In this document: positions 1 through 64,000 of the stretch, in pieces | Position numbering within the stretch: position 1 is the stretch's first letter | Layout: each line of letters opens with the position of its first letter | From: Zasmidium citrigriseum | Taxonomy: Eukaryota > Ascomycota > Dothideomycetes > Mycosphaerellales > Mycosphaerellaceae | DNA: 64,000 bases | Direction: 5' to 3' | NCBI GenBank assembly: GCA_002786025.1 | Contig: NHNW01000050.1 | Coordinates: 186,001 to 250,000, forward strand | Translations under genes and position numbers: made by a program | Notes under the pieces: generated by a model | What the model was told of the DNA's origin: nothing | What the model saw: the letters and a program-made list of their open reading frames with translations, nothing else | Databases searched by the model: none

Positions 1-900
1 CTCTCCGCGCGCAGCGTCTCGGTGATCTCGAACATTTCGTAATTGACCAATTCGGGGTTATTCGCGCCATCGCAGGTGCGTTCGAGGACTCGGCGGGCGT
101 CTTCGATGCGGTCGACGGAGATCAGCCAGCGGGGGCTTTCGGGGGCGAGAAGGAAACCCGGGAGGGAAACGAGCGGGAGGAGGAGTTGGAGGATGGTGGG
201 GATTCTCCAACTCCATTCTCCGACCATGTTTCGCGTTCCGAAGGTCACGAAGGCCCCAATCGTCCCGCCGGCGTACCAGCCACAATTATACAACGCGCTC
301 GCCACGCCTCTCTGCGTCGGGTATGCGATCTCATTGATAAGAAGAGCAACCGGAGCCGTGAACCACGCGGAGGCGCAACCGATGAAGAAGCGCGAGAGGA
401 CGAAGTAGTAATCGTCGCCGCCGGCGGTTATGGCCACGCCGAGGATCATGAAGAAGTAGCCGAAGTAGACGCCCATTTTGCGGCCGTAGCGGTTGGAGAT
501 CCAGGCGGAGAGGGTGTAGTTTATGCCGTTGCCGACCCAGTAGATGGCGTTCATGAAGCCGAGCCAGGCGCCTCGCGGGTGGTCCATGAAGGTTTGCCAT
601 TGGTCGAGGGCTTGGAGGCCGTTCATCAGGCTGTGCGGGTGGTTAGTGGACAGGGAGTGGAAGGGATGGGGGTGGTGTTTTTCACCTTCCATCGTAGCCG
701 TTTGCCGATGCTGGGAGTATGTCAGTAGATGGTTCTCATAAATCTCGTGCTTGTTTCTACTGACAGAACAGCACCAACGAGAAGATAGAGAAGTTCAGCA
801 GCAGCAGATGCCGCTTCGTATACCACGGCTTCGTATCCGTTGGAAGGACAGCCAGGAGCGCTGGGTCAAGACCCTTGGCGGACGGCTTTTTCAAACCCAT
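1..900 (-). CDS. MFS sugar transporter, 3' end outside window
   Basis: Major facilitator superfamily sugar porter, expected to carry a hexose or disaccharide with protons across the plasma membrane. Three exons are visible: 765-900, 686-710 and 1-630. The joins restore the family signature around the first membrane helix (S-S-A-N-G-Y-D-G-S-L-M-N-G). Further on are a GNGINY helix and NRYGRK, which is the conserved loop between helices 2 and 3. PESPRWL near the window edge is the diagnostic sugar-porter motif after helix 6. The start is the ATG at 898-900, giving a cytosolic head of about 30 residues. About 263 residues are present, half of the usual 500-550, so the C-terminal half lies to the left. 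The fungal lactose-permease-like or hexose-transporter subgroup is likely; the substrate cannot be read from sequence. Confidence 0.88.
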
Positions 901-1856
901 AGCGAAGACCTCTGTGTATTCTCAACAATGCCGTCTTCTCGAAGGCAAAAGCCTATGGGTTCGTGCGAAGGATTAGACTCCGATCTTATGCAAACCACCC
1001 TGTAGACTCCAAAACCAACCAACGGCAAACCGGACCGTCACTCCTTCAAACTATGGGGCACTATGGAGCACATGGAGCGATTACCACGCGGCCAAGCGTT
1101 CCCCAAGATATATTTTCCACGCCATCCCCACTGATTCATGTCGAGTTTGGGGAAAACCGCGGGGCGGGTTCATCTTCGGCAATTGAAGGCCCAGACTACG
1201 GCACCCGGGATTGGGTTAGCTGGGCTTCGCATTCGATACGGCGTGGATTTTTTGAGGCTGTGCTCTCATGCCGAAATGCTTGTGTGGTTGTCGGTGGTGT
1301 CATGTTGATGGTGATGGGTAGATGGAGGGAGGTTTGACGCGGCCGGAGTTGAGCCCCACTTTCACTTTGGTGCTGGGGGTCTAGAACTAGCTGTTTTGGG
1401 AAGAGACACGTGATTTAATTTCGCGGATGCCTAGTTTGGTAGAAGCTTCAACTTGGCACTTGCATGATGTGGAATGAACTTCGACGATGAGGAAATCTGA
1501 CACTCTTTCCTTACCGATTTGAAGTCTTAGTAGTGGAGCGAAGGTATACTACCTCGATCGTACCTGCCACTATCGACTCGACCGTCATCATGTCTGCACT
1601 CAAAGAGTACCGAAGTCCAGTCAGCTACTGATCCACCTGAGTACAACTTCAACTTCTTCAACGTTGTTTTCACGTATTCTGGATGCTATGTTTCCAAATC
1701 GGCTCAAAAGCCTCCTATTGGCGGACGAAGCTGCCCAAACGCTCAGAGACCCTGGAGACCCTGACAAATCTATCGCGCTAGCCATCTACATATCAATGGC
1801 AGCTTCCTCAATGCAAGATCTTCCCTATCAGTCGGCATCACAAGCCCTGTCAGATC
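901..1856. other. Intergenic, shared divergent upstream region
   Basis: No coding exon is supported here. The stretch separates the divergent sugar transporter (-) and Zn2Cys6 regulator (+), so it should contain both promoters. Open frames in it are short and have no recognisable motifs. Confidence 0.5.
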
Positions 1857-3637
1857 ATGCCGCGACGAAAGAACACGTCTTGGTAAGTCTTGTGCATGAA
1901 ATGTGGCTGATTGCCTTACTGATCCTTCGAACAGCCACGAGTGCCATACTCGGCACTTGAAATGCGACCAGGCCGGCACTGGGATTTGCTCAAACTGTAG
2001 AGGAGCAGGTCGGAAATGCACCAGATCGGCCAGAATCGTCTTCAGAGATGAGCGTGGTGCTAATGTGGGCATTATTCGGAACAAGGAGGCCCATGATTTC
2101 GCATACAGTGCGAATCAGGACTGGGTGTCTAGCTCGGATGAAGGTTAGGTGCTCTTGAGAGGGACCGAACGTGTCCAAGCTGACTGAATGGCAAGTCCGG
2201 TTCATGGATGAGACGCCGACGGCATTATCCAGCTCTCAACGTCATACAAAGGTCCAAAGCCGCCGAGGTCTGCGAGAGAAGGAGAGGCCAGCATACCGCT
2301 TGTTGGCGTCTTCAAAAGTTCAGCAGTCACCTACTGCAGATCATCGTGAATCGCTGATTACCCACCGGAAACGTTTCCTGACCTCCAACCGCCCTTCGGA
2401 TGACCAAAAGATACCTTCATGCACAGATATTGATCTCGCCCCTGCAATGATTGACCACAGCATAATTGACCACAGCCTGGAACGATCCGCGAACCGCAAT
2501 CTCTTACATTACACCTACTTCCAACTACACCCCGGGGACATGGATGACGGGATCCCCTATTTTTTAGAGCACGGACCCAGCAGTGCTTCTATGACTTCAG
2601 CACTTGATGCTATCGCTCTACTCTACATTGGCTCTAAGTACAGTGTTCCGGAGCTAGCACACGAAGCACAGCGCAGATACACTCTTGCTTTGGGTCATCT
2701 TCGCCGGGAATTAAGTTCTCCGGGTACATCGCCAGCAACGGTCTTCAGCACCATTCACATCATGCAGACTTGTGAGCTCTTTCAGGTCACTTCCGACACC
2801 AACGCCACTGGCTTGCAGCATCACGCTTTGGGCAACGTATCTCTCATGGACAAAGTCTTCGAAGCTGCCAGAGAGTATGAGACATGGCATGCGCTCGCTC
2901 CGACACTCACAGCTGAATGTCGAGTTCCGTTCTCACTGTGGCTGGGGCTGGCGAGAAGGAAACGATTGAAAACGCACGAGCTGTTTTGGTCGAAATGCGG
3001 GAACCATAGCAACATCCTTCGGATAGCCATGAGCGTACCCGGGGTGATAGCCGCAGCAGACGAGGCGCTGAAAAGCTCCTTCTGGACATCTACGTATGTC
3101 TTGGACTCGATTGCGGAGTTGATCAGAACACAGGATAGACTTCATCTCGCTCTGGACGAATGGTACCCACACATCATGGAACCACCGTATATTCCGTGTT
3201 TCTCGAACGATTTCGAGACATCCCTCCTGAGTCGTGATGATATCGACGGCCTACCGGGACCATCTTATCGGTTTCAGAACTTGGGTGCCGCAACAACACA
3301 TTTGACATACTGGACCTGCCTAATGATAACACAAATCGCTCGGATCGATGCCTTCTCCTCACTCGATGATCCCGACCTTGAGCCGGACAAAGAGGTTCCG
3401 AGACTCGTCGAGGAGGCCAACGAATATGCGAGGAAGATATGCAAGACCATGGCTTACTGTACGCTGGCAGCACATGGATTTGCCGGCAAGATGAACCTCA
3501 TCGGACCGCTAGCTCTCATTTGTGGCTGGTGCAGACGTGAGCAGAATACGGCTGGACTGAAGTGGTGCGAGAACATTGCGTCCAGGCTGGAAGAAGTTGG
3601 ACTGGCCTCACCCGTTGCCGCCATACCATGTACCTAG
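1857..3637 (+). CDS. Zn2Cys6 transcription factor with fungal-specific domain
   Basis: Nuclear DNA-binding regulator of about 558 residues. Exons are 1857-1882, 1935-2143 and 2196-3637; both introns are 52 nt. The first intron splits the codon for the first zinc-binding cysteine: only the spliced message reads C-H-E-C-H-T-R-H-L-K-C, followed by C-S-N-C and K-C, completing the six-cysteine binuclear cluster within the first 40 residues. The start ATG lies directly before a basic P-R-R-K-N stretch, which is typical. The second splice moves to the frame that stays open to the stop and encodes a helical region like the Fungal_trans_2 family. It is divergent from the sugar transporter, so it might control it, but this is only positional. 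Target and ligand are unknown. Confidence 0.85.
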
Positions 3638-4760
3638 ATCGGCGCTCGCGGACTACTAGCGACATGACTGCGTCCGACTGTACGAGCAACATGCCAAATA
3701 AGAATGGCACGTTGAAGAGTGGAACCAGGACTGGAGGGTGAACTCGGAGTTCAAGGACAGCTTTTCTTGCTGCATCAACGGAGAAAGGCTTTTGATGAAG
3801 ACGTCCAGCGCAGAAGTGTCACACAGAAGGCAACTTCGAGGCTATTTTGTCGATCTGTGGGGAGCACTGCGACTGAATACCACATTGCTGCTTTGGCTTC
3901 CCCAGTGTTCACAGAGGGACTCTTCGATACAGACAGACAGACTTGCGAAATCCCGCAACGACGCACCGCCCAAGATACTCACAATGGCAACCGCCACCCC
4001 AAAGGTCCCGCTCAATCCAGTCTTTGATCTCAACAGCGATCAGAGGGTCTACATCATAAGCATGGGCGGGCGAAGCTGTAGCGAGATATTCCTCGTCAAC
4101 GCTTAGCGCTCGTACGAGTTTGGATTTCAGCCACGATGTGGCCAACAACGACGCCTCTGCTAGAGTCTCCGTCTTGCGGAAGAGTCCTTTGTGGTCTACG
4201 TCTGTTCTGATTTGGAAGTCTTGTGTGCGCTTATGTCGACTGATCTGGAACAAATTTCGAAACAGTGGTCTCGGGAGTGATTGGGCAGGAACTTGGGTGG
4301 GTTTGGTGCCAGCCTTGTCTCGCTCAAGCTGTTAGCGGCGAGTAGATACAGATCACTATCTCATCAATGCCCCGAATCACCATTGGTGGTTAGTCGGGAT
4401 TCGTGCATGTTGATGCTTCTTCTGCTCTGTGATGATCCAATAACCCTTGCCGCCGGAGAGCTTAAGAACAGACAAGGCTGTACATGGATCTACTCGAATC
4501 TATCAAAGTATTTGATGAGCCGACACAATCAAATAATGCCAGAATCCTTTGTCGAGCGCTCATTCCATGATCATGATTCAGCATGTTGGGGAAAATCCAG
4601 CACATACCGTTTCTCGCATTTACCGCGCATCGTCTTCCACGTCGAGCCAGCGCTCGATCCCCAAGGCTAGCGCGAGGGTCTTGCGGGTCAGAACAAAAGG
4701 TAGTCGCTACAAGATCGCATGCAGCATTGAGGAAGAAATTATTCTTCTCTTCTCCCAGCC
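3638..4760. other. Intergenic between regulator and MFS gene
   Basis: About 1.1 kb with only short overlapping open frames. The one with the most protein-like composition is on the minus strand and is listed separately at low confidence. Nothing else is recognisable. Confidence 0.4.
3909..4330 (-). CDS. Possible exon of an unrecognised protein
   Basis: A minus-strand frame of about 140 codons is open from a stop near 4331 down to 3909. Its composition is protein-like, with alternating charged and hydrophobic residues such as E-I-K-D-W-I-E-R-D-L-W. It has no ATG at its upstream edge, so it would need an upstream exon. A GTGAGT donor-like site occurs near 3990. I recognise no family. It may be an exon of a lineage-specific gene, a gene relic, or chance. 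Confidence 0.2.
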
Positions 4761-6168
4761 ATGCCAGAGCAACAAGCGGAAAAGAATACCCGCACCACGA
4801 AGAACGTTGCCTCCCCGCCAACGCCGCCAGATGGCGGTCTCGAAGCCTGGCTGCAGGTGGTGGGATCCTTCTTCCTCAACTTCAACATCTGGTACCCGTT
4901 CACTCACCACGGAACAGGCTGAGAGCAAGCATACTGATATAATTCTCCAGGGGTCTCCTTAATGCCTTCGGGGCATTCCAAGCATATTACCTCGCCACCC
5001 TCCCCTCCCACAGCGCCAGCGACATCACCTGGATAGGCAGCCTAGAAGGCTTCCTTCTTCTCACAGGAGGCGCGTTAGCAGGGCCGTTGTTCGACCTTGG
5101 ATACTTCCGATGGATGCTGGCCGGTGGATGTTTCCTTGTGGTCTTCGGAGTGATGATGCTGAGCCTGGCACGGGAATACTACTCGATCTTCCTGGCACAG
5201 GGGGTTTGTATTGGGGTTGGCAGTGCTTTACTCTATACGCCAAGTCTTGCGCTCGTCGCGGGTAGCTTTTCGAAGAGGAGGGCTATCGCGATCAGTGTGT
5301 CGACCTCGGGAGCAACGATTGGTCAGTCACTCGACCAGTCAACTGTTTGAATAGCTTCTGACACTGTGCAACAGGCGGAGTTCTCTACCCAGTAATCTTC
5401 CGCCAACTCCAACCAAGCATAGGCTTCGGCTGGGCCGTCCGCGTGATAGGCTTCATAGCCCTAGCCTGCAGCCTCATCTCAATCACAATCATGCTCCCCA
5501 AGAACCCCGCTCCACCGCCCAGAGTCCGCAGCCTTACCGACCGTACCGCGTTCACAGAGCCAGCCTTCGCCATGTTTTATCTCGCAGCCTTCGTCGCTCT
5601 ACTGGCATACTACGTCCCATTCTTCTTCATAACGCCCTTCGCGGAGTACGTCGTGGGGACGTCACCAGACCTGGCTTTCTACATGCTGGCGATCGTCAAC
5701 GCAGCGAGCTTCTTCGGGCGAATCGTCCCCGGATACATCGCTGATAAAGTAGGCCCCATCCCAACACTAGCCTTCTCGGGGCTCTCCACCGGCATTTTGA
5801 TCCTCTGCTGGATTCCCGTTCGAAGCACCGCAGGTACGATCGTCTGGGCCGTACTTTTTGGCTTCTTTTCTGGAGGAATAGTCGCCTTGCCTGCGGCTTG
5901 TGTTCCATTACTCTGTCCAGATCCAAGGGTTATTGGGACGAGGATGGGCATTGCGTATGCGTGTGGGGGAGTTGGGATTCTGGTCGGGAATCCTATCGCG
6001 GGGGCTTTGACGACGAGCACGCTTGAGCACTTCTCGCGTGCGCAAGGTGCTGCGGGGGCGTTCATGCTCTTCGCGGGCCTGTGCGAGATGGTACCAGCTT
6101 TCTACGTTGCGAGGCGGAACAAACAATCGACGGAGCAACGATCACAAGAGCAAGGATCTAAAGCATAA
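4761..6168 (+). CDS. MFS monocarboxylate-type transporter
   Basis: Major facilitator protein of about 431 residues resembling fungal monocarboxylate transporters (SLC16/MCH group). Exons are 4761-4891, 4951-5321 and 5375-6168. The first splice joins N-F-N-I-W to G-L-L-N-A-F-G-A-F-Q, the conserved first helix of this group. The N-terminal P-P-D-G-G-L-E-A-W motif just before helix 1 is the family hallmark (D-G-G-x-x-A-W). The second splice completes G-A-T-I-G-G-V-L-Y-P, another conserved helix. About twelve hydrophobic segments follow, with G-R-I-V-P-G-Y-I-A-D in the loop before helix 8. It ends in a short charged tail rich in Q, E and K. Plasma-membrane uptake or efflux of a small organic acid is likely; the substrate is unknown. 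Confidence 0.87.
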
Positions 6169-6380
6169 GACGGAAGTAGACTGAAGAATCATCATCATCG
6201 ACTCATCATGTGCTCATTAAGCAATTTATATCGATATTACCCCATCTACCTACAACCAAGAACTCTTTTTCACCTGCTTCCTCCTTCTACACCTCCTCTC
6301 CATCCGTCGAGGTCCCCCTCGAAGGTCTCCCTCACAGTACATCAAGCCCTCATGTACGAAGCACTCGTCACAACTGCAAC

Positions 6381-7091
6381 CTAGAGAACTGCAGCGAAGC
6401 CCAGAGCAGCCGCGAGAGCTCCGGCGGGAATGTACTTTCCCGCGGTGGCCATGGCAGCGAGGCCGGACGAGGTGCTGGAGGTCATGTCGGCGTTGTTGGA
6501 GTCTGCAAAGGATGAAGTCAGTATTATTACGCTCGGATGGTGCTACGTTAATTGCTTACCGCTGTTGTCGTTGTTGTCGTTGTCGTCATTGTTGTCGTTG
6601 CCGGCAGGGGTGGCAGAGACAGTCTGCGCGGTCGTGCCGGTGGTGATCGAACCGTCAGTACCCGTGCTAGTGTAGACGGAGGTGTAGACGTTGGTGTTGA
6701 CGAGAGTGTAGGTGCGCTCGTTGCTGAAAGTGGTGGTGTAGCTACAATGTGTCAGCGGAATCATGGAACATTTCTCGATCCCTCTTTCTTACATCGACTT
6801 GGGGTTGGTGCTGACGATCTGGTCCGAGATGACGTTGGTGGTGAAGACGAGAGCAGGGCCAACGATGGTGGACACCTGGTTGATGGTGGTGATACGGCCG
6901 TTGACGTCGGTGGATGTAGACATCACAGTCTGGGTGGTAGTCGCATTGGTGCCGCCGGTCATTGAAGCCATGCTGCTGGTGCAGGTCGAGTCGTTGTTGC
7001 TGTCATTCTGGGGATCGCACTCGGAGCTATCCTGGGCCAGAGCTGGGATGGCAATGGCGCCGAGGACGAAAAGGCTCTTGAGCATCTGCAT
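6381..7091 (-). CDS. Secreted Ser/Thr-rich protein with GPI-type tail
   Basis: Short secreted protein of about 200 residues with exons 6793-7091, 6560-6741 and 6381-6502. The N-terminus is a clear signal peptide (hydrophobic core L-F-V-L-G-A-I-A-I-P-A-L-A followed by Q-D). The body is rich in T, S, N and D, with an asparagine/aspartate run, and has two cysteines early on. The last exon ends in a small-residue site followed by A-A-A-L-G-F-A-A-V-L and stop, typical of a GPI attachment signal. It is most likely a wall or surface mannoprotein. No catalytic domain is recognised. A TATA-like box lies about 120 nt upstream. Exon joins rest on GT-AG sites and frame continuity. Confidence 0.75.
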
Positions 7092-7207
7092 GGTGGAGTA
7101 AGGGGTGCTGGTAGGGCTGAGGACTGAGCGGGTTGGTAGAGGTAGATGGGTATGAGGCTGAGGAACATATGATGTCTGAGAAAGTACACCTGGGTGGCTT
7201 GCACGCC

Positions 7208-7216
7208 CTTATATCC
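7208..7216 (-). promoter_or_regulatory. TATA-like box
   Basis: On the minus strand the sequence reads GATATAAGG, about 120 nt before the ATG of the GPI-type protein gene. Placement and orientation suit a core promoter of a strongly expressed surface protein. No functional evidence. Confidence 0.35.
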
Positions 7217-7897
7217 CTCTCCATCGCCGGTCAAAGCTCGCAAGCATATCACGTTCTCGTCGATCCGGCGCTTGGTGCCAAGTCGAGGACAGCATGGTTT
7301 GAATCGTCTGAAGGCTTGCATGCCTACCGTCCCGTGGCTGCTTCATGCAAGCCGCCGCACGTTGCCATAGTATTTGCGGTTGCCACGTCGAGCTGCCGCG
7401 ATCTGGCCTGTGACAGGAGGAAATAGAGTTCAGTCGCCACAGGAGGAGATAGATGCTGGGCGGATACAGGAGCGCCGACGTTTCGATTCATTGGGCATGA
7501 ATCATCTCGAGATGATATGGGATCGTGATGAGAGACCGCTCCGAGGGCTTGTTGGTGGTTTGCAGGTATCACGAACCTTCATAAGGCATTGGTCTGACTG
7601 AAAGCGCCACGAGCGTGCAACGCCTTCCTTGGGAGCGATGATCTGGCGGTGCGGTCGGTTGGTGTTCGAGCTCCTCGGAGAGTCGTATGTACTATGCAGA
7701 GACGCGCCCCACAAGATTGTTGCAGAAGAGTGGCTGCAGATGTTGGGTCTATCCTGGTATGGCTTGGCGGCCGCGGAGAGTACCACCAAGGAAGTTGAAG
7801 CCTGTGACGATGTTTAGCATCACCACTCTCACAGAAGCTGACAATGATAGTGCAATTCAGTTTGAACGGCGTATAAGATAGCGAGGACTTCTTTGTC

Positions 7898-7915
7898 AGA
7901 GAGAGAGAGAGAGAG
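7898..7915. repeat. (GA)n microsatellite
   Basis: A perfect run of about nine GA dinucleotides lies in the gene-poor stretch. It is likely to vary in length between strains. Confidence 0.9.
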
Positions 7916-10180
7916 TTGCTGGGAATCTCACTGCCCGAACCTCTTGCTTCTGCGTTCTCCTTTTGACCGCCATCGTCGAAGGTGAAACGCAGGGGTGAAG
8001 GACGGAGGCAGTTCCGGCTGTTTGGTTGTTTTGGTAGAGTTGGCTTGAAACAAGCACTCGTGGAGGCGGGTCGTCCCCGCGAGCTTGGTCTTCCTGAAAC
8101 GCGTGGCTCGCAAAGAGCCTAGATCTTGCGCCGTGGAAGTGACATTCAGCAGGGCTGCAGTCATTCGTCGATCTTCCTCGGAGCCTACCGACAAGATTTC
8201 GCCTTCTTTTGGAAGTCATGATGCCAAGGATGAAAGCCAAATTCACATGCCAAGCACGCTAGGAGAAGGTCACCGTGGCCGCCATTCGTGAATGAATATT
8301 CGACTGGTCTTCCCAGAGACAGTCGACTCGCGTGCAGCTTGCAGGTGCGAGGTCCGCGTCAAGCGATTCGTTGACATAGACTCGCGGGAGGGAAGCGGAA
8401 ATGCCATCAGGTTTTTCGCTCTGGGGCACCTCCCACCAGCCAATCGGCGACAGGAACTCTCTCCAGGTCACGTGATAAGCGTCCGGACTTCACTTGTCTA
8501 GTATGTTGTCAAGCGGGTCTGCAGAGAACGTCCTCCGGGGTCATGCAGATTTGTACAGATTGCGGCGTGTTGAGCAAGCCATCGCCATACCCTCGTTCCC
8601 CTCCAGGCTGGCATTTCATGTGCATTTATAATAAGGCTGTGAGCGATTCATTCGCAATCGCGCTCGAAAGGTCATGGACTCATGGCCATCTCAAGTAGCA
8701 AGGTCGACGTCGAGCCGTCCATCTTTAATTGTTTAGAATATCCGCATCTTTCACAGGCGGAAGCTGGGTCCGCTTGCGAAAGTCCTAAAGTCTTTGTCGT
8801 GTAATTTCGGGGGGACGGGGAAAGACGACAATGGTCGGAAATGAGCTTGCAGTCCGTCACTGGGCTTGCGCTTGGCCTGCAATCAGAGCAAAGAACCCTT
8901 TCTGCGGAACTCTACCGTCCGCCGCGTGCCCTCTTCTTGACAAGGATGATTTCGATCAGGAGCGTGGGCATTATCCCACACGACCTGCAAGAGTGGCAGT
9001 GCATGCCAGTTGGTCTCAAGCACTTGCTTCTGTTCCATCGGTTAGGCGTTCTTGCTCCAGTCCCCAGCGCCATGTTCATTGGCAGATATTCGAATGACAG
9101 TCAACCGAGGCAGAATGTCGAGGCCTCCAGTTTGCGAAACATCTCACCAAAGCCAAGAACACATTTCAACAACCATGTTGCGGAGCCACCACAGGAGTGA
9201 AACAATGTTGCAGTGGCCCACTGAGCTTGACAAGTTTACCAAGCCTCAACTTGTCCTCAGCCACCACAGATTCGCCACCAGAGGCCCAGGGACAGAAACC
9301 CAAGACACCTTTGCGCCGTGGCTCAATCAGACTTCAGACACTTATGCCAGTGTGTGCCGGCGCCTGACCATTGACGGAGCGAAGTGAGTCCAGCGAGGCA
9401 TCATGCAAGGGGCAATGACATGCAGGCCAAACCTTCCGCTGTTCGTCGATGCCGAGGACGAACATGAGAAGGGTCCAATCCCAAGCCATGCAGCTTGCCA
9501 TGACATGCAGCTAATCCTCTCGTTTCGTTCACGCGCTGGTGGAGGTAGTGTAGTAGCTCAGGGCGTAGTGCTCCGGCATTGGCTGCTGTGAAAGCCTGCT
9601 CGAGACTGCAAGATGTAGGTGTAGGAGTCGATAGCGGCTCTCAGCCAGTGTTGAGAGAGCAAAGTCGTCCGTAGATGTGTATCGTTCGTCAAGTTGATCA
9701 AGGCATGATGAGGCCGCGAGTCTGGAAGTTTGACTTTTACAGCGCTGGAATGAGATTGGAACCATTCTCAGGGCTTCTCATGGTTGAGCAAGGAGTGGCG
9801 TATGCCGTGAGCCAAGAGTCACGGATCCATAGACGCCACGATCTGCGCCACATCGTTTTGGCATCCCCTGAATAAGCTTCACCAAGGTGGCAGTACGCTC
9901 AGCCGAACTGCCGAGTTGCCATACCCTTGTTCAGCTCCACAGGCAGCATTCATTGCTGCAAAATTTCGTTTCTGGGTTGAGCGAAGTGTGAGATCCCGGC
10001 TAACATTGGAGTCTGCATCCTGAGACAAAAAGGCGGAGAGGTACGTCGATCCTCGGGTCAGTAGAAAACGACGAATGGAGTCCAGTGTCCTCTCCGAGCC
10101 GGTAGAATCTGAGCAAGCAATTCAGCATGCCGTCAGCCTTTGCGGTGAACCATTGATTCAAAAGCCCCGTTGCCTAGGCG

Positions 10181-10200
10181 GCCCCCACCCCCACCCCCAC
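10181..10200. repeat. C-rich (CCCCCA)n tract
   Basis: About three units of a CCCCCA repeat form a strand-asymmetric C-rich tract in noncoding DNA. It is simple repeat DNA; the unit differs from the usual fungal telomere repeat CCCTAA. Confidence 0.85.
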
Positions 10201-11243
10201 TCATGGCTTTAGAAGGCGATGTGCCGCGGAGCCGTCGCTTGAACCGTCTCCAGCCTGTTCGCAGGCGCCACGATCGATCTCAGGTAACAGGTACAGAATA
10301 GTTCCTTGAAATATCGTGAGGAGCCAGGCCAGACGCCTGACGGCGGTAGCTGTGTGATTCAAGACGGATGCATTGATTCGGGAGCGCCAAGTCAAAGTGA
10401 AGGGCACCAGCCGGGTTCTGGCTCATCCGGTCGACCAAGCATCAATACCGTGTCAGCTTCTTTTTCAGGTGATGTCGGAGTCTAGATCGTGTTGGAGAGC
10501 CGGATGGAAGAAAGGACTCGGGAGGCTCAGCGACGAGGTGACGTTCCACAGATAGAGTTTGGCTATATCGTAACGGGTATAGTACTAATGCCTGAGGCCA
10601 AAAGTTCCCTCTTGCTGGCTTGCTGACGACCTCCACCCCAGCGACCACCAGAGAACATCAACATCGTCGTCTACTTTACGACCCATTGGACATTTAGGTG
10701 CACTTGAGATCCAGGCCTCATTGTCATTACGATGCATCCCGAATAGAATCGCAGAAGCAAGCCTAGCCGGACGCAGCGCCCTCCTCGTCAGCACCCATCA
10801 AGCGAGTCTACAGAAAATATCTATGAATATCATCCAGCCCAGCGAGCTGAATACTTCAGCTTCATGCCTATCGTAGCACATCATGGCCTCCATCCGGAGC
10901 GCTGGGCTCGAAGCCTCCCTTGGCTGCATAGCCCAAGCCGGCCTCTCGCTTCGCAAGAGCAGAATCCAGCAAAGTGCACCTTGGCAGGACGGATCAGGAT
11001 GCCTCCCAAGATACACCTGCATCGTATATGGTAGCAAGGCACAGCAAGTCACCAGATCTTGCTTCATCCTTCCGACAGCTGCGAAGGTCAGTATGCACAG
11101 CTCGTTTCTTTCATCAGAAGGCACGTATGTGGCTTTCAATATAACCACCCAGCTCCGTCTTCCTTTGTTCTCTATCACAACTCTCCACTTTCAAATCTCA
11201 TACCGCAGTTCCATCTCTCCAAAGTCAAAAGCCAAACCCCAGA

Positions 11244-12320
11244 ATGTTCGACCTCTCCCTAACCCAACAACTCCCCTCCTCAGCCCTCACCTCCCCGCAA
11301 TTCGTCGACTCCTTCAAGCAATGCATCCAACTCATTGCCCTCCCCTTCGCACTGGAAGAGAAAGAAGACTACCCCTCCGCAATTCAGGGACACAAAAACG
11401 CCATCACGCTCCTCGAGAAAATCCAGAAAGTCAGCGGGATCCGAAAGTTCAACCGCAAAATGTACGAGAAGCAAGCCGAAGTCCATCGTGAGAGGGTGGC
11501 TCATCTCGAGGGCTTTAATGGGGACTATGGTGCGGTGATGAGAGTGCCGAGTCGAGGATGGGCGCTAAACGCTCAATCCACCATATCCTCACCCCCCGAG
11601 CCCCTGAGCAGTCTCGTCGGCGACAGACCCCCGATCGAATACGTGATCACACACGACTCCGAACTAATCGACGTCGGCGTCCGGAGCATCTGGTACATCC
11701 TCCAAGACCCCACCACCAACCAAACCCACTACGCCGCGCAAGCGATCTGGGACATGGAGAAACCGATGATCGAAGCCGTGCTCCGCCGCGCCGACGGCAT
11801 CTTCCCCTTCGGCGAAGCAATCCACACCGCAATCCTCAAACAAGGCAAACCCGGTCTAAACTTCAAAATGCGCATGATACGTCGGGGAGCAAACGCCGGC
11901 GATGAAGTCTGGGAAATCCCCAGCAGCACCGCAGCCAAAAAGGAGTGGAGTCCGCGACACTTCTCCCTTAACGACCGGCACTTCGTCTGGAAGAACGAAG
12001 ACGGGAAAGACGGCGGCATCCTATCCAAGAAATGGGGTTGGGAGACGCTCTATGAGACAAGAGATGCACAAGAGGGAAGTGAGATTGTCGGGAGTAAGTT
12101 GGCTTGGGGAAAGACGCAGGGCGGGTTTAAAGCGAAGTGGTATCTTTACGTTGTCGAGGGTTTGGATTTGGTTTTGAGGGAGCATATTCTCGCGAGTCAG
12201 TTGAGTCGGTTTTTGAGGTGGACGAATCCGCCGGATAAGGATTTGTCTGGGTTGGAGAAGGGGGCTGTTGCGGTGGGGGCTGTGGGGAATATTATTTCTT
12301 TGACGCAGATGCTTGGGTAG
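11244..12320 (+). CDS. Unrecognised 358-residue protein
   Basis: A single-exon gene whose start ATG follows a pyrimidine-rich leader. I do not recognise the family with confidence. Residues about 15-80 form amphipathic helices with many K and E, resembling MIT- or TPR-like helical hairpins (inference). From about residue 125 on, beta-strand-like segments dominate (Y-V-I-T-H-D-S, I-W-Y-I-L-Q-D, W-Y-L-Y-V-V-E-G), with conserved-looking tryptophans. This pattern is loosely like tubby C-terminal-like folds. No signal peptide is seen; the last 20 residues are small and hydrophobic (G-A-V-A-V-G-A-V-G-N-I-I), perhaps a tail anchor or membrane-binding segment. A cytosolic or membrane-associated role is likely. 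Codon use is GC-rich like neighbouring genes. Confidence 0.8.
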   Translation: MFDLSLTQQLPSSALTSPQFVDSFKQCIQLIALPFALEEKEDYPSAIQGHKNAITLLEKIQKVSGIRKFNRKMYEKQAEVHRERVAHLEGFNGDYGAVMRVPSRGWALNAQSTISSPPEPLSSLVGDRPPIEYVITHDSELIDVGVRSIWYILQDPTTNQTHYAAQAIWDMEKPMIEAVLRRADGIFPFGEAIHTAILKQGKPGLNFKMRMIRRGANAGDEVWEIPSSTAAKKEWSPRHFSLNDRHFVWKNEDGKDGGILSKKWGWETLYETRDAQEGSEIVGSKLAWGKTQGGFKAKWYLYVVEGLDLVLREHILASQLSRFLRWTNPPDKDLSGLEKGAVAVGAVGNIISLTQMLG

Positions 12321-12527
12321 ATGGACAGCTCTTTGAAAATGACGCCTTTCTCGAATGATCGATCTATATTCATGCCATCTCCGAACCTTCGAGATCTTCA
12401 ATCTGTACTAATAGATAGACGTCTTGGAGGATGCTTTTCTCACATGATCTATCCATCTCTGTGCTATTGAAAAGCTTTTGGGGTCACCTACGCTCTCATC
12501 AAAGTTCGAGAATCGAGACTTTCCGGT

Positions 12528-15202
12528 CTAATTCGCAGTCCAAACCCAACTCTGCTTAACTACATATGTTCCATCACCCGTATACGTCGCATACCTCGCC
12601 GTATCCAACTTAGTATCATAAAGCGCACACCGGGTCCCGTACGGCACGCCATCCTTCTCCAGATACACCGCATTAAACATCGCCACCTTCTGCTGCACGC
12701 CCTTCTGTGCATTGACCTGATTCTGCGCCGCAGCATAGTCGCTGCAGACTTGAGGATTATACGGTCCCGCGAAGAACTTCGTGCCCATGGAATTGGCCGG
12801 GGCGTCGATGGCCTTGTCGAGCTTTACTGGGGCGGAGAAGCCGGAGCACGGGTCGAAACCGGGGATTGTGGTGTTCGTTTTGTCGTACCCATTGCTGGCT
12901 GTGATGACGACTTCGAATTGCTCGCGGGTTTGGCCGCGGTTTGTGGCGGTCGAGGCGTCGATTGCGGAGCCCCAGAGGGTGCATTTGAAGGATGTCATGG
13001 AGGGCGGGTTGGGACAGTAGTTGCCCCACACTGTTGGGGCGGTGTCGTTGGTTGATGGACGGAGAGAGGGATCGCGCTCGGCGTAGAGGTTGAAGGCTGT
13101 GCAGAGGTCGGTTTGGTCGCAGCGAGCGGCGCATTCTTTGGTGTCGTATTTTTGGAGGGTGTAGAGGCCGAGATAGGATTGAGCGGATGTGGCGCCGTTG
13201 AGGTCTTTGAAGACCTGGTCGTAGGTTGTGCCATCGTAGGCGGGGACTGAAGATGGTGCTGCTGAGGCGAGAGCGTGAAGGGACGAGTAGGCGAGAAAGG
13301 CTGAGGCTGTGTCTGGGGTTGGCACTACACAAAGATGTCAGTTCGATCTCCTTCGAATTGCAAGGTATTGACCCACCAGGTCCGTATCCGTCGGGTTGAG
13401 CAGCACAAGGATCCAGTGGGTTGATGAAGCCACAGTAGGTACCCTCCTCAGGCTGAGTCGGGCAAGGCTGTCCGGCAGTGGTAGTTCCAGTCAATGCCGG
13501 GTCAGTGGTATATCCAGTGGTGATCGCTGGATAGTAAGGAGTGTATGGAGTGTGGGTCCACGTTGGTCTTGTACGGGTAGACGTGCAGACACTGGTGGAA
13601 GACGCAGTGCTGCTCGTGCTGCTGACAGTGGAGGAACCGGAGCTGCTGGTGCTGCTCTTTGTTGTTGAAGTCGTTGTAGCCGGGACTGAAGAGCTCGAAG
13701 TCGTGGTGACAGGGACAGTGGAGCTTGTAGTCGACGATGCGGAGCTCGATGTCGATGTAGTCGTACCAGGGGCGCTCGATGTCGAAGATGAGGTGGAGGA
13801 AGACGTCGAGCTCATCGTCGAACTCGTAGTAACAGGCGGATTCCCACCCGCCGGTGGCAGCCCACCCGCCAGATTCGAACAAACCGGCGCACTTATCCCA
13901 CATTTACTCGGCACACTCTGCGTTGGGGCCGGGCCATCATAAAAGATGGCATTATACCCCGCAACATTATACTTCTGGGGATTCCTCGCCTGGCGGAACT
14001 TGGTCGTATCGTACCCCTTGCCGAGATTGATATTGACCTTGTTAGTACCAAAGCCAACGTTCAGAATACCAGTCGACGGGCTGTAGCCCCAGGTGGAGAT
14101 GATCTGGTAGAACTCAATAGCGTTGCCAGTGGTGAAACCGTAGACTTGCGGGCCGAAGTTGGAGTTGCGGGAGTAGACGGCCGTGTCCATGTGCAGTACG
14201 GCAGAAGGGTCCTGGAAGATTATCGATTGGCCGGGGAATGAAGGGCCAGCGGTTGGGTTCTGGAAAGCACCCGTGCCATCTTCGAGGTAGAGGATGCCTC
14301 CTTTGCCGATTTGCCAGCAGCCATTGCCGTAGACGTTCTGGACGTTGTGATAGTTGACGTTGATGATGCGGAAAGCACCATTGTTGTAGAGGTTTGAGAT
14401 GGTGTTCGTTGTTGTGAGGACTGGGTTTCGCCAGACGAAAGCTGCGCCATAGTTATTGAAAGCCTGCTCGAAGGAGATGAGACCGGTGTTGTAGGCGTCG
14501 TTGTCGGAGTACATCTGGTAGGTGCTACCGCCAGTATCGCCGCGGCCGCACCATTGGATCGTTCCAGAGTTGTTCATGGACCTGATGTACCAGTCGTAAG
14601 TGGGGGCAGAGTTGGATCCGATGTCGTTCAGTTGAATCAGGGCACCGTCTCCGTTTTGCAAGTTGCCGTTGTTGGCGTCGTGGCCAACCCAGTCGGAGGT
14701 CTGACCACCGGCCAGAGGAACAGTCTTGAGGTAGTTTGTCTGACTGACGAAGATACGCCTTTTCGCTCCCGTTAGATAAGTACTGGCACAGCAATCGACG
14801 AAGAACTCACCCGAAATTGTTAATGTTTCCATAGAAATTATGCGTGCTGCCGCCATTGATCCAATACGTTACCCCCTTGTTGATCGTAGTGAGCTGTGAG
14901 ACGCTTCCAAGCTGCGCATTGTATGCCGAGTCCGTCACATCGCTGCCGACAACGCCTCGAGCATGGAGGTCACGCTCTTCGACATCAGCAGTGGGAGCGG
15001 CCTTGGCAGTCGCGGCTTTGGTGACGATGAAGCTGGTGAGCAGAGTAGCTGTCTGAAAACCATCGGCATCGGCGTCGATGGCAGATGGACCGCTGGCAAC
15101 TGTGGGAGCAGCGTCAAGCTGGGCTTGGTTGAACTTCTGTGGCACTGCGGAGACGACGGCTGCCAATGCTGCAAGAGCAGCGTATTGCCTGGACCGAGTC
15201 AT
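12528..15202 (-). CDS. Cell-wall protein with Hyr1-type domain and PAN-like tail
   Basis: Secreted wall protein of about 856 residues. Exons are 14811-15202, 13377-14758 and 12528-13324. It begins with a signal peptide (hydrophobic A-A-L-A-A-L-A-A-V-V-S-A). Residues about 100-400 match the hyphally regulated cell-wall protein N-terminal domain of Candida Hyr1/Iff proteins: Y-W-I-N-G-G, N-F-Y-G-N-I, V-Y-G-F-T-T-G-N, T-G-I-L-N-V and I-N-L-G-K-G-Y-D-T-T-K-F. A 100-residue Ser/Thr/Val linker follows, suited to heavy O-glycosylation, then T-x-T-W-T-H spacers. The C-terminal exon encodes a cysteine-rich module with K-E-C-A-A-R-C-D-x3-L-C-T-A-F-N-x-Y-x-E-R-D-P, the PAN/apple-like signature seen in many ascomycete wall proteins. 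No GPI tail is evident. A role in adhesion or surface display is likely. Two in-frame acceptors exist for intron 1 (exon 2 starting at 14758 or 15 nt downstream). Confidence 0.82.
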
Positions 15203-17499
15203 GATCAGTGCAGGGGAAAAGAAAATTAGTGGAGAGGTGTAAGTCGAAGACGATACGAAAGGAAGAACACCTCCCTCTTACCGATCCCAGTGGAGCATCA
15301 GCTCGATACTTATTCCCTCAAGCTGCAGAAACGATGAGTCCACTACAATGGATAGCTTGAGATCTAGCCTCGTCTCCGTTTCGTACCCCAACGAAGAACG
15401 CCCACTCATGCCATTCGAGATGGTAATTGAGTTGCGACCGGTATGCTGTCGGTGGGAACGATGCCAAATGTCCCTCAACTTCCAGAAAGACACCTTCTCG
15501 TCACGGTATAGCCATTGCAACGTGAAGAAGCCGAGCCCTAGCTAGCCATGACGGTCTCAGTCGGCAGCAACTCCCAGAGAGCCACGCACCGCCGTTGAGG
15601 TCGCCATGTGCCGGCGTGCAAACGATGTGGACGTTGTTCACGGATCTTTCGGGACGTGTGGTTTTGAGCTGCTGCCCTAATGGGGATAGTCGACAAACTA
15701 TTCCACCTATACGAGGAGTCGTAACCCTATAAGGAAGCTTTGTAGCCAGATTCAGCCTGTTTCAGCGGTTCCAGATGCAGAAAAGGCTGGTTCGATCTCG
15801 AACTTAGTAGTGAGCCGAACCAAAGCAAATCTCGACTTCACGGCAGGTGATACCGACGTCTCGATCGTAGTCGTCGTCAAGAAATTAGGGCTCTGGAGAG
15901 CATGCAGATTACCTGCCGCGATCGAAGTCCCTCTCCAAGTCCGCTGCTTGAGGAATAGTCAGAGCCGAAAGATTCACTCAATATCTGTCTTTCTTTCTTA
16001 ACGGAAGATCGTCAGGGCCGAACAAGGCGAGGTCTCTCGGCCTCATCGGCGGCTTAGCCGTCGGAGAGGAACCGAGTGAAGATGATTGAGCCAATGGGCA
16101 AGCATTGTTCCAAAGGCCTGCCGAACGGGGACTGACCGCGTCACTGTTGGAGGCGGCCAACAAACGACTTCTGCATTGCAACAATCTGAAATCTCTTACG
16201 CAAGCTCAAGACCGCCGCTGCCTCCGCGATGAAGACAGAAGTGAAGACTTTGCAAGCCACTCTCGTAACGATCGTGCTTCGAGAATGCGGACAAGCTCCG
16301 AGTCCGGTATGCGGATGAAGATCTGTCAGCGTCGCAAAGATGCAGATGATCTGGCCCTCCAATCTTGCGACACCTTGGGCAAGATTACACATGAGGTTGA
16401 CTTTAGGTATCGCCGTCGGTGCACCTCTCAGCCAATGATCTGACGTACAAGTGATGGTGACTGTGCCTTGCAAGTATTTGACCTCGTCAATCGCGGCAGT
16501 ACATGAGTGATGTATCTTGCACCAGGTTGCTGGAATCGTGCAGCATGATGGTGTAATGGTAACGGCCAACTCCGAGTCATGCCAGTTGTTTTGTCGAGAT
16601 GGGATGAAGTCAAGGCTTGGGTCGCTCGTTTGCTGAAGTCACGGAACGGAGTGGCATGGATGCCACGCAAACATAGACGGGTACCTGCAAGAAGCCGCTA
16701 TCGTCGGATAGCTGCAGAAGAGCGTGGCAGCAGTATTGCGGAGGTGGGTTACGCACCGTGGTAAATCGTTGTATTGACACCTTACACTGGGCTGGCTTCT
16801 TGGTGAGAGGTCGTGTGCTTGATTTCCTCACTCAGAGGATCCGTGAAGCCAGCTTCTGTTGCTCCCCTTTGTGCGGCCATTCTGTGCGAGGTATTACCCA
16901 TATCCGCATGCATCGGGTATGCTGCTTCCCAAGAGTCAGCCGCTGTCGTGGGGAGTGAATGGCAAATGTGCCTGAACGTGATCCATCTCGACGACCTGGT
17001 TGGATGTATAAAGGTCTTCCAAGTCCCAGCTCGCCCGGTCTCGTTTCTTTTCGATTGATGGAAGTGTTTGTCGAGCAAGGACGTCTTGCTTCATTGGATC
17101 GGCGCAGCCAGGCTCTAGCGTTGGCATCCGTACGATGTGTGGACCGTACTGCAGATAACGCAAACACGTCACCTTGTGGGTGTCGAGTGGTGTCAATGAA
17201 TGGCCAGTTGGGCATCTTCGTCTTCGATGGCGCTGCATTTGAAGCTTTGGCTGTGTCTCCCACGTCCAGAAACTTGGCACAGACGGACTGCTTTCCTGCT
17301 CCCTCTTGTTGACACTTCCCAGTCTCTTGGAGCAGCCGTCTCAGTCAGCAATTCGGAAAGCTCAATATCAGACCAACAGTCGCTCCAAAAACCGTCTTCT
17401 CACCTCAGCTGTCTCAGTCAGCGATTCGAAAAGCCCAGAATTAGACTAAAGTCCCCTCCAAGAACCCTCTTTTGACCTCTTTTGAATAACTGAACAATC
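15203..17499. other. Gene-poor 2.3 kb upstream region
   Basis: This stretch separates the divergent wall-protein gene (-) and MFS gene (+). It holds only short mutually overlapping open frames. A TATA-like TGTATAAAGG occurs near 17004, about 490 nt before the MFS start, which would imply a long leader. No other element is recognised. Confidence 0.4.
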
Positions 17500-19226
17500 A
17501 TGTCTAATGCAATCTGCACCACCGATTCTGCATCGACGATAGCAGAGAGCACAGCGACCGCCGACAGGATTGAAGAAGAGAAGACAGTGGACATCTCGTA
17601 TGAGGCAATAGTTGATGTCGGGGTGGGAGAAGTTGAGATCACAAGCTCAATCTCTGCCTCATCAGGCTCAAGTATGGCGAGCTGGAGCCATGAGCTCGAT
17701 CCTGCCAACCCCAAGAACTTCAGTCCGGCAATGAAGAGCATCATTGGAGTGGTGATAGCGTTGATGAACTTCATCGTATCCTTTGCCATCAGTGTCTTCT
17801 CGGGAGTCGAGAAAAGTGCAGGAGATGCGTTTCATGTTGAGGGCAACGTGATGCAGCTTGGGGTCTCGCTGTATATCTTTGGACTGGCCATGGGTAGGTG
17901 TTCTCATCACCCTTCAAAGAAATGAACTGACTCTCGGTGTAGGACCACTTTTCTTCGGGCCAGCATCTGAGTTCTATGGCCGAAAACGTCCGCTCGTTGC
18001 TGGTATGCTCGGCTTCATGTTCTTCACCTCGCTTGTCACCGTCGTCAAAGACTTCGACATCGTGGTCGTCTTCCGCTTTCTCGCAGGAGCTTGCGGCAGC
18101 TCTGCGTATGTCATCCCACCGGGGATGTACGTGGACATGTACGGTCCTGTCGGCCGGGCAGTTGGTTACCAGGTCTTTGCGTCCGGTGCCTTCATCGGCG
18201 GCTCACTAGGACCGCCAATAGCTGCAGTCTTGGTGGACACATACAGCCTGGACTGGCGTTGGAGCATGTGGCTTACCGTCCTGACAGCCGTACCTCTCAC
18301 ATCGACCATGCTATTCCTACCCGAGACTCTGGAGGCCATCCTATTGCAGCGAATGTCGAAAAGGTTGCGCCGAGAGACCGGTGACTGGACATGGCACAGC
18401 CCGAGAGATGAGACTCCGTTCGAGCTCCGAGACTTTCTGTTGAAGCCATGGCGAATGATTATTCGAGAGCCGGTGTTGATAGTCGTTACGCTCGCTTTCA
18501 CCCTGGACTATGGCGTCCAGAGTCTCACATACACTGCCATACCACAGGCATTCTCGAGGCCTCGACGTTGGAATGCGGTGAGATCAGCTTGGGCTCTGAC
18601 TCCTACCATCGTTGGCTTTGCACTTGGATGTGTCGTTGTCGTGGTTGATACTCAGCTCCGTTTTGCAAAGCGGCTGAGAAGCGGAGGACCGGTTGCTCCA
18701 GAAAGTAGACTGCCGCCGATGGTAAGACATCTTCCGTTACTCAAAGTGCGTGTGCTGACCACGATTCAGATAGCAGGCATGGCACTGCTCTCGGGCGGAC
18801 TGCTCTGGTTTGCCTGGACTGCGAAAGAAGAAGTGCCTGTCGTTGTGCAGATCCTTGCAGAGATCCCGATCGGTGCCGGCATGTACATGGTCTGGGTGAC
18901 GGGCACTGTCTACCTCCAAGACTTGTATGTTGTCCATGCCAACAGTGCACTTGCTGCCTGTGCGTTCGTCCGGTATGCGGTTGGCTCGTCGTTTCCGCTA
19001 TTCGCTGGAGCTTTGTACGATCGGCTTAGCATGAACTGGGTGAGTGTACAAAGTAAGATGTTGTCATCTTTCCAGCTGACGAAGGATCTCTCCTTAGGCC
19101 ATTTGCTTACTTGGGATCTTGTGCGCCGCGCTGGTGCCACTCCACGTCATATTTTACCTCTTCGGCAAGAACGTGCGAAGCTGGAGTCGATTCGCGCTCC
19201 ACGATTGCTATCAGACATCTCCGTAG
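17500..19226 (+). CDS. MFS drug/polyamine-type transporter (DHA1)
   Basis: Twelve-helix major facilitator of about 523 residues in the DHA1 multidrug group. Exons are 17500-17893, 17943-18721, 18770-19039 and 19098-19226. An acidic 75-residue head leads to P-A-N-P-K-N-F-S, the usual pre-helix motif (W-x2-D-P-x-N-P-x-N). The first splice restores A-M-G-P-L-F-F-G-P-A-S-E-F-Y-G-R-K-R-P, the family motif A loop. The intron at 18722-18769 is 48 nt and open in frame, so reading through adds 16 residues; splicing it out restores the expected P-P-M to I-A-G-M join. The last intron reaches the correct frame for the final helix and a Y-L-F-G-K-N-V-R-S-W-S-R tail. It probably exports toxic compounds at the plasma membrane. 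It faces the N-acetyltransferase gene tail to tail. Confidence 0.86.
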
Positions 19227-19785
19227 TGGAGGAGTCTTCTTGCGGGGAATTCGAGGAGATAGCGCACATAAATATTTGGCCTCGCGGACATTGGTGTTTG
19301 AGCTTTCGCTTGGCAGTTGGTGGTCTTCGAAGTGCGGCAAGCAGCTTGGTGGCAGAGAGACGGCTGATCATTCTTTCTTAGAGCACAGCCCATTACACCC
19401 AGGAAAGGAAGCGTGGCCCGCGCGATCCCCGTTTTGATGACCTTCTAGCCATGTTCCGTATTCGTATGCTCACAACCACTCCGGCAGGCAGAACTGCAGT
19501 CGTGTCAGTCTTCAATAGGTCTGTGCCGGTCTGATGGAGGCAGGAGGGAGGATGTCGCAGGACGCCGGCGATTTCAGCCTCTCAAATACTGCCAGGTGTT
19601 GTTTAAGCTTGCTGCCAGCCATGGTATCGTATTCAGTTTGGCTTTCTCGTCGGAATAGTCTGTTTTCAGTATCCCTGGGAAGACACGGTTGAGAAAGGAT
19701 CCAATCTTGGCGGAGAGCGCCGTGATCGTTCGTGCTCCGCACACAATATGAACTTAGTGTGCCCAAGAAAAATAGAAGGCGCGAC
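19227..19785. other. Convergent intergenic region
   Basis: This is 3' flanking DNA between the MFS gene (+) and the N-acetyltransferase gene (-). Open frames running through 19227-19381 are read-through beyond the true MFS stop. No other gene is supported. Confidence 0.5.
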
Positions 19786-20749
19786 TCAGCCAAGTCTCAA
19801 CTTCGATCCCTCAATCCCCCTCCTCTCCTCCTCCGTAAACGTAATCCCGAACCACTGCTCCAAGGCTTGCAATCTTTCATCCTCGGTCTCCAGTACTTGA
19901 ACGGTCTCAGTCTTGCCATGGACGTTCCTCCGGACCAGATTGTTGACCACATACACCTTCCCATCAATGCCATCATCTCCCCTCACGAACTTCACGCACA
20001 ACAGATTCCGCACATGATTACTATCCCCATGCGTATTCATCCAAAAATTCAGCACATTCCAATCCGGCTGCATGAACTCGATTTCCGGGAAGGCGTAGAA
20101 GGACAGCCAGTCCCTATCCTCCCCATTACGGTATTGATAGATCCACTGCTTCGACTCCTCAGTCTGATGCGTTTGCGTTGGGATCCAGTCGCGGATGAGA
20201 CGGACTTCCTGCGTTCCGAGGTTGTGGTGGATGTAGCCATCGATCATGGGAAGAGGCTCGGTGGGACCGTCACCGCCAAAGGCCACGTCGGAGTGGTATT
20301 TGGAGCCGTTTGGGAGGGTGATGATGTTGACGATATGGCCCCTACAACATCAGCCTGTGGCGGAAAGTAGGAAGGGGGAGGAGTTACCATCCAGGGAAAT
20401 CGCCCTTGGGAATCCCATGAACTCTCGGGCGGGTTCTGACGCCTGCTGTGTAGACATCAAACCCCAGCGCTCGGAGGATGTGGTTGTAGAGGATGGCAAT
20501 TTCCATGCAGTAGCCGCCTCGGCCGCGGTTGTTTGTGATCATCTTGGTGAAGAGGTGTTGAGGATCCAGATCGATTCTGTGGGTGGGATTATAGTGCAAA
20601 GACAAATTTTCGTAAGGCAGAGTGCATATTGTGCAAATATGGATTCCTTTGAGGAGTTCAAGGGATGGATAGGCATTGTGAAGGTGCTTGGGGAGGTCAA
20701 TGAAGGCGAGGAAGGAGTTGACCTGCTCTCTGGTGTATGCTGAAGCCAT
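19786..20749 (-). CDS. Arylamine N-acetyltransferase
   Basis: Cytosolic enzyme of about 305 residues that transfers an acyl group from acetyl- or malonyl-CoA to arylamines, hydrazines or hydroxylamines through a cysteine intermediate. Exons are 20388-20749 and 19786-20341. The NAT catalytic triad is visible: Cys81 in R-G-R-G-G-Y-C-M-E, His123 in G-H-I-V-N and Asp139 in S-D-V-A-F-G-G. The N-terminal L-P-Y-E-N-L motif is also typical. Length fits the family (270-330). In some fungi NAT paralogues detoxify plant benzoxazolinone-derived aminophenols. Proximity of a DHA1 efflux gene is compatible with a detoxification role, but the pairing is convergent, so co-regulation is speculative. Confidence 0.93.
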
Positions 20750-21166
20750 GGCTCATGATCTGAAACTGGGAGGTACTCAGCGAAGATGTCTCGAACAAAA
20801 TGTTTTGAAGGAGATGCATAGTCATATGTAGGAGCGTAGGGCGTGGCTTCCTCCCCACAATCTCATCAAATTGTGATTAAGGTTCAAGTGAACGTCTCGA
20901 ACAAGGCTGTGCTCATCACAAGCACACTGTTGACAGGTACAAGTCCCGTGATTATGACAAGAAGATGGTAATTCCGTGATTTGTGATCAGGTGATGTGCA
21001 TGTGAGTGGCGTTGTTGGTGAATAGCAGCAGAATTGAAGCCAGCTGTCTCTCCAGGCGCCGCTGACAAAAGCTCCAGCTTGGACCCTTGCCACCTCGACC
21101 TCCAGACCTCCCCTCATAAACAACCACCATTCTGTCTGCATTGGAACACTGCTTTCCACTGTAACA
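20750..21166. other. Divergent promoter region
   Basis: 417 nt lie between the start codons of the N-acetyltransferase (-) and protein disulfide isomerase (+) genes. This should hold both promoters. No coding frame with recognisable content is present. Confidence 0.5.
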
Positions 21167-22342
21167 ATGCCGCGCCTCACAACCCTCTTCACCGCGGCCC
21201 TCGCCGCCGCCACAACAACCGCATCGGCCGTGATCGACCTGACCCCCAAGAACTTCGATTCCGTCGTCCTCAAATCCGGAAAACCCGCCCTGGTCGAATT
21301 CTTCGCCCCCTGGTGCGGCCACTGCAAAAACCTCGCCCCCGTCTACGACGAACTGGCTTCCTCCTTCGCCCACGCCAGCGACAAAGTCGTCATCGCCAAA
21401 GTCGACGCCGACGCCGAGAAAGAGCTGGGCAAGAAGTACGGGATCCAGGGCTTCCCGACGCTCAAATGGTTTCCTGGTGATGGCGGCAAGAGCGAGCCGG
21501 AGGACTATAAAAGTGGACGGGATCTGGAGAGTCTGAGCGCGTTTATTACGGAGAAGACGGGGGTTAAGGCTAAGGGGCCCAAGAAGGCGGAGAGTAGTGT
21601 TTTGGGGTTGACGGGGGCGAATTGGGAGGCTGAGGTTGGTGGGGAGAAGGATGTTATTGTTGCTTTTACCGCGCCGTGGTGTGGTCGTACGTCTTTACCA
21701 CCTCCCCAACATACACAATTGAGATGTCTGCTAACATGATGCTTTCTAGACTGCAAAACCCTCAAACCCACCTGGGAAAAAGTCGCCACCGCCTTCTCCA
21801 CCGAACCCAACGTCTCCATCGGCCTCGTCGACTGCGAAGCCGAACCCTCAAAGGACCTCGCGAAACGCTACGGCGTCTCCTCCTACCCGACCATCAAATT
21901 CTTCCCCAAGGGAACCACCGACGGCGAAGCCTACAGCGGCGGCCGCTCTGAGATGGACCTGGTCACTTTCCTGAATGAGAAGGCTGGAACTCACCGCTCC
22001 CCAGGCGGTCTCCTGGACCAAGCCGCCGGCGTCATTCCCTCTCTCGACAGCGTGGTTGAGAACGTCCGCAAGAACGGCGGGGATAAGGCTTACGCGGAGC
22101 TGTACAAGCAGGCGGGCAAGGTGCAGGATAAGTACGCGGAGTACTATACCAAGGTTGGCAAGAAGTTGCAGGAGAACAAGGAGTACGTCGAGAAGGAGCT
22201 GACGCGGTTGACGAATATGATCTCCAAGGGCAACCTTGCGCCTGAGAAGATGGATGATCTCATTAGCCGGAGTAACATCCTGAGGAGATTCAAGGGCGAG
22301 GTCGAGGTTGTTGATGACGAGGAGGCTAAGGAGGAGTTGTAG
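21167..22342 (+). CDS. Protein disulfide isomerase with ERp29c-like tail
   Basis: Endoplasmic-reticulum oxidoreductase that forms and rearranges disulfides in secretory proteins, about 370 residues. Exons are 21167-21686 and 21750-22342. A signal peptide of about 21 residues precedes two thioredoxin domains. The first has W-C-G-H-C at residues 49-53. The second has W-C-G-H-C at 171-175, its central codon being completed by the splice. Residues about 270-370 are a helical C-terminal domain of the ERp29c type (D-K-A-Y-A-E-L-Y, I-S-K-G-N-L-A-P-E-K), as in fungal ERp38-like proteins. The protein ends E-A-K-E-E-L, without a canonical HDEL/KDEL, though the acidic end with final E-E-L may act as a weak retrieval signal. 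This is a core housekeeping gene with strongly GC-biased codons at its 5' end. Confidence 0.94.
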
Positions 22343-23013
22343 ACCAAACGACTAGGAACGATCTTGCTCTGGGAGTGAGATTGACCGCAGCAGCTTCACC
22401 ACTTTGCATCGAGGCTGAATCATACAGCACAGCCTGTAAGATAAGAAATACGAAACGAATACAGAGACGAAATCAAGAAAAAGCATCTGGAGTGACCAGT
22501 AGTTCGGCTAAGACCTTTCACTCCGCAGGCTGGAACTGAACAGCCAGTGAAGAACTCACTGGCAGTCCTCCCCGCCTGCAGCAGAGACTCACTCCAAAAA
22601 TTGCGAGCGCGAGAGCAGAAAATGTGTAAGTTAGGAGCAAATAGTCACTTTCACGGACCCTTTCTTTCACAGACAAGCGCCAAGCAGCTCATGCAAGAAC
22701 ATCCCTTAGCGTCTGTCAAATTTCATCCAATCATCGATCGTGTCTCAATTCTCGACAAGCAAAGAAAGTAGTCCGACAACTCGAATGCTAAATTCAAGGC
22801 TCTCGGCTTTGAGAGAAGGGCGCCTGCGTCTCGGTATTTTATTAAAGACCTTACAGAGGAATCTTGTTGGGTTACATTAGTCTCCCTCTACAGTATGACA
22901 ACATCAACGTGAACTTCATCTCAGAACTGTCTTTCAATTATCATCTCCGTATAACACAAGTACTCGTCCGCGTCACCTTCGTGCACATCAACAGGGGTAT
23001 ATTGTCTCCATCT
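22343..23013. other. Convergent intergenic region
   Basis: This is 3' flanking DNA between the disulfide isomerase (+) and the regulator-like gene (-). Only short frames without motifs were seen. Confidence 0.5.
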
Positions 23014-24624
23014 TCAATCCACTGGTCCACCCTCCTGTTCTTCATTATCTTTCATAGCAGCATCCCACAACTCCCTCGCCCCAATCCCACAAGTACTCTC
23101 GCTCCAAACAAACTCCCCGGCCATCTGCATCGCCCTTTCCAAGCCCACACCTTTCCTCCTCACGTACTTATACAGCGCCCCCTCAAACCACTTCCGATTT
23201 TCCGTCACAAATGCCGCCATCCCACCAATAAACAGCGTCCAAAGATACAAACCATCGATATTCGACGTCCACATCTCCAAATTCGACGTTTCGAGAAGCT
23301 CGATAGCCCGGGACGTATGTCGTGTATTCCAGCCGTTGTGGGGCGGTGTATCGCAGAAGACGGCATTGGAGTAGATGACGCAAATTAGACGACATAGTTC
23401 GTAAATTGTGCGCCGGGATTCGGCGGGGTAGTATTGGTCTTGGTTGGTTTCGGGGGAAAGTTCGTCCCAGAAGGGGAGGCTGAGGAGTTTGTGGCAGGTG
23501 GCGAGGCGGACGCATTGGATTCGTTGGAGGAGGGCTGGGTCGGTGGGCTGTTCTTTGGAGTTGGAGGGGGAGTGGCGGGCCATGATTTTATCGAGGTAGG
23601 CGACTTCTGTGAAGACTGATAGTGCGTCTAAAGGGAGGCCGCCGGGGAGCTTGGCGAATCCGGTGCCTGGGAGGGGCGGAAGGTTGGGGCAATCTAGGGA
23701 TCTTGACGGTCGAGCGAGGTCTTCCGGCATGACATCTAGAATATGGGCGTCGTCCCAGAAGCACTCGAAAACGGGTTTGCAGTACCGAACGCTTGCGCGA
23801 AACATATCTGCGAGGCCGCACATGAATCCTAAGCCGGGCAGTTCGAGAGCTTTGGGACCACCCAGACGTTTGGTGAGGGCGACGGAGGCGAAGAAATGAG
23901 CTTCCACGGGATCGGTGCGGCCCCAGAGCGATAGCCAGTTGGACGTGGGGAAATGTGGTCTGAGAGGCAGTTCTTTATGCTCGGTGTGGTGAGATTGGAA
24001 GTCGTGTACGCCCAGAATACCAATGCTGAGGGCGAGGCATTCGATTTGGTGGCGCGAGAGAGAGTCAATGTTCTCGATACTTGACTTGATGAGAGACAAG
24101 GTCTTCGCCTTATGGGTAAGGGTGACGGGACCGCAGCTCCAGGATGGCTTCTGGGCGATGACATCGCGGTACATGGCGCCAGAAGTGCAATGTGTATGGA
24201 ACATAAGGGTGTCGTTGCAGAAGTCCTCGAACCACTCGGCTGCGACGCCATCGCCCGCTGTATTAGGCCAGACCGCAGTCAACATCAAGTAACCGATCTG
24301 GGAGGAGCTGGCGTCGGCGGCCGTGTCGAAGGTGCAGACGGACAGCCCGCCGAAGACCGGCGAGACGGGGCGGAGGACGAGGGCTGCTGCATCTTTGGCC
24401 CTTTCGTCCTTGTTGTCTTTGCTCTTGTCCTCCGGTGTGCCCTCTTTCTGTACCGCTAGCTCCTTATGCCTCCTCTTGGCCTCCACTTGTGCAGCCTGGG
24501 ATGACTTCAGCCAGCCCACCTTGCCCGCATGTACCCGGACCGCATGCGCTCTCTGTTTCTTTTTCTTGCACCCGGGTGGGCCATATTGAACAAACGCCAG
24601 GCCTGGCACTTCCTGCTCCATTGC
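23014..24624 (-). CDS. Fungal transcription-factor-domain protein without zinc finger
   Basis: Single-exon protein of about 536 residues. The chosen start is the ATG at 24624, because this protein class begins with a short hydrophobic motif (here L-A-F-V-Q-Y-G-P-P) followed by a basic stretch with R-x-H-A-x-R-V-H. An in-frame upstream ATG at 24747 would add 41 residues, but the sequence between looks like the end of a 5'UTR intron (CTAAC then TAG). The rest is helical and like the Fungal_trans_2 domain: K-T-L-S-L-I-K-S-S-I-E, H-Q-I-E-C-L-A-L, W-F-E-G-A-L. No Zn2Cys6 motif is visible. These proteins are usually annotated as transcription-factor-like; DNA binding is not shown. A related gene occurs at 28694-30246. 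Confidence 0.75.
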   Translation of the reverse strand, partial: AMEQEVPGLAFVQYGPPGCKKKKQRAHAVRVHAGKVGWLKSSQAAQVEAKRRHKELAVQKEGTPEDKSKDNKDERAKDAAALVLRPVSPVFGGLSVCTFDTAADASSSQIGYLMLTAVWPNTAGDGVAAEWFEDFCNDTLMFHTHCTSGAMYRDVIAQKPSWSCGPVTLTHKAKTLSLIKSSIENIDSLSRHQIECLALSIGILGVHDFQSHHTEHKELPLRPHFPTSNWLSLWGRTDPVEAHFFASVALTKRLGGPKALELPGLGFMCGLADMFRASVRYCKPVFECFWDDAHILDVMPEDLARPSRSLDCPNLPPLPGTGFAKLPGGLPLDALSVFTEVAYLDKIMARHSPSNSKEQPTDPALLQRIQCVRLATCHKLLSLPFWDELSPETNQDQYYPAESRRTIYELCRLICVIYSNAVFCDTPPHNGWNTRHTSRAIELLETSNLEMWTSNIDGLYLWTLFIGGMAAFVTENRKWFEGALYKYVRRKGVGLERAMQMAGEFVWSESTCGIGARELWDAAMKDNEEQEGGPVD

Positions 24625-25118
24625 GGATGCTATCGGTCGTGGAGAAGTCGGGTTAGTCGTCTTCGTACTCTTATTAATAATGTGGCCTCTACTCCAGACA
24701 TGGTTGGCAGGCTTTCCATGTCTCGTGGGACCCTTCAACGCTGTCAAAGTTAGGAACGCCGGGCCTCCGTTTTATGTGTTATGTCAGGACCTGGTTGGCA
24801 TAGGGCATAGTGGACGGAGATTATTCACATCGTGCATGCATCAATGCCTCCTGTCAACATAGACCTGCGTATTCTCATGCAGAGTGTGTAGAAGAAGGAA
24901 GTGAAGCTGGTGATCCCCGCAAAGTCCAATTAATTCCGCTGACTAAACTAGCGTCGTGAAATACGAGACCGAGCGAGCTTACTGCCACGCTAGACACGAC
25001 CTCACCCACAACTCGACCTTCTTCGCTCGCCGTCGACTGGACCACGAACACCATGACTTAACCCGATTACCAGCCCGATACAGTCAATACCAATCGATCC
25101 CTCTCTTGCGTAAGATGC
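24625..25118. other. Divergent promoter region
   Basis: 494 nt lie between the starts of the regulator-like gene (-) and the UVRAG-like gene (+). A possible extra 5' exon or leader intron of the minus-strand gene may lie at 24625-24750. Confidence 0.45.
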
Positions 25119-27193
25119 ATGGCGCAGCCCAACTCCCCCACTGCCAACTGGACCTTCAGCCGGGGTGAAGGCCCATGGCTGCTCCCCTACAACCGCAAAC
25201 TGCGCAACCTGGTCTCCATTTCGCTGCGAAACCTCAATCTCACACCTACCTCGCCGGTTCGACGAAGAGGAAAGACCATCGACGATGACGCCCTTCCGAA
25301 TACTCTAAAGTCGCCTGCGAAACTGGTTGCCTTGAGGGAGCAGAAAGCTTTGGGCTTGAGCAGGAGCTCGACGGATTTGAGGGCTGTGGCCGAGAATGCT
25401 ATTGCTGAAGCCGAAGATGTGTTGGACGTGACGGCGACTGCCAATGGGAGCCCAAAAGCTGGAAAGGAGAAGCACAGGCGGAAGAGCGCGACTACGGCCA
25501 GCCCACGAAGACCCGAGTTTAGGAAGCTCAGGAGACGAAGCACGCTTGAGTGGGCACAGTCGTCACCTCAGACACGGCAAGAGCGATTGGAGAAAATGAC
25601 GAAAGAGAGGATGGCGGACGTCTTTTTCAGTCTGCATGTCAATGGCATTGAAGGTTGGTACGTGTCGATACCGGAAAGTCTGAAGAATTGGAAGCTGATG
25701 AGTGATTCAAGAGCCTGTATATGTCTCGGAAATCGTCGCAAAGACCATGAACCCCACCTTTCGACATGTCGACTGGACACATTGTGGGCCGGGTGTGACG
25801 AGACTAGATCAGGTCGTGTTGCGGGTTTGGGTCAAGGGAGGCAAAGTGGATGAATGGCAGCAGCTCTTGCAGCTCGAGTTGCAGCTGACTGGACTGCAAT
25901 ATGTTGGCAAGAGTGTGAGCACGACCAGGCCTTCGAGAACCAATTCATTCTGACATCCTCCAGCTTGACGACCTGAATCGGGCTCTGCCACAGAATGCTG
26001 TGTTGCTCCACCTCAGCGACGGGGTCTACACCTCTTTTACTGACTCATTAGCCGACTTCGCTCCTCTGCATCCGCCAGCGCCAGAGAGGAAAAAGAGTTT
26101 TTCATCCCAACGAGCTGTGCCATCGTCCTCATTCGATGCGCTGCTACGACTCTCGAAGCTTGACGATAGTATCCAAGATGCTCTCGCCACGCGAGATCAA
26201 ATCGCCAATGAGCTTGAGGGCCTTCTGCAACGCAATAAGGAACCTTTAGAGGATCGTGATAAAGTTGCAGAGGCCAAAGATCGTCTCAAGACCATTGAGT
26301 TCGCCAAGAAGACGGTCGAGAAGCAGCTCGAGAAAGCTCATAAACAGCAAGAAGAGAACCGCTCTTCCCTGACTGCCCGGCGCCAGCTCATGCAGTCCGA
26401 TGTGTTGTCTAGAGAAGATCAGCATCGGAAGATGCAAAGCGAGCGACCCAAATTTCCCGAGATGCGCGACGAGGACCGAGCCAAAACGAAAGACATACAA
26501 AATCAGCGTCGCCGAATCTGCGAAGACTTGCAAATATGCTATCCTATTCAACCACAGCCTGGAAAAACCTTGGCGTTCACCATCCGAGATCTGCACCTCC
26601 CCAACTCAGAAGATCTGGACTCAGAACCGCCCGAAACATTATCCGCCGCCCTTGGTCACGTCGCTCACGTGCTACAAATGCTGGCATTCTACCTCTCCCA
26701 AAGCCTGCCATACCCGGTCTCCCCACTCGGTGGCACCAGCACGGTCTACGACCCCATCAGCATTCTCAAATCAAGCAGCCCCTTCCCCTCCCGCAAGAAC
26801 GACGAGACCGCTCTCCGTACATACCCCCTCTTCACGAAGGGCGTCCCGCGCTTCCGCTTCGAGTACGCTGTCTTCCTCATAAACCAAGACATTCGCGTCT
26901 TACTGGAGAACGCGTTCAATCTCAAAGTCCTGGACATTCGACAGACGCTGCCGAATTTGAAATATTTGCTTTATGTGGCTACGGCGGGAGAGGGTGATTT
27001 GCCTGCCAGGAAGGCTGGTGGGGTCAGGGGGCTTGTGAGGGTTCCTGCTATGCAGAGGACGGGCAGTCAGGATTCTTTTGGTAGTAATATGTCGGGATCG
27101 ACGTTGAGGGAGAATGGCAAGCCGAGGGGTGCCGCTGAGAGGTTACGACAAATCAGTGGTGGGAAGGGGAAAGAGGGGATGAAAGTGAAGTGA
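25119..27193 (+). CDS. UVRAG/Vps38-like subunit of PI3-kinase complex II
   Basis: Protein of about 655 residues resembling the UVRAG/Atg14 family (PF10186). In the Vps34-Vps15-Beclin complex, Vps38/UVRAG directs PI3P synthesis to endosomes. Exons are 25119-25653, 25712-25914 and 25964-27193. The N-terminal half has R-N-L-V-S-I-S-L-R-N-L and, after a basic linker, F-F-S-L-H-V-N-G followed by Y-V-S-E-I-V-A-K-T-M-N-P-T-F: a C2-like domain typical of UVRAG. A long charged coiled coil (about residues 290-430, rich in E, K, Q, R) follows, then a globular BARA-like domain containing L-P-Y-P-V-S-P and F-E-Y-A-V-F-L-I-N-Q-D-I. The tail is basic and disordered. The second ATG in the leader was used because the first, 4 nt upstream, opens only a short frame. 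Confidence 0.78.
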
Positions 27194-27514
27194 GGTATGT
27201 ACAGACTTGGAATGAAGTCCGTTCGATCAAGCTTTCTATCACGGCTGTTTTTCATTTCTGCTGACTAGGGCTTCGATGCATAAGCGTTATCCGGATGCTG
27301 GGATCTCGCATGGATATAGCGGCACGTTGCCTGGCATCGGACTCGCTCCGAGGCGGTCTTACTCTATCTCAGGTGATGGCGATGACCTACCAGCACTTCA
27401 GCACGACAGGCTTTGTTGAACTTTTGATCGAAGGATAGCCATTGGCATTGAACTGACGAGAGAGACGAGGAATACAGAACTCGCCTCCTCCTGCTCCTCG
27501 ATAGCAAGCTGACG
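27194..27514. other. Intergenic spacer
   Basis: Spacer of 321 nt between two co-directional genes. No motif is recognised. Confidence 0.5.
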
Positions 27515-28383
27515 ATGTACAAGTCGCTGGCTCCGGCTACCACTGTGAGTCTCTCTCCCAGCGGACTGGACGGATTACTGAACAAATGCAGGAGACGCCA
27601 TCGCAACTCAAGTCCACCCAACCTCCATCCAAGAAGCGCAAACAACAACAACACCAACCTGTCGGAGACCCGCAGCCAGGCCCATCCGGGTCAGCGTCAA
27701 TATCAACAGATCCGACTCCCTCCCCAGCAGACTCCGGAATCTACACCATCAACCCACCCCCTCCAACCCAACCCCAAGAATGGCAACCCCTCGAACCCCC
27801 CGGCCACAGAGAACGCATGTCCCACTTCACCCGCCTCCTCCTCACCCACCCCTACAACATCCACGGCGACCTCTATCCCTCAATAACCTCATCCTATCTC
27901 TTATTGCTCACAGCCGCCCTGATGGAATCCCAATCCGCCAGCGACCCCGGCGCCACGGACGTGGTTCGAAACCACGCCTCGCCCAATCTCGAAATGGTCG
28001 CGACCACAGTCCACGAGTGTTTGTTCGTCCAGACACGCACGCTTGAGGAGCATTTGCAGAGTCTGAGGATGTTGAAGAAAGCGAATCCGGCTTGGAGGGT
28101 CGATCCGTTTAATTTTTGCGTTGAGCTTAAGGAGGGGGGACGGGAGGCGGAGGTCTGGCTTACGAGTCGTGGGACGGGTGGGGTTGAGGTGGGAGGGGAG
28201 TGGGGGAGTTGGAGGGAGAGTGTTAGTGTTGTGTTTTGGAGGAGGGAAGAGGGGAGGTGGATTATGTGGAAACATGTTGGGATAAGGGGGCCTGGGGGTG
28301 GGTTGTTTCCTTGGTGTGGGAGTGAGGAGTTTGGGAGGGCGGAAGGGGGATCGATTGTGTTGCCGGGATGTTGTGTTATGTGA
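27515..28383 (+). CDS. Unrecognised protein with proline-rich head
   Basis: Two exons, 27515-27544 and 27592-28383, give about 273 residues. The first exon encodes only ten residues before a GTGAGT donor. The head contains a K-K-R-K-Q-Q-Q-H stretch, a candidate nuclear localisation signal, in a P/Q/S-rich disordered region. From residue about 85 a folded part begins with a long helix (M-S-H-F-T-R-L-L-L-T-H-P) and ends with W-R-x-S-V-S-V-V-F-W-R-R and a glycine-rich C-terminal segment finishing in C-C-V-M. A terminal C-C-x-x-like end could suggest lipidation, but this is speculative. I do not recognise the family. Confidence 0.6.
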
Positions 28384-28693
28384 AGGAAATGAAGGTGATG
28401 TCTAATTGCTCTCGATTGTGCTTTTCTGGTTGACTGACGATGTACTTGCTACAAGGCCGCGGATTATACCCAACTTGTCGAAGGATTGTTAGAGTTTCAG
28501 GAGCATCAAGCCGGCCCGTTGGTGCGGCTGATGTTCACGACCTCTTGCTCCTCTTTCTGCGAGCCAAGACATGCAACGGACATCGGCGTGAACGAGAAAC
28601 GATCGAAACAAAGGTCACTGTCGGTAGTCCGCTGATTCTGGGCATATCTTCCTGGTCCCTCCACGCACGGGATATGGGCCACACATCCCAAAG
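28384..28693. other. Intergenic spacer
   Basis: Spacer of 310 nt without a recognised feature. Confidence 0.5.
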
Positions 28694-30246
28694 ATGACTC
28701 GCGAGTTCCTGTTTCTGAGCTGCGACGCCAACGAGATCTCCAAGAGGAGGCCTCCCTTTAGGGCAAAGCAAGCTCGTCGACATGTCCAAGTCAATCGCCG
28801 ACGAGACTATGAGGATGTGCCGTGTCAAGCTTCACCAGTACAGATACGGTTTCTTGCACCTCGGCCGTGTCGATGTGGTCAGGTCAAGGTGAGTCTTGTC
28901 GACGGTACTTGATTCTAGAACCAATATATTGACCTCTGGCATCCAGTGTAACTGTCGGCCGAGTCTCACTCACGAGCAAGGACAACCAGTCATTCTTGCA
29001 TCGACCGCCACCGCCTCGAGCATTATGCCTTGCCTGATGTCTGCCACAAGCACTCGGGCCTCGCACTTGGCCCAATGGCTGACAGCGCTGTGCCTTGAAG
29101 ACCACACACTCGTGTTCATGCCATCCCGTCTCGGCCACGACAGAATTCCTCTCCTGGACCGAGCGACCGATGCCCTACTCAATCTTCTGGCTTCACCAAG
29201 AACCTCCCAAGGTGTTGTGCTGCCGTCCAGGAAGGCCGCAAAAGACTATTGCCAAGCGCTCGAGCTGTTTCGGTCATCCTTATGCGACAAGACTTCTGGA
29301 CGAGACCATTGGTGCAATCACCCTGCTCGGCATGTTCGACGTGCTCGTCCGCGACGAACGCAGGGCACCTACCGAGAGCTTCGCACACTGGCGTGGTGCT
29401 ACAGCGGTCATAATGCATGACCCCGTGGCCTCGGCGAAAAGCGAATATGCACGAGCGACGTTGACCCCTACGGCTGGCGGCTGCCTGACGTTCATTATTC
29501 CCTGCTTCCAAGGAAGACCGAGTCCCTTCGACGACGAGGCAGGGACATGGTTCGATCTCCACCCCGTGAGCGTTGGCGAGCCTCCAGAGTTGACCAGGCT
29601 GAACCGCATCGCCCATGGACTATACATTCGGCTCCCACGACTGATCTGCATGGTGCGAGACTGGAGGAACGGCAGATCACATCACAGCAAAGAGGAAATC
29701 CTCGCGCTTGCAACCGAACTAGCCGCCTATGAAGACCGCGCTGCCGAATCCTGGCTCCTCTCACGCACAAAAGCCATTCCAACCCGCGACTCAGCGACCG
29801 CAAACCTCCTCCCAACTTCCCTCGAAATGACCAATTCACGGGAAGCATCCGCAGCCCTCTGCTACTGGCAAACCCGCATAATCGCCCTGACACTCCTCTC
29901 CACCATCTCCACATCCCCGACGTCCAGAACCGAAACCCACCGCCTCGCGACCAACATCCTCCGCACAACCGACTTCCTCGAGTCTTGCGGCTTCTGTGCC
30001 ACGGCACCTGTCGCAATCGCTTTGGCGACTGTCTGGCTGGTTTTTAGGGGCGAGGAGATGTGTCTTGGACGAGCAGTGGAGGATTTGGTCGAGAGTATCT
30101 TCAGTACGCTGGGCAGGGTTTGGGCGGGAGCTGCGATTGGTGGGTCGAGAGAGGAGTTGGACAAGGTCGCGGATGTGCTTGTTGGGGGACGCTTGGAGGG
30201 GTTTCTTTGCGAAGGGGTTGTTGTTTGGAATGGAGACGGGTCGTGA
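28694..30246 (+). CDS. Regulator-like gene with apparent frameshift
   Basis: The exon at 28694-28888 encodes a head (F-L-F-L-S-C-D-A-N-E-I-S) followed by a basic segment with A-R-R-H-V-Q-V-N-R-R-R, the layout seen in finger-less fungal transcription-factor-like proteins. A 58-nt intron joins it to 28947. From there the frame carries A-L-D/A-L-L-N-like helices and D-Y-C-Q-A-L-E-L-F-R, then loses homology-like content near 29275. The continuation (L-L-D-E-T-I-G-A-I-T-L-L-G-M-F-D) is in the +1 frame and stays open to 30246. No GT-AG intron of normal size bridges the two without removing the conserved helix. It is either a decaying gene, an assembly error of one base, or rarely a programmed shift. 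It flanks the UVRAG-like gene opposite the similar gene at 23014-24624. Confidence 0.55.
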
Positions 30247-30467
30247 GAGGTGTCTGTCGGTATGGGAAGTTGTGCGACGGTCGCTTGGATCGGATCAAGC
30301 ACTCGTGGCGCTGACAGCTCTGTTAGTGACAGCTCACTTATGCGAACGTCCAAGCAACGGTGTTTCTGGTGGAGGCGCAGCTCGCAGCTGAGCTAGCAAC
30401 AGGTCTCGAGCGTTAATTTCGACGACTTCCGCTGCGTATCTCGGAAACAACATGCTTGCTTTCGACC

Positions 30468-32273
30468 ATGACAGGACCGTACGAGCCATTGCCCAGTCTC
30501 GAACACATTCGGATTCTAACCATCGAGTCCGGGGAAGAAGACACAATATTGCGCTGCCAGATTCGTACCGAAAGACTGGCAGATGTCTCCGGACGATACC
30601 TCGCTCTATCCTACGTATGGGGGCCACCAACAGATCAGGAAGCAATATATGTCAACGGGCAGACGATAGTGATCCCGTCGACTCTGGTGGTCCTGCTCAA
30701 GTCCTTTCGAAGGGTAGGTCGGGAAGGCAGGCCTCTGAACCTCTGGGCGGATTCGATCTGCATCAATCAGAATGACACGGCGGAGAGGTCCAGCCAGGTC
30801 GGCAAGATGAAAGAGATCTACGAGCAGGGTCATGATGTTTTGGCATGGCTGGGACCTGAAGCCGATGAGAGCGATCTCGCAGTTGATCTTATCGTCGCGT
30901 TGAACGAGTTCTTCTGGAAGTTTGCGAAAGTCACGAACGATGGCGTGGGACCGTTCCACATCCAGGAGCAAATTTGGCCTGCCATCAATCACGTGAAGAA
31001 TGCCATTGGAGATGACTTCCTGCCTCATATCTTCGCCTTCCTGTCGTTGTTACAACGACCATGGTGGCAAAGGACATGGATCATGCAAGAAGCCACCACA
31101 GACCACCACACGACTGTCTGCTGCGGACCGCGCATGACTTCATTGAACGCCATATTCATCGCATCCCTATACGTGAGGCACATGATGCAGCCTTTGATCG
31201 ACCCGCTCTTCCAGAACAGCTCCTGCAATCGTACTCTCGAAATACCAGCGCTTGCCACAGAGCACTTGGACCGAATCAATGAATTCAAACGTCCTCAGCT
31301 ACGCGGAGGCGAATATACGACTCATTTGGACCTTCTTACCATCGTCAGCTGGTTCCGATCAACGAAGGCCTCCGATCCGAGAGATAAGGTCTTCGCTCCT
31401 ATGGGTTTGTTTCGTCCCGGCCATCCAGGACGGTGCATCATGGACTACTCTATGTCTGTCAGCGAAGTGTACACACTCTTTGCTTCCACATGCATATTCG
31501 CAACGTCGCGCCCCAATCTGGACGTCTTGGGCTATACAACCGACGACGATACAGAAGACGCAGATTCTGAGCTTCCCTCATGGGTCCCCGACTGGCGGCA
31601 AGTCCTCCTCAGACAACCACTCCGCAAAGCCTTGACAATTTTATCCAAAGACGCCTCGGAAACTGTCTACGCTGCAGATGGCCCCTTGTGGCAACTCGAC
31701 GTCCCTGAACGGTTGCACGCGAAGCCCATCGGTCGAGAACTGCACGTTCGCGGCGTCTTCCTCGACAAGATCGACTCTCTAACGGACTCCGCTGCTCCGG
31801 CTAACGTCGAGCAGAAGATATATGAATGGTTTCGCTGGTTCACAAGCTCGAGCTCGGGAGGTTCCTACTTCACCGGCGAGACCAAGGAGCGGGTCTTCTT
31901 ACGCAGCATACTCGCAGACGCCTATGGTACCGCCGATTTCCAAACCGTCAGACGGGCACGATTCTCAGACCTCAACATCGACATCATTCGAAACGATCGT
32001 ATAGGCCTCTGTCAGGTCCACGAAGCCGTCATTGGTCGGAGGATGGCGATGACCACGCATGGGCTTCTGGCATTGGTTCCTGAAGAGGCCGAAGAGGGCG
32101 ATTTGATGTATGTCGTTTGTGGAGGACAGGTGCCTCTGCTTCTCAGGCGAGTCGGGGCGAGGTATGCGTATGTTGACGAGTGCTATGTACATGGGGTGAT
32201 GGATGGGGAGGTGCTTGATGTTTTGAAGTCTCTGGGGCGGGAGGTTGGGCTTGAGAGTATCACGATTGTGTGA
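30468..32273 (+). CDS. HET-domain protein
   Basis: Single-exon protein of about 601 residues with a heterokaryon-incompatibility (HET) domain, linked in fungi to nonself recognition and regulated cell death. The three HET blocks are visible in order: Y-L-A-L-S-Y-V-W-G near residue 45, L-W-A-D-S-I-C-I-N-Q-N-D near 100 with K-M-x-x-I-Y-E-Q-G-H-D-V-L-A-W-L-G, and P-W-W-Q-R-T-W-I-M-Q-E near 200. The long C-terminal half has the D-P-R-D-K-V-F-A motif and a P-S-W-V-P-D-W motif, both usual in this family. The ATG at 30468 was chosen. No accessory domain (NACHT, WD40) is attached. It is one of two HET genes in the window. Confidence 0.92.
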   Translation: MTGPYEPLPSLEHIRILTIESGEEDTILRCQIRTERLADVSGRYLALSYVWGPPTDQEAIYVNGQTIVIPSTLVVLLKSFRRVGREGRPLNLWADSICINQNDTAERSSQVGKMKEIYEQGHDVLAWLGPEADESDLAVDLIVALNEFFWKFAKVTNDGVGPFHIQEQIWPAINHVKNAIGDDFLPHIFAFLSLLQRPWWQRTWIMQEATTDHHTTVCCGPRMTSLNAIFIASLYVRHMMQPLIDPLFQNSSCNRTLEIPALATEHLDRINEFKRPQLRGGEYTTHLDLLTIVSWFRSTKASDPRDKVFAPMGLFRPGHPGRCIMDYSMSVSEVYTLFASTCIFATSRPNLDVLGYTTDDDTEDADSELPSWVPDWRQVLLRQPLRKALTILSKDASETVYAADGPLWQLDVPERLHAKPIGRELHVRGVFLDKIDSLTDSAAPANVEQKIYEWFRWFTSSSSGGSYFTGETKERVFLRSILADAYGTADFQTVRRARFSDLNIDIIRNDRIGLCQVHEAVIGRRMAMTTHGLLALVPEEAEEGDLMYVVCGGQVPLLLRRVGARYAYVDECYVHGVMDGEVLDVLKSLGREVGLESITIV

Positions 32274-32728
32274 GGATGGGTCTCTGCTCTCAATGCCTTG
32301 TTGTCCTCTGTCACGAGATTTCTCATCGGAGCATAGGAAAGAGAAGGGAAAGACTTCGAGCAATCGCGACTCGTGCAGTGTTCAACGGCCCATTTTGCAA
32401 CGGAGAGTTAAGAGCCGACAGACTCACATCAGGCTGATGGGGTCTAGGAGAGCAAGGCTGTGAACAGAAGCCGGTGGGCTACGTCCTATCGTAGATGAAT
32501 TGTATACAAGTCCGTCTATCACCAGCAGGCAATCGCAATCAAAGAGTGAGGTCGAGTGTGTAGTAGCTCTTGGCAATAGCTGTGTTATTTGTCATTTCTC
32601 GCCACCCGCACGAAGCTCGCAGTAAGCTTCTACCGCCGCGGGGCTATTGGTTGCTTCCTCTGCCACATACACTTCATCCATCACTTTCTTACCTCTTTCA
32701 TCTTCTAATACACAAATAGAAACCAGAT
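32274..32728. other. Intergenic spacer
   Basis: 455 nt between the HET gene and the radical SAM gene. It ends in a pyrimidine-rich leader with CTTTC repeats before the ATG at 32729, typical of fungal promoters. No other feature. Confidence 0.45.
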
Positions 32729-34232
32729 ATGCCACCATCTCCGCATACAGGGTTTAAATGTCTATCCCAGACCCGCACATTGGCCACAGCGGCGACAACA
32801 TCTCGAGCACGACTTCGATTCGGCCCCACCGATGATCGAAACCTCGAACATTTCATACAGAAAGCACAGAAACGGGATCAGAGACAGGCATTGGCACGAC
32901 AAAAAGTGCTGCTCCAATTCATGCCCTCACGAGCGATTTTCCTGACGTTATCATTAGAGACTCGAAGAATCCGCTAAGACCGTACCGGCATTTTCGAGCA
33001 AGTTGAAGGAACACAACTATGGCCGACTTAGGAGAGGTAAGTCGATCAGTCCACGCTGGACTCTCTGGGATAGATCTGACGTTGCACTAGATACACCAAC
33101 GATATTACAGATCAATATCGGCAAGCTGTGCAATTTGAATTGTAGACATTGCCATGTTGAGTCCGGTCCCACGAAGATACATGAGAATATGAGTCTCGAA
33201 GTAAGCGAGATTAGGTGTTACGATCCAACGTTTCCTCAGCTCACAACCCTTAGACTGTAGAACGATGCATCGAGCTACTTCGAATGAGGTGCGTGAGGTA
33301 GACACAGGCACGATAGAGCCTTATCTGACCATTTCATCACAGTCCATCAATCGACACAGTCGACATTACCGGCGGAGCACCAGAGCTGAATGCTCATTTT
33401 CGAACTCTCGTGTCAAGGGTAAGTTGTCAATTGATTGCTACATTGGACAATGGTGCTGACGGCCGTGTGCCAGGCAAGATCAATGGGGAAGAAAGTCATC
33501 GACCGATGCAACTTGGCAGTCCTCTTCGAGAAGGGCCAGGAAGATCTACCAGCATTCCTCGCGGAACACAATGTTGATATCGTTGCCTCGCTACCTTGCT
33601 ACACCGAGGACAATACAGACAAGCAACGTGGCAAAAGAGTATTTGACGATAGCATTACAGCTCTCAGGCTACTCAACGCTGCAGGCTTCGGCCGCCAAAC
33701 CAATCCATCGCCCCGAAGACTAGACCTCGTCTACAACCCTCTCGGACCCTCTCTCCCTCCGCCACAGCATCAGCTTGAAGCAGACTACCGCCAACGCTTG
33801 GCTGAAGACCACCAAGTCACCTTCAACTCGCTCCTGGCCATTACGAACATGCCCATCAAGCGCTTCGCAGACGATCTGTATCAGACCGGCCAATATACAT
33901 CGTACATGGAAGTCTTGGCGAATGCATTTAATCCAGGCACGGTCCAAGGGCTGATGTGTCGGAATACGGTCAACGTGGCCTGGGATGGCAAGATATATGA
34001 TTGCGATTTCAACGCTGCGTTGGAGATGCAGGGTCGAAAGTTGGATGATGAAGACCACTTGTTGGATATTTGGGCTCTTGGTTGGTACTTTCGCCTCTCT
34101 TGATTGGATTCCGACTGACGGTATTTTGCAGATGATCTGTCCGAGTTGTATGGTGGTTCGATCCGCACGGGAAAGCATTGCTATGGCTGCACTGCTGGCT
34201 CCGGGTCGAGCTGCGGAGGGACGTTGGCTTGA
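32729..34232 (+). CDS. Radical SAM protein, ArsS/DUF3641 type
   Basis: Seven exons (32729-32905, 32958-33036, 33091-33200, 33254-33288, 33343-33418, 33474-34080, 34132-34232) give about 394 residues. C99-N-L-N-C103-R-H-C106 is the CX3CX2C motif holding the [4Fe-4S] cluster that cleaves S-adenosylmethionine. Next come T-V-D-I-T-G-G-A-P-E-L, the SAM-binding glycine motif, then D-I-V-A-S-L-P-C-Y and V-Y-N-P-L-G-P. The C-terminus is the DUF3641-like part with Q-G-L-M-C-R-N-T-x-N-V, D-G-K-I-Y-D-C-D-F-N, and H-C-Y-G-C-T-A-G-S-G-S-S-C-G-G, cysteines that probably bind an auxiliary cluster. Bacterial relatives (ArsS) are assigned to moving the adenosyl group onto arsenic in arsenosugar synthesis. The first 60 residues are basic with a likely mitochondrial presequence. 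The donor of intron 1 (GTGCTG) is non-consensus; all other joins are canonical. Confidence 0.85.
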
Positions 34233-34268
34233 TATTGCGGAGAACATCGCACAACTTCACAACACCTC

Positions 34269-35009
34269 TTATTTCGCATCCTCCACTTCCGGTGACATGG
34301 CTTCACTTAGGAACTTCATGGTTCTGGGATATTCCCGCGACTTCAACTTATGATCTCGCCACAGCCGATCCAAATCCGCTGGCTCATCGACATCAGGCAA
34401 TGCTTCTTCCAATTCACAATTAAGTCCAGCGTTATCCAGCGCCCTGACTTGCATATCACCGGTATGGTCGGTAGACCATTCAATCCCAGAGAAAAGCGCA
34501 TTCCCATTAGAGTTTAATGGCACCGTGAGCAGCACGTATCCGCCATCGCACGCGGGGATCATATGCGCTTTGCCACGAGCTTCTGACACTCTTCGCATCG
34601 AATCTTGTACCGAATCAGGAGTGAGGTCGAAGCAATCCATGCCGATAAAGGTCACTACTGGCAGTCCTGTCATATTTCCATTGTGCCTGTAACTTTTGTA
34701 CGCATACTCCAAAGCTGAGCTGAGCCTGTCGCCGAGGTCTCCAGATTCCGGCTGTGGAAATAGATCCCAGGCCTCATTCAGGCCTTCTCGAGATAGAAGG
34801 TCGTATAGGTCAGGTCTTGAGCTTGCGGGCGTGTAGAAGAGAATACGACGGCAAGAAGTGAGCTTGCAGAATAGGTGGAGAATGTCGATGAGGGCGGCTT
34901 CAGCGAACAAGGCAGCACCCTTCTCTCCAAGACGAGGGATCAGACGGGTCTTGCTACGGCCTGGTGTTGGAAATCGTGCGAGGAGGGCGAGGTGGTATGG
35001 TTTGTCCAT
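34269..35009 (-). CDS. DUF2064 glycosyltransferase (TIGR04282-type)
   Basis: Single-exon protein of about 246 residues with the nucleotidyl/glycosyltransferase fold of DUF2064. The start is the ATG at 35007-35009. The N-terminal A-L-L-A-R-F-P-T-P-G-R-S-K-T-R-L-I-P is the diagnostic motif of the family and resembles the nucleotide-sugar-binding loop of MobA-like enzymes. F-I-G-M-D-C-F-D-L-T and P-A-C-D-G-G-Y-V-L-L-T-V are the two other conserved blocks, with acidic residues likely to bind metal. The end D-V-D-E-P-A-D-L-D-R-L is also family-typical. It is convergent with the radical SAM gene, 36 nt between stops, and divergent from the GT2 gene. In bacteria this family is labelled arsenosugar biosynthesis-associated from its gene neighbourhood; the reaction is unproven. 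Confidence 0.85.
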   Translation of the reverse strand: MDKPYHLALLARFPTPGRSKTRLIPRLGEKGAALFAEAALIDILHLFCKLTSCRRILFYTPASSRPDLYDLLSREGLNEAWDLFPQPESGDLGDRLSSALEYAYKSYRHNGNMTGLPVVTFIGMDCFDLTPDSVQDSMRRVSEARGKAHMIPACDGGYVLLTVPLNSNGNALFSGIEWSTDHTGDMQVRALDNAGLNCELEEALPDVDEPADLDRLWRDHKLKSREYPRTMKFLSEAMSPEVEDAK

Positions 35010-35305
35010 TCTTGTGAGAACTGTGTGGCGAAGGACCTTCAAGCGAGGTACTGAAGCTCTTCTATCAGCATTCCTGCTAAAAGTATCGTGAACGAGGTAT
35101 TCCTGCTAACAAGCATTAATGAGGTTAGTTTTAGGGATGGAAGGTGAGCTGGCTTGAAGTGAGGTCGACCGGGCGGAAGAAAGTTCTTCCTGACGCCCAA
35201 CGTCATCGAGCCAGCCTCCCTCTTTCTGGATACCATTGACAGTTCTCATCCATTTGATCATCACGAACATATACTCCATCATTCCGCGTAGCTAGCCGGT
35301 CTGAT
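35010..35305. promoter_or_regulatory. Bidirectional promoter of the two glycosyltransferases
   Basis: Only 296 nt separate the start codons of the DUF2064 gene (-) and the GT2 gene (+). Such a short divergent spacer suggests joint control. No specific operator can be named. Confidence 0.5.
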
Positions 35306-36229
35306 ATGGCCTCCTGGACAGAGCTGCTTCTCGGAATTTCAATCATTGTGGCCGTCTGTTATGCTGCTCAAGCATTTCTGGCCAGCGGCTCTCAATATGC
35401 CTCGAAATCAAATTCAAAGAAGAAACCTCCTCTTGTCAGATCCATTGTCGTCGTAATTCCAACGCTGAATGAGACTGTAGCTCTACCGAGTACCATCAGC
35501 CGCCTCTTCTCGAATGCGGCACGAACGGAACGAGATGACAAGCCCGATACCGCCTCGTCAATCAAGGTGATTGTTGTCGATGCCTCGAGGGATGTATCGC
35601 CGACAGGGGCCTGCCTCAGTAACCTTGCCGCTGCCTACAGATCGTGCATTGACTTGGTGCAATACAGCGGACAGCCTTCCCGCGGCCGACAACTGAACTT
35701 TGGGGCTGATCACGCCGCAAGAACAGTCCCAGATGCATCAATCTTGGTCTTTCTGCATGCAGATACCTACCTGCCTCGAGCGTGGGATGACTCCATCTTT
35801 GATCTTCTCTCACGCCCGGAGCGGAACCCGATGCTTGGATGCTTCAGACTCTCGCTTCCGTCACCCATCTCCCTCAAGCTACGCATCATGCTCTGGTTCG
35901 CCAACAGGCGAGCGACTATTGGCAAACTTCCTTATGGCGATCAATGCTACTTCCTCACTCGAGCCGACTTCGAGCAGCTTGGAAAGTTCCCAGAGGTGCC
36001 TATAATGGAAGATGTGGGACTCCTTCGAAGAATAGCTCAACACGGCGGCAGCGTGGAAGTCTTGGATGCTTCTGTCGAGACGAGTAAGCGTCGCTGGGAG
36101 AAGAAAGGTGTGTGGTGGAATACACTGTTGAATCAGTTCTTGATCACGGCTTGGTTGTGTGGGACGCCACCGGAGACGATATATCGATGGTACTATGGAT
36201 CCCCTCGCCAGAGCGCACTGCAAAAATGA
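35306..36229 (+). CDS. Family 2 glycosyltransferase (TIGR04283-type)
   Basis: Single-exon protein of about 307 residues. Residues about 7-27 are a hydrophobic helix (L-L-L-G-I-S-I-I-V-A-V) that should anchor it in a membrane, which bacterial relatives generally lack. The GT2 core follows: V-V-I-P-T-L-N-E-T, V-I-V-V-D-A-S, G-R-G-R-Q-L-N-F-G-A-like (here S-R-G-R-Q-L-N-F-G-A), F-L-H-A-D-T as the DxD-type metal motif, G-D-Q-C-Y-F-L and P-I-M-E-D-V-G-L-L-R-R with the catalytic E-D. These are the marks of the TIGR04283 subgroup found beside ArsS-type radical SAM and DUF2064 genes in bacteria. Together the three genes could make a glycosylated metabolite, arsenical or other. Confidence 0.88.
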   Translation: MASWTELLLGISIIVAVCYAAQAFLASGSQYASKSNSKKKPPLVRSIVVVIPTLNETVALPSTISRLFSNAARTERDDKPDTASSIKVIVVDASRDVSPTGACLSNLAAAYRSCIDLVQYSGQPSRGRQLNFGADHAARTVPDASILVFLHADTYLPRAWDDSIFDLLSRPERNPMLGCFRLSLPSPISLKLRIMLWFANRRATIGKLPYGDQCYFLTRADFEQLGKFPEVPIMEDVGLLRRIAQHGGSVEVLDASVETSKRRWEKKGVWWNTLLNQFLITAWLCGTPPETIYRWYYGSPRQSALQK

Positions 36230-36677
36230 GTCGATTGTAGGACTTGATTGCTCAATTGAAAAGATACCATCTTGGGATTGGTTCGAGTTCCGGCAAGAAG
36301 AGTGCTGCATTGTAGCTGGCATCTGAGAGCCAAGGTGGAAGCTACATTTGCCAGCAACGAGTACCTCGCAAATTCGATCGATTCATGTTGTCCACCTGGA
36401 CGATCGTCTTCAAGCCAAATTCCAACGACACGATTTCTTCCAATGATCAACCTGAAGAGAGGGGTTCAAGCCACACGTGACGATGATCCTGCAGTAGCGG
36501 TGTTCTCGTCCAAGCAATCGTCACAGTCCCTCCGGGAGATCGACATGGCCTGGAACATTCGTCATCGCAAGTCCCGATTGAACACACGACTTCTCGGCAC
36601 TTGACAACTCTCTTCCTTACCTTCAACTTTCAAACCAAATATACCATCTTTCTCGAGCTACACGACATACATACACC
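36230..36677. other. Intergenic spacer
   Basis: 448 nt between the GT2 gene and the small helical protein gene. No feature recognised. Confidence 0.5.
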
Positions 36678-37251
36678 ATGGCCGACCAGTGGGAAGCAAT
36701 CTTCAGGACCCTGGCTGAGGGCACTCATGCCATTACTGAGATCATCATGAATGCCAATGAGGGGGATGATCTTGATGCTGGGTACAAGGTAATCAAAGGG
36801 AGAATTGGAACATGAACAATTTAGATGCTGATACTGATTCCAGGAAATCGAAGCCAAGCGAGACGAGGTCGTTAAAGCCGCCGAAGGTGCTCCATCAGAC
36901 ATCCCCGACTTTTACGACGACGGAGCCCAACTAGAGCTCAGCAATGCCGCCGATATCGTACGAATGTCCTAGTGAACATCTTCTCCATCAAATACTGACA
37001 TCTCGTAGCCAGTGACCGCCTCGTCGAAGCTGCTGCAGGCCCTTGAAGAGAAGCAAGACATCTGGGCGTCGAAGAAAGACCTTGGAAAGATCGTGAAAGA
37101 GGTCGTGCACACGAACAACGATGTGCTGCAGAAGCCATACCCTGCCGCCAATCCCAACGCGCCCAAGGTGCTTGGCCAGACGAAGAAGACAGAGGCAGAT
37201 TCAAACCGTCTGGCGAAGGCCCACGCCAAGGCTGAGGCTAAGGCGGAATAG
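36678..37251 (+). CDS. Small charged helical protein, function unknown
   Basis: Three exons (36678-36788, 36844-36957, 37009-37251), all phase 0, give about 155 residues. The leader has the CACC-ATGG start context. The sequence is highly charged and predicted mostly helical: K-E-I-E-A-K-R-D-E-V-V-K-A-A-E, K-L-L-Q-A-L-E-E-K-Q-D, and a C-terminal A-K-A-H-A-K-A-E-A-K-A-E run. No signal peptide, membrane segment or cysteine pair is seen. Small introns with perfect phase and good start context support a real, well-expressed gene. I do not recognise the family; it lies beside the three-gene arsenosugar-type block but nothing ties it to it. Confidence 0.7.
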
Positions 37252-37725
37252 AAGACTATTAGCTGCCCTGAAAGAGTCCTAGTGTCAGGATATACCTATC
37301 CGTCAGTCTAGAAGGCACTCGCCACAAAATCAAAACGTTGAATAGCCTGGCAATATCAGAAAACAAGTGTTTAGAACATTCAAAAGCTTTGAATCGCTGG
37401 CCATTTCTTCCGACCCGCTGCAATGTCACTCAACAACCACATCGGAGATATCGAGGCCCAACATTCCAACATGCTATGATCATTGATGCGCACAGCCCTC
37501 GCTGGTCCAGTCGAACTGGGAGATATGCGTAACGATCTCCAATCTTGTCTATAAAGTTCAAAAGTGTAGCAAGCCCCGAAAGAGCTTAGAGTCAAGCATT
37601 GATCTGGAAAGCAAGTCTTCCAGTCTGAATGCCCGTAGAGCTTTTGCTCAAGAAAATCAGATTTTGAGTCGTATCGAGGTACGTGTGTCAATTTGCTTTG
37701 AAATCGCAAGACAAGTAACATTCGG
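37252..37725. other. Convergent intergenic region
   Basis: 474 nt of 3' flanking DNA without a supported gene. Confidence 0.5.
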
Positions 37726-39408
37726 CTACAGCCTCAACCCAAGAGGACCAGCCATGACATCCAAAGCACCAAAAAGCTCATTGTCATGATACTTCCTAGC
37801 AACCAGCTGCAGAGCGATAGGAGCATTCTCATAGTCAATCTCCTCCCACAATTTCCTGACATGAGCATCCTGCTCATTCCACGGCTCACCATCAGCATAC
37901 TTCTCGACTCCCTTGGCCAACGCCTTGATAGGCGTTGGAAAGACGACGCCTGGATAGTCGACAAAATTCCACAGCGCAGTATAGTTCCAGTAGAAAGAGG
38001 TGTCATGAGCTGGAGCTGGGCCAACATACATCGGACACAAGACAAAGTCGACGTCCTGGGCGTTCCAGTCCTCGGCAAAGGCGCAGCGGTAGGCGTCCCG
38101 AGTGACACGGTCGGCGAGGATCTGGGCTGCTGTTTTGTTAGTGCCGACGGCGTCTTTGATGATGTGCTCTGTCAATGCATGAATGGGTTCACCAGTGGCA
38201 GCCGCCGCGGCCTTGCATGCTTCGCCGCCATCTGGCCAGTACATCTTGCGGATGTTTGAGATGGCATCAGCTACCTTGTAAGGCTTGTACGGCTTCAGCT
38301 CGAGCAGGCAGGATGTGGAGAGGCGCTTCTGAGCCCATTCCATGGCCCGCAAGACTGGAGGCTGTGGTTGAATTACACTATCGTTGAGCATGACTCCAAT
38401 CTTCAGTGGCTTCTGAACACTGCATTTAAGCTGTGTCTTCAAGCCCGTCCAGGGGATCGGCACCAGGCGCGGATCTTCGAGAAACGGCTTCTCGTCCAGG
38501 ATGCTCCTCATGAAGAGATCCATGTCTCGCAGCGTGCCACAGAGAGGACCAGTCGAGCAGAGAATGTTGAGCTCGGCAGCGAAACCACCAGCAATGAATC
38601 CTTGCATCGGCAGTGTGTATGTCGTGGGCTTGAATCCATAAATACCGCATTTGCCAGCTGGGCCTCGAATGCTGCCTCCTATGTCTGTGCCGATGCCGAG
38701 CACAGATCCTCGAAGGGCGATGAGCGCAGATTCTCCTCCCGAAGAGCCGCCGGGCGAGAGATCAATCGAGTACGGATTGAGCGTTCTGCCAAGGTACCCA
38801 TCGGTCTCCAAGTGCATGATGGCCTGCGGCTGTGCTGTCTTGCAGTGGAACACAGCGCCCAGCTTGCGCAGGATGGCAATCATCTGGCAGTCTTGCTTGT
38901 CCAGGACGATTTGGCTCACGAAGCCACAGTCAGAGTAAGTGCCGGCCAGTGGGATGTGCTGCTTCACTGAGATGGGCACGCCGTGCAGAGGACCTACTGT
39001 CTTTCCTGTCCGTTCGAGATGCTCATCGAGCTTCTTGGCCTGCTCCAGTGCCATGTCTGGAAGCCATTGAGTAAGGCAGCAGGAGATCTGGTCGCAAATG
39101 ACTGCTCTCTTGAGGAAAGCCTGAGTAACGGCGACGGCGGTAAGCTTGCGAGTCGCAATCGTATCAGCGAGGGCGACAGCATCGTAGTCCTCGGTGATAG
39201 AGAGCTCTTCTGCAGTCAGGATACCACACTCTCGAGGAATGGATGTGATATTCTTTGGAGGATTGTCGATGTAGTGCTGAGGCACGTAGTACCCTTCTGG
39301 AACCTTGGCAATGAAGGCGTCGTACAGCTTCTGCCGTCTTGCCTCGAAGGCCTCCGTGCCTTTGGGGACAGGCAGTCGCTGAAGGAGCGGAAATGGGCGG
39401 GAGGACAT
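37726..39408 (-). CDS. Amidase (acetamidase/FAAH-like)
   Basis: Single-exon amidase-signature enzyme of about 560 residues that hydrolyses a carboxamide to acid and ammonia or amine. The Ser-cisSer-Lys triad is visible: Lys149 in P-I-S-V-K-Q-H, the cis-serine in S-P-G-G-S-S-G-G-E (222/223), and nucleophile Ser246 in G-T-D-I-G-G-S-I-R-G-P-A. The overall layout, including the N-terminal L-T-A-V-A-V-T-Q-A-F-L-K-R-A helix and the C-terminal W-N-F-V-D-Y-P-G-V-V-F-P-T motif, matches fungal acetamidase (amdS-like) and fatty-acid amidase proteins. The ATG at 39406-39408 was chosen. It is divergent from a Zn2Cys6 regulator that may control it, as commonly seen for amide-utilisation genes. Confidence 0.93.
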   Translation of the reverse strand: MSSRPFPLLQRLPVPKGTEAFEARRQKLYDAFIAKVPEGYYVPQHYIDNPPKNITSIPRECGILTAEELSITEDYDAVALADTIATRKLTAVAVTQAFLKRAVICDQISCCLTQWLPDMALEQAKKLDEHLERTGKTVGPLHGVPISVKQHIPLAGTYSDCGFVSQIVLDKQDCQMIAILRKLGAVFHCKTAQPQAIMHLETDGYLGRTLNPYSIDLSPGGSSGGESALIALRGSVLGIGTDIGGSIRGPAGKCGIYGFKPTTYTLPMQGFIAGGFAAELNILCSTGPLCGTLRDMDLFMRSILDEKPFLEDPRLVPIPWTGLKTQLKCSVQKPLKIGVMLNDSVIQPQPPVLRAMEWAQKRLSTSCLLELKPYKPYKVADAISNIRKMYWPDGGEACKAAAAATGEPIHALTEHIIKDAVGTNKTAAQILADRVTRDAYRCAFAEDWNAQDVDFVLCPMYVGPAPAHDTSFYWNYTALWNFVDYPGVVFPTPIKALAKGVEKYADGEPWNEQDAHVRKLWEEIDYENAPIALQLVARKYHDNELFGALDVMAGPLGLRL

Positions 39409-39943
39409 GATGAAGGAACGCGAGGAACTGTGAAGACTGGCTGGGGAAGAGGTCACATACTCACTCTTGTATCTCAGAAGAGTCAGACAGTCCCTTTCGC
39501 CCGTTCAATATCATACTGCAAATGCTTCGAGTGAGGAGACGAAGGCCAAGACAGCTTCACTGCGCAATTGATCCTCACTGGCGCGGACGTGGACAAGCTC
39601 GAGGCGTGGAAGCGATCAAGCTGTCTTTAGCACTTCAGAATATTGATGATCGATGTCCTTTCGAATGGTCCAAGGGAATCCCACCTCGAGCATCAGGACA
39701 AGACGGGGCCCCTGAGCGCGCAATTGCTTGTGATTGGTGCGATTCGCTAGCGTGAAGTCTAAAAGGCTGCCTCCTCAACTTCAGGCGCCTCCTCTTTGAT
39801 TACCTCCATGCATCTTATCTTGCGACGACAATGTCTCCAAATCCTATCACTCGAGGCAGCCCCGCAATTCCAACCAGAAGCGATGATGCGCACATTCGAC
39901 TGGATGACACTCGCCAGCCTCGCCAAGCAGCACGACCACAGGA
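39409..39943. promoter_or_regulatory. Divergent upstream region, amidase and Zn2Cys6 genes
   Basis: 535 nt between the two start codons should carry both promoters and any binding site through which the regulator acts on the amidase. A short open frame inside may be an untranslated leader exon of the regulator. No inverted CGG triplet pair was positively assigned. Confidence 0.4.
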
Positions 39944-41398
39944 ATGCAGAAGTCTCATGCAGTCCTACGTACCAAGACAGGCTGTCTGACATGCCGGCAA
40001 CGGCGCAAGAAGTGTGATGAATCCCGCCCGGTATGCCGGAATTGCAACACTTCGCACCGATCTTGCACGTGGCCCACGCAAAATGACCTTTTCGATGGAC
40101 GCCATGGTCAACGCAGAAGGCCCAGCGCAGCAGACGATCCCGAACAAAATTGCCAGCGAGAGCTGCCCGACCTTGCTACCGAAGCCAATATCTCAAGCCA
40201 AGTCATCGAAGTTTCCCTTGAGACCGCGGTCGGCCTTCACTTCACGAACACCTACTATGCTCTCCTCATCAATCCAGACAGCCATCCGGACTTCTACAAC
40301 GACTGGATCAACGACATCAACGTCTACATGATAGTCGACCGTGGTGTTCGATACTCAGTACTGGCGAATGCAGCATCCAACCTCTTTCTAGCTGGAGAGG
40401 CGCCCCAAATGCAAGAAGTTGCTCTTTCATATTACTCAAGATCGTTGCGAGGTCTCAACCAAACGGTCGCTCGAACACCATCTGGACGGCGTGAGTATCG
40501 AAACTCCATTCTCACCAATATCATGATGCTCTACCTCCATGGCTGCATGGGACATGGGACGTACACCGACATACCACACCACGTCAGTGCAGCAATCCGC
40601 ATAATCCTAACCGAATATCTCGAAAGCGACTTGTCAGTCTCGCTACGTCGACCCTACGATCGACTCGCTTTAGAAAGCGTGATTTATCAGATTTTCCTCG
40701 TTCGGATGGGTCTATGGTCAGAAGCACCCGACGAGGGCCTTGATTTCCATTTTGATCCCCACTTCTGGTTGCAATGTGAGGCTTTGCTGACCCGGACGAT
40801 TTTGTTTCCAGACCAGTCAAACACTCGCAACAGCCCGGTGCTTGGAGTGCCCTTTGCGTTGTACAAGATCATGCTCATGATCAAAGTCCTGTGGGGGATC
40901 GATCGAGCCTCGAAAGAATTCCACCGATGTCTTCGACGACTCCAACGAGAGCTGCAGCCTTGGCAAGAACACTTTCGTAATACTTCCGACGAAGATCAGG
41001 GTTCTGTAACTCTCTCCAACTCCTTGGAATCTGCGAGTCAGTCCGAGACTTTCTCCAAGGATGCGACTACTCTAATGGCACTGGGGGCTTCCCTCCTGTC
41101 CGTCCATCTGTCAACACCAGGAAGTGGCACCATCCCATCTGCGACAACTGATGAGAGCTGGCAGATTTCACGGATCATAACGGTCTTGGAGCGTCGATAT
41201 GGAGACCGAAAGTGGGCTGCATGTCATCTGGGCAACTATCCTCTGTATGTTGTCGGACATTTCATGCGCACTCCAGAAGAGATTGATCTCGTCCGAAGTG
41301 AATTGAAGCTTCGTTCGAAAGAGATGGCTTGGTCTCAGGTCCATCGATTCTGGAACAGTCTGGAGGAGATCTGGCGTGAGAGAAGTCAATGTTTGTAG
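39944..41398 (+). CDS. Zn2Cys6 transcription factor
   Basis: Single-exon regulator of about 484 residues. The zinc cluster is near the N-terminus: C-L-T-C-R-Q-R-R-K-K-C-D-E-S-R-P-V-C-R-N-C-N-T-S-H-R-S-C, with the canonical spacing CX2CX6CX6CX2CX6C. A middle region of amphipathic helices (T-A-V-G-L-H-F-T-N-T-Y-Y, A-N-A-A-S-N-L-F-L-A-G, L-T-N-I-M-M-L-Y-L-H-G) corresponds to the Fungal_trans_2 domain. Divergent placement to the amidase and the following FAD-dependent oxidoreductase suggests a pathway-specific activator of a small nitrogen-catabolic group (inference). A small upstream exon cannot be excluded. Confidence 0.9.
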   Translation: MQKSHAVLRTKTGCLTCRQRRKKCDESRPVCRNCNTSHRSCTWPTQNDLFDGRHGQRRRPSAADDPEQNCQRELPDLATEANISSQVIEVSLETAVGLHFTNTYYALLINPDSHPDFYNDWINDINVYMIVDRGVRYSVLANAASNLFLAGEAPQMQEVALSYYSRSLRGLNQTVARTPSGRREYRNSILTNIMMLYLHGCMGHGTYTDIPHHVSAAIRIILTEYLESDLSVSLRRPYDRLALESVIYQIFLVRMGLWSEAPDEGLDFHFDPHFWLQCEALLTRTILFPDQSNTRNSPVLGVPFALYKIMLMIKVLWGIDRASKEFHRCLRRLQRELQPWQEHFRNTSDEDQGSVTLSNSLESASQSETFSKDATTLMALGASLLSVHLSTPGSGTIPSATTDESWQISRIITVLERRYGDRKWAACHLGNYPLYVVGHFMRTPEEIDLVRSELKLRSKEMAWSQVHRFWNSLEEIWRERSQCL

Positions 41399-41773
41399 AG
41401 TGGAAAATGTGATTGGGCCTTAGCATTCGACCTTGTCGAATCTTGAAGCAGGGCCAGAATCATGAATATGACAAGGCTGGCTTTTTGTCGCCAGAGCGGT
41501 CGAGACGACCTCGCCGAAAAACTGCAGTCGATGCGCTGCGTTTGCCGGAAGGAGAGCTGTGCTGGCCGAGCGATGTGCAAGCTTATCAGTTCTTGGCCGA
41601 TCGAATGGCACAGCGTTGAGGCCGGCCGACGACTTGACTCCACCCTTTGCGCGCCAAGTAATCGTCAACATCTTACCTTCTGACGACTGTCTTATTTTTC
41701 TGGGGCGACAAATCTCCAACAGCATGAAATTGGAACCCCACCATCTCCGACTCAAGCTTCTGCACCACCAGCT
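41399..41773. other. Intergenic spacer
   Basis: 375 nt between the regulator and the oxidoreductase. No feature recognised. Confidence 0.5.
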
Positions 41774-43202
41774 ATGGGATTCCCCAAGCCTCACACTCAG
41801 TCCCTTTCCCTATGGCTCGAACAAGTACAGTGCGATCCACTATGGGACCATGGACGCACCGATCCATTGCCTCAGCAGGCAGACTGCGTGATCATCGGAA
41901 GTGGAATGACCGGTTGCCTCGCAGCAAAGCATTTCAAACAAGCATGGCCCGATAAACACGTCGTTATCCTTGAAGCCAGGGCATTCTGCTCTGGTGCAAC
42001 AGGACGAAATGCAGGGCACTGTAAGCCTGATCAATGGAGAGGCTTTGCCAAGTATCAGAGTCTTTTTGGCACGGAGCAGGCGTTGAAGGTATGTTTTTGA
42101 CCAGAGCGTTTCATGTGTTTCCCGCGATGCTGATATTGCACAGATCCTCGACAATGAGTGGCGAACGTTCAATGCGCTCATTGATTACGTCGAGGAGAAC
42201 AACGTCGACTGTGATCTGTGGACAGGCAACACACTAGACGTAGCAATGACACCCGATGTAGCCGCAGCCGCTCGCCAAAACTTCGCAAAGTTCAAGGCCG
42301 CAGGAGGCTGTTTCGAACACATCGAAGTCACAGAAGATCCCGCCGAAGCAAGGAAAAGAACCCGTTTGAGAAACGCACAAGCCTGCTACGCCTGGCCGGC
42401 CGCTACTCTCCAGCCGCGAAAGTTGACCACACACATCATGCGCTTCAATCTCTCAAAAGGCGTAGCCCTGCACACATTCACCGTGGCAAGATCGATTTCC
42501 CCGAATGACGATGACGATATGAGATGGAAGATCCACACAGACCGTGGCGACATCTTGTGTCATTCAATCATTCATGCTACGAATGCATACGTTGGTGCAA
42601 ATGTGCCTCAGCTTAAGGACATTGTTCAAGCGGTCCCTCATGTCTGCAGCAAGTTAACCCCTCCGCCTGCTTTTACTGGATCCAGAGTGTTGACAAATTC
42701 GTATGGGGTGCTTCTCCCTGATAACCGTCTCATAAGCATCAACTCACGGCCTACCTCTGACGGAAACATCCTGTTCGGAGGAGAGAACAAAGCCCAGAAA
42801 GACCTCAACGCCCGACTTGGAGGGAAGTCATCTTTCGACGACAGCGTCCACAACAGCCCAATCGCAACAGACGAAGCTCGAAACTTCGCAGAAGACGAGT
42901 TCGCGGAGTGGAAGTCGGATGTTGAAGAATCGGAGATGCTCAAATTGAGCGATCGAAGCTGGAGCGGTATCATCGGCATGACTGTCGATGGTGTTCCTTT
43001 GATAGGAGAGGTTCCTGGGAAAGCTGGCCAGTGGACTTGTGTGGCTCATAATGGCCATGGCATGGCGAGGATATTCACGGCGGCGCCTGCGCTTGTGCAG
43101 CTGATGCAAGGGAAGAGTTGGGAGAGTACCGGCCTGCCAGAGGTATTTGAGTTGAGTGAGGAGAGAATTGCAAGGTTGCAGCAATCTCGTTCGAGGTTGT
43201 GA
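41774..43202 (+). CDS. FAD-dependent oxidoreductase (DAO family)
   Basis: Two exons, 41774-42088 and 42144-43202, give about 457 residues. Residues 38-50 contain V-I-I-G-S-G-M-T-G-C-L-A-A, the GxGxxG nucleotide-binding loop, followed by V-V-I-L-E-A-R at the end of the second strand and C-S-G-A-T-G-R-N-A-G-H-C-K-P, the conserved DAO motif (G-x-T-x-R-N-x-G). Near the C-terminus W-S-G-I-I-G-M-T-V-D-G-V-P-L-I-G and C-V-A-H-N-G-H-G-M form the second FAD-contacting block. The family oxidises amines or amino acids with oxygen, releasing aldehyde or imine, ammonia and peroxide. With the adjacent amidase it could degrade an amide to an amine and then oxidise it (inference). No clear peroxisomal SKL tail; it ends S-R-L, an accepted PTS1 variant. 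Confidence 0.9.
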
Positions 43203-43302
43203 CATGCCTCTTTCTCAGGGGCTTTGGAGTGGGATGAAGACTTCCAGATGAGACGTAGGGTGGTAGTGCTCTGGCGAGTGTGCGCTGAAACTCTCTTAGT
43301 CG

Positions 43303-45360
43303 TCATACCAGGTAGAAGATACAATCACCGCTGTCATCCCGCAGCCTTCCAGGCGCTTGTTGGTCCAGTAAGTGGTGCTCATGCATGAGTTGACGGTCTT
43401 CTTTGGCATCCTCACCGTCGTCCTCCTTGAAACAGCAGTTCACAAGTCCCACTCGTTTGTAAGACCTTGCAACCCGATCAGCAACCTCGAGCAGCAGCCA
43501 GTAGTTCCACTCTGCAACTGGATTGGGGACTTGTGCGGCATGCATGAGGAAGTAATCTGGCGAGGAGCTCGGCGTGTCCTCCTGCTCGACCGCGGTATCG
43601 AGACTCAAAGACATAATAGTAAGACGCTTGTAAGTCCTCTCGTTTGCTTCTGGTCGCATGATGTAACTGAGGGTCTGTCCCATGTGACTAGTATGAATGA
43701 TGCGGACTGCCTTCAAGACCGCCCGAATGTGAAGCCATCCTGGTTGAGATGTGACCCCTGAGACCTTTGTTAGATGTTCGACCGACAATTTCTGGGCGTC
43801 TAGTATCTCGAACAAAATCGACCTATCCAAGGCAGGCGTCATAACAGGCGTGTCAACGGACAGCGGAGAAAAGCTTGGAAATGGTCTCTTAGCCTTTGGC
43901 AGCAACACTTGCTTCGAGTGTCGATCGAGGACCCAGAGCAACTGCCGGTGCATATGACCTCTCCACAATCCAGCCAGATATTGCTCTCCGGAAAGCCGTT
44001 CGATCTCAGCTGCGAGGCCGGTGAGTGCCCATGGCCGGTCATCAGCAAACGTGAAGTCGCATTTGCTGTATTCGTTAATGATTGTCGACCACGCACGGCA
44101 GAAGCCGCAGCCTGGATCGCAAGGTGTTGATGGCTGTCCATGCTCACCGCGGCTGTGCCCTTGGATGTTCCTCCAGTCGAAGGAACAATTGCGACTAAAG
44201 CGCCAGGATACAGCCTTCAGCCGTTTCATGAGGTCTGATTCGTTTTCGTAGCCCTCTGGAACAGAACCCTGCTGGCACTCCCACAAGATACGATCATTGA
44301 GGAAATGCAGTATTCGTGGAGACAACGTGTGTTCTTGGAAGACCCAGCCTCTTTGGTGGAGCGGTGCTTCCTCGATTCGCCTTCCAAGCAGCCGCTGCTC
44401 GATGAAGTCGTATGTGCCTGCACGCCTGCAGAGAGGCGAGCCCTCGGAAATCTTGACCTTTACCGGACTGACCAGAGCGGGATCTCTCTGCCGGAACAGG
44501 CCAGCGGCACCTTGCACTTCGGTTGCAGAGATGTTGCATATGCCATTTGCGTAGACCGAGCACATGTTCTTGGATTCGGCCTCCCAGTCCTCAGGACTGT
44601 CTTGAATAATGCAAAGACTGTCAATCCAGATGTATCGGAAGCCAAGAGCACGAGTAACTTTGATGGCGTCTTGGAACGTTTTGGGAAGAGTTGAAATGGG
44701 ATGACCCATAGAGAGTGCGCTCTTGTTGGCATGGAGCAGCAAAAACGACTCGGAGCTGTCCCAGCGATGGCTTAGTGTGACATATTGCAGCCCTTCTAGA
44801 CCACTCGTCGCTGTTCCGACCACGCGGAAAACGTCCTTTTGACCGGAGACATCGATATCGAGCAGTCGAGTGGGGACTCGCCTCGACACTGCGTTTGCAG
44901 AACAAGATGAATGACTTGTGAGACACTGCTGTAGCCAAACTCGGGCCTGAGCCAGGGTGAGATCATCGCCAGTATTAGTAGCCGGTACCCAGATCTCATT
45001 ACGAGTCAGCGAGGGCCCAATGTAAATATACGCAATGCTGCCATAGCTTGGCCTTGTCCAAGCAATCTTGATATGGTCACTGTAGGACGAAAAGGTGGTG
45101 AAAGGTGAGGAGTTGGCACCGCATTCGCTTTCCTTACGGACCGGTTGGAAGATGGCGTCGGTATGAGGGTCGAGATTGGGTGATGTGTCTTTCATCTGCT
45201 TCCAAATTGCAGCACAGATCTGACATCCAGTCTGGACGGATGTCAAGAACTCATGCCCGGTATTGTGGTGACGATTCTCGGGACTTCGTATTGTTCTATG
45301 TGGTATTGCCTTCGCAGTGCCCTGCACACATGCCTGACATGCTTTGCAGATTCCCATCAT
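43303..45360 (-). CDS. HET-domain protein with Cys-rich head
   Basis: Single-exon protein of about 685 residues with the start at 45358-45360. The head has C-K-A-C-Q-A-C and later C-Q-I-C, a cysteine-rich patch seen in many ascomycete HET proteins and perhaps zinc-binding. The HET core reads Y-V-T-L-S-H-R-W-D near residue 200, F-R-Y-I-W-I-D-S-L-C-I-I-Q-D-S with D-W-x-x-E-S-x-x-M-x-x-V-Y-A-N, and R-G-W-V-F-Q-E-H-T-L-S-P-R-I-L-H-F. The tail shows A-L-T-G-L-A and A-G-L-W, also family-typical. The likely role is nonself recognition or regulated cell death. The 3' end lies 100 nt from the convergent oxidoreductase stop. Confidence 0.92.
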   Translation of the reverse strand: MMGICKACQACVQGTAKAIPHRTIRSPENRHHNTGHEFLTSVQTGCQICAAIWKQMKDTSPNLDPHTDAIFQPVRKESECGANSSPFTTFSSYSDHIKIAWTRPSYGSIAYIYIGPSLTRNEIWVPATNTGDDLTLAQARVWLQQCLTSHSSCSANAVSRRVPTRLLDIDVSGQKDVFRVVGTATSGLEGLQYVTLSHRWDSSESFLLLHANKSALSMGHPISTLPKTFQDAIKVTRALGFRYIWIDSLCIIQDSPEDWEAESKNMCSVYANGICNISATEVQGAAGLFRQRDPALVSPVKVKISEGSPLCRRAGTYDFIEQRLLGRRIEEAPLHQRGWVFQEHTLSPRILHFLNDRILWECQQGSVPEGYENESDLMKRLKAVSWRFSRNCSFDWRNIQGHSRGEHGQPSTPCDPGCGFCRAWSTIINEYSKCDFTFADDRPWALTGLAAEIERLSGEQYLAGLWRGHMHRQLLWVLDRHSKQVLLPKAKRPFPSFSPLSVDTPVMTPALDRSILFEILDAQKLSVEHLTKVSGVTSQPGWLHIRAVLKAVRIIHTSHMGQTLSYIMRPEANERTYKRLTIMSLSLDTAVEQEDTPSSSPDYFLMHAAQVPNPVAEWNYWLLLEVADRVARSYKRVGLVNCCFKEDDGEDAKEDRQLMHEHHLLDQQAPGRLRDDSGDCIFYLV

Positions 45361-45538
45361 TCGGGATATGGTACCTTCGATAGAGACCAAGGGAGATGAA
45401 AATTGGCTTTACAGTAGTAGGTCATTCCGGGAGGAAGAGATGTATCTGGCCTTTCGCGTTCACATCTTCTGCCAGCGTGCCAGCGGCCAAGGGTGCCTGC
45501 GTGTAAGGCGTTATATTTCCAAAAAGTCCGGCCTTCAT

Positions 45539-45657
45539 ACATTCGGCCATAGGTAGCTGACAATTGGGCATCCCGTCCGCTCTGCCATACACAAGCAGCT
45601 AACCGCCTGATTAGTACTACGGTGGGTGACCACGTGGGAATACCGGGTGCTGAATGT
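45539..45657 (+). rRNA. 5S ribosomal RNA
   Basis: A 119-nt stretch matches fungal 5S rRNA throughout: GGCCATAGG near the 5' end, GCATCCCGTCCGCTCTGCCA, the internal promoter region with GTACTACGGTGGGTGACCAC, then GGAATACCGGGTGCT. The 5' ACATTC and 3' GAATGT ends pair as helix I. T runs follow directly, as expected for polymerase III termination. It lies alone, as dispersed 5S genes do in filamentous ascomycetes. It is transcribed away from the minus-strand HET gene, whose start codon is 178 nt upstream. Confidence 0.93.
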
Positions 45658-45668
45658 TTTGCATTTTT
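45657..45668 (+). terminator. Polymerase III terminator of 5S rRNA
   Basis: TTTT directly at the 3' end of the 5S gene, then TTTTT five bases on. Confidence 0.75.
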
Positions 45669-46221
45669 GCTGTTCTTTTTGGACGTCGGCGAACGGACGA
45701 AGGAAGCAAGCGCGAGGCGATGAAGGACAAATTTTGACAGTCGTCGGAACGGCTGAACCTTTGTCCGAGGGTCCAGATCCTTGAAGTCTGTTTCCTCGCA
45801 CCTCATCCTTACTTGTCGCGGGACAGTATCAAACACCTTTTTGAGCTTGATCTACCGCATTATTGCCTCGAAGATACCGCTTCTCCTCAGGGGTGTGGAG
45901 TGCTTCCCAGTCAAGCCGAGAAGCTGACGCATTTGCGAGGACTTTTAGTTCCCCTCTCGCCCTAACGAGTTTTGCTTGGAACCATTCAAGGATTTGTCGC
46001 CTGCCACCTCTCTCATCATGGATCGAATGGAAAGATGACAATTTGAACAGCAGCGGACAGGAGTTGATAATGCCTTAGGCTTGACCCTCGGCTTCGCAAC
46101 TGCAGGTGGACGCCTGAAATTTGGCGGCTCTTCTTGATCAACAACATCATCACTCACTTCATCTCCCTCGCTACAATCCATCACAATCCATCAATGGGTC
46201 ATCGAATGCACTCGCATCAGG
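45669..46221. other. Intergenic spacer
   Basis: About 550 nt between the 5S gene and the F-box-like gene. Short frames only. Confidence 0.5.
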
Positions 46222-47185
46222 ATGCGGAATAGACAGCAACCTCTGACGTTTTTTGACCTGCCCCGCGAGATTCGAGATCTCGTCTATGGCCATACGTTGG
46301 ACGACATCGCTGAAGCCATCGCTAACGACGAAAGAGTCGGCAAGCATACCAGACGCTACTGGAGCCGGCCTTTAGAGATGGAAAACGCAGTGGAATACGA
46401 TACATGGCCACCTCGTCCAGCCGAATTCTACGTGCGGCAACATCTTGCACCATGCCCTCACTTGGGCCTCTTCGACATCCATCCTCTGGTGACCGCAGAG
46501 CTTTGCGACGAATTGCAGGAGAAGCAGCTACGCACAACACTCAGACTAAGCCTTCGCCGGCAGACTGGAAGGCCAAGACAGCTTATGGGCAAGTGGACAG
46601 GCCTGGATCTTCCTCTTTATGCAAAGCACACGATCTCTACAGTCTCGTTCCAAATCCCACCGGTGGCCACCGCCCGCACCTCTGAAATGGTTTCAAGTGA
46701 GCAATAATTCCAGCAACAAGGTCGAAGCTGACTTCATTGTAGTACTTCGTCCATTCCTCGACGACACAGCTCCGTGTCTCTTCGCTGATCTTCCAAACCT
46801 CCACACCATCAACGTTTCATTTCCATCATGCTGGTACCCACCCGCTTACACGCCCCGCGACTATCCCTCTTGCGTCGAGATACGCTCTCTGGACTATCCC
46901 CATTGCGCTATCGGGACTTTATCTCCCACCTTTCGAGTCACTAAGGAGAGGCTGGATCAATGGCTGGCATTGAATGTGGTACGTTCCCGACTCGAAGAGG
47001 TATCCAGCGCGAGCTTACAAGTATACCCAGCCGATCTCATGTCCTGCAACGTATGTTGTTGCGTTGGTGAACTATATGGAAGGCGACTTCGTGCGAATGA
47101 TACCCTTCAACACATGAGAGGGAGCACAAAGACGACGGTCTCCACTGTTAATTACCCGCCAGGCCATGTCATTACGAGGTCGTGA
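46222..47185 (+). CDS. F-box-like protein, function unknown
   Basis: Two exons, 46222-46696 and 46743-47185, give about 305 residues; the 46-nt intron has a GTGAGC donor, a GCTGAC branch and a TAG acceptor. The head F-F-D-L-P-R-E-I-R-D-L-V-Y resembles the F-box-like L-P-x-E-I-R-x-x-I-Y motif common in a very large family of ascomycete proteins of unknown function. The rest includes L-F-A-D-L-P-N-L-H-T-I-N-V-S-F-P, in keeping with repeats of such proteins that measure residues on a long curved fold. It may be a substrate adaptor for ubiquitin ligation, but an F-box is not firmly established. Confidence 0.65.
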
Positions 47186-48128
47186 GGTCGCAAGCAAGAC
47201 GCGGTGGTGCTATTAGAGCCGAAGAAAGCAGGTCCAAAGCTCTTCAACGATGGATCTATCGTCCTCGCCCGGAGCAGAGCCATTCCAATCGCGGCGAGTA
47301 CTCTTGCCATCAGCACCGCCCCCAGGAGGTGAAGACGCCTCCCCGAAGGAAGAGTGTTCCATTAGGGCCTCGGATACGAAACGTAAATTGGGTGCGAGGT
47401 CCACTTGCTCGACTATGCCAGCTGCACGTCGCTTCGCACCGTCTCCTCTGTCCTACATGCCGAACGCGGGACAAGGATTGGGAACGCCGCTCAAAGGCCA
47501 CGCGGTCTCGGCGTCTGTACAGTGGAGTATCTGGACAATGCCTCATGTTCCGGACTGAATTCCTGCAGGTAATGAGATTTCAGCAGCGCCACATGCCCAT
47601 TTGCAGAGCTATTAGAGAGGGACTAAAGCCAAACTCAGCTATGGCGTCCAAGTGGCTGCTTTTACAGCTCCAGCCAGCCACGTGAACTTCAGCTTTCGAT
47701 CCTTGAAACGGAAACCCATGCCGGCCATGACTATAAGGGCTCCTGAGACCTGCCAAATTGAGCCAAGTGTGAGCGAAGTGTTGCACTTCAGCTCCGTCAA
47801 GCTTTGGCCTTGACCACTTTTGAGCAGCCTTGCCAAAGTTTCCAAAGGAAAGCCTTCGTGCACGGACGGAATTTGGCAATCCTAGGGTTTGGTCTCACCT
47901 GGGCGTCTGGTTTTCTCGCGTGTTCTGAAAGTAATTTTTCTATGGCTGGCTGGAAGGCCAGTCTCGACGTCCACCAGAGAGCGCAGCCCTGTCGTGGGAA
48001 GCAGAACGCTCATGTATTGGGCATTTAATAGAGCTGCGAGACACCAGTCGTCCTCATTGACATTCGGCTACCTCTCCTCACGTATCAATCGGACTGACTG
48101 ATCCTCCCTGAACGGAAGCACGACAGCA
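47186..48128. other. Intergenic region with one weak reading frame
   Basis: 943 nt without a confident gene; a 102-codon frame is listed separately at low confidence. Confidence 0.4.
47250..47558 (+). CDS. Possible small Ser/Pro-rich protein
   Basis: A 102-codon frame starts with M-D-L-S-S-S-P-G and has a protein-like S/P/R-rich composition with three cysteines. There is no homology I recognise, and other frames overlap it on both strands. It may be a small lineage-specific gene or chance. Confidence 0.2.
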   Translation: MDLSSSPGAEPFQSRRVLLPSAPPPGGEDASPKEECSIRASDTKRKLGARSTCSTMPAARRFAPSPLSYMPNAGQGLGTPLKGHAVSASVQWSIWTMPHVPD

Positions 48129-49453
48129 ATGAGGGCAACCATCCTTTTGGCTTTGATCAGCAGTGTGGTTGCATCTCCTGCTGGCACTCCGAACATACAA
48201 TCCGCATTCTGTTCGGTCGTTAAAGATGCTGTGACACTAGTCAAGCAGCAGACTGCGGCAACCGCATACTGCTCTTCATTCCTTGCTATACCATCCATCA
48301 CTTCTACGGTCACATCGACCACATTCACCTCGTAAGGTTGCTGACCGAGAAGCCTGTTGCTTTGCTAACAGACGTCACAGCACCTATACTGATGTCTCGA
48401 CCACGACTACAACGACGCAGGTGCAGACGGCTCCCATCGTCACAGATGTAGTCACTACCTCTACTACGTCTTTCTCGACGACGTGAGTTGCTGGCAATGC
48501 AAACGTCACGCAGACATACTCATGTCAATGCAGCACTTTCACGGAGACTTCGATCACGACCACGGGCACCACCTCGGTTCTTGCCACCGTTACTCGTACT
48601 TCGTGTGCAGCTCCGACTAGCACGGCACACAAGATGAAAGAGCGAGCCGTCAGCTCCATTCCCAAACCACCGGCACTAGCTGCCTACATCCTAGGCCCGC
48701 AGATATCCTCAGCATGTAGCTGCCTCTCTATTGCGCCCTCCACTACCACGACGACAAGCATAACCTCCATGGTGGCGACAACATCCCGAACTACTAGCGT
48801 ACGTCTCCCTCCCGGCTACTAAGTGCCTTGGATTCTAACAACAATAGGTCGATACAACAACGACAACAACACCGCATACTACATCCACCAGTGTCTCAAC
48901 GATCGTAAGCACGATCAGCACGACAACGACAAGCTGGTCCAGCGTCCAAGCCACCACGACTACAGGCACTACAACGGTAGTCTCGCTTCCCACCTTTGAG
49001 ATCAAGGTTATCGGTGGCTCAAACAACGGCAACTACGCATCCTTGAGGGTATATAATGGTATTGCCGCTGGAAAAGCCCCGCCGAATACAATCGGCGTCT
49101 CTCTTGATGGTACAGTCGGCACTCCCTCAAACTTCTCGCTCGCCGGCACGAATCTCCTCGCAGCCGACGCCGCCTACGTTGGGTACACGGCGGATGAAGA
49201 CCTGAACAGAGTGGACGGTGACAGCGAACTTGTGCTGTTCGATTCGGCGGCGACCATTGCAGCAAGGGGAAATAACATCACAATGCTGCAATGCGGCCTT
49301 GCCGCTAATGCGGATGGTACCTGTCCTCTGCAGTGTGTTGTCAATGGTGGAAGTACGTACTTCCAATGTGGGCAGTACTGGAGGATCTTGCAGCCGGGAG
49401 GAGCCAACTATTGCAGCAACACGGCTTTCCTGCTGTACGGTGTTACTACGTAG
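48129..49453 (+). CDS. Secreted Ser/Thr-rich surface protein
   Basis: Four exons (48129-48331, 48381-48482, 48534-48798, 48848-49453) give about 391 residues. The N-terminus is a signal peptide (I-L-L-A-L-I-S-S-V-V-A). A cysteine pair region follows (A-F-C-S-V-V-K, A-Y-C-S-S-F-L). Several T/S repeats with V-T-T-S-T-T-type pattern make O-glycosylated stalks on both sides of a C-S-C-L segment. The last 150 residues form a globular domain (F-E-I-K-V-I-G-G-S-N-N-G, F-S-L-A-G-T-N-L-L-A) ending in a cysteine-rich Y-F-Q-C-G-Q-Y-W-R-I-L-Q segment, a layout common in ascomycete wall-associated proteins of unknown function. No GPI tail. All introns are 49-51 nt and lie in the repeat stalk. Confidence 0.78.
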
Positions 49454-49635
49454 ACTGTCGGTACTGGACGACAAAGGGCGATGATCTCAAGAATAGGATT
49501 GTTTGAAGTCGCTTCTATTTAGCTGATGAGCTCTCGCCTTCTCGACGTGGCTTTTCGACGGGGATGATCTCAAAAAATTTTGATCCCTGCTCTTGTTCAC
49601 CGTTGCTGCATTCAAAGGTAAGGCTGACCGACCAG

Positions 49636-50426
49636 TCAGGACGAAAAGTTGACCTTCGAAACCGTCTGGTAGAACGCCTTGCCCTGTTCCTCTGCAATCG
49701 TGAGCTCGAGCTCGGTAGGCTGTCGTGACCCGTCACCAGCCTGTTTGCAGACCGCTGTCAGCATTGCAATCTCCAGAAGAAATTGAGGCCCTTACGCTGA
49801 AAGTTCCAGCTCCCCATGGAGACCCACCATGGATTTCATTGAGATTGGAAAGCAGCGGGAAGACCGTCTTGTATCCTAAGGGAACATAGACGATGCCATG
49901 ATGAGCCAGAGTGCTCATCGCTGCAAGCGCAGTGCTCTCTTGCCCGCCGCCCATCGTGCCGCTGCTAACGAAAACGCCAGCGAATTTGCCCCAGTACGAC
50001 CCTAACCACTAGTCAGCAAGCCATTATACACGACGTTCAGCTTTTTGAGTATCTCACCCTTAGCCCACTGTCCACCCGTCCGATCCCAGAAAGTCCTCCA
50101 CTGCGCCGGGAAGTTGCCAAAACGAGTCGGTATGCCGAGCAAGAACGCATCGTATTCTTCTAACTTCTTGGGACTCTCGAGGGTGGCAATGTTCCAGCTG
50201 TCCTTGGAGGGAGCGTGCATCTTGGTGAGCACATCATCGGTGAACGTCTCTTGCAGCATGTAAATGTCGCAGGTGCCGCCGGCGGCTTTGATCCCTCGAG
50301 CTTCGGCTTCAGCGAGTTGCTTGATGTGGCCGTACAGACTAAAATCATTGTCAGTCGTCAGATTGACAAGGTTTGCGATGCAGAACCGTACGAATAGAAG
50401 ACGATGGCGACCTTGGGTCCCGACAT
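49636..50426 (-). CDS. NAD(P)H:quinone oxidoreductase, WrbA type
   Basis: Flavodoxin-fold enzyme of about 208 residues that reduces quinones by two electrons using FMN, protecting against redox cycling. Exons are 50392-50426, 50058-50338, 49796-50001 and 49636-49740. The first splice joins V-A-I-V-F-Y-S to L-Y-G-H-I, the FMN phosphate loop. [10 protein letters not shown] and F-W-D-R-T-G-G-Q-W are the second FMN-binding loop and the family signature. [14 protein letters not shown] is the third. [11 protein letters not shown] near the end is also diagnostic. Length fits WrbA/Pst2/YCP4 proteins. All introns are about 50-56 nt. Confidence 0.93.
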
Positions 50427-51366
50427 GATGAGCGATTGAGTTCAAATGCAGAGCGACAATCGACGAGAAGAGCGAGAATGAATATGGACTCAAATAAGTT
50501 TTCTGCCCACAAAACTCAAGAATCGAACAGGCACGATGGATTCATTCTGGACTTCCCAGCGATCTCTTTTGTTCTTAAGCAACAGCTCCGTGCTACAAAA
50601 GCTGACGTAAAGCTGAGCAAATCAGCTATACGCCTGGCACCTTGGGAACCGCCTGATTGTGCATCGCCAAAGCAGCCACAAACAGGGAAGAGACCTTGGA
50701 ACCTAGTCCACTGGTCGCCATCGTGCCAAGACATTTCTAAGAATTGGCGCTGGATCAGTCAGCCAGAATCGCGGACGGACTAGACTTGGGCTGCCATCAG
50801 GTGCTCGTTTTGGACGTCTTTGGACCGTACTTGGATTTCAGATTACTCGCAATTCGTTCAAGGATTGAGCCTCGGTCCAAATTGGGTAGGTGGATGTGCA
50901 CGTGCCGCATAAGTGTCGCTGCACGGACTAGCGCTAAATTGCGAGTGAATTTGTAGATCTCTGGTGAATGTGATTGCGTGAATCCCACACTCTGAGTTTG
51001 CCAGAACATTAGCAGATGGAATGGAATGTTTCGATGGAGAGGGAAATATGTCCACCAAGGTAGGTCTATATCGATATAACATCCTACCCGGAGGAATTTC
51101 ACATGTCATCCTCGTGCAAGAGTCTGGGCTTCAACATCTGGTAGTACTCTTGCGCTTTGAGCTCTTTGGATGTGAGCTTCTATCATTGATTTCATTGTCA
51201 GTTCTCAGCTCGACCTACTCACTATATGTAAGCAGCTTGTAAGCCAGTAGACGCTTTGAAGTAGGACTGACCAAACGTTGAAGAGAAACTCAAGGTCAAC
51301 GTTATAACACAGTAAGCAACACTTTTGCCAAACTACTAGCTGATACATGTCCTAAAGTGAGACTCA
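50427..51366. other. Divergent upstream region, 940 nt
   Basis: Lies between the starts of the quinone reductase (-) and questin-oxidase-like gene (+). Only short frames; a TATATCGATATAAC sequence near 51066 is a palindrome-like AT-rich spot. Confidence 0.4.
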
Positions 51367-52909
51367 ATGACGGACAACCAGACGACAGCCAAGATGTACA
51401 GCGATGCAACCCGCCAGGCGAACGCCGGCGGCCTGAGCGAGCATTTGAAGATGAATCAAAACCACGAGCGTACCAACGTCCATGATGACTACCAGCTGCA
51501 AAGTCAATTCGACATCACAACCTCAACGACCAGCGTATATCGTGGTCCACGTCCCCGGGAGGACTCTGCTCAGATGCTGAACAGACTACTCAAAGAAAAC
51601 CAGCTCAACAACCATGTCTACTTCAGCGAGACTGGCGGCTTCCACAATCATCGTGTGCACCATCTCTTAGCAGCTTATGCTCTGGGTGCAACGCCGAAAG
51701 ATTTGCAGTTGGCCATCGACACGATGGAAAGTACCCAACGCCCTAGATTTGCCATCGACAAGGATCGGGTCGAAGCCATGTACACTGGTGAAGGATTCAA
51801 GTCGATGTTGGGCAATGATCGATACTACCATGACTATCTCGCCTTCTTCTTGCAGAAATTTGAGAAGCAGGGCTGGAAAGAGATGGTGACTGAATACCTG
51901 TTCTCTGGCACAAGACTGGCGGATGACCATTTCATCAGGCTTTTCGCAGGTACGTTTTTTCAGCTTACCTCGAAGGTTCCACTATTTGCTGAATCAAGTC
52001 AACATAGGAATATGGCATAACCTCATCCTGGTCGGATATGGCATCGAGTTTGAACAACCTGGAATCGTCGCCGAAGGTCTCGCAGGCACCTGTGTGCACT
52101 CCAACGTTTTCGGGCAATACTTGCTTGAATGTGAGAGGTTGTCACAAAATACCACTACAAAATGTAAGCCACTCGTTGAGCTTCTGCAGGAGATTAGGGA
52201 AGATCGAACGCTGTGCGACAAAGACTATTGGAACGGCGGCAACTCGTTTGCATACGACGATGACTTGGCCAGTAAGGCGCCTCCAAGGATGGCTGAATTG
52301 GCCGCACAATGGACAGTCGACGATCCCGATGATCTGGCATACCGAACAGTCGAGTTGATCAACGTGAATGCCTTCATCGCAGGCGCTGCACAACGTCCAA
52401 GCAAAGTGGTCAAGATCGACTTTATCTACGTCCATTACATCAATGCCTCAATCTTCTTTTCTGCCTTTCTAGAACAGGACTGGATCAAGTCGGCAGTCAA
52501 GATTCGGCTTCTGGAATGTTTCGTCCGCATGGAGCTCCTCTTCTACGCCTCAAGTCTCGGACCGGAGCTTCGTGCGAACGAAATCAAGAATTATAAACCC
52601 GTGGATCCGGCGTCCACGTGGTCGTCGATCATTCAGCGCTGTATGGTGATCCCAGATGATGGACACCTTGTGAAAATGATTCGAGCGCTGGCGCATGGCG
52701 AGCAGGTTTCGAGATCGTGGGAAGAGCAGGACATGGAGAGAGACCCACCGCTTCTGCCTGTGAAAGGAGGAATGTGGCTCCAAATTGCGAACATGGCCGT
52801 TGATTCGGTCGAAGGTGAGGGTGATATCATCAGACACTGGGTGAGGGGTGCTGGTAGTGATGAGGCATGGGCAGAGTTTCCGGACAGGAAAAGCGAATTG
52901 AACTATTGA
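51367..52909 (+). CDS. Questin-oxidase-like protein (PF14027 type)
   Basis: Two exons, 51367-51949 and 52008-52909, give about 494 residues. The sequence matches the questin oxidase-like family, whose members carry out Baeyer-Villiger-type ring opening of anthraquinones in polyketide pathways without recognisable cofactor motifs. Visible hallmarks are F-H-N-H-R-V-H-H-L-L-A-A-Y-A-L-G-A, Y-Y-H-D-Y-L-A-F-F, L-F-A-G-I-W-H-N-L-I-L-V-G-Y-G-I-E-F and, near the end, D-D-G-H-L-V-K-M-I-R-A-L-A-H-G-E. The conserved histidines are likely catalytic. No polyketide synthase is in the window, so it is either a stand-alone member or serves a pathway elsewhere. Confidence 0.82.
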
Positions 52910-53279
52910 TGAATTGTGAGATGATGAGAGTGGCGATTAAGCAGCTTGCAGTCTGACTTGGCCAGGAAGTTTCTTTTCCGCACGCGCGAAGCCAGGCTGC
53001 AGCCTGATAGTAGGCTCATCGATCAAGGACACCACCAAGACCCATGTGATCTGAGTCCAGGCGCTGAATGGAAAAAGTACTTGGACGGACTCTCATTGAA
53101 TACATGCAAACCACAGATCATCCCGTCCCGCTATTGTCTCTGTAGACTGTTTTGTGGACGATCATTCGCGTAACTGCAACGCGAATGCGAATGATCTGTG
53201 TAAGTGTTGGATTGATAAAGCTAAGTGAGCTCCTTTGGCCACGTCGTGTGGAAGTGAGCTCTTACAACTACTACCTACA
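52910..53279. other. Intergenic spacer upstream of the disrupted gene
   Basis: 370 nt; should contain the promoter of the secreted-protein gene. No motif assigned. Confidence 0.45.
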
Positions 53280-53404
53280 ATGTCGCCAATCATCTTGGCT
53301 CTGATGCTTGGTTTTGCTTCGACAGCCTTAACCGCTAATCCAGGGGTTGTGTCCTATACCGCTCTGACATTCCCATCGCCCTTGAATTGGATCAACAAGA
53401 ACTA

Positions 53405-53420
53405 CATGAACTACACCGGA
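53405..53420. repeat. Target-site duplication, left copy
   Basis: The 16-nt sequence CATGAACTACACCGGA directly precedes the inserted element and is repeated exactly at its right end. Confidence 0.92.
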
Positions 53421-55592
53421 GAGAGAGCAATAGTGTTGTTTTTGATTACCTAATTAGATAACCTTATCCAGCGGGTGGCTGAGTAAGAAAGAGGTGGTCC
53501 ACTAGGAGCCCTTTAATAGAATCGAACCATCGTTATCCTACTCTTCCTTTGCTACTTAGTAGGCAGAAACCTACTATACCGAGCCTAGGTCGTTATAAGG
53601 GGGCTATAGGGGTGTATAGCGCTTAATTGCTTGTCTTAACTATTAGTTAATTAATGCTACAGGTGGTTCCTCTCGAGTAGGTACTATCCGCTTAGAGGGC
53701 TATACTAGACATAGCGGTCTACGAAGGACTTTTATTAGTTTAGGCTTTTCGCCCTATAACTACTAGAACAGTTTAGGGTCGCTAGCTTTTTCACCGTATC
53801 GTTTAGAGGTATAGAGTATCCGATTAGCTATTATCTACCGCCTAACTATTGTCCGGTAGGACTCCCTTACTATACCCTCTTACTATAGCTTAGGGGTAGT
53901 ATTAAAGGATTAGGTTAAATAGCACTTCTATAACGCCTATATAGCTATTAGGAATAGGTATAGCTATTGGTTTCGACGTACCCGATTATCCTTTTTAAGT
54001 CGTTTGTCTACTAGGCCCTAGTCCTTATTTAGTTTAGGAAAGGGGCTTACTACTATAAAGGTAAGTATTTCCTCTATCGAAGTTAGGGTTAATATTTAAG
54101 CGTTTAGTAGGTCGAGGTAGGCCTAGATTCGTTGAAATTTATACTAGACCGCCTATAAGACTGAGTATCCTATCTAAATGTAGTATAGGGATAGGTCCCT
54201 TATATCCTATAGGTATATCTACCGATTAGCGGGTAGCTATTTAAGCAGCTAGCCTATTCTTATCTTTTAATAAAGGAGCCGCTAGAGGAGGTCTCCAACT
54301 TTTAGTTAACCTACGAAAGGCTAGTAGGCTATCTATAGCTCCTTCTTTATTAAATTTTAACCTATTTTTCGCTTATAGGCACTCCGGGCCTAGGTAGTAC
54401 GGTTAGAGAAGTCTACGCTGTAAAGGCGCTTAGCGAGGAATAATTTATAGGTAGCTTAAAACCCTACTTGTTTAATACGGATATCCGTACTATTTCGTAC
54501 TTTTAAATAGATAGCCGCTTAGCTCTTATCGTTTAGGTCCCGCCGCGGAGGCCTAAGTAATCGATACTATAGTTTAGGTATTAATCTAATAAGGCTATTA
54601 ATCCGGCTACGGATATTATCTAATTCTTATTTAGACTTTACGGTTATCGGTACACGGGGAGATTAGGATTAGGCGTCCTAGATATCCCCTATTATACGGA
54701 CATTAGATACCTATAAGATCCGCTAGCTAGTAGAGTTCTACCGCCGGGCACCCCGACCTTTACTAGAGCCTAGGTACGGGTAATACTAAATAAAAGTATT
54801 TATAAGCTCTAGGTGGTTTCGTAGTTAGGCAATTATAATATACTTTAAGCTTTTAGGAGCGTTATAGCGATATATAGTTCGCTAGCGCCTCTACTAATTA
54901 GCTAGATATAGCGGAAGGTTATAAATTTTCGATAAGAAGGATTACGTCTATAGGCTAACGATTGTATCTTTAATTATGTTACCCTCTATATAAGCGAGGA
55001 TAATTTAACGAGTAATCTAGGCCTACGGTAGGTTAGGCTATACTATAGCTCGCGTAATAGTAGTTACGATACCCGCATTATAGACGCTTTCTAGGTTACG
55101 GCATTTAATACCGCCTTCCTTCTTTAAGTAGTAGGTATAGAAGTCCTTATCTAGCCCGTGCGATTTATCGTCCTACACTAGCTAGTAATACTCCTTTTTA
55201 AGCTTCCGTTTAACCTCTGTAGGGATGTTAATAAAGCGAAAGGCGTAAATCGGTAGGGACATTATTAGGGCGTTTGTAATTTATACTCTACCTTTAATAG
55301 ATAGGTAATATTTAAGCTACGTAGTAGCGACCTTGTTGAATTTTTAAATTATCCTTTCCTAGTACCGGGTTAACTATAGTTTATTATTAATACCGATAGG
55401 GATCCCTAGGTGTTTATAGGGAAATTTATTAGACACCGTTTAAACCCCTTTAATATCGATAGGCGGTAGGTCGCCGACTTTTAATAGGAAGGACTTTTCC
55501 TAGTTAACCTTTGTACTAGAGGCTTTATAATACGTTTAAATGTTCTCGATAGCGGTATTAGCTTCTACCTAGTTATATAGGAGCACTACCGT

Positions 55593-55740
55593 GTTATCGG
55601 CGAACATAGAGAGCTTTAACTAGCGGTCGCCCGTTATTACTCCCTTAATTCGGTTATCCTTATTTATTAGCTAGGTAAGTAACTCGATAGCCGCTACGAA
55701 TAGCGAGCAGCTAATTAGGTCGCCCTAGCGGACGCCCGAC
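55593..55740 (-). pseudogene. LINE reverse transcriptase core, eroded
   Basis: Two catalytic blocks of the reverse transcriptase lie at the expected spacing: S-G-V-R-(stop)-G-D-L-I-S-C-S-L-F and M-F-A-D-N-T-V-V-L. The stop replaces glutamine and asparagine replaces the second catalytic aspartate; both are single G-to-A or C-to-T changes. The enzyme would be dead. Confidence 0.85.
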
Positions 55741-57326
55741 TTAACTACAATTACCTTACTTATCTAGCCGTTTATAAACACTTTAATTCGAGTATCCTAA
55801 TATAGCGTCCTAATCTAGTTAATAAAGCTATTAGGAAACCCGAGCGTTTGAAGCGTTTTCTATAGAAATTTATAGTCGATACGATTATACGCCTTCTCTT
55901 AGTTAAGGAAAAGGATAGCGATACCGCTATTACGGATAGGTAGAAGAGGCTTATTTTTACCGTTCGTTCGTAGAGTATAGAGCACTATTACTAGTTAAAT
56001 TATACGGACATTGTTATTAATAAGCCGGCTAGGTAGGAAGGTATATTAATAGGATCTAATAACTAGTTTAAGGGCTTTTACTAACTACTACATTAGAATT
56101 TTGGTATAAATTTTATAGTCTACATTTATAATAGATAGCGGCCTATAGTTCTTTAGGTTCGTTCGCTCGCCCTTCTCCTTATAGAGAAGGGTTAAAACTC
56201 CGTCTATCTATTTATAAGGCAGAGAATTAAAGCGCTAGATTCTTTAAAAGAGGCCGGTAAGCTACTTAACGATTTCCGAGCGTATAGGATTCTAGTTCTT
56301 CCGTTCCTTTGCTAATAGGTTTTGCAGTAGCCGAATAAGCGCCTTGTAAAATTTATAAGGTAGTCTATTAATACCCGGTAACTTCCCTATAGCCGCCTAT
56401 CGTATCGAAGCCGTAACCTCCTATTTAGTAATTAGTCGTAGGAGGTAAGATACGGTATCGGGGTCTACCCTTTTGTCTATTACTAAGAGGGTACGAGCCT
56501 AGTCGGCCGCACTAGTCGTACGTCGGTTATAGAGCTTAGAGTAGTACCGGTAGGCAATACTTAATAGGCTTGTAACCGACGAGCTTTCCTCGCCCGTCTC
56601 GTTATTAATTAAGGTATTAATCGTTTGTAGGGTAAAGGCTTTCGCTCGCGCGAAGAACTACTTATTCGGCTTTTTATTAAGGAGTAGGTACTTTATAAGG
56701 GCGTTATACGAATAGGTCTTCGTTTCCTACTCTATAAGGCACTCCTACTAGACCGTTAACGCTTTAATTTCTCGGTTAGAAAATATACTATTATTAACTA
56801 ATCGCTCCTTTATAAGCCGCTCCCTCTTCTAGCGGAGGTTACCCTAGAGGGTATTTCTACCCTACTGTTTGTTAATTATATATTATTGTAACTACGTCTG
56901 CATTTTAGCTTTAAAGGTACTCTAATTACCTTTAAAGTTAATAAGATGCTAGTTACAGAGTTTAATTAGATTTAGTTACTAAAGAATTTTAGGATTAAGG
57001 CGCTAGCGGCTAGGACCCCTTTCTATAGTATCTTTAGTTCGGAGTACTATCGTTACTACTCGGTGGAATTAGTTATTCTACTTACCGACAGGATAAATGT
57101 TCTATTCTTTAGTACGTTTAATCTAATCTTCCCTTATATAAATTCGGTTAAGCCGTAATACGCCTTTTATAGAGCGGAAGAAGGTATAATCTTATAGGTT
57201 TAGGTAGCTATCTCTCTACCTATTAATAAAACCCTAGTTAGGGCTACCGAGTATATAAAGTAAGCCTTAAATTGAATCAATCGCTCTTCTAGATATTAGT
57301 TAATTAGTTGCCTAGTCTAGTTGTAA

Positions 57327-57680
57327 TTCGACCTTATTAAAGTTACCTATAACGATATTATAGTAGACATCGATCGGGTAAGCCTCTTAGGAGAGGGGAA
57401 TCGACTTATACTAGTTAAATTTTAAATTATTTACGGGTGTATAGAGATTAGCAATTGTAAGCAGTTAGGCTCGACTAGTTAGCTATATAACTATTAGACG
57501 GTAGTCTATATCGGTATACACAATCGCTAGCTCGTAAAATTTAGTCGTTTACTTATTTATAATAATACCTAATCTACTATAGCGGCCGCTATCGAGGTTT
57601 AGATAGTAGATACTAGGGAATTAGGTGTTAAGTTTAAGTACCTTATTATCCGTTAGGTAGGTTTCCTAACAGAGGGTAAT
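57327..57680 (-). pseudogene. LINE endonuclease domain, eroded
   Basis: Reverse-strand frames contain the APE-type endonuclease landmarks: an E-T-x-L-T-D block preceded by a stop in place of glutamine, R-Y-S-x-x-G-I-I-I-N, and G-N-F-N-K-V-E in place of G-D-F-N. Order and spacing suit the N-terminal domain of a Tad1-like ORF2. Confidence 0.8.
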
Positions 57681-59059
57681 ATTAAACTACGAGGCGTAGA
57701 AGCGGTAATAGACGGTTTGAAATCGGGTAGGATTTACAAAGGAGTCTACATTTATTAAAGCAATACGGATTTGTCTATTTATAAGGTACGGATAGGGGGT
57801 TTAGTAGCTAAGAGGCGACGTAACGCTAGGCTACCCTTAACCCCCGCCGGTAGGTGTACTAGTTCGAGATAAGGGCAATTAAGGAGGCGGTAGGCAAGTA
57901 CTATTCCTTAGCCGTAGAGTAAACAGTCGCTAGCTAAGTCCCCTACCTAGAACCTCGTATTAAAGAAGGGCGCCGTAGTACCTAACGGAGTTAAAAATTT
58001 AGTAGACTAGCGTAGCGCTTCGAAGACTATAACGATAACCTTAGTCGAAATTCTATAAGGCTAGTAGTAGCCTATCTAGAAGTTAGATATCTCGGTATTA
58101 ATTAGTTAACCTACTAGTCTATTACGATTTAACAATAAGACAACGATATCCTAAGGCTCGAAGTGTCCGATACGGCGGCAAATAAAGGCCTAGGGACTAA
58201 TTACATAAAACATACTAATAGTTACCGTATAGTCGCCGTAACGGAAGGTATTATTACTAGGCTAGCGAAGCTTCTTAGTAAGGTCCGTCGTTATATATTT
58301 AAGTACCTAGCCGCCTTTCCGGTTATGCTCCTATAGGAGGGTAACCTAAGTAGCCGGGTCGTTAATTAATTAAGCCTAGATTAAGGCTTCGACTAAGTAA
58401 GAAGGCCGAATTTAATCTAAGATATCCGGTAAGACGGACGTCCGTTAGTAGCCTTATCTAGTGTAAATTCGAAGGAATAGATAGCGGCTAGTACTATACC
58501 GAGCGGCCCTTACGGTTAGAGGGTTAGCTAGCCCTCGGGTAGAGGGAGCTAGATTTAGCTACTTAGCTTTTAACGATTTGCCCTTTAAGGCCTAGCTAGG
58601 GCCCGCTAGTATAATTAATTAAGCTAAATTAGTACGGGCTAGGTCGTTACGACTTGTCCGGCGAGAGACTAAGCGGCGATTATCTTAATTAATATCCGAT
58701 TGAATCTTAGAGCGCTTATGGTTAAGAGGAGGCTAGGCTAGAAAGCTAGGAAAGCTAGTTAGAAGGGTAGGCGGTAGTAGAGCGGTCGGTATAGGTGTAG
58801 TTAGTTTAATTAGCGAGAACTTATTATTAGTAAAATAGCTAGATCGTCTAGAGGGTAGTTAGTCTAGGGCTAGTACTAGAGCGGTCGCTAAGTTAACCGG
58901 TAATCGAATCGGTAGGCTAAGTCGATTTTAGCGTTAGCTAGTAGGCGTCGTTAGTCGAGAGTATCTATAAAGGTCTTCGTTATTATTAGCCGCCGAGTCC
59001 GTTAGGCCTAGTTAGGCTAGTGTTATTCCTCTACTAATATCTATTATATCCTTATTAAT

Positions 59060-59755
59060 ATTTTCCTATCCTCCCTACCCTAATCTACTACCTCCTTTAC
59101 GTACCCTATTAGAACTTAATTTACCTTGCTTCGATTTTTTCTTCTTTTTCTTCTTCTCTTTACCTTCCTTCGGCTCCGGACAATTAACTACCTTATACTC
59201 CTCCGACTAGTACTGTAAATAAGGCTTCGAGTAGTCCTACGTCTAGTAGAGGTTACTATAGTTAATATAGGGCTACTTTAGCTCTTACTTACTTACCCTC
59301 GCTTCCGCCGCCTACCTAACCTATTCCTCCTTACTCTCCTCTTTACGCGCCTTCTTCTTCGCCTTACCCTTAGCTTTTAATTCAGCTATTTTAACGTTAG
59401 TAGACCAATTAGTTAAAGGTCTATTAAAGGATTTCGGGAGAGTAGTAGATAGATTAGTAGAGGTTTAATTAGGATCGATTAAGAGTTAGTTACTAGGAGA
59501 TAGAGGTATCGTAGTAACTAGAATTCGGTTAGATTAGCGAGTTTAGCGAGGCTAAGAGGGATTAGTACTATTAGTAGGCTCTAGCTAGTCGTCGCTTAAA
59601 GCTAAGTTAGAGTTAGCTAAGAGACGTTTACTAGCTATATTAGAGTCCGCCGAAGTAGTTCGAGTAATTAAGAGAGATTGTTTACTAAATAAGGAGTGCT
59701 AAGGCGTGTAGGAAGGCGCGGCCGTCCGTTACGGAGTAGTCCTCTTCGGTAGCAT
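59060..59755 (-). pseudogene. LINE ORF1 remnant
   Basis: A single reverse-strand frame starts with M-L-P-K-R-T-T-P and can be followed for over 200 codons with only RIP-type stops. It is lysine-rich (K-G-K-A-K-K-K-A-R-K-E-E and a K-K-K-K-K-K run), in keeping with an RNA-binding first ORF. No zinc knuckle was confirmed. Confidence 0.7.
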
Positions 59756-59869
59756 AATCTCGGTTTTTGTAATATCTATTATCTATATTAAAAAGAGGGG
59801 TTAATACCTTAACCGAGGTAATTACCGGGTTCGGGTCTCTATAGCTAAGCAAATATTATAGCATCCCTC

Positions 59870-60411
59870 ACTAAGTTTAATCAATTGCTAGGAAGCGACT
59901 TGTTAAGTCCAGCCGCTTACCCGATTAGGCCAGATTCCGAAAAAGCGGTGTGTTGTTAGGTCGTGTGTCGAGTAGTAGTTGGCTAGACCGAGTAAGTGTC
60001 GTAAGGGTGTAGATGCCGTACTCCGGAAGGACACGGCATGCGTGATTACCGTATAATAGGTGATTCGTTAGCTAAGACCGAGTAGTTGTCGCATAATTCC
60101 TAGCCAGGCTCCGAATCGCTGTTATTAGTAGCGGGTCACCTTAGGGCAGTAAGGATTGCCTGGAGAGTTCTTAGCCATTAAGTCGGTAGCTAACACAGAG
60201 CATTCCGATGACCCTCAATGTTTATCCCAGTCACCGAGCACTTGAACTGCCGTGTGCTCCCCAGCGCTATACCCGCGACTAAACACGCGTCGCGAGTGCT
60301 ACTAGGCGTAGAGGTGACTCTCCATCGAAATGAACGCGCCTAAACGCGTCCATTTGAATAGAAAACAGTCAGGCTGTCGCGTACGACACCTATTCTGTCC
60401 CATTCACTGGG
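59870..60411 (-). other. Unmutated 5' region of the LINE
   Basis: CA and TG dinucleotides reappear abruptly here, unlike the adjacent 6 kb. The region would be the 5' untranslated region and internal promoter. It contains two related 21-22-nt blocks about 90 nt apart (59981-60001 and 60070-60091) and short inverted repeats (CGCGAC at 60274-60279 with GTCGCG at 60289-60294; TGTCG/CGACA around 60375-60388). Confidence 0.7.
59981..60091. repeat. Imperfect direct repeat in LINE 5' region
   Basis: GGCTAGACCGAGTAAGTGTCG at 59981-60001 recurs as AGCTAAGACCGAGTAGTTGTCG at 60070-60091. The ninety-base spacing suggests tandem promoter subunits. Confidence 0.7.
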
Positions 60412-60427
60412 CATGAACTACACCGGA
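60412..60427. repeat. Target-site duplication, right copy
   Basis: Exact second copy of the 16-nt target sequence; the host reading frame resumes directly after it. Confidence 0.92.
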
Positions 60428-61080
60428 ACGGACGCCGATGGTATCGATCAGCTCATATATAAAGACGGGACAACATATAATGCGACAGGCTTTTCTCAGT
60501 ACATGCTTGAAGAGTGCAAGAGCAAGCTTGCTGGAAGCTGCGTTGGGTTTTCAAGTGAGTATGCTTTCCATAGGATGTAGATTACGACACTGACTACCGG
60601 CGCAGTCCTCACTACAGGCGCCTACGATGCCGTTGCTCCGTATCGGCAGTGGTACGGCATCGTGTACAAACCAGGCGTGCATGTAACGCTGGACTACTTT
60701 CGTAGGGACATCAGCCAGAAAGATCAGGTGCAGGACACTTTTGCCTGGGTGACAGATGATCTCTCTGAGAGCTCCTCTTCTACCGAACTCCCCACCCATG
60801 CGATCACGGAGACTCAGACTGTCGCGATGCCTGTGGAACCCACCACCACCACGTCTTCATCAGAGTCAGCGACTGGCCCCTGCTCGGACAGGAACCTCCC
60901 TGCAGGAACAACAAGTGTTGTGAGATCATCAACAAGCTCTGGCAATAGCAGCCCGACTACTCAATCTGCTCCCTCATCGACTGGTGCTAGTGGCAGACTC
61001 CAAATACCTGGACTTGTGACATATATCCTCGGAGCTGTGTGGTTCAAAATGATTATCTGAAGGCTCTCAGTTGGTCAGAC

Positions 61081-61387
61081 CCTAAAAGAAGCATTCTGTC
61101 TATCGGTAAAGTATTGCCGGCGGGGAGCGGTAGCAGCGGTGATCCTGCATTCCAATCCGGGAGACATCAGCGATGTGATGGTGGGAGGACATTTCGTGAA
61201 GAGGGACTTCGAGCTGACATTTGAAGGGTGGGACGAGCTGCGTGAGAACTTCGAGCAGAGCGCTCGAGCGTTCGAGAAACGGTACCGTGCGTGGGATTTT
61301 GGTCCTGTGCCGAAATGGTTCAACTTAGCAACATATGAGGACGCTCTTGAGATAGATGTGGTCAGAGGAGATGCAATGGGATACTAG
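61081..61387 (+). pseudogene. C-terminal relic of an amidohydrolase
   Basis: A frame ending at 61387 reads A-V-A-A-V-I-L-H-S-N-P-G-D-I-S-D-V-M-V-G-G, then F-V-K-R-D-F-E-L and a helical tail, ending the frame. This closely follows the last strand and tail of cytosine-deaminase/chlorohydrolase-like amidohydrolases (A-A-V-I-L-H-A-x-x-G-D-I-x-x-V-x-V-x-G-K-x-V-K-R-D-G). The metal-binding barrel that should precede it is absent; only 21 nt separate the relic from the stop of the disrupted surface-protein gene. It is probably a truncated leftover from an earlier rearrangement, or a fragment brought next to that gene. Confidence 0.65.
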
Positions 61388-61428
61388 TCATGCATGCGTT
61401 GGGCTCGGGAAAAGCGTACTACACCTTT

Positions 61429-62155
61429 TCATTTTCCCTCACTGACCCGGTCGCAGTCGCCATCATCCGTTGATATCCCAACCACCGAACGCAGACATGC
61501 CAAAACACCCAAAATCAACACACGATGAGTGGCGCCTCGCTTATAATCCAGACTAGCATCCAAAGTCTCAGCAGCAGCGAGTAGATCACGCTGCATAGCC
61601 GCAAAAGTTCTCTTCAACCGGGCATCGTTGCGGGAGCAGGCATTGACATGCTTCTGAAGGGTTTCGTTCTCGGCCTCGACTTGCTTCAGTTTGCTTCTCA
61701 ACATGGTGACTTCATCGCGAGTCTGTTTCATCTGGCACTCTTTGCGCTCGCGAAAGGCACGCTGGCTGTAAAGGTACAAGTTAGCATGGTCAAGTGGCTT
61801 TCTTAAGAGAGGAAATATTACGCTGCGCGATTCTGAGCCTTTCGCTTCATTTTGGAGCTGGCGATTATCTCATCGTAGGCATGCCGATCGCAGTTATCGG
61901 TGCTAGGAGACGTTGTTGCCAGAAGGTCGATGGAATCTGGGAGCTGTTGCGTTGTTTGGACCCCTACTGGCGAAGTGGGCAGCTACATCATGGTCAGTCA
62001 GCCGTCTTGGAGACGTGAAGGACGCAGTTGACATTTGTGCTGACCGGACCATAGTCGTAGTTCTCCCACCTCATCGTATTGATGCCATCGTCCATGGTGC
62101 TCTGATGGTTCCATTCCGCATCTACGACGAACATGCTTCCGTCGAATGCATTCAT
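61429..62155 (-). CDS. bZIP transcription factor, Yap/AP-1-like
   Basis: Three exons (62045-62155, 61822-61982, 61429-61765) give about 202 residues. The basic region spans the last intron: K-R-K-A-Q-N-R-A-A-Q-R-A-F-R-E-R-K, which is the Yap/Pap1-type signature N-x2-A-Q-x2-F-R. Heptad leucines or equivalents follow (M-L-R-S-K-L-K-Q-V-E-A-E-N-E-T-L-Q-K-H-V) as a short zipper. The head is acidic and Q-rich. The tail is short, contains several cysteines and lacks the nine-residue cysteine repeats of stress-sensing Yap1. At about 200 residues it resembles small fungal Yap-like factors, for example those near secondary-metabolite loci. It may regulate a stress or local pathway (inference). Confidence 0.85.
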
Positions 62156-62524
62156 CGTGGTCGCCAGCAGGACCTAACACTGCATTCGCGGTCGATGATT
62201 AATCCTCTCGGCGAATCGAGCGATCTGACGGACATCGGTGATTCTTTTGTACGCGTACACACAAGTCAATGTCGGTGCCAAGCAGCTTGTGCTATCCGTA
62301 TCCAGCAATACCATGAGCCTATTTCGGTCTAGTGCGTTAACGTTCCATTGTGATAGGAGGCCAAGTGATACGGCAACTTACTACCAGGTCTCTTGTGCGG
62401 GCAGATTCGACCGTACTGTGATTCGGCATCTTGCGATAGAAATCCTGTTACAAACTGCTGACTTGCCTTTGCATAGTCCAGCCTGGCCAATGCCCAGAAG
62501 CCATATGCATCCTTCACAGGTGCC
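62156..62524. other. Intergenic spacer
   Basis: 369 nt upstream of the bZIP gene and downstream of the transcription-factor gene, both on the minus strand. No feature recognised. Confidence 0.5.
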
Positions 62525-64000
62525 TCATTCGACGCCACAGTATCGGGGAAGGAAACGGCTCATTCGTTCCAATAATGCTCCAAGTTCCGGTGCCAGATCA
62601 TCCAGCCATACCAAGTCCTCTGTCACGCATGCGATGGTTTCACGCAATTTGTCAAAGTCCGTTACACCGATGTTAGCACAGTGGGTCACAATCCGCTCAC
62701 AGAACCAGTCCGCATCGCCGAAGAGTAACGCCTCGATTCCGCCAGCAACGAGCATCCACAGGAGGAGTTGATTTAGTCTGGCGTTGTTGTGGGCCAAGCA
62801 GATCTGCAATGCTGACTTCAACCCTTGGAGCTGCACTTGTGAGCCGCTGACTGGAATTCCGAAGCGTCTGCGCACTGGTGCGACAAATAGGATGATACTG
62901 AGCCGGAGGGCAGTCCTATAGTCCAGACTTTCGAGTCCATCTGAGTGTTGTAGATCCTGCCTTAGTTTTACTTCCTCCTGTATTCGAGTGACACTCTTGC
63001 CGGACAATTGAAGGCACCGATGGACAAGCGGGTTGATTCGACTGGCGCAAGGCACCAGAGTCTGGTAAAGATCACTGATCTCTTCGAAGTGGCGTATGAC
63101 CTCGGCAAGGTCCTTGAAGATATCGATGACCGTCTGCTCTTCTGGAAACAAGTCGATCCAGGCCGATACACAGGCTGCCAGGCTAGCACTTTCGTGACCA
63201 TCTGCCGTTTTTATCGAGGGGAGCTCCTGATTTGGCACTGGGAAAAACGGTTGAACATCGCGGGCTGCCGCTCCCTCAACGTCCATGCTGACCCATGCGT
63301 CAGTACATTCTTCGGCAGCAAATACTTGCGATGTGTGTACTCACGTGGACAATAGAAATAGTAGCCCTTCATTCGACCTCAAGGAATCGATGCCGCCGCG
63401 AGCATCCAGTATCATCTTGATTGCATGCATATGAAGCGCCCAATCATCAGCCACTCCCTCAGAGGACCGATGGCATTTGACTGGACTTGCCTCAGCTGTC
63501 TGCCAGCACCAGCCAGACGCGAGCCCCATTTTTGAGTAAGACAGCGTATGAATGGCGACACCCATGATACGAACTAGGACTCCGTCATCTTGTTGATGCG
63601 CCTCAGTGCCCAAGCGGCTATTGACCGACGCCAGGCCTTTGGTATAATATAGCAATGCTTCTGACTCCAGAACTCTTCTTCTCTCGGGCTCACAGCGCGC
63701 GCTCAAACAGAACGCAGAGATGGAGAGGGTCTGATAGAGAATTGAAGGGTCGCGATGTACAAGCGACCAGCAGCCCCAGCGGTACGTCTGAATGGAATTG
63801 CAGTCGGTGGTCAATACTTGGTAGCTGTCAGCAACGCACATGGATGGACAGATAGTAATAGTAATTCACACAGTAGTCGAGGAGATAGCGTTGACGATGA
63901 GTGATGTTGACCGGCCAGTGCACAAATGGATCAAGCTTGATGTCCTTGACGGGAGCAGGACGAGGAATAATTTGGGCCGCTTCGGAGCCGTCGAGAATAA
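62525..64000 (-). CDS. Fungal-specific transcription factor, 5' end outside window
   Basis: Three exons can be followed: 63872-64000 (continuing beyond the window), 63345-63816 and 62525-63287. The encoded part is the Fungal_trans_2-type regulatory region: Q-R-Y-L-L-D-Y, Y-Q-T-L-S-I-S-A-F-C-L-S-A with L-Y-Y-T-K-G-L-A-S-V-N, A-L-H-M-H-A-I-K-M-I-L-D-A-R-G-G-I, and a long helical C-terminal half with L-L-L-W-M-L-V-A-G-G-I-E-A-L. About 454 residues are present. The usual Zn2Cys6 head would lie to the right of the window. The join at 63816 uses a AAG acceptor and is the least certain. The neighbouring bZIP gene on the same strand makes a pair of regulators. Confidence 0.72.

Follow-up and report, generated by a model that had tools for sequence, protein, structure and literature searches.

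Three consecutive genes in the window, the whole 64,000-nucleotide stretch of the Zasmidium citrigriseum contig NHNW01000050.1 that was analysed, raise the question of whether a fungus has inherited a pathway of the kind attributed to bacterial arsenosugar genes. They encode an ArsS-like radical SAM/DUF3641 protein, a DUF2064 protein and a GT2 glycosyltransferase. In the reading preferred here, held at a probability of roughly 0.6, the three genes encode the committed part of a pathway by which the fungus makes arsenosugars (or arsenosugar-lipids); the arsenic substrate and product are predictions from families, linkage, phylogeny and folds, as are the chemistry and its order.

Gene structures, families and folds

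The ArsS-like gene lies on the forward strand at 32729..34232, from an ATG at 32729 to a stop codon ending at 34232, and its seven exons (32729-32905, 32958-33036, 33091-33200, 33254-33288, 33343-33418, 33474-34080 and 34132-34232) are spliced into a product of 394 amino acids. The six introns described in the first-pass annotation are borne out, all with GT-AG borders and lengths of 51-55 nt, and in five of them a CTGAC box sits close to the 3' end. The product scores 414.7 bits against the equivalog profile TIGR04167 (E = 2e-124, profile 2-303 of 303), above the cut-off of 300, in addition to 172.8 bits for PF12345 and 41.3 for PF04055. The ArsS/DUF3641 motifs read earlier in the letters (the C99 motif, HCYGC and SSCGG) all stand in this product: C99, C103 and C106 form the radical SAM motif CX3CX2C, and the C-terminal DUF3641 cysteine set, defined as MCR, DCDFN, HCxGCTAG and GSSC/U, is present as C321, C336, H377-C378, C381 and C389. 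Judged by its sequence, the gene is a member of the ArsS family TIGR04167, and its presequence-like N-terminus points to a protein that is probably mitochondrial. Among nine named eukaryotic ArsS database models, three are without the CX3CX2C region and a fourth is without the C-terminal cysteine motif, and such a gene is therefore easily overlooked.

The DUF2064 gene (34269..35009, reverse strand) is a single exon encoding 246 amino acids and converges on ArsS across a junction of 36 nt at 34233..34268. The GT2 gene (35306..36229, forward strand), likewise a single exon, encodes 307 amino acids and diverges from DUF2064 across 296 nt at 35010..35305, a region that is possibly a shared promoter for the two. 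Both gaps, and the placing of all three genes within 3.5 kb, agree to the base with the first description. In a search of the 44,446,153-base genome, PF12345, TIGR04282 and TIGR04283 each gave a single location, all within these 3.5 kb, and none of the three families turned up again in the searched 44.4 Mb, although such place counts are lower bounds. This co-placement is thus beyond chance, roughly estimated at 2.5e-8 as (7 kb/44.4 Mb)^2. HET, fungal Zn2Cys6/Fungal_trans_2 and amidase domains occur in the flanking genes, and among the matches listed Lecanosticta has the nearest named ArsS, both of which identify the host as a fungus.

For the two partners, the proposed families stood as best matches, but neither protein reaches the NCBI cut-off. 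The GT2 protein scores 170.1 bits against TIGR04283 (cut-off 182; profile 2-221 of 221), the sole family that it matches at E ≤ 0.01 among the matches listed, and 24.2 against PF00535 (cut-off 23.3); it is classed, by sequence, as a eukaryotic relative of TIGR04283. Its model resembles enzymes that use NDP-sugar donors, and a hydrophobic N-terminal helix (residues 4-31, modelled with a confidence of about 70-79), of a kind that most of the nearest GT2 proteins also have, suggests that it is probably membrane-anchored. The DUF2064 protein scores 116.4 bits against TIGR04282 (cut-off 134; full profile 1-189) and 60.6 against PF09837, the Pfam DUF2064 family (cut-off 25.8), and is classed on these scores as a eukaryotic relative rather than a member of TIGR04282.

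The description of DUF2064 as a transferase did not hold up as well. The predicted model has the nucleotidylyltransferase fold and lies nearest to enzymes of the CofC/FbiD type, its closest functional folds including 3-phosphoglycerate guanylyltransferase and PEP-bound Rv2983, rather than to the glycosyltransferase of the NCBI name. The best 50 Foldseek rows include one glycosyltransferase, 2d0j at rank 45, and the top match, 3cgx, is titled a putative nucleotide-diphospho-sugar transferase, both of which count against a nucleotidylyltransferase reading. CofC, FbiD and 3-phosphoglycerate guanylyltransferase belong to the F420 pathway. The fungal protein differs from them in its partners, the ArsS and GT2 genes, and in its sequence, with 14-18% identity to structures of this type and 16.7 bits against TIGR03552 (CofC), so far under the cut-off of 105 that it is not a CofC. 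On its modelled fold, it may nevertheless work like a CofC-type nucleotidylyltransferase.

Bacterial associations and a candidate route

Across 249 bacterial genomes, the partner families track ArsS, in agreement with the initial claim that they are found together in bacteria: GT2 is present in 75/77 genomes with ArsS versus 27/172 without it, DUF2064 in 74/77 versus 31/172, and an ArsM-like gene (E ≤ 1e-25) in 64/77 versus 14/172. At the same threshold no ArsM-like gene was found in 13 of the 77, and GT2 and DUF2064 occur together without ArsS in 27 of the 249 genomes, which together argue against an arsenic-only reading. In another count, no ArsM-like match above 100 bits was found in 10 of 29 ArsS genomes, including that of the isolate Cupriavidus laharis, and Synechococcus elongatus, from the control set, matches PF12345, TIGR04282 and TIGR04283 with no ArsM match at E ≤ 1e-25. 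In the surroundings of ArsS, where neighbour families were first clustered blindly and antisense-looking clusters were set aside by eye, ArsM-like genes occur in 28 of 80 loci, mostly directly adjoining ArsS, and GT2 was found in 24 loci, one of them (L021) by a weak 35-bit match. MTAP lies near ArsS in 10 of 80 loci on the stricter count, in one case (L081) through an over-long ORF on the opposite strand; a figure of 37 of 80 was rejected, having been inflated by antisense ORFs in the second-round profile.

In the fungal genome itself, the search for ArsM proposed by the first-pass annotation led to a spliced 306-aa model on another contig (C61), which at 269.1 bits exceeds the curated NF008823 cut-off of 263; the other arsM-like places, at 69 bits or less, were taken as generic methyltransferases. 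MTAP is present as well, and both genes are unlinked to the cluster.

These results bear directly on the possibility that the cassette product is an adenosylated, glycosylated metabolite with a non-arsenic heteroatom, such as a thiol, selenol or other soft nucleophile, the arsenic label being owed to gene neighbourhoods in bacteria and to a single studied enzyme. While the ArsS genomes in both counts that lack ArsM, the retention of GT2 with DUF2064 in the absence of ArsS and the position of the fungal ArsM on a different contig all favour such a product, the enrichment of ArsM-like genes in ArsS genomes, their adjacency within ArsS loci and the very presence of a fungal ArsM over its cut-off argue the other way, and a non-arsenic product appears unlikely.

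In the preferred arsenosugar pathway, the unlinked ArsM would methylate As(III) to DMAs(III), and ArsS, probably in the mitochondrion, would add the SAM-derived 5'-deoxyadenosyl radical to give 5'-deoxy-5'-dimethylarsinoyl-adenosine. A methylthioadenosine-phosphorylase-type enzyme, clustered in some bacteria and represented in the fungus by the housekeeping MTAP, would phosphorolyse this arsenoadenosine to arsenoribose-1-phosphate, from which DUF2064, acting like the CofC/FbiD nucleotidylyltransferases, would produce NDP-arsenoribose. The GT2 protein, probably held at a membrane, would finally move arsenoribose onto a glycerol, phosphoglycerol or lipid acceptor. Several observations count against this scheme, namely that the product of a mitochondrial ArsS would have to cross a membrane to reach a cytosolic MTAP, that ArsM stands outside the fungal cluster and MTAP near few bacterial ArsS genes, and that DUF2064 and GT2 score below the NCBI cut-offs. 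In macrofungi, according to the accessible part of PMC5849658, arsenosugars are rarely reported and mostly at trace level.

A different order or substrate for the later steps is also conceivable, with ArsS still acting on arsenic: DUF2064 would, in the manner of 3-phosphoglycerate guanylyltransferase, activate an acceptor that is a phospho-acid or a glycerol-phosphate, and a nucleosidase would remove adenine. The MTAP family, as its name indicates, normally acts on 5'-modified adenosine, which makes the phosphorylase found nearby a fitting one for the preferred route, and the resemblance of the GT2 model to NDP-sugar-donor enzymes points in the same direction; the folds near DUF2064 and the small number of ArsS loci with MTAP lend the alternative some weight, yet it is judged quite improbable. 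The nucleosidase step has a precedent in the Dunaliella arsenolipid scheme, which the available text of PMC10456119 offers for the alga only as a proposal.

Linkage and descent in fungi

Had the genes no synteny in related fungi, the first-pass annotation would have been called into question, but pairs of them are linked in Lecanosticta, Exobasidium, Lipomyces and Aspergillus sp. HF37, as inferred from matching contig sizes or neighbouring locus tags in database entries. Matching size indicates linkage on seven further contigs (12350, 54432, 12962, 31958, 17366, 6928 and 4187 bases), whose proteins fall in fungal clades. In all these cases the linkage seen in the entries is of gene pairs, and the three genes were not seen together on one contig. 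For Coccidioides and Lithohypha, no partner gene was found among the matches listed, that is, the best 120 of 7999 scored for ArsS and the best 120 of 1713 for DUF2064, and their absence from these lists carries little weight. Profile matches to other subfamilies were also named beforehand as counting against the assignment, but the best matches are to the named families.

The phylogeny likewise proposed yielded one fungal clade per gene. In the ArsS tree, ten fungal rows from Ascomycota and Basidiomycota (one of them, P0007, counted as fungal because it groups with Exobasidium) are set apart together by a 99/96 branch, and this clade sits inside a eukaryote-like clade (96/94) whose rows are so labelled by where they fall in the tree and, for the majority, by an N-terminal extension; quick trees recover a fungal clade for GT2 (99) and for DUF2064 (97). 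The ArsS topology favours one common origin for the fungal sequences. A recent transfer from bacteria, or contamination, in either case lacking a settled fungal function, might be suspected of a mainly bacterial family whose bacterial ArsS is about 57% identical to the fungal one, but is rejected as highly improbable because of the six spliceosomal introns, the fungal clades of all three proteins, the linkage in other fungi and the fungal flanking genes. The suggestion of an inherited eukaryotic pathway is instead supported by the best profile families, fungal linkage, fungal clades and the ArsM in the genome.

Compared with the bacterial ArsS/ArsM arsenosugar system (TIGR04167, NF008823, NF038099, TIGR04282 and TIGR04283), the fungus shares the radical SAM family, with a score above the equivalog cut-off, and has the same two partner families as best matches as well as ArsM and MTAP in its genome. 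In contrast to the bacterial operon, its ArsS is spliced and set in a convergent/divergent array with ArsM and MTAP unlinked, and it is further distinguished by the presequence-like N-terminus of ArsS, the hydrophobic N-terminus of GT2 and partners under the bacterial cut-offs. The arsinothricin cluster arsQML of Burkholderia gladioli is similar in pairing a radical SAM enzyme with an ArsM-type methyltransferase in organoarsenical synthesis, as far as the accessible text of PMC8552651 and PMC12159101 goes, but its radical SAM enzyme is described in the latter as transferring a 3-amino-3-carboxypropyl radical, whereas the fungal gene is of TIGR04167 and is accompanied by DUF2064 and GT2.

Possible implications for fungal arsenic metabolism

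In the open-access portions of the arsenosugar literature searched, no description of an ArsS gene in fungi was found. The fungal route to arsenobetaine is called under investigation in the available text of PMC13314834, and from what is accessible of this source and PMC10456119, the steps that finish arsenosugars after ArsS, as well as fungal synthesis of complex arsenicals, look open. A bolder version of the pathway, put forward tentatively and with some doubt, is that ArsM, the housekeeping MTAP and the cluster alone could make up a complete eukaryotic route to arsenosugars or arsenosugar-lipids, in which ArsS would be mitochondrial, DUF2064 an arsenoribose-1-phosphate nucleotidylyltransferase instead of a glycosyltransferase, and GT2 a membrane-anchored enzyme loading a glycerolipid; such a route would date back at least to the shared ancestor of Ascomycota and Basidiomycota, from which it was passed down, and fungal arsenobetaine could draw on it. 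If the proposal holds, NCBI's name 'TIGR04282 family arsenosugar biosynthesis glycosyltransferase' misstates the reaction. The compact, spliced fungal locus offers three deletable genes, each with a defined prediction, and three linked fungal relatives of presumed bacterial arsenosugar genes suggest an inherited fungal arsenic-sugar pathway.

Gene structure and protein families of the locus

The three genes that the first-pass annotation had placed within 3.5 kb are borne out by splicing and open reading frame coordinates. The ArsS gene (exons 32729-32905, 32958-33036, 33091-33200, 33254-33288, 33343-33418, 33474-34080, and 34132-34232) encodes 394 aa in seven exons, and the six introns claimed for it are all GT-AG and 51-55 nt long. 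The DUF2064 gene (35009-34269, minus strand, 246 aa) and the GT2 gene (35306-36229, plus strand, 307 aa) each consist of a single exon, and the convergent gap of 36 nt and the divergent gap of 296 nt are as described. ArsS intron 2 (33037-33090, 54 nt) is in frame and stop-free, so its retention would insert 18 residues just ahead of the radical SAM core with the frame intact. Profile searches of the whole assembly (44.4 Mb) with PF12345, TIGR04283, and TIGR04282 each hit one locus, all here. The neighbors are a HET-domain gene (30456-32273), an amidase (37726-39456), and a Zn2Cys6 transcription factor (39944-41398), and a domain search of the flanks revealed no tie between them and the cluster.

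ArsS matches TIGR04167 over the whole model with 414.7 bits (cut-off 300), scores 172.8 with PF12345 and 41.3 with Radical_SAM, and has both its radical SAM and its DUF3641 cysteines intact. The families proposed for the partners hold in part: TIGR04282 and TIGR04283 are the best matches, covered in full, and both proteins pass the Pfam thresholds, but the scores of 116.4 and 170.1 bits lie below the NCBI cut-offs of 134 and 182, and the proteins are therefore termed eukaryotic relatives of these families.

A search for an ArsM elsewhere in the genome yielded a spliced model of 306 aa on contig C61, with 269.1 bits against NF008823 (cut-off 263); the solved structures closest to it in sequence are those of arsenite methyltransferases. 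The C-terminal stretch of this model is rich in Cys, and NGCS and GCC motifs recur in it. In addition, contig C138 carries an MTAP (290.3; cut-off 274.85), and contig C113 an ACR3-like gene, the match to which is split into four pieces, the best of 245.1 bits (cut-off 282.8). None of the three is linked to the cluster in this genome.

Inheritance and linkage among fungi

Among the matches listed, ArsS relatives occur in Lithohypha, Lipomyces, Coccidioides, Exobasidium, Lecanosticta, Aspergillus tanneri, Aspergillus sp. HF37, and Elsinoe, as well as in what we take from its EukProt tag to be Corallochytrium, a holozoan. ArsS phylogeny was examined in a 45-row tree and a quick 67-row tree. In the former, a 99/96 branch separates the ten rows counted as fungal (the window protein, the eight named, and the database relative P0007) from the others, the eight ascomycete rows group at 100/97, the window protein pairs with Lecanosticta (100/95), and 20 fungal and eukaryote-like rows are united at 96/94. 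The adjoining bacterial branch (90/88) comprises P0022 and the loci L017, L019, L026, L039, and L073, of which L019, L026, and L073 carry ArsM-like, GT2, and DUF2064 genes, with MTAP too at L026 and L073; in the stretches examined, L039 has the ArsM-like gene only and L017 none of the four. In quick trees, the clades with named fungi hold 17 rows for GT2 (SH-aLRT 99) and 53 for DUF2064 (SH-aLRT 97). Within the fungal clades, basidiomycete-side and ascomycete rows, albeit thinly sampled, stand apart, as inheritance would give.

Linkage was accepted when both proteins were assigned to a contig of identical size in bases or had neighboring locus tags. Synteny in other fungi, on which an inherited cluster had been predicated, is found as linked pairs: ArsS with GT2 in Lecanosticta (193224 bases), Exobasidium (tags 005576/005574), and another contig of 12350 bases; ArsS with DUF2064 in Lipomyces (105116 bases) and Aspergillus HF37 (tags 05988/05987); and DUF2064 with GT2 on contigs of 54432, 12962, 31958, 17366, 6928, and 4187 bases. 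Judged from database records, the matches listed contain pairs only and no contig with all three genes. At least 9 of the 16 database proteins in the fungal GT2 clade have a linked partner.

ArsS N-termini were compared in 15 fungal or eukaryote-like and four bacterial sequences, leaving out P0007, P0014, and three fragmentary models. The CX3CX2C motif starts at residue 88 or later in all 15, versus 34-49 in the bacterial four, and the first 30 residues are net positive (+3 or more) in 13/15, that is, in all but P0083 and the model from Aspergillus tanneri; the P0012 N-terminus is basic, yet poor in S/T. Such an extended basic N-terminus suggests a mitochondrial presequence. The GT2 N-terminus is hydrophobic (19-residue mean of at least 1.7) in the window protein, P0121-P0123, P0126-P0129, and P0131, intermediate (1.3-1.4) in P0130 and P0136, and without a hydrophobic stretch in P0132, P0133, P0135, two bacterial-side rows, and the Lecanosticta model P0125. 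Among ArsS database models of Lecanosticta, Elsinoe, Aspergillus HF37, and Aspergillus tanneri (P0005, P0009, P0018, and P0006), three lack the CX3CX2C region and one the C-terminal Cys motif, probably through gene-model errors, the gene being intron-rich.

Bacterial neighborhoods and co-occurrence

The bacterial comparison covers 80 ArsS loci, only 50 of which span at least 4 kb on both sides. GT2 and DUF2064 are present at 24 of the 80 each and together at 20, ArsM-like methyltransferases at 28, and MTAP-family phosphorylases at 10; a MerA-like FAD oxidoreductase (31) and a VTT membrane protein (30) are often fused to each other. The examined stretch of 52/80 loci has neither GT2 nor DUF2064. 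Fused DUF2064-GT2 proteins also exist.

Co-occurrence was counted in 249 genomes, related and thus not independent, from the phylum of Plasticicumulans, with ArsS at its own cut-off and with limits of our own, meant to exclude generic relatives, for GT2 (E ≤ 1e-40), DUF2064, and ArsM-like genes (both E ≤ 1e-25). ArsS is present in 77 genomes, and with it GT2 in 75/77 (27/172 without ArsS), DUF2064 in 74/77 (31/172), and ArsM-like genes in 64/77 (14/172); DUF2064 accompanies GT2 in 101/102 genomes, versus 4/147 lacking GT2. A simple arsenic story is nevertheless countered by the 13/77 ArsS genomes lacking an ArsM-like gene at E ≤ 1e-25, by the 27/249 with GT2 and DUF2064 but no ArsS (ArsM in 11/27), and by Synechococcus elongatus from the control set, positive for PF12345, TIGR04283, and TIGR04282 and negative for ArsM at E ≤ 1e-25. 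Thirty of the 80 loci lead to 29 ArsS genomes, of which 19 have an ArsM-like gene scoring above 100 bits and 10 have no match at that level.

Parallel cassettes and proposed working

Two bacterial genomes without ArsS carry comparable cassettes: DUF2064, GT2, ArsM-like, and radical SAM genes in a row in G131 (L100:4958-8474), and MTAP, radical SAM, ArsM-like, DUF2064, and GT2 in G036 (L102:4619-9915). The GT2 is TIGR04283 at L100, and that at L102 best matches another family, TIGR04182. Their radical SAM proteins best match the Rv1681 family, with 92.8 and 121.6 bits, far under the cut-off of 380, as do those of two further ArsS-less genomes (L099:9444-10511, 84.1 bits; L101:3989-5038, 95.6 bits), encoded within about 6 kb of GT2 and DUF2064. 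The L100 and L102 cassettes look like the same module logic on a different radical SAM enzyme, lending independent support to the module, and may make another organoarsenical.

Beyond the families, linkage, clades, co-occurrence, and folds (the last as models), which are observed, the pathway would run from ArsM to ArsS, MTAP-type phosphorolysis, DUF2064 activation, and GT2 transfer. Arsenic adenosylation by ArsS is cited from original work in PMC12159101. The phosphorylase step is proposed because MTAP-family genes sit inside bacterial clusters (L086, L073, and L102) and because 5'-arsinoyl adenosine resembles methylthioadenosine; in contrast, the scheme published for Dunaliella (PMC10456119) has a nucleosidase step. 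The cluster is real, linked, and inherited, a fungal counterpart of a cassette known from bacteria; arsenic is its likely substrate, and the chemistry proposed for it is concrete and testable.
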